Shown piece after piece: positions 1 through 54,503 of a stretch of DNA of 54,503 nucleotides. The DNA is from Candidatus Bathyarchaeota archaeon. Lineage in GTDB: Archaea; Thermoproteota; Bathyarchaeia; Bathyarchaeales; DTEX01. The notes under the pieces are model-generated. The model made no database searches. It saw only the letters and a list, made by a program, of their open reading frames with translations, and was not told where the DNA came from. Position 1 is the stretch's first letter. Each line of letters begins with the position of its first letter. The position numbers were made by a program, and so were the translations under genes. The DNA lies in NCBI GenBank assembly GCA_018396655.1, contig JAGTQF010000006.1:1-54503 (forward strand), written 5' to 3'.

Positions 1-1
1 A

Positions 2-130
2 ATAGCGAAGAGAATAAAGGAGCAGGTTGGAGGAACAATAAGCCAAGAGGAATGGAGAAAGCTAACGGAGACATATGGTGGAGAAGAACAACAGCCACTA
101 ACAGAATACTACAGAGACATGAAAAAATAA
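2..130 (+). CDS. C-terminal 42 codons of a Hel308-type helicase (partial, runs off window start); inverted near-identical copy of the 3' end of the gene at 19259-21508
   Basis: Frame reads IAKRIKEQVGGTISQEEWRKLTETYGGEEQQPLTEYYRDMKK*; identical to the end of the 19259-21508 product except one extra Lys codon. Confidence 0.85.
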   Translation: MAKRIKEQVGGTISQEEWRKLTETYGGEEQQPLTEYYRDMKK

Positions 131-189
131 TAATATAGAGAATGAGGGTCTCACAAACTCTCTGGTGATTCATAAAACCAGCATATAAA

Positions 190-473
190 CTTTCAATTCT
201 CTTTTTGAGATTCCAAGTATGACCCTGCGCGCCACCTCAGGTCTCTCAAACGCGCCATTTCAATTCTCTTTTTGAGATTCCTAGCATATAGTTCCAATCG
301 GTCGCCCTCAACATGTGTTATTTCAATTCTCTTTTTGAGATTCTCGAGTTGGAGTGTGAAGGGAAAATAATTCGTCTCGGGGAATTTCAATTCTCTTTTT
401 GAGATTCGCAAGAGCTGCCAATGATGCTTATCTGGTTTAGTCTGAGACAATTTCAATTCTCTTTTTGAGATTC
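190..473 (-). CRISPR. CRISPR array, 5 repeats / 4 spacers; repeat (minus strand) GAATCTCAAAAAGAGAATTGAAA(T/G); spacers 43, 39, 40 and 42 nt
   Basis: Repeats at 190-213, 257-280, 320-343, 384-407, 450-473; unique spacers between. The minus-strand repeat ends ATTGAAA(G/T), like Sulfolobales-type repeats, which suggests minus-strand transcription. Confidence 0.95.
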
Positions 474-625
474 CGAGTGTTTTTCTTGCTCTATTTTGTT
501 ATTTAGGCTTTTTCTGTATTTAAGTTTTGTAATACTGTTTCGGTGGTTGCTGATCTACTTTTAGGGTATGTGTTTCCACCAAGCCCAGTGGAAAAATATG
601 ATGAACCAACATTTCCAGTGGAGTC
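474..625 (-). promoter_or_regulatory. CRISPR leader A
   Basis: AT-rich, TATA-like CTTAAATAC about 45-50 nt from the first repeat, inverted repeat TTCCACT..GGTGGAA; recognisably homologous to the flank of the single repeat at 19176-19198. Confidence 0.7.
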
Positions 626-766
626 ATAATCTCTCCCTCTTCCCAGAGCGGTATATTGATAGCCCTTTAGTTCTAATCCAACCATATCTCTCATTAGCGA
701 GCGTTCACTTGAGTGCTGAGTGATTCTCTATAAGAGAGTGGATTTCTGCTGGGGAAATGTTTATAT

Positions 767-2569
767 TTGACATTTCTCTCTTTTTCTAGCCAAGTCGAAA
801 CGATTGAGTTGGGAAGAGTTTTCTCAGCTCTTTCAGTTTTGGCTTTAGATGGAATAATGGATGAATGGTATATGCTGAATGAGATTGGTGTGCTGAGATT
901 GAGAGTTGCCCATTTAATGCTGGTCTCTCTTTCCTTTATGATTTTGCTGTTGATGGTGATGGTTCCCCAAATATCTTTTGGGATTGAGTCGGATAGTGAT
1001 TTGGCATTCATGTATGCGCCAGTGCTCCGCTTCACTCGTGGTGAGAAGTTTTATCCAACATCCGTCGATTGTATTATTAGCAGTTCTGTTCTTAGGCAGC
1101 GCAATCCTAATGGAACTTCAATATTAATTGACCCCGCACCTAATCCGGATACTCTCGGAGCGTATACTTCAAGTGACCTTTTCCTAGACAATAAGCTTGG
1201 GACACTTGAGGCTATAGCCGCCGACTATGCTTCTAAGGCTGATAGCATAGGATATTACGCCTACGTTAATATTATTAGGAGAGATTCCGGCACGGTTATA
1301 CAATATTGGCTCTTTTATGTCTTCAATGATGGACCATTAAATAGTCATCAGGGCGATATCGAGGTCATCCAGGTCTTCTTGGATGCCTCTGGAAACCCAA
1401 AGAGTGTTCTGGCTTCCCAACATGGTGCCGGACAGAATGCTGCATGGAATGATGTTGAGAGAGTTGGCACTCACCCAATAATATATGTAGCTCAAGGCTC
1501 CCACGCAAACTACTTCCGCCCATATCAAGGCAGAATCGGAATAGAGAATGATATTGTTGGGGATGATGGGAAGACAATAAATCCTGAACAACTTAACATT
1601 GTACTCCTAAGCGACCAGAGCTGGTTGAATTTTAGGGGACGCTGGGGGTACTGGGGCACGGATGAGGAGGTAGCCTTAGGTAAGGCTGGTCCGCTTGGTC
1701 CAAAATACAATCAGGATGGTATTAGATGGTCGCAGCCCGAGGTTTATTTAGCGTCAACATTTCATGTTGATGGAAACTATTTTATCCTCGCATGGTTAGC
1801 TGCCAATTTTATGCTGCTCTTCAGCATATATATTGCGGCGAGAAGCCTATGGAAGATTCAGGGCATAATTAGACTGGGAAGGAAGGGCGGTCTTTTAGTG
1901 GGCAAATTTCTTAGGGGGCGCGGTGGCATAGGAATAATAGTAGGTGCGGTCGCAATAATAATGTACGCTGCAGCGCTCTTTATGCCATGGTATAAGATAA
2001 GCGCTCAATCAGAAGTGGGATTACTAGCCCAGAGAGAAAACGTCACACTAATGAGTATTGATGGCACTAATGGCATAACATTAAATCTACCTCTGGGGCC
2101 GGAAAGCTCCGATTCATCATCTGGCTACGTAAACCTATTTTCGGCCAAGATTCCCTTCGCAATAATCCTAGTCTCTAACGCTATACTCTTGGCGCTCGAC
2201 GTTATTGGTGTTAGAAGCAGCAGGAAACTCGGCGTAAAGTTCATTATTGCCACAATTGGCATGTTTCTGCCCATAATCCTTATTATAGCATTCGTTTCAC
2301 AGCTATCGGCTTTCATGCCTTTCGCAGCTAGTCTTCTACCAGGAAGGAGCATCCCAATCGGGATTGAGGAGGTTGTGCATAATATATCCGTTAACCCGAT
2401 ATCTGGCACAGCTAATGCGAATCTTCCGGTTGTCGGATTAACTATGGTCAATTGGGGTTTTGATTCTGGAGCCTACCTGATAGTCTTATCTGCCATTCTT
2501 GGAGTCCTAGCTGGTCTCCTAATATATACGGCGCCTGAGGTCAAAAAAGAGGGGCAAATGATTATCTAG
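767..2569 (+). CDS. Vps62/DUF946-like secreted domain followed by C-terminal transmembrane helices (true start probably downstream of 767)
   Basis: Motifs YAPVLRFTRGEKFYP, YWLFYVFNDGPLNSHQGDIE, VAQGSHANYF, WGYWG; signal-like hydrophobic N-terminus and several C-terminal hydrophobic segments. Confidence 0.65.
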   Translation: MTFLSFSSQVETIELGRVFSALSVLALDGIMDEWYMLNEIGVLRLRVAHLMLVSLSFMILLLMVMVPQISFGIESDSDLAFMYAPVLRFTRGEKFYPTSVDCIISSSVLRQRNPNGTSILIDPAPNPDTLGAYTSSDLFLDNKLGTLEAIAADYASKADSIGYYAYVNIIRRDSGTVIQYWLFYVFNDGPLNSHQGDIEVIQVFLDASGNPKSVLASQHGAGQNAAWNDVERVGTHPIIYVAQGSHANYFRPYQGRIGIENDIVGDDGKTINPEQLNIVLLSDQSWLNFRGRWGYWGTDEEVALGKAGPLGPKYNQDGIRWSQPEVYLASTFHVDGNYFILAWLAANFMLLFSIYIAARSLWKIQGIIRLGRKGGLLVGKFLRGRGGIGIIVGAVAIIMYAAALFMPWYKISAQSEVGLLAQRENVTLMSIDGTNGITLNLPLGPESSDSSSGYVNLFSAKIPFAIILVSNAILLALDVIGVRSSRKLGVKFIIATIGMFLPIILIIAFVSQLSAFMPFAASLLPGRSIPIGIEEVVHNISVNPISGTANANLPVVGLTMVNWGFDSGAYLIVLSAILGVLAGLLIYTAPEVKKEGQMII

Positions 2570-3942
2570 GAAGGAAGAGACTGCCCAGATAGCCTCACTT
2601 CTCTAATTTTTATTGCTGGGAAGAAATGTCCTTTTCCGAAGGTCCGTCCATCCTTAGATATTAACTCTATATCTTTTATTAGGTTTAGTATGTATCCTCC
2701 GGCCATTAGATTTTTGACCGGATGCTTCTTCTCGCCGCCCTCTATTAAGAAGCCCTCATCGATTGTTGTTGAGAATTCGCCTGAGACCATGTTTGGTGTG
2801 AAGGATGCGCTTGTAACTAGGATTCCCCTCTTTGTTTCGGCTATAATCTCGTTAATTGTGCTGTCGCCCGGCTTAACCCTAATATTGCTTGGTCCAGCGC
2901 CCACATACCCGCCATAGCCGCCTCTAATCGCATGCCCAGTAGACTCAACGTTCATTATGCCAGCCGAGTAAGAGTTATGTAGGAATGTTAGCACAGTGCC
3001 TCTCTCCAGAACTTTTACTGGCCTCTTTGGAACCCCCTCACCATCATATGTGCTGCTCGCTATTGCTCCGGGTATCGTTCCATCATCGAGAATCTCAAGG
3101 TTCTCCGGTCCTATCTGCCTCCCCAGAAGTTTTGATGCGAATGTTCTCCCCTTAGCCGCCGCCTCCCCTGATAGAGCCGATAGTAGGCTGGAGAAGAGGG
3201 AGCTGGAGGATTCCGGCATTAGGATTAATGGTAGTAAGCCGCTCTCAATTTTCCTTGAGCCGAACTGTTCCAGAGATTTCTTAGCAGCCCTCCTACCAAT
3301 CCAATAGACATCAATATCATTTAGGGAAACCCCGTAATCGAACTCGTAAGAGCTTCCAACATCATCCCCATCCCTATAAACTGGCTGGAGATAAGCTGAA
3401 ACAGCGGTCTTCTCAGCCTCAATAGAAACTCCGGTTGAAGTCATTAAACACGCTTTAGAATGGCTTGCGCTAAACCCACCATGATACATCGCGCCTCCCC
3501 GAACACCCTCAGCGGCATTAATCATCTCCACCGGGAAGCGGCATGCATCATCAAGAGTTAGCTCGGCTATATTCGCATCAAATAGGCCGGGAACCTCGGG
3601 AACCTTAGATGGGCCCGGCATACTCTTAAAGTATGGGTCCGGCTGGGCGACTCTAGCGAAGCCAACAGCCCTCTTAACAGTCACCTCTATATCACTATCC
3701 TCTAGGCTCTGCGAGTATGCTACACCCATACCCTTATTTTTAAAGGCTCTGACTCCTATGCCAATATCAACGCGGGATGATGCCTCCTTAATCCCCCTCC
3801 CAAGAATGCTTATACTTATAGACCTAGTGTAGGATGTGACGACATCATAAAAGTCTATGTTTAGCCTGGAGAGTATGCGCATAGCTTTCTCGGCTGGTGT
3901 GACCAAATCCATTCTGTTCATTCTATCTCCTCCCGCCAACAA
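2566..3942 (-). CDS. TldE/PmbA family protein
   Basis: PmbA-like sequence (GEFSTTIDEGFLIEGGEKKHPVKNLMAGGYILNLIKDIE); overlaps tldD. Confidence 0.85.
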   Translation of the reverse strand: MLAGGDRMNRMDLVTPAEKAMRILSRLNIDFYDVVTSYTRSISISILGRGIKEASSRVDIGIGVRAFKNKGMGVAYSQSLEDSDIEVTVKRAVGFARVAQPDPYFKSMPGPSKVPEVPGLFDANIAELTLDDACRFPVEMINAAEGVRGGAMYHGGFSASHSKACLMTSTGVSIEAEKTAVSAYLQPVYRDGDDVGSSYEFDYGVSLNDIDVYWIGRRAAKKSLEQFGSRKIESGLLPLILMPESSSSLFSSLLSALSGEAAAKGRTFASKLLGRQIGPENLEILDDGTIPGAIASSTYDGEGVPKRPVKVLERGTVLTFLHNSYSAGIMNVESTGHAIRGGYGGYVGAGPSNIRVKPGDSTINEIIAETKRGILVTSASFTPNMVSGEFSTTIDEGFLIEGGEKKHPVKNLMAGGYILNLIKDIELISKDGRTFGKGHFFPAIKIREVRLSGQSLPS

Positions 3943-5326
3943 CTATACCCTCTATTTTAAAGTGTGGTGCTCCAGCATCCACATAGATTCCCTGCCCGGA
4001 TTTACCACACATTCCCGGCATCTCCATTCTTAAGTCTTTGCCTACAGCCGTTATGTTCTTTAGGGCTTCGAGTGTTAGTCCGCTTATGGCCACATCCCTA
4101 AGATGCTCCGTTAACTCGCCCTTTTCTATCAGCCATGCCTCCTCAACCTTACATGTGAACTGCCCCTTCTGGGATTCAACGTAACCATATTGGGAGCCCG
4201 ATAAATAGACCCCACAATCGATATCCTCGAGAATCTCCTCAAGGGACATATCTCCAGGAGCAAGATAAGTGTTGGACATGCGCACAATTGGTGGATGATG
4301 ATGGGACTGCGCCCTAGCACTACCATTGGGAGCGCCACCAAGCTTAGCTGCTGTCTCAAGAGAGTGGAGGAAGCCAACTAATACACCGCTCTCTATGATT
4401 TTATGAGGCACAGCTCTCGTCCCCTCATGGTCATATACAAAATGCCCATAACCCATCCTAGTTGGGTCATCAATTATCGTCACAAGGCTGCTCGCAATCT
4501 TCTGTCCGAGCTTATCGGATATTATGGATTGGCCGCTGAAGACAAGGTCCCCCTCACTATTATGGCCGATAGCCTCATGGATGAATAGGCCGCCAACCCT
4601 CGGGTCAACTACAACCGTATATGTGCCGCTTGGGGGTGGATGTGCACTCAAAAGCTCCACAGCCCTCTTAGCGGCCTTTAGGGAGAATTCTTCTGCATTA
4701 ATCTTCTCGATTAGCTCATATCCGGCAACGTTTCCGACAACCTCATAGCCTTCCTGCAGGTTATCGCCCTCTTTCGCTATAACTCGGCATATTATCTGAG
4801 TTCTGGGGGCTATCTCCTCAACAAATGTCCCAAAGGAATTGCATACAACAACTTTGGTCTCAAAATCCCTATAGGTTATGAATGTATCTTTTATCCTATC
4901 GCTGAAGCCCCTAGCAGCACTTTCTAACTCAAGAACCCTCTTAACCTTCTCCTCCGGGCTGATATCCAATGGATTAACCTTCACATGATGGATTACCATG
5001 TCCGTTGAGGGCTTAACCTCAACTATTTTGGCTTCCTCACCAGCGCTGATAACTATAGATTTAGCACTCCCAATCGCATCCCTTAGAGCTCTCTCAGCAC
5101 TCTCTCTTGCCAGCATATTGGTTGATGCAAAGCCCCAGCGTCCATCAACAATAACCCTAACACCTATACCCCTCAATATCCCAGAAGACAGAGACCTCGC
5201 AACACTATTCTCAACACCTATGCTGTTAATCCTCTCCTCAAAATACCTCGCCTCACAGAAGCTCGCGCCTTCACTAAGCCCCCTCTCAACAATAAACTCG
5301 AGAAGCTCCCTCAAAATGGACACCAA
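3923..5326 (-). CDS. tldD: TldD family metalloprotease
   Basis: HEAIGHNSEGD metal-binding motif, GQGIYVDAGAPHFKIEG. Confidence 0.9.
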   Translation of the reverse strand: MVSILRELLEFIVERGLSEGASFCEARYFEERINSIGVENSVARSLSSGILRGIGVRVIVDGRWGFASTNMLARESAERALRDAIGSAKSIVISAGEEAKIVEVKPSTDMVIHHVKVNPLDISPEEKVKRVLELESAARGFSDRIKDTFITYRDFETKVVVCNSFGTFVEEIAPRTQIICRVIAKEGDNLQEGYEVVGNVAGYELIEKINAEEFSLKAAKRAVELLSAHPPPSGTYTVVVDPRVGGLFIHEAIGHNSEGDLVFSGQSIISDKLGQKIASSLVTIIDDPTRMGYGHFVYDHEGTRAVPHKIIESGVLVGFLHSLETAAKLGGAPNGSARAQSHHHPPIVRMSNTYLAPGDMSLEEILEDIDCGVYLSGSQYGYVESQKGQFTCKVEEAWLIEKGELTEHLRDVAISGLTLEALKNITAVGKDLRMEMPGMCGKSGQGIYVDAGAPHFKIEGIVVGGRR

Positions 5327-5433
5327 CCACGCTCATAAACCACTTACCATTAGGCAATAATAAATCTAGTGCCTTAATCCCGATAAAAATGTTAGCCGAA
5401 ACAAGCCTGTCATAGCCCTTAGAGTAGGAGAGG

Positions 5434-5464
5434 GAGAGGCTACTCAAGAAGATAGGAAGGTATC
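5434..5464 (+). repeat. Dispersed ~30-bp motif, copy 1
   Basis: gagaggctactcaagaagataggaaggtatc; similar to 24309-24338 and 40981-41010; GATA-N6-TATC core. Confidence 0.6.
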
Positions 5465-5490
5465 ATCCTAAACAATGAAAAGATTTATAT

Positions 5491-5658
5491 CGTGAGGGCG
5501 CATCCTATAGTGGATGGTGCGAGGGCTTTGGGGGATTGCGTTCATAAGAGGCGGTCGCCTTCACCACTGAAAGAGATAATCTCCCATCTAAGATGAGAAT
5601 TGAAGCCTTATTCTCCCATACCATCCACTCGGATGGGAATCTACCCGGCCCTCTCACG
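5491..5658 (+). ncRNA. Putative structured RNA or 5' leader upstream of hisG
   Basis: Terminal pairing CGTGAGGGC(5491-5499)/GCCCtcTCACG(5648-5658); AGTGGATGGT(5509-5518)/ACCATCCACT(5620-5629); GGGGGATT/AATCTCCC arm; GAGAAT/ATTCTC hairpin; TTTATAT box just upstream. Confidence 0.55.
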
Positions 5659-5692
5659 ATTGTAAAGGTAATTTTAGTGGGGTGATTTTATC

Positions 5693-6676
5693 ATGGAGAA
5701 GATTAGCTTCCTAATACCTAAGGGGCATCTCTCTGAGGGAACATTCCGTACTCTCGAGAGGGCTGGCTACGTGATTTCCGGCGGCGAACGTACATATAGA
5801 CCGGTCATAAACGACCCCAAGATAGAGCTGAAGATACTTAGACCGCAAGAGATTCCAGTATTCGTGAGCGAGGGGCTGCATGATATAGGGATAACTGGGC
5901 TAGACTGGCTCCGTGAAACCAAAGCTGACGTTGAGGTCCTATTAAATCTTGAGTATGCCAGAGTCAAGCTAGTCCTCGCCATCCCAAAAGCTTGGACCCG
6001 CATAAACAGTCTCTCCAGCCTCCTAGAGGAGTTCAACCGTAGCGGAAGAACCCTAAGAATATCAACGGAATACCTAAATATTTCAGCAGAGTTCCTAATG
6101 GCCAATCCAACCTACAAACGCCTTTATGGTGATAGGGAGCCGCTCATCGTGACACCATGGTGGAGAAAGGGCGAAAACAGTAGGGTAGCCCTATACTTGT
6201 CTTTTGGTGCAACGGAGGCAAAACCCCCGGAGAATGCTGATGCCATAATAGATGTTATGGAAACCGGCGAAACATTGGAGCAGAATAACCTGAAGCCCAT
6301 AGAGGTTATAATGGAGTCAACGGCCATACTCATAGCCAATAGGGATTCGCTGAAGAACCCGGAGAAGCGCGAGAAAATCTATGACGTATTAACGCTTCTG
6401 AAGGGTGTTGTCGATGGAAGGAAGAAGCTCCACATATTCATGAATGTACACAAAAATAATCTCCCAAGCCTATTAGAGAGGCTCCCAGCCCTTAAAAAAC
6501 CGACCATAGCCCCGCTCTCCGATGAGAACTGGTATTCGGTAAACACGGTCATAGATAAGGAGCAGTTCATAGAGATACTCCCAATCCTAAGAAGACTCGC
6601 ACAGGGCCTAGTTGTATACGAACCTAGACAAGTCCTACCGCTGGAGGAGATAAACTCAAGCGAGAGAGGACAATAA
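5693..6676 (+). CDS. hisG: ATP phosphoribosyltransferase (long form)
   Basis: HisG motifs; first gene of his cluster. Confidence 0.93.
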   Translation: MEKISFLIPKGHLSEGTFRTLERAGYVISGGERTYRPVINDPKIELKILRPQEIPVFVSEGLHDIGITGLDWLRETKADVEVLLNLEYARVKLVLAIPKAWTRINSLSSLLEEFNRSGRTLRISTEYLNISAEFLMANPTYKRLYGDREPLIVTPWWRKGENSRVALYLSFGATEAKPPENADAIIDVMETGETLEQNNLKPIEVIMESTAILIANRDSLKNPEKREKIYDVLTLLKGVVDGRKKLHIFMNVHKNNLPSLLERLPALKKPTIAPLSDENWYSVNTVIDKEQFIEILPILRRLAQGLVVYEPRQVLPLEEINSSERGQ

Positions 6677-6693
6677 AAAGGACGGGGAGGGCT

Positions 6694-8001
6694 GTGGCTC
6701 ACATGTTAGTGAAGGTTTTAAGACTTAAGGATGCACGTGAGCTGGCGCTGGCCGATAGGTGGCCGAGTAGGCGCGGCTTAGACCCGGGACTGCTTGATTA
6801 CGTGGAGAAGATAATTAGGGAGGTTAGGGAGCGGGGCGATAAAGCCCTAATAGACTTAACAGAGAAGTTTGATGGCACTAGGCTCACGGTTGAGCGCCTT
6901 AGGGTTAGCAGAGAGGAGATTAAGGACGCGTACAGCATAGTTGGTGAGGAGCAGATATCAGCCATAAAACTTGCAAGGGATAGGGTTGAGAGGTTTGAGA
7001 GGAGCATTCTAGAGCGTGCAAGATTCGAATATGGGGATGAGCTCGGCGTGAGAATACGAAGGGAATATCGGCCAATAAGAAGCGTTGGATGTTATGTTCC
7101 CGGAGGCATAGCCGCATACCCAAGCACCCTAATCATGGCCGCTGTTCCAGCGAGGGTTGCCGGAGTCAGAAGGGTTGTTGTGTGCTCACCACCAAGAAGG
7201 GATGGCAGCGTCAACCCGCTAATCCTCGTAGCAGCAGATATATGCGGCATAGAAGAACTCTATAGGGTTGGTGGAATACAGGCTATAGCAGCCCTAGCGT
7301 ATGGAACCGAAACAATAAAGCCAGTCGATAAAATTGTGGGTCCGGGAAACAGGTATGTTCTCGCGGCCAAAAGTATCATTTCGCGCGATGTTCCAATAGA
7401 CCATCCGGCTGGCCCTAGCGAGATAATGGTTCTAGCGGATGACAGCGCAAACCCACATTACATAGCGCTGGACATGATTTCGCAGGCTGAGCATGACCCG
7501 AACAGCACGTCCATTCTCGTGACGACATCAAGGCGGATTGCTGAACTAGTCCTAGAAAAACTGATACACCTAATTGAGCGTGCACCCAGCGGTGATAGAA
7601 TTAAGGCAGCCCTTGAGCATAACGGCCTAATATTAGTGGCTGATAGCATGGATGAAGCCATAGAATTCGCGAATGATTTTGCACCCGAACATCTTGAGAT
7701 AATCGCCGAGAAGCCCTATGAAATATCTGAGCGGATAAATTCAGCCGGCCTAATATTGATTGGCGCATATACACCAGTCTCCATAAGCGACTACTGTTTA
7801 GGAACAAATCATATTCTGCCAACCGGAGGGTTTAGCCATGTTTATTCATCGCTATCAGCATTAAACTTCATTAAGTTCGTGAATGTGGCGGAGTGTCCTA
7901 AGGGGGCTCTAATGGAGCTTTCTGGATGCGCGAGGACTCTAGCCAAGAGCGAGGGAATGCTGAATCATGCATCAGCAATAGATGGGAGGCTTAAAGCTTG
8001 A
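6694..8001 (+). CDS. hisD: Histidinol dehydrogenase
   Basis: VGCYVPGGIAAYPSTLIMAAVPARVAGV, AGPSEIMVLAD. Confidence 0.97.
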   Translation: MAHMLVKVLRLKDARELALADRWPSRRGLDPGLLDYVEKIIREVRERGDKALIDLTEKFDGTRLTVERLRVSREEIKDAYSIVGEEQISAIKLARDRVERFERSILERARFEYGDELGVRIRREYRPIRSVGCYVPGGIAAYPSTLIMAAVPARVAGVRRVVVCSPPRRDGSVNPLILVAADICGIEELYRVGGIQAIAALAYGTETIKPVDKIVGPGNRYVLAAKSIISRDVPIDHPAGPSEIMVLADDSANPHYIALDMISQAEHDPNSTSILVTTSRRIAELVLEKLIHLIERAPSGDRIKAALEHNGLILVADSMDEAIEFANDFAPEHLEIIAEKPYEISERINSAGLILIGAYTPVSISDYCLGTNHILPTGGFSHVYSSLSALNFIKFVNVAECPKGALMELSGCARTLAKSEGMLNHASAIDGRLKA

Positions 8002-9128
8002 GCTTTAAAAGCCGAGGTAAAAGGATTATTGAGGAAGTCATCTTGAGGGCTCAGCAGATAGATAAATATGATGTTGGCGAGACCATAAGAAGCCTAGCCG
8101 TAAAGACGGGTATAAGCCCCTCAGAAATCCTAAAGCTGAATTCCAACGAGAACTTCTTTGTTCCATTAAACTTCTTAAGGGAAATTTTAAGGCAGGTCAT
8201 CGAGGAGATTGACCCAAGAATATATCCCAGAGACGAGTTTAGGGAGCTGAGGGAGGCACTAAGCAGCTATCTCGGTGTTCCGGCGGACAACATTATGATT
8301 GGAACTGGAAGTGACCAGCTCATAGACTTGGCTGCGAGATTATTCTTGAGGGATGGTGATGAAGCCCTCTCAATCGACCCGACATTCGCGATATATGAGC
8401 GGTGCGTGAAGTCTCAGGGAGCGATATATAGGACTGTATCTTTGAGGGAGGACTTCTCCCTAGACTTGGATGCCATAATGGCGTCCATAACACCTAAGGT
8501 AAAAATAATCTTCCTATGCTCACCGAATAATCCCACGGCAAACCAATTTAGGCGCGAGGATATATTACGCTTGGCTGAGGAGTTTAATGGGCTTGTTGCA
8601 TTAGATGAAGCCTACGCTGACTTCGCGGATACAACACTAATTAATGAGGCGAGCGAGCTAGACAACCTGATGGTTTTTAGAACATTCTCAAAGGTTTTCG
8701 GTCTAGCCGGATTGAGGGTCGGCTATGCTGTTGCAGGTGATAGGCTGGCTAAAACCATAAATGAGAGGATTCAGATGCCATACTCGGTTTCCATAACAGC
8801 GCTTAAGGCTGCCATTAAAATTCTAGAGAAGATAGATTGCGTGAAGAAGTTTATAGGTGAGCTTGGAGCTGAGAGGTCTAGGCTCATTGATGCGCTTAAT
8901 AGAATGGGGGGTGTGAGGGCATTCCCATCCCAAACGAACTTCGTGCTCTTCCAAGTAGATAGGGATTCGTCAGCCGTATACAGGGCGCTTTTAAATAGGG
9001 GGATTATCGTGAGAAACATCGGCAAAGTATTGAGGTTTGAGAACTGCCTAAGGGTTACGGTTGCCCCAGCCCTCATGATGGAGCGCTTCATTAAAGGTTT
9101 ATGGGAGGTTTTATGCGAAAATGCCTGA
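7998..9128 (+). CDS. hisC: Histidinol-phosphate aminotransferase
   Basis: FLCSPNNPTANQF, FRTFSKVFGLAGLRVGY. Confidence 0.96.
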   Translation: MSFKSRGKRIIEEVILRAQQIDKYDVGETIRSLAVKTGISPSEILKLNSNENFFVPLNFLREILRQVIEEIDPRIYPRDEFRELREALSSYLGVPADNIMIGTGSDQLIDLAARLFLRDGDEALSIDPTFAIYERCVKSQGAIYRTVSLREDFSLDLDAIMASITPKVKIIFLCSPNNPTANQFRREDILRLAEEFNGLVALDEAYADFADTTLINEASELDNLMVFRTFSKVFGLAGLRVGYAVAGDRLAKTINERIQMPYSVSITALKAAIKILEKIDCVKKFIGELGAERSRLIDALNRMGGVRAFPSQTNFVLFQVDRDSSAVYRALLNRGIIVRNIGKVLRFENCLRVTVAPALMMERFIKGLWEVLCENA

Positions 9129-10311
9129 GAAATATATCACGCTCAAATCCGAGTTTGGAAGGATCTACGTTAGAGCTGATAGGCTGGAGGATTTGAGGCT
9201 CATTGATGCGATCATATTTGATTGTGATGGTGTCCTAATAGACATAAGAGGCTCCTATGACGCAGCCATATCGAAAACAGTTGCCCAACTCTTTCTCTGG
9301 TTGACTGGTTATAGAATCCCGGAGAATTTAGTCTCAGACGAAATAATCTTCCTCTTCAGAAGGAGCGGCGGATTCAACAATGACTGGGATATAGTGTATG
9401 GAGCCCTAATGTTCCTATTGTGCTGGATGCCGGAGAATGAACGCGAAAAGCTCGGCGGGATAATAAAGATGCTAGTGCATGAGAGGAACGCTGTAAAACG
9501 CCTATTGGCCGTTAGGGAGAAAACACATGCCTATACTAGAGAGTTTGATGACAAGTCTCTTGAGAAATTAACCTCCGAACTTAAGGATTTCACAAGCACC
9601 CTCGATGTAAGTGGACCATTATCGGTTGATAGGGCCATAATTGGCTCTGGAAGGGTTAAGAGGGAATTTTATGCTCTTCTCAGGGACTTTTTGATAGGCT
9701 CTGGAAGGGTTGGCGAAAACATAATTGCAACCGTATTTGAGGAGATTTTCTGCGGCCCAACCCTATTTGAGGAGATTTATGGCATTAAACCCGGAATTTA
9801 TCTCAGTCGGGGCATGATAGAGAATGGAGTCCCAATAATTAAGGGCGAAACCCTAAGCCGTCTCTCATCGATTTTAGGCGGAGCGAGGTTTGGTATAGCC
9901 TCGGGTAGCAGATTTAAGTCCGCAGGATATGTTCTGCGCGGCATTTTAGATTGGTTTAATCCAAAGGCCCAAATATTCTTGGATGATGTTGAGAGGGCTG
10001 AGGATGAATATGCGAAGAGGGGCTCTAGGGTTAACCTCAAGAAGCCTAACCCATACTCGCTTCTTGAGTCGGCTAGGGGCTTAGAGCCATTTAACCTCGC
10101 ACTATATGTTGGCGATTCTATAGAGGATGCCATCATGGTTAGGGAGGCTGCAAAATCGGACCCGCGATTCATCTTTGCCGGAGTATATGCGCATACAAGT
10201 GTAAGCGAAATCGTAGGCGAATTTCTTAAGTTTGGATGCGACCTTATAATTCCATCCGTCAACGATATTCCGGCAGTAATTGAGGCTGCCAAAGGAGGAG
10301 TCAGGGCGTGA
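9121..10311 (+). CDS. HAD-superfamily hydrolase in his operon; candidate histidinol-phosphate phosphatase
   Basis: IIFDCDGVLIDIRGSYD, GIASGSR, LYVGDSIEDAIM; embedded between hisC and hisB. Confidence 0.8.
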   Translation: MPEKYITLKSEFGRIYVRADRLEDLRLIDAIIFDCDGVLIDIRGSYDAAISKTVAQLFLWLTGYRIPENLVSDEIIFLFRRSGGFNNDWDIVYGALMFLLCWMPENEREKLGGIIKMLVHERNAVKRLLAVREKTHAYTREFDDKSLEKLTSELKDFTSTLDVSGPLSVDRAIIGSGRVKREFYALLRDFLIGSGRVGENIIATVFEEIFCGPTLFEEIYGIKPGIYLSRGMIENGVPIIKGETLSRLSSILGGARFGIASGSRFKSAGYVLRGILDWFNPKAQIFLDDVERAEDEYAKRGSRVNLKKPNPYSLLESARGLEPFNLALYVGDSIEDAIMVREAAKSDPRFIFAGVYAHTSVSEIVGEFLKFGCDLIIPSVNDIPAVIEAAKGGVRA

Positions 10312-10883
10312 GGGAGGCGGAATATTATCGAAAAACCTCCGAGACGGAGGTTAAGGTTAGAGTTAAGCTTGACGGCTCTGGAATGGCGGATATCCAAACT
10401 GGAATCTCCTTCCTAAATCATATGCTCAAATCCCTTTCAACCCACAGCCTAATCGACATATTTATTGAGGCTTCAGGCGACCTAAGCCACCACGTAGCCG
10501 AGGATGTCGCCATATGCTTGGGCGAGGCCATAAGGAGGGCGCTTGGTGATGTCGCTGGCATAAGAAGATTTGGCTACGCGATTGTTCCGATGGATTGCTC
10601 ACTTGCATTTGCAGCGGTAGACATATCAAACAGACCTTACTCAAAGATAGACCTGAAGATTGAGGGTAAGCGCATAGAAGATATGCCATGCGAGGACATC
10701 TATCACTTCCTAGAGACCCTAGCGAACTCTCTTAGGGCAAACATACACGTTTGGGTGGAATATGGCTTAAATGACCACCATAAGGTTGAGGCTTCTTTTA
10801 AGGCTCTAGCACTATCGCTTAGGCAAGCCCTCTCTCTAGACCCATTAAGAAGTGGTGTAGCAAGCTCTAAGGGGGTTTTATAA
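10308..10883 (+). CDS. hisB: Imidazoleglycerol-phosphate dehydratase
   Basis: GISFLNHMLKSLSTHS, GDLSHHVAEDVAICLGEA. Confidence 0.97.
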   Translation: MREAEYYRKTSETEVKVRVKLDGSGMADIQTGISFLNHMLKSLSTHSLIDIFIEASGDLSHHVAEDVAICLGEAIRRALGDVAGIRRFGYAIVPMDCSLAFAAVDISNRPYSKIDLKIEGKRIEDMPCEDIYHFLETLANSLRANIHVWVEYGLNDHHKVEASFKALALSLRQALSLDPLRSGVASSKGVL

Positions 10884-11491
10884 TGCCGAAAGCATTAATA
10901 ATAAATTACGGTATCGGAAACCTCTTCAGCATAAAATGTTCTCTGGAGAGGGCGGGCTTCAGCACGAATATATGCTCAGATGCCTCGCAAGAGCTTGAGG
11001 AAGCCGATGCGATAATTCTCCCAGGCGTCGGCAACTTTAAGGCTGGAGCTGAAAACCTACTGGGAATCAGGGATAGATTGGTGGAGTTAATTCTGGGCGG
11101 TAGACCGGTTTTAGGCATATGCTTAGGCATGCAGCTATTCTTTGAAGAGAGTGAGGAGAGCCCGGGTAGAGGGCTGAGTATATTGAGCGGTAAAGTCGTT
11201 AGGTTACCTCCTAATGTTAGGGTTCCACATATGGGCTGGAACAACCTAGAGGTGCTCAGCCCATCTGAGATTTTAGAGGGGATAAGCACAGCCGACTACT
11301 TCTATTTCGCCCACAGCTACTACGCTATTCCACAAAAAAGGAATGTTATCTCTGCCGAAACAATGTATGGTGTTAAGTTCGCATCTGTCATAGTGGAGAA
11401 GAACATTTTTGGCGTCCAATTTCACCCTGAGAAGTCTGGGAGACCTGGCGAGAGAATAATTGAGAACTTTATGAGGATAGTTAAGCGATAA
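10883..11491 (+). CDS. hisH: Imidazole glycerol phosphate synthase subunit HisH
   Basis: GICLGMQLFFEESEE, FHPEKSG. Confidence 0.97.
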   Translation: MPKALIINYGIGNLFSIKCSLERAGFSTNICSDASQELEEADAIILPGVGNFKAGAENLLGIRDRLVELILGGRPVLGICLGMQLFFEESEESPGRGLSILSGKVVRLPPNVRVPHMGWNNLEVLSPSEILEGISTADYFYFAHSYYAIPQKRNVISAETMYGVKFASVIVEKNIFGVQFHPEKSGRPGERIIENFMRIVKR

Positions 11492-11517
11492 AATGATTTT
11501 CGAGGTGAGTAAGTGGA

Positions 11518-12246
11518 TTGCTTATCATACCGGCCGTTGACATAATGGGCGGTAAGGTTGTTAGGCTTATGAGAGGTGACCCGAGGGAGATGAAATCCTA
11601 CGCATACCTAGGTAACCCGGTTGAGCTAGCTAGGAGATGGGAATCTGAGGGTGCGCATCTTATTCACGTTGTAGACCTAGATGCAGCCCTAGGCTTAGGC
11701 AACAACATAAACATCATAAGGATAATAACCCGCTCAGTGGGCATACCAGTCCAGGTTGGCGGCGGAATAAGGAGCATCGAGCGGGCGCGCCAAATAATTG
11801 ATGCTGGGGCTGCGAGAATAGTACTCGGCTCACTAGCCTTCAGGAGCGTGGAGTCTCTCAAATCCCTTTTAGAGGAGTTTGGGAGTGAACGGGTGGCTGT
11901 CGCACTAGACCATTTAGATGGCAGGGTTATGATTAACGGCTGGAGGCAGCTGGCTCACAAAACACTTAGGGAGGCTGCTGAATTCTTCACATCTGTTGGG
12001 GTGAAATATTTTCTCATAACATCAATAGAGCATGATGGCATGTTGACCGGGCCCGACGTAGAGAACCTATCTAAAATCATGGATTTGGACGTTAAGGTTA
12101 TTGCTTCAGGCGGCATAAGAAGCCTAAACGATATAACTCTTCTGAGGGACATCGGGGTTTATGGCGTCATTATCGGTAGAGCACTATATGAGGGTATTCT
12201 CACCTTCAGGGAAGCCTTAAAAGCGTCATTGGAGCAGAGAAAATAG
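11518..12246 (+). CDS. hisA: ProFAR isomerase HisA (TTG start)
   Basis: IIPAVDIMGGKVVRL, QVGGGIRS, ASGGIRS. Confidence 0.97.
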   Translation: MLIIPAVDIMGGKVVRLMRGDPREMKSYAYLGNPVELARRWESEGAHLIHVVDLDAALGLGNNINIIRIITRSVGIPVQVGGGIRSIERARQIIDAGAARIVLGSLAFRSVESLKSLLEEFGSERVAVALDHLDGRVMINGWRQLAHKTLREAAEFFTSVGVKYFLITSIEHDGMLTGPDVENLSKIMDLDVKVIASGGIRSLNDITLLRDIGVYGVIIGRALYEGILTFREALKASLEQRK

Positions 12247-12278
12247 TTGTGCAAGGGGAAGGGGAGTAGGTTGAGAGG

Positions 12279-13082
12279 ATGGTTTTAGTGAAGCGCGTAA
12301 TACCATGCCTAGATGTTGACCATGGTAGAGTCGTTAAGGGGATAAATTTTGTCGGCCTGAGGGATGCTGGAGACCCGGTTGAGCTCGCTAGGCGTTATTC
12401 TGATGAAGGCGCCGATGAGCTGGTCTTCCTAGATATAACTGCCTCGGCTGAGAAGAGAAGCATACTTAAGGATGTTGTTAGGGCTGTTGCAGCCGAAATA
12501 AATATACCATTTACCGTCGGCGGTGGAATAAGAAGCGTTGATGATGCAAGCCTAATTTTATGTAATGGAGCCGATAAGGTATCAATTAACACGGCGGCTG
12601 TTGAGAGACCAGAACTCATTAGGGAAATTGCCGAGAAATTCGGCTCACAATGCGTCGTCCTAGCAATAGACGCTAAGAGAAGATATGAGTGGAGGTCGGA
12701 TAGAATCATCGTGGATACCGCTGAGGGGCCATGCTGGTTTGAGGTTTACACCTATGGTGGGCGTAAGCCGACCGGCATAGATGCTCTCGAGTGGGCTGTT
12801 AGAGGGGCTGAGCTGGGAGCCGGAGAAATACTATTAACATCCATGGATAGGGATGGAACCGAAAGCGGATACGACATTGAACTTACTAGAAGCATCGTTG
12901 AGCGCGTTAACATACCCGTTATAGCAAGCGGCGGAGCAGGCAAACCCGAGCATTTCCTGGAGGCCTTCACTATTAGTAGGGCTGATGCAGCCCTTGCAGC
13001 ATCAGTATTCCATTACAGTAAGTATCCCATACCAATTGTCAAACGCTTTCTATATGAGAGGGGTGTGCCAGTTAGGCTTTGA
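12279..13082 (+). CDS. hisF: Imidazole glycerol phosphate synthase subunit HisF
   Basis: [30 protein letters not shown]. Confidence 0.98.
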
Positions 13083-13435
13083 AGAATCTGAAAATCGTCA
13101 GCATGGATGACTTAGACTTTGAGAAGTGCGGTGGGCTTTTACCAGTAGTAGTTCAAGACTACGAGACAGGGAAGGTTTTAACTTTAGCCTACGCAAATAG
13201 AGAGGCAATAGAAAAGACCATTAAGACCGGCTACGCGCACTTCTTTAGGCGCTCACATGGCAGGGTTATGATGAAGGGTGAGACATCGGGGAACATCCAA
13301 GAGGTTGTTGACATACTTGTTGACTGCGACCATGATGCACTGCTATACCTAGTGAAGCCTAGGGGCCCAGCATGCCACCTAGGTGAGGAAACATGCTTTC
13401 ACAATAAGCTGGAAATGAAAAGACGAGAGGGATGA
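13079..13435 (+). CDS. hisI: Phosphoribosyl-AMP cyclohydrolase
   Basis: [34 protein letters not shown]. Confidence 0.95.
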
Positions 13436-13448
13436 GAGTAGGCTGCTT

Positions 13449-14735
13449 CTACGCGCGCGAATATATGTGCTTGTCAGCAAAGTCCATGTATCTTTCCCAA
13501 TCATATTCTGTTATTCCATGCCCACCTGAGCGGATATGATAGCCTATCCTCCCCATGACTGGACTGTTTAGGGGAGGCATCTCATCAGCCGGAAGGCCCT
13601 CCGTGCCAAGCAGCTTATAGACTGGGTCGGCGGCTTTGGCTGCGAGGAACTCGCCCCTTGGGTCACACCATAAGTCCTCGTCTGCACTAGCAATGTAGAC
13701 GGGTCGTGGTGCAATTAGCGCAATCAACATATGCTGGTCTACTGGCAGGGCATCCTCGTTGTCATTATACTTCTTGAAGTTTTCGCAGAACCAGTGGGGG
13801 AAAGCATCGTTTATCATCTTTACGGTTTCCCCAAATCTCCTACGGCTTAGGGCGGCTCCCCCACAGCCAGATGTGTTTGATATCACCATGAAGAAGCGCT
13901 CATCTTGGGCGCCCGCCCAGAGGGCAGTCTTACCCAGCCTCGAAACACCTAACAAGATAACATGTCTCGAATCGATATCCCCATCAATTTCAAGATAATC
14001 CATTATCCTACTCAAACCCCAAGCCCATGCGCCAATAGACCCCCAGGCATCCGGCGGCCGCCTCTCGCCGAAAAGCCTATCGAAAACTCCGTGAACACCA
14101 TTCTTAAATCCGTCGTGGAAGTCCGGGTCTATATCATTGTAGCATGCCGTTGCAAAGCCGTATCCTCTTGACAAAATCTTGTTTAAGGGTGTTGAGCGGT
14201 CCCAGCCGCGGGATTCCTCACTTAAAAAGAACTCACCCCTAGGCATGAAAACCGGTCTACTCTTAATCCTTATGTGCGGGTCTGGATTAATTGTGTGATT
14301 GCCCCAGAAGTTTAGCATGAGGAAGATGGGTGGAGGCTGAGGCTTCTTTGGTAGGTAGATGAGTAGGTCTATGCTCGGCTCATCACTCTTAGTAAGTCTT
14401 ATTGATACCTGCTTTCTTATCGCCCTCCCATTCAATGCGTTCTCTTCATAATCGAAGGTTTCAAAGGCTATGTCAGCCGGCCTATCTAGTGGCGCCCGGC
14501 CATAAACATATGTGCGGAATAATTCGAGAATCTCCGGTCTCCGCTTATCCCTCCATTTCTCTGGAGAATCTACTCGAGAGCCATCTAGGCAGACTAGTGG
14601 GTCGGGGAGAATATAGGATGGAACCCTCGTCTCGTCATATATAACTCCGGGCCGTAGCTCACTGAGTCTCCTAACTAAATCGGGATTTGCACTCCAACCA
14701 GTTGGGGCACACATATGCCGCAGATAATCCAGCAT
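13449..14735 (-). CDS. CE15-like glucuronoyl esterase / alpha-beta hydrolase
   Basis: LGVSRLGKTALWAGAQDERF, NTSGCGGAALSRRRFGETVKMINDAFPHWFCENFKKY, LPVDQHMLIALIAPRPVYIASA. Confidence 0.8.
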   Translation of the reverse strand: MLDYLRHMCAPTGWSANPDLVRRLSELRPGVIYDETRVPSYILPDPLVCLDGSRVDSPEKWRDKRRPEILELFRTYVYGRAPLDRPADIAFETFDYEENALNGRAIRKQVSIRLTKSDEPSIDLLIYLPKKPQPPPIFLMLNFWGNHTINPDPHIRIKSRPVFMPRGEFFLSEESRGWDRSTPLNKILSRGYGFATACYNDIDPDFHDGFKNGVHGVFDRLFGERRPPDAWGSIGAWAWGLSRIMDYLEIDGDIDSRHVILLGVSRLGKTALWAGAQDERFFMVISNTSGCGGAALSRRRFGETVKMINDAFPHWFCENFKKYNDNEDALPVDQHMLIALIAPRPVYIASADEDLWCDPRGEFLAAKAADPVYKLLGTEGLPADEMPPLNSPVMGRIGYHIRSGGHGITEYDWERYMDFADKHIYSRA

Positions 14736-14813
14736 CCATATTTAAGTCTTTAACGAAGTTAATGGAGTTAGGTGTTTAGACTGGTAGACGCCCTAATGTG
14801 CCTGTTGGATTAG

Positions 14814-15743
14814 TTAGGGCCTTAATGTTTTGGTGAGCTTGCAGAAGTGGCATGGCATTCCTTCCAGTGATGTTGGCATGCCGCATGAGGGGCATTCGTA
14901 GATTTTGATTTCATGTTTGCTCAGTGCTATTTCAAGGTTTGGTAGTATCCTCTTGAAGTGGGAGTTCATTAGGGAGTGCTTGAAGTTTGGTATCTTCTCG
15001 GCTATCATGTTTAGTAGCTCTTTTCTCCTCTGCATTCTTGAACCCCTGGAGAATTGGCACTCAATAGTTCTAGTTGGCAAACCCCTATACTCGGCATAGA
15101 GGAGACACTCAAAATCGGTTAGTCCTATAAGTGGCTTTATTTTTGGCACAAACTTCGGATGGGTTCTCGGCAGATAGGGCTTAAGCCTTAACATAGCCTC
15201 TACGTTACCCTCCAAATAAAAATTAAATAGGGTCTCAACGGTATCATCCAGATTATGCCCAGTTGCAATCTTAGTTAAGCCCAGGTCATACGCAATCTTA
15301 TTGAATAAATAGCGTTTAATGGTTCCGCATGCCGAGCATATCTTTCTTCCATAAATTGTCTGCTTAAAATCCCCTATTTTAAAGCCCATCTCCCTTTCTA
15401 AGCTGTAGACGATAAGCTCCCTATCCAGCATTTTAGCGAGGGTCTCAACCTTCTCTAAGCAGTGCTGGGAGTATTCGGGAACACCTAAATCTATGTAGAT
15501 TAGCGCCACATCGATTTTCTCAAAGAGGGAGTTTAGAATATACGCTAGGCTTGAACTATCCTTTCCACCTGAAACTGCAACGCCTATCCTATCGTCTTTT
15601 GAGAGCATCTTATAGGCGTCAATCGTATGCTTAACCTTCCTCTCGGTTAACAGTAGGAAGCAGCTTGGGCATAGGTTGAGGTTTGAGTGGGCTAGGTAAA
15701 CTTCGGCGTTATTCGTCTTGCATCTCTTGCATTTCACCGCCAT
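14814..15743 (-). CDS. TtuA/NcsA-family tRNA 2-thiolation protein
   Basis: AVSGGKDSSSLAY PP-loop, N- and C-terminal zinc CXXC pairs, CSACGTIKR. Confidence 0.85.
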   Translation of the reverse strand: MAVKCKRCKTNNAEVYLAHSNLNLCPSCFLLLTERKVKHTIDAYKMLSKDDRIGVAVSGGKDSSSLAYILNSLFEKIDVALIYIDLGVPEYSQHCLEKVETLAKMLDRELIVYSLEREMGFKIGDFKQTIYGRKICSACGTIKRYLFNKIAYDLGLTKIATGHNLDDTVETLFNFYLEGNVEAMLRLKPYLPRTHPKFVPKIKPLIGLTDFECLLYAEYRGLPTRTIECQFSRGSRMQRRKELLNMIAEKIPNFKHSLMNSHFKRILPNLEIALSKHEIKIYECPSCGMPTSLEGMPCHFCKLTKTLRP

Positions 15744-15938
15744 TTAAGAGCCCTCATAAGCATGCTATTTTTGGAGGTTAAATATGCTTCTTTAAAAATG
15801 CTCACTTGACTAATCTATACTTTTCGTAACTACTCTTCTTTCAGAAGAATAAAATATGTATTTGAACGAGATTGTATCTGAATCCCAGCTATAGATGAAG
15901 AAGAATAGAGGTTTAGTATGGGGTGAATATAGAGGGCC

Positions 15939-16835
15939 ATGACTCACGTCCTCGGAGAATATAAGAGGATTACTAGTAGGAGGCAGAGTAGGAGTGAATT
16001 AGGAAGGATTCTTGAGAATGAGGAGGCTGCGAGGGTCTTCAATAGGATTGAGGAGACCCTAATGAAGCTTGGGCTCTCAAGGAATGAGGCAAGGGTCTAT
16101 GTTTTCCTTGCGAGAAAGAAGGAGGCTAAAGCCAGCGAGATATCGACGGCCCTGCTACTCAATAGAACCGAAACCTACAGAATATTGATGAATCTTCAGA
16201 AGATGGGTTTAATCTCAACGGTTTTTGAGAAGCCATTAAAGTTTATCGCCCTACCCCTAGAGAAGTCGCTCAACCTACTTATAGAGACAAAAAAATTGAG
16301 TATAAGCGCCCTTGAGATTGAGAAGGAGAAGATAATTGAGAGTTGGCGTTCGCTTCCCAAGAATGAGATTCCAGTACCTAGGAGGGAGATTTTTCAGGTT
16401 CTTGAGGGCTATGAGCACATAAATCTGAAGGTTAAGGATATGATTGAGGATGTCGATAGCGAGATTTATATCTGCGCATCAGAGGATTGTTTAGGCAGAT
16501 TTTATTATGCCGGGCTCCTAGACGCCGTTGAGGAGAATGCTAGGAGGGGAGTTAGGGTTATGTTTCTGGCAAAGAAGTCTCCAAAGAACATCTTCTTCAT
16601 GAGGGACTTGAAGAGGAGCGATATTAGATATTTGCAGTCTGAGCTTGAAGAGACACCATTCTTTATAATAGCGGATAATGAGGAGATGCTCCTATTCCTC
16701 GATTCCATCATGGAAGAGAATAGGCTAGGTAAGCCTATAGCCCTCTACACGAACTGCACTGTTCTAATAAAGGCCCTCCACAAACTATTTATGACCCTCT
16801 GGGATAATTCTGCTGGTTCGGAAAAAAGTATCTGA
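15939..16835 (+). CDS. TrmB-family transcriptional regulator
   Basis: N-terminal HTH (LGLSRNEARVYVFLARKKEAKASEIS), C-terminal TrmB-like effector region. Confidence 0.75.
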   Translation: MTHVLGEYKRITSRRQSRSELGRILENEEAARVFNRIEETLMKLGLSRNEARVYVFLARKKEAKASEISTALLLNRTETYRILMNLQKMGLISTVFEKPLKFIALPLEKSLNLLIETKKLSISALEIEKEKIIESWRSLPKNEIPVPRREIFQVLEGYEHINLKVKDMIEDVDSEIYICASEDCLGRFYYAGLLDAVEENARRGVRVMFLAKKSPKNIFFMRDLKRSDIRYLQSELEETPFFIIADNEEMLLFLDSIMEENRLGKPIALYTNCTVLIKALHKLFMTLWDNSAGSEKSI

Positions 16836-16914
16836 TAGCCTTTTTTTAGAGAGAGGCGTTGTATGAGCATGAGACATAAAAAGGCTCTTTTATAATCTGG
16901 ACTAACTAGAATGC

Positions 16915-17172
16915 ATGAAGCGGAGAAGGTCAACGCTGGAAATATACATAGATATTCTGAAGAAGGTTAGTTTGGGTGTGAGTAAACCGACAAATCTCAT
17001 GTATAAAACTAACCTCTCATGGCTTTCACTGAATAGAGCCCTAAACTCACTGGTATCCCAGGGGCTAATTATCGTCGTTGAAAGGGATGGAAAGAGATTT
17101 TATAAGATTACTGAGAACGGTAGGAGGGTTCTTGAGCAGCTCGAGAGGGCCAGAAAGCTACTGCTCACCTAA
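16915..17172 (+). CDS. Small winged-helix regulator
   Basis: 85 aa wHTH; paralogous to the next gene (KPTNLMYKTNLSW / LVSQGLI / YKITENGRRVLE). Confidence 0.7.
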   Translation: MKRRRSTLEIYIDILKKVSLGVSKPTNLMYKTNLSWLSLNRALNSLVSQGLIIVVERDGKRFYKITENGRRVLEQLERARKLLLT

Positions 17173-17248
17173 GGGCTAAACCTGTAACTAGAAAGCCGCC
17201 GAGCTCGGTTACACAATTTTCATAAGGAGGGGTTGTGAGAGAAAGTGT

Positions 17249-17557
17249 TTGGGAGGGGCGCCCTCTATGGTTAGAAAGAGGTCGAAGATGGAGTTATATC
17301 TCGACGTTTTGAGGGCGATAAGCAGGGGTGTTGATAAGCCCACAAACATAATGTATAAGTGCAATCTTTCATGGGCCAATTCCAGGGAGATTTTGAGCTC
17401 GCTTGTTGAGCAAGGTCTTATCACCGTCACCGAGAATGAGAATCGCAGGACTTATAGGATAACTGAGAGGGGGCGTGAAGTTTTAGAATACTTCAATAGG
17501 GCCCAAGACCTTCTTATGATTCATAGGAAGAGGAGAAACCCGCATCTTCTCAGATGA
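17249..17557 (+). CDS. Small winged-helix regulator, tandem paralog
   Basis: KPTNIMYKCNLSW / LVEQGLI / YRITERGREVLE. Confidence 0.7.
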   Translation: MGGAPSMVRKRSKMELYLDVLRAISRGVDKPTNIMYKCNLSWANSREILSSLVEQGLITVTENENRRTYRITERGREVLEYFNRAQDLLMIHRKRRNPHLLR

Positions 17558-17568
17558 CCTTGCTAATC

Positions 17569-18579
17569 CTATACAATTTTTATTCTTTTTCCAATACCCC
17601 TCTCCAGAGCCCTTTGATAGGCTAGGTTGGCTGTTACAGCATCCTGTATAGCCAGTCCAGTTGAAGTGAAGACGGTTATCTCCTCATCGCTTGTTCTTCC
17701 GGGCTTTCTACCAGCAACTATATCGCCCAGCTCAGCCCATATATCTCTCTCGGAAATTATTCCCATCTTTAATGGCACATTTATTTCGCCACTGTGTATT
17801 GCTTGTTCCCAATCATCAACGACTATCTTAGCCCTCTTCAGTATTGATGGGTCGAGTTCTTCTTTGCCAGGTGCGTCGGCGCCTATACAGTTAAAGTGTG
17901 CTCCGGGCTTAATCCACTCATCCATTACAAGCGGGCTTCTGGATGGTGTTGTCGTCACGATTATATCTGCGCCTCTAACTGTTTCCTCAATACTTTCGAG
18001 GGTGACTATCCGGCATAGGTGCCCATATTTCGCCCCCATCTCGCCCCTAAACTCCATCCTAGTTTTCTCGCTTCTGCTCCAGACTCTAACCTCATCTAGC
18101 GAGCCGAAGACCTCTAGAAGCGCCATTAACTGCGTTCTCGCCTGAGCTCCGGCCCCAACCAGCCCCACAATTTTAGAGTCTTTTCTCGCAAGGTATTTTG
18201 CTGCTATGCCTCCGGCCGCTCCGGTTCGCATATCTGTTATTGTTGTTCCGCCCATTATCGCTATTGGGAAGCCGCTTCTTGGGTCTATGAGGATTATTGT
18301 GGCCATAACTGTTGGTAGAGAATGCTTCTCCCTATTGTCTGGATGGACGTTTACGACCTTGACCGCCGCTACATCAAGCTCCTCTAGATAGGATGGCATG
18401 GCCCTTAAGTCTCCATTATATCTGCTGAATGAGAGGTAGATTTTTTGGGGCATTTGAACCCTACCTAGACCTTTCTCCCTAAAAGCCAGCTCAACGGCGT
18501 CTATGACGTCCCGCATAGAAATAAGCTCTCTAACCTCCTCATCGCTTAAGATGAGGGTCTCCAAACTATACTCACCCAC
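17569..18579 (-). CDS. Ornithine cyclodeaminase / alanine dehydrogenase family
   Basis: GGTTITDMRTGAAGGIAAKYLARKDSKIVGLVGAGAQARTQL. Confidence 0.88.
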   Translation of the reverse strand: MGEYSLETLILSDEEVRELISMRDVIDAVELAFREKGLGRVQMPQKIYLSFSRYNGDLRAMPSYLEELDVAAVKVVNVHPDNREKHSLPTVMATIILIDPRSGFPIAIMGGTTITDMRTGAAGGIAAKYLARKDSKIVGLVGAGAQARTQLMALLEVFGSLDEVRVWSRSEKTRMEFRGEMGAKYGHLCRIVTLESIEETVRGADIIVTTTPSRSPLVMDEWIKPGAHFNCIGADAPGKEELDPSILKRAKIVVDDWEQAIHSGEINVPLKMGIISERDIWAELGDIVAGRKPGRTSDEEITVFTSTGLAIQDAVTANLAYQRALERGIGKRIKIV

Positions 18580-18644
18580 AATCCGCTAAACATGAAATAA
18601 TGTTGAAGGGGAAAATAATGCTTTACAGAAGAGGGGAGAATTTT

Positions 18645-18923
18645 TTAGCCGACTATTTTAACTGTGCTTCCAAGAGCTTGACCTGGAAGCCCCCTCCTAA
18701 ATCTAGCCCTGACCAAGCCTTTATTTCCATGTGGTGCGACTATTACGCCGATAATGGTATTATTCTTTCCATCGGACCAAGCAATCCTACGCCCAATAAG
18801 TTGGCTAGCGTCACTCCTAGATTTAATGTTCGGAAACTGTATTAGGCATTCTCTGGGCCTCTGACTTCTAGGACCAAGCCTGTAATTTACCACGATGCCC
18901 CTAACATCAAGCGGCGTGGCCAA
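18645..18923 (-). CDS. Ribosomal protein eL33 (L35Ae)
   Basis: IIGVIVAPHGNKGLVRARFRRGLPGQALG. Confidence 0.9.
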   Translation of the reverse strand: MATPLDVRGIVVNYRLGPRSQRPRECLIQFPNIKSRSDASQLIGRRIAWSDGKNNTIIGVIVAPHGNKGLVRARFRRGLPGQALGSTVKIVG

Positions 18924-19029
18924 TACGGGTCCCTCCCAGCTTAATCCGACCGGTGCTGGAAGACGTCAGAGTAATAAAAATAGAGCCAATATTTATCCTT
19001 TCACATAAAAGTGGAATTTAACTCCAAAG

Positions 19030-19175
19030 GAAAAACCAGCACATATCATAAAAATTTCCACTAGACTTCGGTGGAAGGACATACTCTGGATGCAAATCTG
19101 CAACCACCGAAACGGTATCACAAAACTTAAATACAAAAACAGCCCAAAAAATAAAACAGAGCAAGAAAAACCTCG
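19030..19175 (+). promoter_or_regulatory. CRISPR leader B (homologous to leader A, inverted)
   Basis: Shares GCAACCACCGAAAC..AAAACTTAAATAC..GAGCAAGAAAAACxCTCG and TTCCACT..GGTGGAA with leader A. Confidence 0.65.
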
Positions 19176-19198
19176 GAATCTCAAAAAGAGAATTGAAA
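19176..19198 (+). repeat. Solitary CRISPR repeat (no spacer), inverted twin of the array at 190-473
   Basis: GAATCTCAAAAAGAGAATTGAAA(G), exact match to the array repeat. Confidence 0.9.
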
Positions 19199-19258
19199 GT
19201 TTATATGCTGGTTTTATGAATCACCAGAGAGTTTGTGAGCCCCTCATTCTCTATATTA

Positions 19259-21508
19259 TTATTTCATGTCTCTGTAGTATTCTGTTAGTGGCTGTTGTTC
19301 TTCTCCACCATATGTCTCCGTTAGCTTTCTCCATTCCTCTTGGCTTATTGTTCCTCCAACCTGCTCCTTTATTCTCTTCGCTATTTTTGGACCTATTAAT
19401 GGTAGTTCCATGAGCTTGCTTACCGGCGCCCTCCTCAAGTCTTCGATTGTTTTAAGTCCGGCATTATATAGTATGCGTGCCCTAACACGGCCTATGCCCT
19501 CAAGCCTAGCCAATGGTATAAGCTCGGCTTTAACGCCCTTCTCAACCCTCTCCATCAGCTCGGCTAGTTTAGGCAGCAAATCCCTATGCCCAAGCAGCTT
19601 CGCCAGCTCATAGGATGAGTATATGAGCCATCTGGCGGTTTCGGTTAAATGGTATAGGTCCCCGGGCTCAACCCCAAAATGCTCAATAATACTGTCCTCC
19701 GAATATTCCTCTATCCAGGCATTCAGAACCAGGGCTGTCTTAACCTCGCCAAGAAACTCCTCAAACTCTATCCTATCAGCCCACTCATTCGGAACATCGA
19801 ATAGAAACTCATTCCTATGCTCATCGATGAAAAGCGCTATTCCATCAACCTCACTTGATGTAGGCCTAATTTTAGGCGCCATATCCGGGGTATGAGATAT
19901 CATATGAAGGAAGCTCATATCGGTTATTTTTTGGGCTCTCCTCCTAAGCGCATCACGAATAATTATTGCTGATATCGGGTCAATATAGAGCTGCGATACC
20001 CTCACGCCGAACTCAGTAGCCCTAATAAAATCACCCTCATACTTTATCATCCCCTCATTATAAAGAAACTCCAATATTCTGGATATTGTTCCTTTAATAG
20101 CTCCAATATCATACTGGTGGGCATATAATGTCTTAGCGAAGAAATCATATACACCCTGCTCCGAGTAGGCGAATTCAGAGGCTATCGTTGCCAGAACATG
20201 GCTTCTAAGGACACGCTCAACGCCAAGCTTAGACCATATACGCTCAGGCTTAGCCAGAACAAAGCTTGTTAGCAGGTAGTCGCGCTCCTCATCGGTTCTA
20301 GCAATTAGAATAGATTCGCCAACATCATCATATTTTGGGCGACCAGCCCTCCCAACCATCTGCTTATACTCCAGAACCGTTATCGGATAGTAGCCGTAGC
20401 CCGGCTCATAACGCCTATAATCGCTTATAATAACCATCCTAGCTGGAAGATTAACTCCAAAAGCTAACGTTGGTGTGGCTGTTAAAACCTTAATCTTACC
20501 GTCGCGGAACGAGTCCTCAATAATCTTCCGATGGACGCCCGATAAGCCAGCATGATGAAATGCAACACCACACTTAACAAGCTCAGCCAGTAAATCGCTC
20601 AGCCTAGTCCTCTCACCAGAAGCTAGAATCTCATCAGATAGGCTCTCTAGGGAGCGTTTAAGGGACTTAGAGAGTAGCTCACCCACTTCCGGCGCCGCCT
20701 TCTTGGCTAGGCTGACAGCGTTCTTTCTTGAAGACGCAAATATAAGCGCCTGACCACCATGCTTAACACTATGCAGCGCTAGATTTATCGCAGGGTCCTT
20801 AACAATACGATTTATCCTGACAGAGCCGCCATCCTTAAATTGTATTTCATCGTTTAGCAGTATCCCCTCACGGAGCTTAACCGGCCTCCACTCAGTTGTT
20901 ATGGCCGAAGCATTAAGCCACTCGGCAATCTCATCAGAGTTTCTAACGGTTGCGCTTAAAGCCAATATTTGGATGTTTGGATTCATTTGCATGAGACGTG
21001 CCAGAACAACCTCTAACGTTGGGCCCCTCTCAACATCATTAAGGAGGTGAACTTCATCCGCGACAACAAGTGATATCTCGCTTATCCAGGGCGCTCTATG
21101 CCTTAATAGCGAATCACACTTCTCATTAGTCGTCACTATAATGTCGAATCTCCCAAGCCAAGCATCGCTACTATCATAGTCTCCTGTGCTTATGCCAACG
21201 CTAATCGACCTTCCACCCGGCTTACGTATAACGGTATACTTCTTAAATTCATCGTATTTCTCGTTAGCCAAAGCCTTCAGAGGCGTTAAATATAGGACTT
21301 TGCCATCCCCCTCAAGGATATGCTTCAGGGCGCATAACTCGGCAACTAAGGTTTTGCCGGAGGCTGTTGGGCTGGCTAATAGAAGATTTCGCCCCTCGAG
21401 TGCACCAGCCTTTATAGCCTCCGCTTGCGGTGGGAATAGCTCCCTTATTCCCTCCTCGGCTAGAATCTTCTTTACTTCTGGGTTTATATCGAGCTCCTCT
21501 ATTAGCAA
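19259..21508 (-). CDS. Hel308/Ski2-like DNA helicase
   Basis: ASPTASGKTLVAE, VADEVHLL, ATPTLAFGVNLPARMVII, QMVGRAGRP, C-terminal HhH. Confidence 0.92.
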   Translation of the reverse strand: MLIEELDINPEVKKILAEEGIRELFPPQAEAIKAGALEGRNLLLASPTASGKTLVAELCALKHILEGDGKVLYLTPLKALANEKYDEFKKYTVIRKPGGRSISVGISTGDYDSSDAWLGRFDIIVTTNEKCDSLLRHRAPWISEISLVVADEVHLLNDVERGPTLEVVLARLMQMNPNIQILALSATVRNSDEIAEWLNASAITTEWRPVKLREGILLNDEIQFKDGGSVRINRIVKDPAINLALHSVKHGGQALIFASSRKNAVSLAKKAAPEVGELLSKSLKRSLESLSDEILASGERTRLSDLLAELVKCGVAFHHAGLSGVHRKIIEDSFRDGKIKVLTATPTLAFGVNLPARMVIISDYRRYEPGYGYYPITVLEYKQMVGRAGRPKYDDVGESILIARTDEERDYLLTSFVLAKPERIWSKLGVERVLRSHVLATIASEFAYSEQGVYDFFAKTLYAHQYDIGAIKGTISRILEFLYNEGMIKYEGDFIRATEFGVRVSQLYIDPISAIIIRDALRRRAQKITDMSFLHMISHTPDMAPKIRPTSSEVDGIALFIDEHRNEFLFDVPNEWADRIEFEEFLGEVKTALVLNAWIEEYSEDSIIEHFGVEPGDLYHLTETARWLIYSSYELAKLLGHRDLLPKLAELMERVEKGVKAELIPLARLEGIGRVRARILYNAGLKTIEDLRRAPVSKLMELPLIGPKIAKRIKEQVGGTISQEEWRKLTETYGGEEQQPLTEYYRDMK

Positions 21509-21531
21509 GACCTAACCCTACATCTACGCTA

Positions 21532-23622
21532 TTAAGTCTTCTTTAGATATCCATTTCTAGGCTCGTATAATGTTCCCTCACGTATCATCTGGGCTATTAG
21601 CTTTTCTGCCTCACTCTTAGGTATATCATACTCGCTGCTAAGTTTCTCAAGCAGCTCAGCCCTACTAACCATGCCAGTCTCCTTCTCCATCTCAACAATT
21701 GTGCTCAGTATGACGCGTAGCTTATCCTGCATACTCCTAGGCTTACCAACCATAATAATATCAATGTCAAACTTCTTTGAAGATACATCTATACCAACCT
21801 CCTCAAGGGACCTCCTCATTATGGCTATAGCTGCCTCAGCATCCTCCGGCAAAACAACATTTCTAAGCGCCGCGCGAGCCCTCGCCTCAGCAAGCCTAAC
21901 AAGGGCCTCAAGCTGGCGCGCTGTTATTGCTATTGGCGAACCCTCTCCCTCACTTGCCGAACGCATAGCCAAATAGAACTCTTTGAGGCGCTCCATGGCC
22001 TCCGGGGTTAGGGTTGGCTTAACATTATTTCTAGCGTAGGCAACATACTTCCTAAGTAGCTCAGGTGGAATGGGAGGCTCAACAGGCGGGGCTTCCCTCA
22101 TATGCAGTTTAAGCAAGTGCTCACTCATCCTTGAGTCGGCTTCCTTCTCCGGGACATCCCTTAAGACAAATATTAAGTCAAATCTAGATAGGATTGTTAC
22201 TGGCAGCGAGATGTTCTCGGCAACAGTCCTATATGGGTCATATCTGCCTAAGGCCGGGTTGGCGGCCGCCAAAATTGCTGTTCTAGCATTCAGCGTCGCA
22301 ACTATGCCACCCTTAGCAACAGATATGGTGTGCTGCTCCATAGCCTCATGTATCGCAACCCTGTCCTCAGGCCTCATCTTATCAATTTCATCTATACATG
22401 CTATGCCCTTATCCGCCAAGACAAGCGCACCAGCCTCAAGCGTCATCCCACCGGTAGGCGATGGCAGAACCGCAGCTGTTAGACCAGCAGCCGTTGTGCC
22501 TCTACCGCTTGTATATAAGCCTCTTGGCGCTATCCTCTGAACATAACGTAGAATCTGTGACTTAGCTGTTCCGGGGTCCCCGACAAGGAGTATGTTTATC
22601 TCGCCCCTAATATTTATGTCAGGTAGACTCTTTGGGACGCCGCCGAATAGAAGATACATTATTGCCTCCTTAATATGCTCATAACCATAAATTGAGGGCG
22701 CAATGGACTGAATTATCTTCTGATGTATGAATGGGTCTTTGGCTAAACGGAGAATCTGCTCCTCCTCTTCAGGCGTTATGAGCAGAGACTCAGACTCCCT
22801 CCCAGCAGCATCGATAAAGTTCGCGTCAATATAAAGTGTGAAAGCTCTGGTCTTACCAGTTCTAGGATACGATGTTGCTTCAGCACCAACCACGCCAATA
22901 ACATAAACCCTATCACCAGGCCTAGCAGTATCAACAATATCCTTCCCAACCAATCTAATGTCAAGTGAGCGGGGCGTCTGACCGGGCGGAATATCCTCAG
23001 GATACTCCTGAATCCTAAGCTCCTGATAATCAACAAACTTAGATTCTTCTTGGATGAACTCGAAGGGTCCGTTCTTACCACAGCGCGGGTTAGCGCACCT
23101 AAATGGTAGTGTTAGGAACGCACCACTCTGCGGAACCTCCATCTTGGTATCACATCTCTTACACTTAAACGCCGCAACGGTAACTATCGGCCTAACGGTT
23201 GTCGCACGCATTATTATACCCTCAACCATGACGAGCTTACCAATATGCTCTGAGCCGAGCTTGCGTAACGGCGTTACGCGCGGCAAACCTCTAACTCTAA
23301 CCGTTACACCAGTCTCCTTAATCTTCTCCGCATACTCCGGGTCCTCTATCTGGAGCTGCTCAAAAGCAGCACTATTAGCGTAGGCTAAATACTCAAGGGG
23401 CCTCTCAAGCAACTCATCAGCTAAGCGTGGGTCGACAACCAAAAGGTCCTCAAAGTCAAGTATCAGGGAAGTTGAGGCGTTAAGGGCCATCTGGGCTATC
23501 CTCTGCCTATACTTAGCCGACTTAAATATTGAATTGAATTTTTCAAGAGGTTTCTCAACAACCAGCTCAGTCATGATTATGCATCCTCCACTCCTACAGC
23601 CTAAACTATCTTCGACCTCCAT
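21532..23622 (-). CDS. mcm: Replicative helicase MCM
   Basis: GDPGTAKSQILRYV, IDEIDKM, LSRFDLIF; zinc-ribbon region. Confidence 0.96.
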   Translation of the reverse strand: MEVEDSLGCRSGGCIIMTELVVEKPLEKFNSIFKSAKYRQRIAQMALNASTSLILDFEDLLVVDPRLADELLERPLEYLAYANSAAFEQLQIEDPEYAEKIKETGVTVRVRGLPRVTPLRKLGSEHIGKLVMVEGIIMRATTVRPIVTVAAFKCKRCDTKMEVPQSGAFLTLPFRCANPRCGKNGPFEFIQEESKFVDYQELRIQEYPEDIPPGQTPRSLDIRLVGKDIVDTARPGDRVYVIGVVGAEATSYPRTGKTRAFTLYIDANFIDAAGRESESLLITPEEEEQILRLAKDPFIHQKIIQSIAPSIYGYEHIKEAIMYLLFGGVPKSLPDINIRGEINILLVGDPGTAKSQILRYVQRIAPRGLYTSGRGTTAAGLTAAVLPSPTGGMTLEAGALVLADKGIACIDEIDKMRPEDRVAIHEAMEQHTISVAKGGIVATLNARTAILAAANPALGRYDPYRTVAENISLPVTILSRFDLIFVLRDVPEKEADSRMSEHLLKLHMREAPPVEPPIPPELLRKYVAYARNNVKPTLTPEAMERLKEFYLAMRSASEGEGSPIAITARQLEALVRLAEARARAALRNVVLPEDAEAAIAIMRRSLEEVGIDVSSKKFDIDIIMVGKPRSMQDKLRVILSTIVEMEKETGMVSRAELLEKLSSEYDIPKSEAEKLIAQMIREGTLYEPRNGYLKKT

Positions 23623-24152
23623 TCAGATACAATCTGATGTATGCGCTCATAGAGAGCTCTTTCCTCCGGTGTGAGATTCTTCAAAACTTGGCTTTCCGGA
23701 GCTGGAATCGAGGCCAATGATATTATCTTCCTAAGCCTACAGTTAACAATGTCCTGCGCCAAGTTCTGAACATACTCGTATTCTCTCATCTTCTCAGGGC
23801 TTGTTCTAGATGCAGCCCTTAACTCATCAATTAAGCGTCTAAGCCTAGGATAAAAATCTTCCGGCAGAGTTGAGAGTTGCCCAACAGCCTGTATGCGCTC
23901 AGTCCACTGAATCTTATAAAGCTTGGCAGCGTCCAAAGCGCCTTCCCTAATCCTAACTATTCCATCTCTCTCAAGCTCGCGGGCAACCCAGAGCCTAACC
24001 TCATACTCATGCCCTTCCTCAAAGGGGCCTACCGAGAAGCCAATAAGCTCAATCTTGGGCGTACTTTTAACAGCGACAACTGTAACTAAACTGTTCTCAA
24101 ACATGAAGTCTGAAAACTCGATGCTTGAATGAACATTCTCTATGCCAAACAA
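23601..24152 (-). CDS. GINS complex subunit (Gins15/51-like)
   Basis: Position next to mcm and helical GINS-like sequence. Confidence 0.7.
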   Translation of the reverse strand: MFGIENVHSSIEFSDFMFENSLVTVVAVKSTPKIELIGFSVGPFEEGHEYEVRLWVARELERDGIVRIREGALDAAKLYKIQWTERIQAVGQLSTLPEDFYPRLRRLIDELRAASRTSPEKMREYEYVQNLAQDIVNCRLRKIISLASIPAPESQVLKNLTPEERALYERIHQIVSEWRSKIV

Positions 24153-24308
24153 CGCCTAAACCTCTCAGACTACACAAAAATATCTCGCGCCAATATAAAA
24201 GGATAATAGACATCTCTAAATCCCTCGGATGTACAGTAAAAACCAATTATTGCCATAAGAATTTAAACGGAAACTACGCGAAATCGAGACGAAAACCTCT
24301 GAGGGAGG

Positions 24309-24338
24309 GAGAGGCTATCCAAAAGATAGGGAGGTATC
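24309..24338 (+). repeat. Dispersed ~30-bp motif, copy 2
   Basis: gagaggctatccaaaagatagggaggtatc. Confidence 0.6.
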
Positions 24339-24351
24339 GATATTGAAGCAA

Positions 24352-24747
24352 TTAAAACGTATAACTTTCTTCCTTTCTTCCCTTTCTCTTCTCCGCAATC
24401 TCAAGAAGAGCCCTATAATATTCGCCGCTCTCAATCTTCTGGCATATATCCAGGAGCGCTTCATAAACGCTCCTAAAGTACTCTTTATCCTCATCGTTAA
24501 TCTCCCTCCCCTCAATCGACATAGCCCTCATCCTAATTCCCAAGCCAGCCTCCCTAATTGACTGGTAGAGAACCCTATGCTCAACCATAGAAAGCTGGGG
24601 ATAAATGTCAGTTGAGAGCCTAATTAAGCCATCACCAACACTCTTAAGCTTAGCAGAATCCCATAAGAGCATACCCTCCATGTTCTCCGCGAGAATCTTC
24701 CTCAATCTAATCTGAATAGTATTTAGTATTGGCAGAAACCTCTCCAA
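24352..24747 (-). CDS. Hypothetical protein
   Basis: 131-aa ORF with plausible helical composition downstream of no strong motif. Confidence 0.5.
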   Translation of the reverse strand: MERFLPILNTIQIRLRKILAENMEGMLLWDSAKLKSVGDGLIRLSTDIYPQLSMVEHRVLYQSIREAGLGIRMRAMSIEGREINDEDKEYFRSVYEALLDICQKIESGEYYRALLEIAEKRKGRKEESYTF

Positions 24748-24909
24748 ACCAAACCCTCATCTAGAATATTTTTATTGGGACGAACATAATTAAAGGTTGC
24801 GATGAAGACACCAGCATCACCATGCAAACTCCTGACAAAACGGTTTTATCTCAGATGAAGAGATAATATTCGAAGAGAAAACGGATAGACGGAAGGAGGA
24901 CGAACATTA

Positions 24910-25125
24910 TTGGCTTATAGACAGAAGGCAATAAAATGCCCAAAATGCGGCTTTCAATTCGACATATTATACGCTAGGACAGTCTCATGCCAGAGCTGCA
25001 ATAGAATGCTCTCATCATTAAGCTGCGAATACGTCAAATGCCCAAAATGCGGCTTCGAATTTCCGGTTTCAGGAAGCGCAACAAAAGCTCTCGAAGCCCT
25101 AAAAAGATGGGGCCCAAGCTTCTAA
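24910..25125 (+). CDS. Small zinc-ribbon protein (TTG start)
   Basis: Three CPKCGF / CQSC type motifs. Confidence 0.65.
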   Translation: MAYRQKAIKCPKCGFQFDILYARTVSCQSCNRMLSSLSCEYVKCPKCGFEFPVSGSATKALEALKRWGPSF

Positions 25126-25150
25126 GGGCTCCAAAATTTAATTCTGAAAG

Positions 25151-25783
25151 TCACTTCGATTTGGGCTTTCTTTTAATGTTTAAGGCCAACGCCTTAAGCT
25201 TGTCCTCGAACCTTTGATTCCTCTCCTCAGCCTCAGCGAATATATTAGCCCATCTCCTACCCTTAATGTCATCAATTATCTTCTCGATAACCGCTGGAAT
25301 CTTCTCCATGGTCGAGGAAAGCGCCTCATTAAAGCGCCTATCATCAGAGACTAGCTCCAATGCTGTCTCAGGGCAATACTCAATGCACTTAGGCTCTCCA
25401 CCGCAAAGGTCACATGCAATAACTAGAGGTTTTTCTGGATGGAGCATTATTCCGCCGTAGGGGCATGCCTGAACACACAGAACACATCCGTCGCATTTAT
25501 CCTCATCTATTATTAGAATGCCACCTCTCTCAGACTGCTTTATTGCATTCCTCGGACATGCTCTAACACAGTGGGCATTCACACAAAATCTGCATACAAC
25601 CGTGAGGTTAAAGATTGGATTCAAATGTACGACCCTTATCCTAGACTTTAGGGGGTTTGGCTCCCCCTCCTTCTCCATAGCGCAGACAAACTCGCATAGG
25701 CTGCACCCTATACACTTGCTTGGGTCAACGGAGACGAAACGTCTAACCGCAAAACTTACCCCACTCATACTATAAACCCTCAC
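25151..25783 (-). CDS. 4Fe-4S dicluster ferredoxin-type electron carrier
   Basis: CIGCSLCEFVC, CDGCVLCVQACPYGGI cluster motifs. Confidence 0.88.
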   Translation of the reverse strand: MRVYSMSGVSFAVRRFVSVDPSKCIGCSLCEFVCAMEKEGEPNPLKSRIRVVHLNPIFNLTVVCRFCVNAHCVRACPRNAIKQSERGGILIIDEDKCDGCVLCVQACPYGGIMLHPEKPLVIACDLCGGEPKCIEYCPETALELVSDDRRFNEALSSTMEKIPAVIEKIIDDIKGRRWANIFAEAEERNQRFEDKLKALALNIKRKPKSK

Positions 25784-26005
25784 TCATGCACTCTAAATAG
25801 CCCTAATTTATTCTTCAATTTAATGGTCAAGGATTTAAGCTTCTCGATATGCCAGCGAGTTAATTGCCTTACATCACATCAAACTCTCAAGCTAATAACT
25901 CCCCTCTAACAATTAGCCAGGGAGATAAAGCATTAATGTTTTTAGGAGGCATTAAGCCACCTATTAATTTAGGAGATTAAAAGATTAAGAAGAGACGGTA
26001 ACAAC

Positions 26006-26929
26006 TTGATGAGCGAGTCCGCTAAGAGACCTAAGAGAAAGACATTACCAAAATTTAATTCTCCTAGAACTGCCCTCTGCACATGCCCACCAAAATATAA
26101 CATAAATCCCTATTTGGGCAGATGCACCCACAATTGCTTATACTGCTATGCCATCAAATTCCCAGGCTTTAATGGAAAAGTTACCCCACGCCTAAATCTC
26201 AAAAGGGAAATCTCAGAAATGGTTGAAGGAACAAGGAGGCGTCTACCAGTTATGCTTAGCGATTCAACGGACCCCTATCAACCGCTAGAAAGAGAATACG
26301 AGTTAACCAGAGGATGCTTAGAGGTTCTCGTCAAACATCGTTTCCCAATATTAATTGTCACAAAGTCAGACTTGGTTGTGAGGGACATCGACTTATTTAA
26401 GAAGACATTAACCGTTGTCTCCATGACTATAACAACATGCCATGATGATATTGCAGCGCTCATCGAGCCTAATGCACCTAAGCCGTACGCAAGATTCCAG
26501 GCCCTAAAGAAAGTTGCTGATGAAGGCATACCAACCGTTGTTAGGATAGACCCAATAATACCGACAGTCAACTCAGACCTTAACGACCTTAAGCAAATAG
26601 TTTCTAGAGCCTCTAAAATTGGCGTGAAACAGATAACAGCCTCCACAATGAAGATAGTTAAGGGATTACCGCAATTAATGAGGAACGCAAATCTCCATCT
26701 CTATAGTAGGCTGATGAAAATCTATTCTGAGGGAGAGTGGATTGGAGGCTACAAATACTTGAAGAGAAACCTAAGGCTTGGCATACTGAAGACCTTAAAA
26801 GCCATAGTCCAAGAATATGGCTTAGAGTTTGCAACATGCCGTGAGGGATTCTTAGAGCTAAATACAACAATATGTGATGGAACATTCTATTGTCGAAAGA
26901 TGTTAGATGGTTTCCTGAAACATAAATAA
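26006..26929 (+). CDS. Radical SAM protein (SplB-like)
   Basis: NPYLGRCTHNCLYCYA; SDSTDPYQPLE. Confidence 0.85.
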   Translation: MMSESAKRPKRKTLPKFNSPRTALCTCPPKYNINPYLGRCTHNCLYCYAIKFPGFNGKVTPRLNLKREISEMVEGTRRRLPVMLSDSTDPYQPLEREYELTRGCLEVLVKHRFPILIVTKSDLVVRDIDLFKKTLTVVSMTITTCHDDIAALIEPNAPKPYARFQALKKVADEGIPTVVRIDPIIPTVNSDLNDLKQIVSRASKIGVKQITASTMKIVKGLPQLMRNANLHLYSRLMKIYSEGEWIGGYKYLKRNLRLGILKTLKAIVQEYGLEFATCREGFLELNTTICDGTFYCRKMLDGFLKHK

Positions 26930-26937
26930 ATTGTCTT

Positions 26938-29109
26938 CTAAAGATAATCCATGAATCTTTCCATTTTAGGAGGCTCTGCTGGCAACCCTCTCCTAAGCCT
27001 TAGTAGGCGTATTACATGCGTCATGCACTCTTCTGGAACCCTCTCCCAATGGGAGAAATAGTTCTGCCAAAAGGCCCTTCCAGAGGTTACAGCCCTCATC
27101 TCCTCCGCTAACCCAAAGGACTCCGCAACGGGTATAAAACCATTGATAAGAGAGAATAGACCCCTATCCTCCACCAGCGATATTTTGCCACGCCTCCTAA
27201 TTATCAAATTTATTACGTCACCAATTCGGTCGGAAGGCGCTGAGACCTGAATCCCATAAATGGGCTCAAGCAGTATTGGATTAGCCGTTAGAATTGAGCC
27301 AACTATCGCCCTCCTAACAGCGGGCATTATCTGAGCATACCCGCTCTGAGATGGCTCACCACATAGACGAAGACCTACCAGCTCGACCACCAAATCCCTC
27401 ATAGGCTCACCACATAGGGGGCCAGACCTACAAACCCGCCTAAAACCATCTATAGCCGCCTTAAGATTTTCACCAGAGAGGAGATTGCCCTCCGTCAAAT
27501 CCACTAAGATGTTTTTATTCTCATCAGTTAGGATAATCTTTCCACGCGAAAGACTTTGAGAACGCTTATCCAGAGGCCTAACCCTAACCGAAACTTGATT
27601 TAATCCATTTGGGCTATTGGCAGTAAAGATATCTCCAATAGCGCTAATGCTCTCTCTATATGAAATCGTTGGTTTTGAGACGATAACCTCTAAGCCTGGC
27701 TCAATCTCACTTATCGACTTAACCGCTATCTCCAGATGTAGTTCGCCGATTCCGCTGAGGAGATATTCGCCAGTCTCCCTGTTAATTGTAACCGTCAGAT
27801 TTGGGTCTTCAATTGACAATATGTTTAGTGCATCTAATAGCCGCTGAAGGTCGCTTGGATTTTTAGGTTCAATGGAGACCACCACAACCGGTTCAGAAAC
27901 ATATTGAATTCTCTCGAAGGGAATCATATCACCCTTATGCGCTGGGTCAACAAGGGTTTCACCAGCCCTTAAGGGCTCAAGTCCAGAGAGAGCGACAATG
28001 TTACCGGAATCCATATAGCCTATATGCTCTCTAAAGGCACCCATATATACCGAAACACTGTGGACCGCACATTCTCTCCCAGCGCCTAAGAGGTAGACCT
28101 TATCGCCATCCTCTATTTTGCCAGAGAAAATCCTACCAGTTGCAATCAAGCCCTCCCTACGGTCCACTCTAACTCCAGCCACACATATCGTTACTGGACC
28201 GTTTGGGTCACATTCAAGCATGGCCCTTCCAATCTCTGAAGATAAATCGCCCCTCCAAATCTTGGGAATCCTATATCTCTGCGCTTCAGCCGGGCTTGGT
28301 ATCCTCTCAATAATCATTCTGAGAATCGCTTCATGTAATGGTATGATTTCCTGGAGCTCCTGCCATCTCCCATTAGAATACATGTCAATTATATCGCTGA
28401 ATTTTATGCCCTTCTCAACCGCAATCTTTGAAGTTAAACCCCACTTATGCAGTGCCGAACCTATGGCAACATCCCCTCTTGATACGCTAACCTTCCATTC
28501 ATCCCTAAACTTCGGCTCACCATAAAGGTCAATTAGGCTATTGAACTCCCGGATTATACGCAATATTCTCCTCTGTATTTCATCAGCCGGCAACCTTAGC
28601 TCCCTAATCAACCTATCAACCTTATTGATGAGGAGGATGGGCTTAACACGCTCGCTTAAAGCCTGCCTTGTTACAACTTCAGTCTGCGCCATAATACCCT
28701 CAACTGCATCCACAAGAACAATTGCACCATCAACAACTCTAAGGGCCCGCGTAACCTTACCGGTGAAATCAACATGCCCCGGTGTATCAACGAGATTTAT
28801 CAAATACGATTTGCCATCAATGCTATAGGTTAATGATATGCTCGCAGACTTTATCGTTATACCGCGCCTCTGCTCCTCCTCAAGATAATCAAGGACACGA
28901 GCCTCGCCGGCCAGACTGTAAGGTATAAGTCCAGCCCTAGCCAAAAGCAAGTCGGTTAGGGTCGTCTTACCATGGTCTATATGGGCTATTATGCCAATAT
29001 TCCTAATACTTCTCTTATCCCTTAAGATATTTAGGAAACACTGAGTCTGCCTAAACCCTAGCATGACCGGATTGTTTCCCCTAATGTTATTTTCTAAATT
29101 CCTTTTCAA
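26938..29109 (-). CDS. Elongation factor 2 family GTPase, diphthamide-site variant
   Basis: NIGIIAHIDHGKTT, EEEQRRGITI, VDTPGHVDF, NKVDR; site region reads GEPSQSGYAQIMPAVR where DAIHRGPAQ-type sequence is expected. Confidence 0.88.
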   Translation of the reverse strand: MKRNLENNIRGNNPVMLGFRQTQCFLNILRDKRSIRNIGIIAHIDHGKTTLTDLLLARAGLIPYSLAGEARVLDYLEEEQRRGITIKSASISLTYSIDGKSYLINLVDTPGHVDFTGKVTRALRVVDGAIVLVDAVEGIMAQTEVVTRQALSERVKPILLINKVDRLIRELRLPADEIQRRILRIIREFNSLIDLYGEPKFRDEWKVSVSRGDVAIGSALHKWGLTSKIAVEKGIKFSDIIDMYSNGRWQELQEIIPLHEAILRMIIERIPSPAEAQRYRIPKIWRGDLSSEIGRAMLECDPNGPVTICVAGVRVDRREGLIATGRIFSGKIEDGDKVYLLGAGRECAVHSVSVYMGAFREHIGYMDSGNIVALSGLEPLRAGETLVDPAHKGDMIPFERIQYVSEPVVVVSIEPKNPSDLQRLLDALNILSIEDPNLTVTINRETGEYLLSGIGELHLEIAVKSISEIEPGLEVIVSKPTISYRESISAIGDIFTANSPNGLNQVSVRVRPLDKRSQSLSRGKIILTDENKNILVDLTEGNLLSGENLKAAIDGFRRVCRSGPLCGEPMRDLVVELVGLRLCGEPSQSGYAQIMPAVRRAIVGSILTANPILLEPIYGIQVSAPSDRIGDVINLIIRRRGKISLVEDRGLFSLINGFIPVAESFGLAEEMRAVTSGRAFWQNYFSHWERVPEECMTHVIRLLRLRRGLPAEPPKMERFMDYL

Positions 29110-29204
29110 AACTAAATTAAGTTGAAGGTGAACTTAAACGTCAATGATAGTTAAGGAGATTGCTGGAGAACTTATGGCGGAAAATTATTCTGCCCATAAA
29201 TCTG

Positions 29205-29282
29205 CTACTTATATCTCTCGCGCCTCTTTTTCCTTTTCCTCTTCTCACGGCGCATACGCTTCTTCTTCCACTTAGCTCTCAT
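29205..29282 (-). CDS. Ribosomal protein eL41 (25 aa, absent from the ORF track)
   Basis: MRAKWKKKRMRREKRKRKKRRERYK*, the characteristic tiny Arg/Lys-rich L41e sequence. Confidence 0.85.
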   Translation of the reverse strand: MRAKWKKKRMRREKRKRKKRRERYK

Positions 29283-29485
29283 CCTACGCCCTCTTCTCCA
29301 AACAAATTTTAAATCAGGTCTCCAATATTAAGTTGCGAGCGCAAGCCTCAGTAAACGAGGCTTTTAAAATGGTTTTCTCCTTTACCTTATTAAGTTTTCG
29401 GATTCCAAAATTCAGGACGCTACACTTATAAAAGCCAATCAACTTTTAGTAATGGAAAAGTCTAGGAGAGAAGGAAGCAGCTAGA

Positions 29486-30391
29486 ATGAAGGGACACTTA
29501 CTCTGCATACCATGCACATTAAGAGCAGCATACGACATAGCCATAAAGGCTACCGAGAATGAAGAGCTACAAAGAAAAGTTATCTTAGAAACTCTGGAAT
29601 GGATGAGCAGAAATAACAACCTAGTGAACATAACTCCAGCCATGCTGCATACCCACGTCTTTAGGCTCGTCCAAAGAATCACCGGAAACAAAGATCCATT
29701 TGCACGTCTAAAAAGGGAATCAAACGATATAGCAATGAATTTAACACCGCTTCTGGAGCGTGAAATCGAGAAGATAAGCTTCGAAGAGGCCTTCAGATTA
29801 GCGGCTTTAGGGGCTATATGTGGAAACTCAATAGACTTTGAGGTTGAAGGCTACCAGGTCTCATTAAAAGACCTCGAGAGATCACTATTAGACTGCTTGA
29901 AGAGCGGTTTATCCCTTGACGATACGTCTAAGCTTAGAGAAGCCCTCTCGAAATCTAAAACAGTTCTTTATCTCCTAGACAACGCTGGCGAGGTTGCCTT
30001 CGACAAAATCTTCATAAAATTTATCACTAGGAATTATCCGGTTAGAGTGCTGGCAGCCGTTAAATCCGGGCCAATTCTAAATGATGTAACGCTTGAGGAT
30101 GCACTATACGTTGGCTTGGATGAGGTTGCAGACATCATCACAACTGGCAGCGACTCAATAGGTCTAAACCTGGCGGAGTGCTCCATGGAATTTATGGAGC
30201 GCCTAAAAGAATCTGACCTGATAATTGCGAAGGGGCAGGGATACTATGAGAGCCTAACAGAGATCGAGAGCAGCCTGAGAAAGCCTATAGCATATATGCT
30301 TAGGGCAAAATGTTCGGTTGTTGCTAAATCCCTTAATGTGCGCCAAGGGTCGAACGTAATTAAGTTTGTGGGTTATCCTAAAATAATGTGA
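29486..30391 (+). CDS. DUF89/ARMT1-like family protein
   Basis: CIPCTLRAAYD, LLDNAGEVAFDK. Confidence 0.85.
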   Translation: MKGHLLCIPCTLRAAYDIAIKATENEELQRKVILETLEWMSRNNNLVNITPAMLHTHVFRLVQRITGNKDPFARLKRESNDIAMNLTPLLEREIEKISFEEAFRLAALGAICGNSIDFEVEGYQVSLKDLERSLLDCLKSGLSLDDTSKLREALSKSKTVLYLLDNAGEVAFDKIFIKFITRNYPVRVLAAVKSGPILNDVTLEDALYVGLDEVADIITTGSDSIGLNLAECSMEFMERLKESDLIIAKGQGYYESLTEIESSLRKPIAYMLRAKCSVVAKSLNVRQGSNVIKFVGYPKIM

Positions 30392-30418
30392 TTATGCAGA
30401 GTAAGATATGGGGATGTT

Positions 30419-31099
30419 ATGAGGCTCGGTGCACTATTTTCCGGCGGAAAAGACTCATGCCTAGCCATTCATAAAGCCCAAGCATTCCATGAGATATCTT
30501 GCCTAATAAGCTTAATTCCATCCAGTGAGGAGAGCTACATTTTCCATTACCCAAATATATGGGTGACTAGATTTCAAGCCGAGGCTATGGGTCTGCCAAT
30601 AATTCAGATGGAGACCGAGATTGGTGAAGAGAAGGAGCTAACCAGCCTATCTAAAGCCTTAAAATTAGCTATCAAGAGGTATGGAATTAATGGAGTAATC
30701 ACAGGTGCTATAAAGTCCACATATCAGGTGAGCAGAATCCAGAAAATATGTAATAGGCTTGGGCTCTGGTGCTTTAACCCCTTATGGCTTAAGAGTCAGG
30801 AGGAACTTATGCGCGAGATTTTGAAGATAGGCTTTGAGGTCATTATTTCAGGGATATTCGCTTATCCACTCGATAGTAGTTTTCTTGGTAGAAGATTGGA
30901 TACTAATCTTCTAGCAGAGCTCATAAATCTGTGGAGAAAGTATGGCATAAACATCGCTGGTGAGGGAGGAGAAATAGAGACAACAGTTCTCGATGCACCT
31001 ATGTTTAAGAAGAGGATAAAGGTAACGGACTATGAGATACAATACAGGGATAATTCCGGGATATTTAAGATAAAAAGTCTAAGGCTAGTGGACAAATGA
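30419..31099 (+). CDS. Diphthine--ammonia ligase family (Dph6-like)
   Basis: LFSGGKDSCLAIHKA, GINGVITGAIKSTYQVSRI, GINIAGEGGEIETTVLDAPMF. Confidence 0.88.
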   Translation: MRLGALFSGGKDSCLAIHKAQAFHEISCLISLIPSSEESYIFHYPNIWVTRFQAEAMGLPIIQMETEIGEEKELTSLSKALKLAIKRYGINGVITGAIKSTYQVSRIQKICNRLGLWCFNPLWLKSQEELMREILKIGFEVIISGIFAYPLDSSFLGRRLDTNLLAELINLWRKYGINIAGEGGEIETTVLDAPMFKKRIKVTDYEIQYRDNSGIFKIKSLRLVDK

Positions 31100-31641
31100 G
31101 AATCCTATTAATAAGCTTATGCTCAGACCCATTAAGCGAGCTTGAATTTGTTAAGCCTATCGAGCATATACTTAAACATGAGGGGATTAACTTAATCGTC
31201 AAACATTACATGAAAATCTCCCCGGGGGATTCTAGGCTGGTGGAAAAGGTAATCATATGTGGCTCAGCTTTAAAAGATAATTTCTTTCTAGCGGGAGAGT
31301 GGTTTAGGTGGCTTAGTGATTTTGAGAAACCAATTCTTGGGGTGGGTTCAGGCGCACAGGTTATCGCGAAGGCCTTCGGCTGTAACCTCATTAGAAAGAC
31401 GAAGATTGGAGTTTTTAAGGTCAGATTGATAAAGGAGAATAAGCTAGTGGATAAAAGAGTTTTCTATGCTTATTTTCTAACGGGGAGGGCCATAGAGCTT
31501 GCTAAGCCTTTAGAATCTCTAGCCAAAGTTGGAAATATAGATTGCATGGTTAAACATGAATCTAGAGAGATTTATGGCTGCCTTTTCCATCCAGAGGTTA
31601 TGAGCTCGGAGATAATCATGAACTTCATTTTAAGGACCTAA
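31096..31641 (+). CDS. Class-I glutamine amidotransferase-like protein lacking nucleophile Cys
   Basis: PILGVGSGAQVIAKAFGC (Cys position is Gly), FHPEV retained. Confidence 0.75.
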   Translation: MRILLISLCSDPLSELEFVKPIEHILKHEGINLIVKHYMKISPGDSRLVEKVIICGSALKDNFFLAGEWFRWLSDFEKPILGVGSGAQVIAKAFGCNLIRKTKIGVFKVRLIKENKLVDKRVFYAYFLTGRAIELAKPLESLAKVGNIDCMVKHESREIYGCLFHPEVMSSEIIMNFILRT

Positions 31642-32408
31642 CTAATTTTAAAGAGCTTCCTAGCATTTTCAGTAGTCTTCTCGGCTACGAACTCTATACT
31701 TTCGCCCTTTAGTTCCGCAACAGCCTTTAACGCCTTGGTTATATGGGCTGGCTCAGCAGTCTCCCCCTCATAAACGACAGGAGAGTCTGTCTCTAAAACT
31801 ATATTCTCTAATGGCGCCTTCATAATGATTTTCTTATGCTCCTTGCTGTAGGCGGCAGCCGGTGTTGCAGAAACATAGTAGCCATAGTCAAGTATTTTCT
31901 TGAGAGCTTCTAATGGTCCGCTGAACCAGTGGAAAACAGCTCTCTTAACCCCGGTCTCTATAGTCATATCAACACAATCTATCCATGCGCCTCTACTGTG
32001 AACTGATATCGGCTTATCTTTTTCCCTCGCCAAATTAAGTATTCTTGAGAAAACCTCCCTTTGAACCTCTTTGATATTATCACTTTTTCTAGCATCCTTA
32101 TACCAATAGTCTAATCCAACCTCACCTAAAGCAACAATATTATTGATGTTCTTCTCAATAAGGCTAATAGTCTCTTCGATTTTTGAAGTATCCAAGCCCC
32201 ATGGATGAAGGCCAAGCGCTGGATAAATTCTTAGTTTGCTGGTTCCATACTTCTGGCTTTCACGTATAACCCAGAGATTGGATTCATAATCTGAACCTAC
32301 AGCAATTATCGCAGTAACCCCTACCTTAACGGCTCTTCTAATGGCTTCTCTTAAATCCTTAATTTCCTCCAAATGGGCATGGGTATCTATTAACTCCATA
32401 GGAGGCAC
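31638..32408 (-). CDS. TatD-family hydrolase
   Basis: IDTHAHLEE, LGEVGLDYWYKD, VLETDSPV. Confidence 0.92.
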   Translation of the reverse strand: MPPMELIDTHAHLEEIKDLREAIRRAVKVGVTAIIAVGSDYESNLWVIRESQKYGTSKLRIYPALGLHPWGLDTSKIEETISLIEKNINNIVALGEVGLDYWYKDARKSDNIKEVQREVFSRILNLAREKDKPISVHSRGAWIDCVDMTIETGVKRAVFHWFSGPLEALKKILDYGYYVSATPAAAYSKEHKKIIMKAPLENIVLETDSPVVYEGETAEPAHITKALKAVAELKGESIEFVAEKTTENARKLFKIS

Positions 32409-32564
32409 CTAAGGTATGAAATTGCCTTATGATTTAATATTCAATGGTATTCGGTATCTATTAAGATTTAGGCTTGGAGGGATTAATGAAACGTAAAAAA
32501 TTAAATCTATGGACTCAATAATAACTAAAATTCCAAAAATGGGCGTGGAAGGGTCAAAAGTAGA

Positions 32565-33413
32565 ATGTATAGGATAGTTGAGAGAAGGGAGGCGGCTTCA
32601 TCGATTAAACTCCTTAAGGTTTTAGCCCCTGAGATATCTAAAAAGGCTCAACCCGGCCAGTTTGTCATTTTAAGAGTGGATGATAAGGGTGAACGCATCC
32701 CACTAACTCTCGCTGACTGGGATACTAAGGAAGGAACAATAACGCTGGTTTTCTTAGAGGTTGGAGTTTCGACCAGAAAGCTTGGGGAATTAAGGGAGGG
32801 AGACGCCATATTAGATGTGCTTGGACCACTTGGAAATCCAACTGAAGTGAGGAACTATGGGTCTGTATGCATTGTGGGTGGCGGAGTTGGAATAGCAGCC
32901 GCCTATCCGGTAACCCGGGCGCTTAAAGCTGCTGGAAATAAAGTAACTTCCATAATAGGTGCGAGAACATCTAAGCTGCTAATTTTTGAGGAGGAAATGA
33001 GGAGGTTTTCAGATGAACTATACGTATCTACGGATGATGGAACCAAGGGGTATAAAGGCTTCGTAAGCGATATTCTCAGAAGCCTACTGCAGAAAGGATG
33101 CACATTTAATATGGTTTACGCCGTTGGCCCAGCCGTGATGATGAGAGCCATAGCTGATGTAACCAGGCCGTATAAAATTAAGACTATTGTAAGTTTAAAC
33201 CCGATAATGGTAGATGGGATGGGCATGTGCGGTGCTTGTAGGGTGACGGTTGGTGGAAAAACAATGTTCGCATGCGTGAATGGACCCGAGTTTGATGCGC
33301 ATGAAGTAGATTTTACAGAGTTGATAAGGAGACAAACGGCTTTTCTCCAGGAAGAGAGGATGGCTCTTGAACTCTGGGAGGCGAATAGGAGGATGGCGAT
33401 TAGGGAGGCATAA
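32565..33413 (+). CDS. NfnA/SudB-like FAD/NAD ferredoxin oxidoreductase subunit
   Basis: PLTLADWDTKEGTITLVF, GGGVGIAAAYPVTRALK, MVDGMGMCGACRVTVGG. Confidence 0.85.
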   Translation: MYRIVERREAASSIKLLKVLAPEISKKAQPGQFVILRVDDKGERIPLTLADWDTKEGTITLVFLEVGVSTRKLGELREGDAILDVLGPLGNPTEVRNYGSVCIVGGGVGIAAAYPVTRALKAAGNKVTSIIGARTSKLLIFEEEMRRFSDELYVSTDDGTKGYKGFVSDILRSLLQKGCTFNMVYAVGPAVMMRAIADVTRPYKIKTIVSLNPIMVDGMGMCGACRVTVGGKTMFACVNGPEFDAHEVDFTELIRRQTAFLQEERMALELWEANRRMAIREA

Positions 33414-34814
<1,401 letters not shown>

Positions 34815-34839
34815 ACAAAAATCTACTGTCTCTTCAATT

Positions 34840-35763
34840 TTACCTAGAAGCCTCAACCAAAGGCGGTATTATCTCTTCATAGCCAACTGACATTATATGG
34901 CATCCAGCGGCGGAAGTCGTCTTCTTCAGCTCCTTAATGAAACTAGAGAAGTAATTGAGGTTTATTTCATCATACTTCAATCTTCTCAGATTCTTATCAG
35001 AAATTTCACTAGCCTTGGCTAGAGCATCCATAAGCTCTTTGGGCACCTTAACTCCCGGCACATTCTTATCAAAGTAGTCAGCCACACCATAGGATTTTAG
35101 TGGAAAAATACCTATTATAACAGGAACATTATATTTACTAGTCTCTTTAAGGAAAGATTTCGCCTTCTCAATGTCGAATACAACTTGCGTCTGGAAAAAG
35201 TCAGCTCCAGCATTAACCTTCTTCTCAAACTTTATTAGCTCTGGTTCGATGGGATTAGCATTTGGGTTGGCTCCAGCACCGATAAAGAATTTTGGCGGAG
35301 ACTCAATCGGTTTCCCATTCATGTCAACGCCTTCATCAACTATGCGTCTTATCATTTTGATGAGCTGAACAGAATCTAGGTCAAAGACTGGCTTAGCTTG
35401 GGGGGTATCTCCTAAAGTTGTGTAGTCGCCGGTCAATGCGAGGACATTTTTTATTCCTAAGGCACCTGCGCCTAGAAGGTCTGAGAAGATCGCTATCCTA
35501 TTTCTGTCTCTACACGTTATCTGATATATTGTTTCCAGCCCCGAGTCTCTCTGAATAATATACGAGGCAACCAGACTACTTATGTACGCAAAGGATTGAG
35601 GATTATCCGTCACGTTGCAGGCCACAACATAATCCTTAATCTTCTTAGCAGCCTCGACATAACGTGTTAGATTGGTCGTCTTTTCAGGCTCAAGCTCACC
35701 AGTAAAAGTGAATCTCCCAGACTTAAGACTCCTCATTAACTCACTTATAAATACTTCCGTCAT
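34840..35763 (-). CDS. MetF-like methylenetetrahydrofolate reductase
   Basis: FTGELEPEKTTN, ALTGDYTTLGDTPQAKPVFDLDS, GADFFQTQVVFD. Confidence 0.85.
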   Translation of the reverse strand: MTEVFISELMRSLKSGRFTFTGELEPEKTTNLTRYVEAAKKIKDYVVACNVTDNPQSFAYISSLVASYIIQRDSGLETIYQITCRDRNRIAIFSDLLGAGALGIKNVLALTGDYTTLGDTPQAKPVFDLDSVQLIKMIRRIVDEGVDMNGKPIESPPKFFIGAGANPNANPIEPELIKFEKKVNAGADFFQTQVVFDIEKAKSFLKETSKYNVPVIIGIFPLKSYGVADYFDKNVPGVKVPKELMDALAKASEISDKNLRRLKYDEINLNYFSSFIKELKKTTSAAGCHIMSVGYEEIIPPLVEASR

Positions 35764-35781
35764 GAGACAGACCCCTCAATT

Positions 35782-36462
35782 TCAAGTTTTCACCCAAATA
35801 ACTTCCCTTGGCTGCACATTTAGCCTCGAATTATCTCTCGGCGGCCTATAAGCCCTATAAATATCAAGCATACCAATTTCTTTAAGCCTGTTATAGATTA
35901 GAATCCATGCGCAATCACGCTTGTATCCGCCAACTTCGCACTTTCCCTCATACATGCCTCCACATGGCCCATTAAGCATCCCCTTTGGACATCGAACAAT
36001 AGGGCATATTCCACCAGTCTCATAAAGAATACATTCGCCGCATGCCCTGCACCTCTCATAGAACTCTCCTATATGCTCTATTATTCCAAGGAATTTTGTA
36101 TTTAGGGCTGGTATGGAAGGTTTTTTAATGTGCTCAACTATATCCTGAACGCCAGCGCCACAAGTCATACAGAGTATCGCATCAGAGGATTCGATAGCAT
36201 CCTTTAAGTTGCGGGTATCCCTCCTTAAGATTCTTGCATCACAAGGCGTCTCTACAACAACTGCACCAACAACCTCTTTACCAGCACCCCTCAATTTTTC
36301 AGCCATTTGCTTGACTTGTTCCTCACCACCAGTCTGAGCAACGGTTGAGCATGTTCCACATCCAATAATGAATACCTTACTAAAGGGCTCAAGCATTTTC
36401 AGGATTTCTTCAAAAGACTTTTGCTCAGTTATTATCAAATGGGCATCCTCCCAACAATCCAT
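35782..36462 (-). CDS. MetV-like MTHFR C-terminal zinc-binding protein
   Basis: CGTCSTVAQTGGEEQV, CRACGECILYETGGICPIVRCPKGMLNGPCGG. Confidence 0.85.
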   Translation of the reverse strand: MDCWEDAHLIITEQKSFEEILKMLEPFSKVFIIGCGTCSTVAQTGGEEQVKQMAEKLRGAGKEVVGAVVVETPCDARILRRDTRNLKDAIESSDAILCMTCGAGVQDIVEHIKKPSIPALNTKFLGIIEHIGEFYERCRACGECILYETGGICPIVRCPKGMLNGPCGGMYEGKCEVGGYKRDCAWILIYNRLKEIGMLDIYRAYRPPRDNSRLNVQPREVIWVKT

Positions 36463-36570
36463 TTATTGAACATGGACAACTCGCGTATAAAATTGTTATG
36501 CCAAAATGATGAGTTATAAATATCTTTTGACACAAAAAATATACCAACCGAATATGGAGGAGGCATCTCC

Positions 36571-37422
36571 TTGGGAGGCGTAGTTAAAATCGGCATATTA
36601 AAGGCTGGTTGTTTAGGCTCCCTGCCGCTGATAGAATTTCTTTTGGATGAAAGAGCTGATAGGGAGGATATTCAAGTTAGGGTTTTCGGCTCAGGAGCCA
36701 AAGTTACCCCAGAGGATTGCGTTGAGTGCGCTGAGCAAGCCCTAAAACAGAGTTTCGACCTAATAATATTTGTTGGGCCAGCGCAGATAACTCCCGGACC
36801 AACAGAAGTGCGTAAGCTTCTTAGAGGATCTGGCAAGCCAGTAATAGTAATCTCAGATACTCCGGCTAAGAGAATTATTAAGGAGCTTGAGGATGCCGGC
36901 TTTGGATACATAATTGTTGAGGCTGACTCGATGATAGGCGCTAGGAGAGAGTTTCTCGACCCCGTTGAAATGGCCCTATATAATTCCGACATAATTAGGG
37001 TTTTAGCCGTAACTGGCGCACTAAATCTCATAGTTAGCGAGATAGATAGGGTGATTGATGCGATTAAATCTGGCGGCAATCTTAATCTGCCTAGACTTAT
37101 AATCGACAGTAAGAGAGCTGTTGAGGCAGCTGGCTTCTCGAATCATTATGCTAAGGCTAAGGCTATGGCGGCTTATGAACTTGCCAAGCAAGTCTCCACA
37201 TTAACTTTTGAGGCTTGCTTTAAAGTGCAGGAGCCAGAGATTTATATTCCGCTTGTCGCTGCAGCACACGAAATAATAAGGGCGGCAGCGAATCTTGCTG
37301 ATGAGGCTAGGGAGATTGAGAAGAAGAATGATTCTGTTCTTAGGAGACCACACTTTAGGGATGGCTCTCGGGGAGAAAAGAGGCTTTTGATGGAGAAGCC
37401 GCGGAAGCCTAAAGGTAAATGA
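36571..37422 (+). CDS. mtd: F420-dependent methylene-H4MPT dehydrogenase
   Basis: PLIEFLLDERADREDIQVRVFGSGAKVTPE, GYIIVEADSMIGARREFLDPVEMALYN, AAGFSNHYAKAKAMAAYE. Confidence 0.92.
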   Translation: MGGVVKIGILKAGCLGSLPLIEFLLDERADREDIQVRVFGSGAKVTPEDCVECAEQALKQSFDLIIFVGPAQITPGPTEVRKLLRGSGKPVIVISDTPAKRIIKELEDAGFGYIIVEADSMIGARREFLDPVEMALYNSDIIRVLAVTGALNLIVSEIDRVIDAIKSGGNLNLPRLIIDSKRAVEAAGFSNHYAKAKAMAAYELAKQVSTLTFEACFKVQEPEIYIPLVAAAHEIIRAAANLADEAREIEKKNDSVLRRPHFRDGSRGEKRLLMEKPRKPKGK

Positions 37423-37479
37423 ATATAAGTTGGTTCTATCTTGAGAGAAAACAATATAATGTAATGATGGTGATGCGCA

Positions 37480-37755
37480 ATGCCGGCAATAGAGGTTGGA
37501 AGGGTCTGCGTGAAGATTAGGGGTAGAGAGGCTGGAAGACGCTGCGTGATACTTGACATCATAGATAAGAACTTTGTGTTGGTGACGGGCCCAAAGAATG
37601 TAACTGGAGTTAGGCGGAGAAGAGCTAACATAAGCCACTTAAAGCCGACGGAGGATATTCTCAAAATAAGAAGAGGTGCATCTGACGAGGAGGTTTATAA
37701 GGCTCTTCTTGAATCGGGTAAGCTCGAAGTATATATGCAGAAAGAGAAGCTTTAA
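37480..37755 (+). CDS. Ribosomal protein eL14
   Basis: [35 protein letters not shown]; adjacent to cbf5. Confidence 0.9.
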
Positions 37756-37775
37756 GTCCTATCGAGGAGGATGAA

Positions 37776-38806
37776 ATGCAAGGAATTAAGACCCCATGGA
37801 GCATAAAGCGGGAGCTGCTAACGAAATCTGAGGATGAAACAGACCCGAAATATGGCTATAAACCCGAGGAACGTCCATACCCAGAAATAATAAAGTTCGG
37901 CATAATAAATTTGGATAAGCCTCCTGGGCCCTCAAGCCATGAGGTTACGGCGTGGATTAAGCGCATACTTGGCATTGAGCATGCTGGTCACGGAGGGACC
38001 TTAGAGCCCATAGCAGTATCCTAAGGGGCTATGGGCATGGAAATCCCAAAGTGACCGGCGTCTTACCAGTAGCCCTAGAGGAGGCAACAAAGGTTATACA
38101 GGCACTGTTAAGGGCTGGTAAAGAGTATATTGGCGTAATGAAACTGCATGGCGATGCCTCTGAGGAACGCATTAAGGAGGTTTTCAGCGAGTTCACGGGT
38201 AAAATTTATCAGAGACCTCCGCTTAGGGCATCGGTTAAGAGAGCTATACGCGTGAGGACAATTTATTATCTAGACGCATTGGAGATTGATGGTAGAAACG
38301 TCCTCTTTAAGGTTGGATGCGAGGCTGGAACATACGTAAGGAAACTCATTCATGATATAGGTAAAGTCTTAGGTTGCGGTGCGCACATGCATGAGCTCCG
38401 CAGAATTAGAGCTGGCCCCTTCACTGAAGATGAAAGCATGGTAACATTACATGATGTGCTATATCTCTATGATAGATGGCGCGAGACCGGCAACATAAGT
38501 ATGCTCAGAAGATTCATACTCCCAATGGAAAAGGCTCTAGGCTTATTGCCCAAAGTTTTCATTAGGGACTCCGCCGTAGATGCAATATGCCACGGCGCAC
38601 ACCTAACAGCCCCAGGCATAACACACATCGAGTCAGGAATAAACCCAATGGACACCGTCGCTATATTCACCCTTAAAGGTGAGGCAGTAGCGCTCGGAAC
38701 AGCCATGGCCACCACAGAAGAGATGCTTAAAGCCACACATGGAATAATGGTCAAAACAGAGAGAGTCTTAATGCCAAGGGGAACGTATCCAAAACTCTGG
38801 AGATAA
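37776..38806 (+). CDS. cbf5: tRNA/rRNA pseudouridine synthase Cbf5; join(37776..38004,38043..38806)
   Basis: Splicing out 38005-38042 restores [21 protein letters not shown] in one 330-aa frame. Confidence 0.93.
38005..38042 (+). other. 38-nt archaeal pre-mRNA intron (bulge-helix-bulge) in cbf5
   Basis: Outer helix GGGA/TCCC, central CCTT/ATGG (one T-T mismatch), bulges AG^A and AA^A, intron stem GCCCATAGC/GCTATGGGC. Confidence 0.9.
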
Positions 38807-38854
38807 AAATCAAACAATTTAAATAGCCTGGAAAATTTTATAGAGGATTGAAGA

Positions 38855-39008
38855 GCCGGGGTCTCCTAGAGCCAACAAATAAACTGGCGGGGAATCCGGT
38901 AGGGAGCAGATTACAACAAGTAAACATAAGCTTAAGCCTGGAGCCAAAAACAGCCAAACAGCCTGTGGCCCACTCTGGGCCGCGTGGGTTCAAATCCCAC
39001 CCCCGGCG
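38855..39008 (+). tRNA. tRNA-Ser(GGA), class II, three introns (about 38870-38894, 38910-38935, 38944-38959); mature about 87 nt, CCA encoded
   Basis: Acceptor GCCGGGG/CCCCGGC, variable arm GGCCCA/TGGGCC, T arm GTGGGTTCAAATCCCAC, G73; after intron removal the anticodon arm is CAGGC CTGGAGA GCCTG. Confidence 0.88.
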
Positions 39009-39099
39009 CCAATTTATATACTCTAGATGAAAAATGATATCTAGTTGGGAGTTAGTTGATATAACTGCTTAAGAAGGGGACTGTAGGGGAAATGCATAT

Positions 39100-39659
39100 T
39101 GGATTGTTATCGCTGATAATCTTAGCAAGGTGTAGAGGTCGGTCAGACTAAGGTTATAGCCTTAAAGAACATAAATCTAAAAATTGAGAAAGGGGAGTAT
39201 GTGGCAATTCTCGGCCTAAGTGGCTCCGGCAAATCTACGCTTATCTACTTAATATTATCGGTGGATTAGATAAGCCAACCTCGGGCAGAATATGTGTGGA
39301 TGGCATAGACTTAGGAAGATTAAGCGAGGAGAAACTATCTCGCTTTAGAGCGGAGAAAATAGGCTTTATTTTTCAGTTCTTCAATCTAATACTGACTAAT
39401 ACTGACATTTACGGCTCTTGAGAACGTTATGGTTCCGGCCGAGATAATAGGCTTAGAAACTAAAAGAGGCTAGGAGAAAGGCTGAGATGCTCTTGACAAG
39501 GGTTGGTTTAAAGGATAGGCTTAACTATATTCCAAGCAACTTATCAGGAGGAGAGCAGCAGCGTGTGGTAATAGTGAGAGCCCTGATTAATAATCCACTA
39601 TTACTCTTATGTGATGAGCCTACGGGTAATTTAGTCTCAAATTTATTCTCTAAGTTTTA
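39100..39659 (+). pseudogene. Decayed MacB/LolD-type ABC ATPase
   Basis: Walker [44 protein letters not shown] in different frames; several frameshifts. Confidence 0.88.
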
Positions 39660-39660
39660 A

Positions 39661-39815
39661 GCAGCATAACGCCCTTTACAATACCCCTCTACTACTCAAC
39701 TAGTATTTTATTTAACTCAGCACTCTTTATTTTGTTAATAATTCTGCCAAGCGGTTTCGTTTTGGGAGGATATATAGTGAGCTTCAGTCCAGCCTCAGCC
39801 CTAAGATGCGAGTAA
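39661..39815 (+). pseudogene. C-terminal remnant of an FtsX/MacB-type permease
   Basis: Frame ...LFILLIILPSGFVLGGYIVSFSPASALRCE*, resembling permease C-termini ending in PVVALRYE. Confidence 0.45.
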
Positions 39816-39859
39816 GTTAGTAAGAGAATTTCTAAAGTGCCTTAACCGTAAAATTTTCC

Positions 39860-40801
39860 TCATCTCAGAATTGCCTCTCTAATGGCTCTGTGGCTTTCCA
39901 TTATCGGAGCAACCGTATTTACAATATAGATTTCTTCTACTGAGCGGAAGAGCTCTCCGAAGAATTTTCTCCTAATATCTGTTTTGCGTCTGTCTTTAAC
40001 AAGTAAATGCGGGTTGCAAAAGTCAGCGGATTCCACGTATCTTAATGCCTCATCTGGTGAGATATTATTAATTATTGATTTGTCTTCTGGATCACGTTTA
40101 AGCAGTATAGCCTTCTTCAGCGTTGTCATTGGCAGAACCCTTCCTTTCCCCACGATCCATCTTATGTTTACGACAGCTCTATTCATGGAGTCAAACTCTG
40201 CCTTATCTACAAGCCTTTGATATTCGCCCCAAACATTGGCTATGTCCGCCTGGATATAGAAGTTCTTCTCTGAGGCGAATGCCACGGCTCTATTGCCCAT
40301 TAGGCGAACAAAGAACCAGTCGTCTGATACAACCCTTATACCTTCAAGTCTCAGAAGCCCATATGTATGTGTAGTCTTGCCGGTTCCGGAGGGCGCGATT
40401 AGGCATATGCCATGCCCATCCATGTCCACGCATGCGCCGTGAACAGAGTTTATACCATGCTCATCCTCAAGTATATCACCCGCGATGCTTAGGGCTATGG
40501 ATTTAATCCAGCCATAATAGTCTACATTAATTAGGAAAGCTGTTTTGGAAAGCGGGTCGTAGAGAAACTTCTGTCCCCCACCATCCTCGTTTGTAACAAT
40601 CAGTCTTCCATGGGAGCGGATGCTCGCCGACATGGAGTAGAAGCTCTCTTCCCAGCGCTCCTTCACATATCTTATATCCGTTAGGAGCTTAATGCAGCAC
40701 CCATATATGTCAGCCCTCTCCTCATAAAGAAAGCGGTCACTATATCTCTCCATTAAGGCATCCTTCTCCTCAATAGAAATAAGTTTAATCTCGTACTTCA
40801 A
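39860..40801 (-). CDS. HPr kinase/PEPCK-like P-loop protein
   Basis: CLIAPSGTGKTTHTYGLL followed by VVSDDWFFV. Confidence 0.6.
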   Translation of the reverse strand: MKYEIKLISIEEKDALMERYSDRFLYEERADIYGCCIKLLTDIRYVKERWEESFYSMSASIRSHGRLIVTNEDGGGQKFLYDPLSKTAFLINVDYYGWIKSIALSIAGDILEDEHGINSVHGACVDMDGHGICLIAPSGTGKTTHTYGLLRLEGIRVVSDDWFFVRLMGNRAVAFASEKNFYIQADIANVWGEYQRLVDKAEFDSMNRAVVNIRWIVGKGRVLPMTTLKKAILLKRDPEDKSIINNISPDEALRYVESADFCNPHLLVKDRRKTDIRRKFFGELFRSVEEIYIVNTVAPIMESHRAIREAILR

Positions 40802-40980
40802 CCCTGAAACCCCCCTAGAAAATTTCTATCTCAAGACATTTATAGGTATGCCTCGGTCACATATCCATGTATCATCCTGTGACTGTTAAAGTCCTTAAGT
40901 CTATCGAAAGAGTCTGTAACGCCAGCAAAGAGATCTAAGAGAACCTTTGAAAGGCTCTCCCCCAGCCCTAGTGGATTAGC

Positions 40981-41010
40981 CAGAGGCTATTAGGAAGATA
41001 GAGAGGTATC
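40981..41010 (+). repeat. Dispersed ~30-bp motif, copy 3, inside a nested inverted repeat
   Basis: cagaggctattaggaagatagagaggtatc; AGGCTAT/ATAGCCT and AAGATA/TATCTT pairings. Confidence 0.6.
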
Positions 41011-41397
41011 TTTTTCGATAGCCTAGCCCTCCCCTCATAAAGATGCTAGCTATGCTCCATCTTTAGGGAGACTCCTCTATAGGCGCTTAGATGCATATTA
41101 CCGCATAAGAATATTCTGTTTAGTCTACAGTTGAGAGGAAAAGCCCCTAATCAGGGAATCAAATATTAGGGGAAAGGTGCCCAAGCCGGTATATGAGTTC
41201 ATAGCCGTTAAAAGCGAAGTTAATGAGCTACTGAAGAAGATTTCCGGGGAGATAGGTTTAGAACATCCAATCAACCACTCGAGACAATCTTAAGGTGCAA
41301 GGTTTCTGGCCCAAGGGTTAACCCCAACAACAAATTTCTGCCCTCCAAACAAGCCCCATTTTTAGGTTGCTTTTCTAAAAAGCAGCATTTTTCTTGG

Positions 41398-41470
41398 AGC
41401 CCCGGGCGGGATTTGAACCCGCGACCCGCGGCTTACAAGGCCGCTGCTCTAACCGCTAAGCCACCGGGGC
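41398..41470 (-). tRNA. tRNA-Thr(TGT), intronless, CCA encoded
   Basis: Acceptor GCCCCGG/CCGGGGC, anticodon arm GCGGC CTTGTAA GCCGC, T-loop GGTTCAAATCC. Confidence 0.95.
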
Positions 41471-41547
41471 TCTGTGTTTCCCATTTTGTTAGCCATCTGA
41501 AGATATTTTTATCTGTGAATAATAAGATTTTTGGATGGGTGAATCTT

Positions 41548-43065
41548 ATGGTGGATTCGAAAAGGGATGTTTATGTTTTAGTCTTTGATTGTGGTTCAAC
41601 TAATATTAGGGCTGTTGCAGTTAACCCTTTGGGCGAGGTTGTCGCCTACTCAAGCAGGCCTAATAAATCCATTCCCCAGCCTAATGGTAAGCCTGGTTGG
41701 TTGATCTGGGATTTTGAGGAGATTTGGCATAAGATATGTGAGGTTTCCCGTGAGGTTTCCGGAACTATTGGTCCAGAAAATATTAGGGCGGTTTCAGTTA
41801 TAACTTGGGGTGCTGATGGCGCCCCGATCAAACGTAATGGTGAGCTGACCTATCCGCCTATTTCTTGGCAGTGTCCAAGAACTCGGGAAGTTGCTGAGAA
41901 GATCACTGAGCATGTTAGTGCCTGGGAGATATTTAGGATAACTGGTTACCAGATAATCTCGTTTAATACGCTTTTTAAGCTGATTTGGCTTAGGAAGGAA
42001 GCTTCAAAAGCTCTCGAAGAGGCTGAGACATGGCTTATGATGCCGGGTTTAATAGCCAATAGGTTGACTGGCGAATTCCATATAGATCCGACGATAGCGT
42101 CTACAATGATGGCTATGGACTTAGGTAGAAGGGACTGGTCTGCTATGATGCTTGAGCTCGCTGACCTAACTCCCGGATTCTTTCCAGAGTGGAGGGAGCC
42201 GGGTGAGATTGTTGGATATATAACTGAGCATGCAGCCCATCTTTGCGGCTTGCTTCCTGGAACACCCGTTGTTGCGGGAGGGCATGATACGCAGTTTGCG
42301 ATATTTGGTTCGGGTGCTGGAGTTGGTGATGTGGTTCTCTCTAGTGGGACGTGGGAGATTTTGGGTGTTAGGGTGAATTTTTACAGTCCTTCTAAGAGGG
42401 CCTTTGAGGAGGGCATGATAATTGAGGCGGATGTTGAGAGGGGGCTTTGGAATCCACAGTTTCTTATGATTGCCTCAGCCGTAATCGAGTGGATTATAAA
42501 TAGCATGTTTAGGGATGTTGGTGAAAGAAGATATGAGAGGATAATTGAGGAGATCAAGTCCGTTCCACCAGGCTCAAATGGCCTAATCTTCATACCGAGC
42601 TTTGTGGGGGAGAGTGGCCCGCTTAGAAAATATGGGGTTCCTGGAATAATTCTTGGCTTAAACTTGAATTCCACAAGAGCCCATATTCTTCATGCGGTCT
42701 TTGAGGGCCTAACATTCCAGATGAGAGAAGCCCTGAAAATATTGGCTGAATCAATGAATATTAGGGTTAATGAGCTTCGTGTTGTGGGAGGGGGCTCAAA
42801 GAATGATTTGTGGAATCAGATGAGGGCTGATGCTACTGGTATGCGGATTATAGTTCCAGCTGTGAGGGAGGCTGCGACGTTGGGGGCCGCACTAACATCC
42901 TTCGTTGGCATAGGATACTATAGGTCTATAGATGAGGCTCGGAAAAACCTTTTTATGGAGGAGAGAGTCTTTAATTCGGTTGAGGAGCGAAAGTCCGCCT
43001 ATGATTCAATATTCAAGAGGTATATTGATGTGCTGAAGAGCCTAAAAGAAATCTACAAGTCTTAA
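41548..43065 (+). CDS. FGGY-family carbohydrate kinase (fuculokinase/rhamnulokinase-like)
   Basis: VFDCGSTNIRAVAV, AGGHDTQFAIFGSGA, VVGGGSKNDLWNQMRADATG. ORF-track start lies inside tRNA-Thr; ATG at 41548 preferred. Confidence 0.85.
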   Translation: MVDSKRDVYVLVFDCGSTNIRAVAVNPLGEVVAYSSRPNKSIPQPNGKPGWLIWDFEEIWHKICEVSREVSGTIGPENIRAVSVITWGADGAPIKRNGELTYPPISWQCPRTREVAEKITEHVSAWEIFRITGYQIISFNTLFKLIWLRKEASKALEEAETWLMMPGLIANRLTGEFHIDPTIASTMMAMDLGRRDWSAMMLELADLTPGFFPEWREPGEIVGYITEHAAHLCGLLPGTPVVAGGHDTQFAIFGSGAGVGDVVLSSGTWEILGVRVNFYSPSKRAFEEGMIIEADVERGLWNPQFLMIASAVIEWIINSMFRDVGERRYERIIEEIKSVPPGSNGLIFIPSFVGESGPLRKYGVPGIILGLNLNSTRAHILHAVFEGLTFQMREALKILAESMNIRVNELRVVGGGSKNDLWNQMRADATGMRIIVPAVREAATLGAALTSFVGIGYYRSIDEARKNLFMEERVFNSVEERKSAYDSIFKRYIDVLKSLKEIYKS

Positions 43066-43919
43066 ATCCTATAGTTTTCAATTGCGAGTAGATTTAGGAG
43101 CTCGCCTAATCTCTTTATTGTGAAGTCCGGCTTATCCTCTTCGCTAATATTCGAATTTTTACGCCCTATTAAAACGGTCCTCATTCCAATGTTTTTGGCG
43201 CCCCTAATATCCACATCTGGTGTATCACCAACAAAGATGGATTCTGAGACGCTGACCCCAAGAAGGTTTAGTGTAAAGTTAAAGATTTCCGGACTTGGCT
43301 TACGCCTATTAATCTCAGCTGATATCACTATTACATCTAAAAATTCTCTAAGCCCATATTTCTCAATTAAATTGCGGGCGCATTCCGGTATAGAGAAGTT
43401 TGAAATCACCCCAATCTTATACCCACACTCATATAGTCTTGACAAGACAAGACTTGCTTCTTCATCCGGACATATATGGCGTACAAATTCCTCTGAGTAG
43501 GCGTTCACCGCACCCCTCACCAGCGGGTCTTTTAAGTCGCAATCGTAGCCTAATCTTTTTAGAACCTCAGAGATTCTGAGGCTATAGTGCGGCTCCTCGA
43601 GATTTACGCTAATCCTCTCGTATAGGCGGCTTCTAACCTCGGAGTATGCTCGCCTAAAATCCTCGTAAGAGACGCGCACACCATTAGCGCTCAAAAACTC
43701 ATAAACATTTTTCAGGCAGCTCTCACCCAAATTTATACCAGCCCTAACTAATAGGAGCGTATCAAATAGGTCAAATAGTATAGCCCTAACCCCCAACAGC
43801 CCAGTTCTAGGATTTTTGGAGAGATTATCTCCCTCCAAATTAACCCACCATCTCCGCACTCTTGCGCTCTTAACAGTAGAGGGATTGCAGCCCCTAAAAG
43901 CGTTTTCTTTCCCCAACAA
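43062..43919 (-). CDS. HAD-superfamily hydrolase (start probably internal to the ORF)
   Basis: AILFDLFDTLLLV, GVISNFS, FVGDTPDVDIRGAKNIGM. Confidence 0.85.
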   Translation of the reverse strand: MLGKENAFRGCNPSTVKSARVRRWWVNLEGDNLSKNPRTGLLGVRAILFDLFDTLLLVRAGINLGESCLKNVYEFLSANGVRVSYEDFRRAYSEVRSRLYERISVNLEEPHYSLRISEVLKRLGYDCDLKDPLVRGAVNAYSEEFVRHICPDEEASLVLSRLYECGYKIGVISNFSIPECARNLIEKYGLREFLDVIVISAEINRRKPSPEIFNFTLNLLGVSVSESIFVGDTPDVDIRGAKNIGMRTVLIGRKNSNISEEDKPDFTIKRLGELLNLLAIENYRI

Positions 43920-44236
43920 ATATTTTGTGTCCTATTCAGAACGCGTTCTCTTTACGTGATGCTTAAGCGCCTATTTTTCAGAGGACTTTCTCCTGCCAAG
44001 CCAATAGAAAACGCCCGCTATAGCCCAGCAGATTATTGTGCTTAGTGGTGTGAAGCTGCAGTGGGCGTAATAGCCTAATAGGCATGGTTTGCTTGCAGGA
44101 GTCGGTATAAACGTTGATAAGCCAGAACAATAAATATGGCTATCAGAATTAGCCAATATACCCTCATCATAATGCCCCCACATCAAACTTGCCGTCTCCC
44201 TATATAAAACTTATCGTCCCCATCAGCTAACCATCA

Positions 44237-44764
44237 TCACCATGGGTTGTCCTTGAGACGCATGAGATACGCTATGAAGTTAACTAGGAGATGTATTGGT
44301 CCGGTTAAGACGATTATTATGAGGGCTCTTACCGGAGAGAGTGAATGTGGAGCTATAGCTAACGCGAAGAGCAATGCGAAGAGTACGAAATCTATCTGGT
44401 CGACTATTGGAAGAGGGGCTCCGGGCTTAAGATTAAGCCTCCTCTTTATGAATGAGCCTACTAAGTCTCCTATTAGGGCTCCAAGTGATAACCCAAATCC
44501 AAGAAAAACGCTTACCTCTGGTAGGCCGTAGGCTGAAGCTGTTGGATTAATTGTCTCCTGAATCCATCCAACTAATGTGCCAATTAATAGGCCTGATATG
44601 AAGCCCCTATATGTCTTATGTGAGCCGAAGATTGGCTTTCCATCAATAAAATTTCTTCCACAGTCGATTGGTTTACCCCCTCCAAATATTACTGGTGACG
44701 CGTTTGCGCAGTAGGCTGGGAAAACATAATATAATGCGCCAATTATCTCGTTAAGCACTGACAT
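44237..44764 (-). CDS. carS: CDP-archaeol synthase
   Basis: YCANASPVIFGGGKPIDCGRNFIDGKPIFGSHKTYRGFISG. Confidence 0.92.
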   Translation of the reverse strand: MSVLNEIIGALYYVFPAYCANASPVIFGGGKPIDCGRNFIDGKPIFGSHKTYRGFISGLLIGTLVGWIQETINPTASAYGLPEVSVFLGFGLSLGALIGDLVGSFIKRRLNLKPGAPLPIVDQIDFVLFALLFALAIAPHSLSPVRALIIIVLTGPIHLLVNFIAYLMRLKDNPW

Positions 44765-44785
44765 TAAATGCTACCCCCCTAATCA

Positions 44786-45490
44786 CTAGATAAGACTTAA
44801 TTTACCGTATTCACCCACGCCCTCCTCACCAATAGATAGGTATAATGTTATCTTTTTTTCGACCCCACTGCTTCTCTCAACGATTGCCCTAACCACACCA
44901 TGCCTACTAGTCCTATATAAACCCACTATCGCCGTAGACCAGTATCTGAGAACCCTTGACGCAACCGGTTCGATTAGAGCCTCAACATCGGTTAAGACGC
45001 TTCTAACTTGGCTTGTAATTAAGACTGGTATTTGAAATCTTTTTGCGATGTGAGAGAGCATTGCTGCTTGCCGATTTATCTCCCTATTAGCCTTAAAGGC
45101 ATCCTCTCTGCTGACGGTTTCTAGGCGGTATAAGGAGGTTATGGTATCAAAGGCTATTAATCCGACGCTTCTGCTAATATACTTTTCTAGGTCGTCTAAG
45201 AGTTTAGATTGCTCTTCTAATGTTGATGGCGTGAAGAGGATTATGGACTGCAAGATTTCATTAAAGTCTCGTGGTGCAATCTGCATGAGCCTTCTGGGCG
45301 AGAACGTCCCATCGGTGTCGATAAAAATCGTCTTATATTCCATCCTCGCGGCGTTCACTGAGCATTGGATTGCTAGACTAGTCTTTCCCGTTTCAGCCTC
45401 ACCATAAATTAGCGTTAATCCTCCAGGCTGAAGCCCCCCATCTAGGGCTTTATCAAGTGGAAGGCAGCCGGTAGGTATCCAGCGGACCAA
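44786..45490 (-). CDS. radB: DNA repair protein RadB
   Basis: GCLPLDKALDGGLQPGGLTLIYGEAETGKTSLAIQ, RecA-fold motifs. Confidence 0.88.
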   Translation of the reverse strand: MVRWIPTGCLPLDKALDGGLQPGGLTLIYGEAETGKTSLAIQCSVNAARMEYKTIFIDTDGTFSPRRLMQIAPRDFNEILQSIILFTPSTLEEQSKLLDDLEKYISRSVGLIAFDTITSLYRLETVSREDAFKANREINRQAAMLSHIAKRFQIPVLITSQVRSVLTDVEALIEPVASRVLRYWSTAIVGLYRTSRHGVVRAIVERSSGVEKKITLYLSIGEEGVGEYGKLSLI

Positions 45491-45577
45491 TTAACCCCAC
45501 GATAAAAGAAGATTGCAATTAAAAATTTAAATCTAGTCTTCCTTTAGTAATGAATTAGTGTTGCTGGGCGTAATGTT

Positions 45578-46216
45578 ATGAGGGTTAGAGCTCGAATAGC
45601 CGTCGCAACAGTCTCGGGAAGAGCATATTATAAGCTTGTCAATGAGCTTAAGGGCAGGGATATCCCCTTCCTAAGCATAGTGCCAGGTGAGCCTATACCC
45701 CCATCAGTCAGGGTTGTGATAACGACTAAGAGTGAGGTAAACCTAATAAACCACCCCCAAATCTTAGTTTACGACGAATCAGCAGACCCCTCAAACATAA
45801 TAAATGAGGCCCTGAGAATAATAATGAATAAGGAGGCTTATGAGGAGCTCACGATTGGAGTCGACCCGGGTAAAACTTTTGGCATTGCGATACTTGCAGA
45901 TGGCAAAATCCTTAAGAGGGAGGAGGGTTTAAGCATGGAGAGGGCAATAGACCTTATATTGTCCGAGCTAGGAAGGACCCCCGCTAAATCTAAGAGGATT
46001 AGAATTGGAAGGGGTGTGCCAGACTTAGCTGAAGAGATTGCCAGTAGGCTTGAGAAATCTTTCCTCCATGATACTATCGCTATTGAGATGGTTGATGAGG
46101 AGGGCACAAGCACGATGAGGGATAAAGGCTTTAAGAGAAAGCTGAGTGATGCTGACTCAGCCATAAAAATAGCCTCCAAGAAGGGTGAAGCACGCTTAAG
46201 GGGTGCTGCCCAATGA
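45578..46216 (+). CDS. Conserved hypothetical, possible RuvC/RNase H-like fold
   Basis: TIGVDPGKTFGIAILADGKIL motif; coupled to the polynucleotide kinase gene. Confidence 0.6.
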   Translation: MRVRARIAVATVSGRAYYKLVNELKGRDIPFLSIVPGEPIPPSVRVVITTKSEVNLINHPQILVYDESADPSNIINEALRIIMNKEAYEELTIGVDPGKTFGIAILADGKILKREEGLSMERAIDLILSELGRTPAKSKRIRIGRGVPDLAEEIASRLEKSFLHDTIAIEMVDEEGTSTMRDKGFKRKLSDADSAIKIASKKGEARLRGAAQ

Positions 46217-47490
46217 AGCAGAGTATAGAAAAGGGGAAGACCCTCCTCATCGATGGGCCCGCATGCATCGCCCTCTATTCTGGCGCTTTAAGGGCCTTCG
46301 GTGCACCAATAAAGGTTGGAGAGCACATTATAATCCGAAGGGGAAGGCGTATACCAATAGAGGCTATAGAGGACTCTCAAATCGAAATTCTCTTAGGAAA
46401 CTCGGCTTCATTTAGTTTGATAGATGAGAACCCGATACCGGATTCATGGAGGAACGCTGCCGACAAAATACTCTCAATAGACGGAAGGGTCGAAATTGTT
46501 GTACTAGGGAACGTGGATTCTGGAAAGACTAGCTTCTGCACTTACCTGGCGAACGTTGCATTCGAAAGAGGGCGCAGCGTGGCCCTTATAGATGGAGATT
46601 TGGGGCAGTCGGATATAGGTCCGCCTGGGACTCTTGGATTAAGTCTCATTAGAAGCCCGGTTATAGACCCATTCAACCTCCAGCCAGACTATGTAATCTT
46701 TATTGGGAATACAAGCCCTTCGAGCGTTGTACAGCCGACCATAAATGGCCTAGTGGATTTGAGGGATAAAGCCCTAAACATGGGTTCATCCTTCGTAGTC
46801 ATCAACACGGATGGTTGGGTTGAGGGCCTAGATGCAATAAATTATAAGCGCCACCTAATTAGGAGACTGCAGCCAAACTTCGTCGTTATTATAGGGAGTG
46901 AAGAGCCCCTTAAGCCTCTAATTGATTCATTATCCAGCCTAGAGGTTAACATCATACTGGTTGAGACGCCTAGAAACGTTAAACGAAGAGATAGAGAGAC
47001 CAGGAAGATGATTAGGGAAGCCTCATACAGGAAGTATTTAAGAGATGCTAAAGTCCGCTCCTATCCAATAAGCTGGATAAAAGTTGATGGACATATGGAG
47101 ATTGCGGGTAAACCTGACCAGGCGCTTAAGGAGAGGATTGAGGGGATTTTAGGTGAGAAAATCGTTTACTGTGAGGGGACACAAAACTCCATCATACTAG
47201 TGTTAGATGAGAGGGCGAATTTAAGCAATGAAGCGAGGGCGAAATTATCCGCTGAACTAAATAGGCCAATTAGAATCATGCGCAAAGGTGAGGAGAGAGG
47301 GCTCCTAGTGGCCCTAGAGGACGGTAATGGCAGGTTCCTTGGGATTGGAACAATTCAATGCATTGATTTTGAGCGGGGTACACTAAAAGTTTACACTAAT
47401 GTGGAAGGGTCTGTCTTAAGGGTCCACATTGGTCAGATAAGGCTTGATGATAAGGGTAATGAGGTTGAGATAATTTCTAGAAGCACCTAA
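46213..47490 (+). CDS. Clp1/Grc3-family polynucleotide 5'-kinase
   Basis: GNVDSGKTSFCTYLAN, LIDGDLGQSDIGPPGTLGLS. Confidence 0.88.
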   Translation: MKQSIEKGKTLLIDGPACIALYSGALRAFGAPIKVGEHIIIRRGRRIPIEAIEDSQIEILLGNSASFSLIDENPIPDSWRNAADKILSIDGRVEIVVLGNVDSGKTSFCTYLANVAFERGRSVALIDGDLGQSDIGPPGTLGLSLIRSPVIDPFNLQPDYVIFIGNTSPSSVVQPTINGLVDLRDKALNMGSSFVVINTDGWVEGLDAINYKRHLIRRLQPNFVVIIGSEEPLKPLIDSLSSLEVNIILVETPRNVKRRDRETRKMIREASYRKYLRDAKVRSYPISWIKVDGHMEIAGKPDQALKERIEGILGEKIVYCEGTQNSIILVLDERANLSNEARAKLSAELNRPIRIMRKGEERGLLVALEDGNGRFLGIGTIQCIDFERGTLKVYTNVEGSVLRVHIGQIRLDDKGNEVEIISRST

Positions 47491-48155
47491 ATACCCGCTG
47501 AGGGGCAGAGTGCGTTAACTGGGCATTTCTGGCAGACCGGCTTTCTAGCCCGGCAGAATCTTCTTCCTAGCGCTATGAAAAGCATGTGGACGGCAAAATA
47601 GTCCCTAGGCTCGTATAGCTCTTCAAGCCTGCTTCTAACGCCCTCATAATCCTTTACATCCATGGGTACTAGACCGAGTCTCCTAGAGACCCTATTAACA
47701 TGAGTATCCACTGGTAGAACTGGTCTACCAGCACAGAAGAGCAGCAGTATATCGGCTGTTTTAGGGCCAACTCCCGGTAAGCTTAGGAGTTTCTCCCTTG
47801 CCTCATTTAGCGGCGTCGAATATATAAAGTCGAGTCTCCCACCGAAATCCTCAAGTATAATCCTTGCAACACTCTTGATGACTAAAGTCTTATTCTTATA
47901 TAAGCCCGCAACCCTTAGGGCTTCCTCAATATCTCTGTTCTCCGCCTCCGCCAAACTTTTAGGGGTTATAGGCATTTTAGACGAGAGCCTCTCGAAGGCC
48001 CTTCTTGTGTTCACCTCAGCAGTCGACTGGCTTATTATTGTCCTAATGAGGGTTTTAAATGGGTCTACGCAAACCTCCGAGATATCCGGAAGCTGGAAGC
48101 TGCCTCTTAAAATGCTTAGAATAGTTTTAGCCCTATTCACTTCGCTCTCCATCAT
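47487..48155 (-). CDS. nth: Endonuclease III-family DNA glycosylase
   Basis: LPGVGPKTADILLLF, DTHVNRVSRRLGL, C-terminal Fe-S cysteines. Confidence 0.92.
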   Translation of the reverse strand: MMESEVNRAKTILSILRGSFQLPDISEVCVDPFKTLIRTIISQSTAEVNTRRAFERLSSKMPITPKSLAEAENRDIEEALRVAGLYKNKTLVIKSVARIILEDFGGRLDFIYSTPLNEAREKLLSLPGVGPKTADILLLFCAGRPVLPVDTHVNRVSRRLGLVPMDVKDYEGVRSRLEELYEPRDYFAVHMLFIALGRRFCRARKPVCQKCPVNALCPSAGI

Positions 48156-48218
48156 CCTCCTCCAAACTAAAGTATTTCGGTAAGTAAGCGTTAACTTTAA
48201 ATTATTTTAGCACCTATT

Positions 48219-48665
48219 TTGTCAAAATATCATTTGGGGGTGATATATTTGGTTAATATTGAGGGCTATGAGATTCTTGAGGGATTATATTATTCGAAGG
48301 ATTGGATGTGGATTAAAATAGAGGATGGCAAGGTTAGGATAGGTGTAACTGACTACGCCCAGAAGCAGATGCGCGAAATAGTCTTCGCTGAACTACCGAG
48401 CGTTGGGGCCCAAGTGAGGAAAGGCGAACCCTTCGGAACGCTTGAATCAGTTAAGGCTGTATCAGACCTAGTCTCACCTTTAACTGGTAGGGTTGTTGAG
48501 GTGAACGAGCGGGCAAGCGGAAGCCCAGAGGTTATTAATGAGGACCCATATGGTGAGGGGTGGTTAATAGTTATTGAGCCAGCCAATCTAGAGGAGGAGC
48601 TTAAAACTCTAATGAATTTTGAGCAAGCTGTCGAGTGGTATAAGAGCGTCATAAGGGAAAGATGA
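48219..48665 (+). CDS. GcvH-like lipoyl carrier protein (TTG at 48249 is a likely start)
   Basis: GVTDYAQKQMREIVFAELP, LESVKAVSDLVSPLTG lipoyl-Lys motif; SD-like GGGGGTGAT upstream of TTG. Confidence 0.88.
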   Translation: MSKYHLGVIYLVNIEGYEILEGLYYSKDWMWIKIEDGKVRIGVTDYAQKQMREIVFAELPSVGAQVRKGEPFGTLESVKAVSDLVSPLTGRVVEVNERASGSPEVINEDPYGEGWLIVIEPANLEEELKTLMNFEQAVEWYKSVIRER

Positions 48666-50011
48666 ATATGCCTAAGAGAATAGTTATTATTGGGGGCCAT
48701 GCTGCTGGATGCGATGCTGCAGCCGCAGCCAGGCTTACCGATAGGGAAGCCGAAATAATAATGCTGACTAATGAGCGTTATGCTGGTTATTCACGCTGTG
48801 GATTACCCTTTGTTATAGGCGGGCATATAAAGAGCTTCCAGGACCTAATAGTTTTTCCACCATCATACTTCAAGATGAATAGAATAGACTTGAGGCTTGA
48901 GGCTAACGTTACAAATATTGATGTGAAGGCAAAAACAGTTGAGGTTCAATATAAGGATGGGCGCGTAGAAAGACTACAGTACGATAGCCTGATAATCGCT
49001 ACTGGAGCGAGAGCCGCTGTTCCGCCTATTAAGGGTAGGGAGAAGAGGGGTATTCATGTTCTGAGAACTATAGATGATGGTGAAATGATAGAGCAGTCTA
49101 TTAAAGATTCTAAGTCAGCGGTTGTCATAGGGGCTGGCCTAATAGGTTTGGAGCTCGGTGTAGCCCTTCTGGAGCGCGGCTTAAAGACGACGATAGTTGA
49201 GCTTTTGCCACAGGTTCTTCCAGCAATGCTCGATAAGGATATGGCCGACCTCGTTCAGAGGGAACTTGAGAAGAAAGGTTTAAGAATAATCACCGGCCGC
49301 TCTGTTGATGAAATAGTTGGCGACGATAGAGTTAGCGGGGTCTCGGTTGCTGGCGAGAATATTCCGGCAGACATGGTTGTTATCGCGACTGGCGTCAGGG
49401 GTAACGTTGAGCTAGCGCAGAAAGCCGGAATAGAGCTCGGTGAAACAAAATTAATTAAAGTTAATATGCGCATGGAGACGAACATTAAGGATGTTTACGC
49501 ATGTGGAGACTGTGTTGAGTCAATAAACCTCATAACTAAGCGGCCAGTCGTATGTCAGCTTGGAACAACGGCCGTTCGGCAGGCGAGGGTTGCTGGAATA
49601 AATGCAGCTGGCGGATACGCCATATTTCCAGGAGTTTTGGGGGCATCCGTTACTAGACTCTTCGATATGGAGATAGGTGCTGTTGGATTAACCGAGGCTG
49701 CAGCTCAGAGAGCCGGAATTGAGGCTGTCTCCATGTCGCTTAGTGGGAAGACTAGGGCTCAATATTATCCCGGGGCACAGCCAGTAAGAGTAAAGCTCAT
49801 TGTGGAGAAGGAGACTGAGAGGATTATTGGGGCGCAGATAATTGGCGGTGAGGGTGTAGCACAGAGAATAAACGCAATATCCTTCGCGATTCTTAAGGAG
49901 ATGAGTGTGAGGGAGCTGGCGAGGGCTGAGACGTGTTATGCGCCACCAGTCTCAGAGACGTGGGACCCAATGATATTGGCAGCTCAGGCTCTCCTAAGGA
50001 AACTAAAGTGA
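48662..50011 (+). CDS. FAD-dependent NADH oxidase / CoA-disulfide reductase family
   Basis: IIGGHAAGCDAAAAARL, GYSRCGLPFVIGG single-Cys active site, YACGDCVE. Confidence 0.88.
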   Translation: MNMPKRIVIIGGHAAGCDAAAAARLTDREAEIIMLTNERYAGYSRCGLPFVIGGHIKSFQDLIVFPPSYFKMNRIDLRLEANVTNIDVKAKTVEVQYKDGRVERLQYDSLIIATGARAAVPPIKGREKRGIHVLRTIDDGEMIEQSIKDSKSAVVIGAGLIGLELGVALLERGLKTTIVELLPQVLPAMLDKDMADLVQRELEKKGLRIITGRSVDEIVGDDRVSGVSVAGENIPADMVVIATGVRGNVELAQKAGIELGETKLIKVNMRMETNIKDVYACGDCVESINLITKRPVVCQLGTTAVRQARVAGINAAGGYAIFPGVLGASVTRLFDMEIGAVGLTEAAAQRAGIEAVSMSLSGKTRAQYYPGAQPVRVKLIVEKETERIIGAQIIGGEGVAQRINAISFAILKEMSVRELARAETCYAPPVSETWDPMILAAQALLRKLK

Positions 50012-50096
50012 ACCCTTCTCCCCTCACCTACTTTTCTCTTATTATGTGGCTTTGCTTTGGCTATATACTGACGGAATAGGGAGACCGGAGTTTACG

Positions 50097-50546
50097 CTAT
50101 TTGTCAGCTATCTTCTTTATATTTTCAAGCTCGCTTTTATCCGGCTCCCTCACAGAGAGCCATGCCTCGAGAATCTCCCTACCCACTTGTGGCGTTGTTA
50201 ATCTTCCACTTATGGCCAGGACATTTGCATCATTCCATAGTCTGGCGCCTCTAGCTGACTCAGCGTCAAAGCATAGAGCGGCCCTAACACCCCTAACTTT
50301 ATTAGCCGCTATGGAAACACCAGTTCCAGTATAACATATTACTATCCCGAAATTAGCCCTCCCCTCAGCCACATCTAGAGCTACTGAGAATGCAACATCA
50401 GGCCATGGCTCAACCTTGCCGGTTTCAAATGCACCGTAAGCCTTAACCTCAAACCCCCTCCTCTTTAATTCTTCATGGAGTGCTATAGCCACTGGATATA
50501 GGTCATCCGAGCCTATCGAGACCCTCAATTGCCTTGAATTCAGCAT
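50097..50546 (-). CDS. RpiB/LacAB-family sugar-phosphate isomerase
   Basis: VSIGSDDLYPVAIALHEELKRRGFEV, GIVICYTGTGVSIAANKVRGVRAALC. Confidence 0.85.
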   Translation of the reverse strand: MLNSRQLRVSIGSDDLYPVAIALHEELKRRGFEVKAYGAFETGKVEPWPDVAFSVALDVAEGRANFGIVICYTGTGVSIAANKVRGVRAALCFDAESARGARLWNDANVLAISGRLTTPQVGREILEAWLSVREPDKSELENIKKIADK

Positions 50547-50608
50547 ACACTTATCCTCATCCTTTATATATGAGAGCGATTCCTTATAGAGTTTGGTGCC
50601 TAAAGCCG

Positions 50609-51541
50609 ATGGATTTAGCGATCGAAACCATTGATTTAACGAAAAAGTATGGGTCATTAGTTGCCGTGAATAGGCTTAATCTGAGGGTTATCAAGGGAAC
50701 AATCCACGGATTTTTGGGACCGAATGGAGCTGGAAAGACAACAACAATAAAGATCCTTGTTGGTCTTCTGAAGCCGGATGGTGGGCGCGCGATAGTTTTA
50801 GGCGAGGAGGTTCATGGAGACAATCCAAGGGCGAGGTTAAAGATAGGTTATATGCCGGAGCTACCGAAGTTTCCAAGGCATCTTAAGGGCTGGGAACTCC
50901 TTGACATTTATGGGCAGATGTATGGTATGCCACTTCAGGAGCGGAGAGCCCGCATAAAAAGGCTTATGGAGGTTGTTGGGCTTAAGGGTAGAGAAAACGA
51001 CCTAATAGGTGAGTATAGTAAGGGTATGCAGCAGAGGCTCGGAATAGCACAGGCGCTATTAAGTGAGCCCGAGCTAGTCATATTGGATGAGCCCAGCTTA
51101 GGCCTAGACCCGGTTGGCATGGTTGAGGTTAGGGAGATGATTAGGGAGATAGCGAAGGATGGTGTTACAATATTCCTATCATCACACCTTCTATCCGAGG
51201 TTGAGCAAGTATGCACCCATATAAGTATCATACATAGGGGCATATGCCTAGCGGAGGGCCCTCTCAAGGATATTATTAGCAAGATTTCTGGCACAGCCAT
51301 ATTAGAGGTTGAGGTGGCTGAGACGCCGGATAAAATTGTGGAGGCTGTTAAAAGATTACCTTTCGTCTCAAATATTCATGTTGAGGGAAGCAAGGTTATG
51401 ATTGAGACGAATGCTGATGGGGATGTTAGGCCCCAGATATCGAGGGCTATAATCGAGACTGGAGGCACAATAATCTATATGAATGTTAAGATGAGAAGCC
51501 TTGAGGAAGCATTTATGCGCCTCATAATGAAATCGGGGTGA
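50609..51541 (+). CDS. ABC transporter ATP-binding protein
   Basis: FLGPNGAGKTTTIKILVG, YSKGMQQRLGIAQALLSEPELVILDEPSLGLDP; ATG at 50609 preferred over 50534. Confidence 0.93.
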   Translation: MDLAIETIDLTKKYGSLVAVNRLNLRVIKGTIHGFLGPNGAGKTTTIKILVGLLKPDGGRAIVLGEEVHGDNPRARLKIGYMPELPKFPRHLKGWELLDIYGQMYGMPLQERRARIKRLMEVVGLKGRENDLIGEYSKGMQQRLGIAQALLSEPELVILDEPSLGLDPVGMVEVREMIREIAKDGVTIFLSSHLLSEVEQVCTHISIIHRGICLAEGPLKDIISKISGTAILEVEVAETPDKIVEAVKRLPFVSNIHVEGSKVMIETNADGDVRPQISRAIIETGGTIIYMNVKMRSLEEAFMRLIMKSG

Positions 51542-52509
51542 GCGTTATGGACAAACCATGGAAGAGGGAGCCAAAGTTAATAGGGCAGCTATGGGCTGTC
51601 GTAAGGTATGAGTTGCTATGGAATATTAGAAAAAAGAAGTTCATAGGCGTGCTAATAGTGGCATTTGCGATTACAACGTTAAATCTTACTCTACCAGTAA
51701 TCCTTAGAAGAACATATAATATGCCTATTGAAGCCAACCCGGACTACGTTATATCAAATAGTGGAATGGGCGGTTTAATGCTATTTTTATTTGCCCTTGT
51801 AACTGTAATGAATAGCATATCCGGAGAGTTTGAGGGCGGGACGATAGTTCCATTATTAACGAAGCCGGTCTCTAGAACGCTCATCTTAATTGGAAAGATT
51901 GTTGCGGCTTTCATTACAATATTTGCTGCTTACCTGCTTTTATACGCCTATATGATTGTTGGAGGAACCCTAATATACGGGTCCCAGAATAACCTAAACC
52001 TCACACCGCTATGTATTTTGGGAGACCTGCTTAGCACATTTGTTTGGGTATCGATTATATTAGCATTAGGCTCACTCACGAAGAACACTATTTTGACATC
52101 GGTTATTGCCATAATGGTTTTTCTCGCAATGAATATAGGTTCATCAATAATATCGGTCTTTACTGAAAGCGCGTGGATGCTGCATTATCTTCCAGGTAAT
52201 GGAGCCGCCGGATATATTAAAGTGGTGGGGCAGCCAATGGTATACGCAGGTAGCATCTCAACCGGAACTGATAATATAACGAAAATGATAATCCAATATT
52301 GTCTCCATCCATCAGTAAACGTCACTTACGTTAAGGTGGAATGGAGGGGAGGGACACCGCAAGGAGGCTTATCAAGTCTGCTTAAAGAGTTATACTCAGA
52401 ACCTCTATCGTTAGTTCTCTTTAGGGCCATATCCGTGGCAGCAGCCTATATAATTGCCCTGATTACCCTAGCATGGTATGTTTTTAAGCGTACTCAAATA
52501 CTCGAATAA
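51538..52509 (+). CDS. ABC-2 type permease
   Basis: Multi-TM; SGEFEGGTIVPLLTKPVSRTLILIGKI. Confidence 0.9.
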   Translation: MSVMDKPWKREPKLIGQLWAVVRYELLWNIRKKKFIGVLIVAFAITTLNLTLPVILRRTYNMPIEANPDYVISNSGMGGLMLFLFALVTVMNSISGEFEGGTIVPLLTKPVSRTLILIGKIVAAFITIFAAYLLLYAYMIVGGTLIYGSQNNLNLTPLCILGDLLSTFVWVSIILALGSLTKNTILTSVIAIMVFLAMNIGSSIISVFTESAWMLHYLPGNGAAGYIKVVGQPMVYAGSISTGTDNITKMIIQYCLHPSVNVTYVKVEWRGGTPQGGLSSLLKELYSEPLSLVLFRAISVAAAYIIALITLAWYVFKRTQILE

Positions 52510-52524
52510 ATCATAAAGCACATT

Positions 52525-53739
52525 TCATTCATATCTTAGAGCAACAACGGGCGGTATCTTTGAGGCTCTATATGCTGGCAATGCGCCCCCAATCAAGCCC
52601 ACCATTATTGTTAGTGAGAGGGTCTGCGCCATTAGGTCGGGGGTTATCTTTGGGCTTAACATGAAGGTTAATCCTATGCCGCTTATCGTTAGACCCCTAG
52701 AGGATAGTATGTGCGCCCCAATTATACCGAATGTTATGCCTATCGAGCCACCAACTAGGCTCATCACTATAGATTCTAGGAGAATTAATAGGAGTATCTG
52801 GTTGCTAGTATAGCCTATAGCCTTCATCACACCTATTTCGCGGGTCCTCTCCATAACCGATGTTATCATGGTAGCGGCTACACCAGCAACTGCAACAGCG
52901 AAGGCCGATAGGGATGTCGAGAAGTTTATGAAGTTTATTGCGCCGGTAACGCTTGAAATCGCTTCGGCTATAGCGCTGAAGGCTATAACTTGCAGCCTAT
53001 CCTCATACTTCGCTCTTAAACTTGAAACAATATCTTTAACGAATGATGGGTCTCGCGCAAGAACAAATATCCCAGACCAATCCTTCAGCCCCAAAAGTTT
53101 CTTGCCAGCCTCTGGACTGAGGAAGACCGTTGAGTCTGGGTCAACTATTAAGGCTCCGCCATACTCCTCAAGTATTGCGCCAACCTTAACGTTTATGTTC
53201 TTTTTGCCGACAATCTTTCCACCTTCAACTTTAGGAATAATTATTGTTACAACATCGTTTGGGACAAAATATTGTTCTCCACCACCCCTATAGGCAACTT
53301 TCCTGCCAATTATACAATAGAGGGTTTCTGAGGGTATCTCCCCCTCGCCTATCTTTAGGCTTCCTATGGCCTCGAAGAGCAGAGCATAGTCTATTGCGAA
53401 TATTGAAACCCTAACCTCCTCAGAACCTCTCTTAACAATTCCCTGCACCGAATAGAATGGCTCAGCCCTCGAAACCTCACGCAAGGACCTAATATAATTT
53501 AGTTCCTCATCGCTCAGCTTATGGTTTTCGGTTGGAAAGACCGCTATCGCATTCTGCCCAAGAGACGTTATCCTCTCAACAATATAATCCGAATAGCTCC
53601 TAACAACAGAGCTCATCATTACTAGGACAAGCGGACCTATGGCAATACCAATAATCGTTAGGGTAGCCCTTATCTTCCTCTCGCTCAATGCCCTTAAAGC
53701 TAGCCTGAAGAAGTCAGCGATAAGCATGTAGAAGCCCAT
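52525..53739 (-). CDS. MacB/FtsX-type ABC permease
   Basis: Four-TM FtsX pattern; TREIGVMKAIGYTSNQILLLILLESI; ends PAYRASKIPPVVALRYE. Confidence 0.9.
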   Translation of the reverse strand: MGFYMLIADFFRLALRALSERKIRATLTIIGIAIGPLVLVMMSSVVRSYSDYIVERITSLGQNAIAVFPTENHKLSDEELNYIRSLREVSRAEPFYSVQGIVKRGSEEVRVSIFAIDYALLFEAIGSLKIGEGEIPSETLYCIIGRKVAYRGGGEQYFVPNDVVTIIIPKVEGGKIVGKKNINVKVGAILEEYGGALIVDPDSTVFLSPEAGKKLLGLKDWSGIFVLARDPSFVKDIVSSLRAKYEDRLQVIAFSAIAEAISSVTGAINFINFSTSLSAFAVAVAGVAATMITSVMERTREIGVMKAIGYTSNQILLLILLESIVMSLVGGSIGITFGIIGAHILSSRGLTISGIGLTFMLSPKITPDLMAQTLSLTIMVGLIGGALPAYRASKIPPVVALRYE

Positions 53740-53749
53740 GGCAACCGCA

Positions 53750-54503
53750 CTAAACCTTATTCATGGAGCGGGTTCTCAAAGCCCTATAAATGAGGAACGC
53801 CGCAAAGGATAAAAATGCTATAACAGCCGCGATAACAATCCACATCTCAAGTCCAATGCCCTCCTTAGGGGTTGGTGTAGTGGGCGTTTCAATCTGCTGC
53901 TCCACTATGCTGACCTGCATCTCCCTAATCATGAGCTCATCGAAAACATTATAGTATTCTATCCTTAATATGCCAGTCTCATCATGGCTTGGAACCTCAA
54001 CCTTAAAGATGGCTTCATCACCCGGAGCAATATCACCAACAAGCGCCGAACCAATCGTCCCACCAACCTGGAATACCGCCCTAACCCTATAGGCTGTAGC
54101 CGAGCCATAGTTCACTATAACCCCTGAAACTGTTGAGGAGCCCCTTCTTGTTGCGCTGACATCCTTCACAAGAAGGTCTATGAAGGGCTCAACAACAACT
54201 GTTAGGGTATTATTAAAGCTCTTGAGTGAGCCGCTGGCATCCCTATAAATCATGGATATCATTAGTGGAGCCGGACCGTAAGTTATAATGGTTGTGCCAC
54301 CAATCTGCGACATGAAGCCCATTGGATTATATGCTAAAGTGACTGGAACCCTAATGGTTACTCCAGCACCAATCATATTAATATATGTGACTGAGGGAGA
54401 AGCTATTAAGATTGGCATACCCTGATATGGCGAAATAATTAGGTAAACATCATATAGCGGTGAGCTCCCAACATTCTTTATTGCCAGAGAAATATTTGTG
54501 AAC
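53750..54503 (-). CDS. CARDB/COG1361-like surface protein with C-terminal TM anchor (5' end beyond window)
   Basis: Frame open to the window end (FTNISLAIKNVGSSPLYDVYLIISPYQG...); tandem Ig-like repeats and terminal hydrophobic helix. Confidence 0.7.
   Translation of the reverse strand, partial: FTNISLAIKNVGSSPLYDVYLIISPYQGMPILIASPSVTYINMIGAGVTIRVPVTLAYNPMGFMSQIGGTTIITYGPAPLMISMIYRDASGSLKSFNNTLTVVVEPFIDLLVKDVSATRRGSSTVSGVIVNYGSATAYRVRAVFQVGGTIGSALVGDIAPGDEAIFKVEVPSHDETGILRIEYYNVFDELMIREMQVSIVEQQIETPTTPTPKEGIGLEMWIVIAAVIAFLSFAAFLIYRALRTRSMNKV

Follow-up and report, generated by a model that had tools for sequence, protein, structure and literature searches.

Transfer RNAs interrupted by more than one intron have been described in several archaeal lineages. 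In Thermoproteales, tRNAs can carry up to three introns (PMC8450103; PMC4090602), and the tRNA-Pro(UGG) of Pyrobaculum islandicum is interrupted at the canonical site as well as at 25/26 and 56/57 (PMC4090602). Multi-intron tRNAs also occur in Thaumarchaeota (PMC8450103) and in Candidatus Caldiarchaeum subterraneum, namely, those for Leu(UAA), Glu (CUG as printed), and Thr(GGU) (PMC3293823). In the Asgard lineages Atabeyarchaeia and Freyarchaeia, over half of the tRNA genes have multiple introns, often at noncanonical positions (PMC11291895). Our search of non-subscription literature found no description of tRNA introns in Bathyarchaeota or Bathyarchaeia, and such an absence is not proof. In this work, we found a tRNA-Ser(GGA) gene with three introns in the window, i.e., the whole 54,503-nt stretch of Candidatus Bathyarchaeota DNA that was analyzed. 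It is almost certain that this gene is functional, that it belongs to a Bathyarchaeia genome, and that its three introns are of the bulge-helix-bulge (BHB) type.

The gene is located at 38855-39008 (+), and an encoded CCA (39009-39011, +) extends it to 39011. By sequence reading, the acceptor stem is GCCGGGG/CCCCGGC, the T arm is GTGGG-TTCAAAT-CCCAC, and the variable arm is long. Exon 1 (38855-38869, +) contains the 5′ strands of the acceptor and D stems up to position 15, and is followed by intron 1 (38870-38894, +; 25 nt) at 15/16. Exon 2 (38895-38909, +) contains the D loop, the 3′ strand of the D stem, and positions 26-29, and precedes intron 2 (38910-38935, +; 26 nt) at 29/30. Exon 3 (GCCTGGAG; 38936-38943, +) covers positions 30-37 with the anticodon GGA at 34-36, and intron 3 (38944-38959, +; 16 nt) lies at the canonical 37/38. 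Exon 4 (38960-39008, +) covers positions 38-73, including the long variable arm, the T arm, the 3′ acceptor strand, and the discriminator G. Splicing out the three inserts gives a D stem of four pairs (TCCT/GGGA) and an anticodon arm of CAGGC-CTGGAGA-GCCTG with the anticodon GGA. A putative TATA-like element, TTTAAATA, can be read approximately 30 nt upstream of the gene (38818-38825, +), and a similar AT box is present in the relatives L010-L013.

The gene lies directly 3′ of cbf5, and tRNA-Ser(GGA) occupies the same place in more than 25 relatives. These relatives were fetched with the C-terminal part of Cbf5 as bait and belong to the window's genus or to wider groups up to its order, supplemented with named genomes. 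A reference mature tRNA was assembled from L036 (D arm and anticodon stem), which lacks inserts at 15/16 and 29/30, and L021 (anticodon loop), which lacks one at 37/38; the window sequence was not used. In the alignment to this intron-minus reference, the three inserts of the window gene measure 25, 26, and 16 nt and fall exactly at the proposed points, and sliding by even one base is impossible at any of the three junctions. Intron 1 is absent from L036, L145, L201, L202, L203, and L206, with the joined junction seen in L036, L145, and L202. Joined junctions are likewise seen in relatives that lack intron 2 (L022, L027, L028, L029, and L036) or intron 3 (L021 and L023). A preliminary description of this DNA had proposed a three-intron tRNA-Ser(GGA) with inserts of about 25, 26, and 16 nt after position 15, at 29/30, and at 37/38, and an 87-nt class II product with a perfect CAGGC/GCCTG stem. 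The alignment returned the same inserts, sequence reading confirmed the product and the stem, and the proposed anatomy is correct to the base, with every tested detail supported.

The BHB criterion that we applied is a 4-bp core helix between two 3-nt bulges, with the cut after the second bulge base. Intron 2 has an outer helix TAGG/CCTG, a complete core GAGC/GCTT (4/4), bulges AG^A and AA^G, and an inner helix TTA/TAA. Intron 1 has a complete core TCCT/GGGG (4/4), bulges AG^A and AA^T, and an inner helix of 4 bp (GCCA/TGGC); the outer helix is the sole element missing. For intron 3, the anticodon stem serves as the outer helix, the core CTGG/CCAA has three of four pairs with a C-A mismatch, and the inner helix has one pair. 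The good motif of intron 2 had been predicted as found here in its outer helix, core, and bulges, and the expectation that introns 1 and 3 need relaxed motifs also held. Across genes, the mean core pairing is 3.96/4 for intron 1 (shuffled: 2.06, sd 0.16; inner helix 3.6 vs. 0.33; 28 genes), 3.72/4 for intron 2 (shuffled: 1.20; inner 2.9 vs. 0.44; 25 genes), and 3.04/4 for intron 3 (shuffled: 1.62; inner 1.0 vs. 0.30; 28 genes), with standard deviations of the shuffled introns near 0.16, and these figures overstate independence because the sequences compared are related. Conservation of the BHB pairs in introns 1 and 2 far exceeds that in shuffled introns; in intron 3, it is above chance, with a relaxed motif. 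The inner helix of intron 1 varies by family (GCC/GGC, GCG/CGC, GCAAC/GTTGC, or ACAGGCAGTT/GACTGCCTGT) and is ATCCTT/AAGGAT in G094, a genome of another order; this helix covaries, since different complementary sequences are substituted in different families. RNAfold, run on the full unmodified precursor at 37 C, gives a probability of about 0.9 for the core of the intron 2 motif (BHB2) and none for the D stem. On intron 1, it favors a register shifted by one base (TCTCC/GGGGA with a 4-nt bulge), and the core of the intron 3 motif (BHB3) is not predicted. Because it shifts the intron 1 motif (BHB1), lacks BHB3, and misfolds even the mature tRNA, RNAfold was left out as junction evidence.

ARAGORN misses this gene with or without the intron option, and the only tRNA that it calls in the window is a tRNA-Thr at 41395-41470. 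With intron options on, lowering its threshold yielded nothing but false folds. The Rfam tRNA model RF00005 also misses the gene and matches the T arm alone; a tmRNA model matches at the locus as well. A covariance model of the spliced class II tRNA-Ser (R1), made from 14 rows that include the window sequence, finds 38855-39008 with 58.8 bits and an E-value of 5.5e-9. A covariance-model survey of the class did not separate serine isoacceptors from leucine tRNAs, and a pattern search took its place. Genomes annotated by ordinary tRNA finders will seem to be devoid of tRNA-Ser(GGA). Separately, tRNA-Ser(GCT) was not found in the window's genome by pattern or model, which may reflect a missing contig or further disruption.

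The failure of ARAGORN and RF00005 would also be expected from a decaying tRNA pseudogene with inserts that are never removed, and one relative does have a degraded additional copy: L256 (G001:C30:400-1200), in which the 5′ end of a second three-intron tRNA-Ser(GGA) is damaged, is likely a recent pseudogene. However, the spliced exons of the window gene and of two congeners (L010 and L013) are identical over 90/90 nt, CCA included, while their introns have only 57-92% identity and lengths of 25/26/16, 25/26/15, and 17/25/21 nt, which places the gene far from chance. Exon identity among the cbf5-linked orthologs is 88-100%, and the stems are kept by compensatory change: among 14 mature sequences, the 26 pairs of the cloverleaf have 97.2% of cells paired, 29 cells carry a change on both sides, ten of the pairs show such double changes, and 0/500 shuffles score as high. 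Moreover, covariance-model and RF00005 searches found no second tRNA-Ser(GGA) that could replace this one in the window's genome, which is an incomplete assembly of 48 contigs. We therefore regard decay of the window gene as extremely unlikely.

The relaxed motifs of introns 1 and 3 might favor a gene that has just one or two introns or is spliced at other junctions, but the relatives without each intron define its junction and none of the junctions slides, so that such an arrangement has a negligible probability. The incompleteness of the assembly could similarly be taken to indicate an assembly or binning artifact, or a contaminating contig from Thermoproteales. Yet the gene, its introns, and its cbf5 neighbor recur in many independently assembled Bathyarchaeota genomes, and the Cbf5 tree groups the window with its own genus, apart from the Thermoproteales rows. 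An artifact of this kind is hardly conceivable. The nearest named genomes are all Candidatus Bathyarchaeota (JZ_bin_14, SKW196, and JZ_bin_36.2), with Cbf5 being 91% identical to that of JZ_bin_14, and the host is not a member of Thermoproteales by either the closest genomes or the Cbf5 tree.

A functional three-intron gene being the preferred reading, its distribution can be considered. A pattern for the 15/16 intron arm, tuned to the exon sequence of the window, matched 44/257 genomes of the window's class, 0/323 genomes from the phylum's other classes, and nothing in a reversed control. The preliminary description had viewed the multiple introns as taxonomically informative through Thermoproteales; given this pattern and the Bathyarchaeota identity of the closest named genomes, that was the wrong direction. 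Most genes read from families f1, f6, and f7 have all three introns, as does one gene of f5. Two further genes of f5 carry introns 1 and 2; introns 1 and 3 are found in f2 and f4, introns 2 and 3 in G056, and intron 3 alone in the f8 genomes read, G042, and G004. Intronless relatives exist outside the class. The Cbf5 tree, made with a quick method and having many open forks, requires at least five state changes each for introns 1 and 2 and at least two for intron 3, with gain and loss not distinguishable. The simplest story would be an early three-intron state followed by repeated losses. Introns 1 and 2 are dispensable, since the congener G004 has neither; its D arm (GGCCGAGTGGATTAAGGCGC) differs from that of the window gene and is identical to the D arm of tRNA-Ser(TGA) in the window's genome, which suggests that its introns may have been lost through recombination with the sister tRNA. 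The same 15/16 intron architecture is found in the tRNA-Ser(GCT) genes of G090 (L251) and G094 (L252), which belong to another order of the class, and that of G090 also has a 29/30 intron; serine isoacceptors share these introns, through either common ancestry or transfer. Bathyarchaeia, a group outside Thermoproteales, have three-intron tRNAs as an inherited trait.

Two EndA-family proteins are encoded in the window's genome. EndA alpha matches catalytic subunits (9.6e-44 to 3p1z_B, with the S. tokodaii subunit also close), keeps the Tyr, His, and Lys, and aligns through the N-terminal loop stretch of 3p1z_B with KP conserved; the second copy is devoid of the active-site His. The structure chains matched are the catalytic subunits of Aeropyrum pernix (3p1z_B) and Sulfolobus tokodaii. 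As judged from these residues, the gene pair has the makeup of a putative crenarchaeal-type (alpha-beta)2 enzyme, with one catalytic Tyr/His/Lys subunit and one noncatalytic subunit. Published work describes cleavage of relaxed motifs by (alpha-beta)2 enzymes that carry the crenarchaeal loop (PMC6379350). From homology and published knowledge, the (alpha-beta)2 EndA would cut the precursor, and the archaeal tRNA ligase RtcB would join the exons. BHB1 takes the 5′ strand of the D stem and BHB2 the 3′ strand; BHB2 occupies positions 20-27 and 31-34, the latter as its outer helix, and BHB3 occupies the anticodon stem and a core at 32-35. BHB1 and BHB2 could form simultaneously. As read from the sequence, BHB3 overlaps BHB2 and its outer helix spans the 29/30 junction, so that removal of intron 2 should precede that of intron 3. 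The D stem would be able to form only once introns 1 and 2 are removed. It is a tentative and rather doubtful idea that maturation follows an obligatory order, in which introns 1 and 2 part the D-stem strands and BHB2 blocks BHB3, and that selection kept this arrangement across a Bathyarchaeia order. The natural series of three-, two-, and one-intron genes provides a ready test of splicing order and tRNA intron loss.

The adjoining cbf5 gene has an mRNA intron with a 9-bp inner helix, a GGGA/TCCC outer helix, and one core mismatch, and this intron is present in nearly all close Bathyarchaeota relatives read. Its ends are similar to those of tRNA intron 1 (AG^AGCC...GGAA^); a common origin was considered, and BHB constraints can account for the shared letters. 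On the other side of the tRNA gene, an ABC transporter ATPase reading frame (39100-39860, +) seems to be frameshifted, with the break after the Walker A region, and seems to be a pseudogene or an assembly error. Many other tRNA genes of the window's genome appear interrupted (L121, L132, L133, L137, L140, L141, L142, L217, L218, L219, L220, and L223); L223 has an insert near position 8-9, and the genes for Val(TAC), Lys, and Arg(TCG) appear to carry two or more introns.

The Bathyarchaeia gene resembles those of Thermoproteales, in which a single tRNA can hold as many as three short BHB introns, at canonical and noncanonical positions and with relaxed motifs. It differs in the tRNA, the class, and the position set (15/16, 29/30, and 37/38), and in that this set recurs across Bathyarchaeia families with repeated state changes. 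Atabeyarchaeia and Freyarchaeia share with it multi-intron tRNAs, noncanonical positions, and environmental genomes, but are of a different lineage. Caldiarchaeum is likewise an uncultured archaeon with multi-intron tRNAs and some introns in the D arm, although its named multi-intron genes do not include Ser(GGA). With such tRNAs already known from Thermoproteales, Caldiarchaeum, Thaumarchaeota, and Asgard archaea, the Bathyarchaeia gene is a further example of a known archaeal type.
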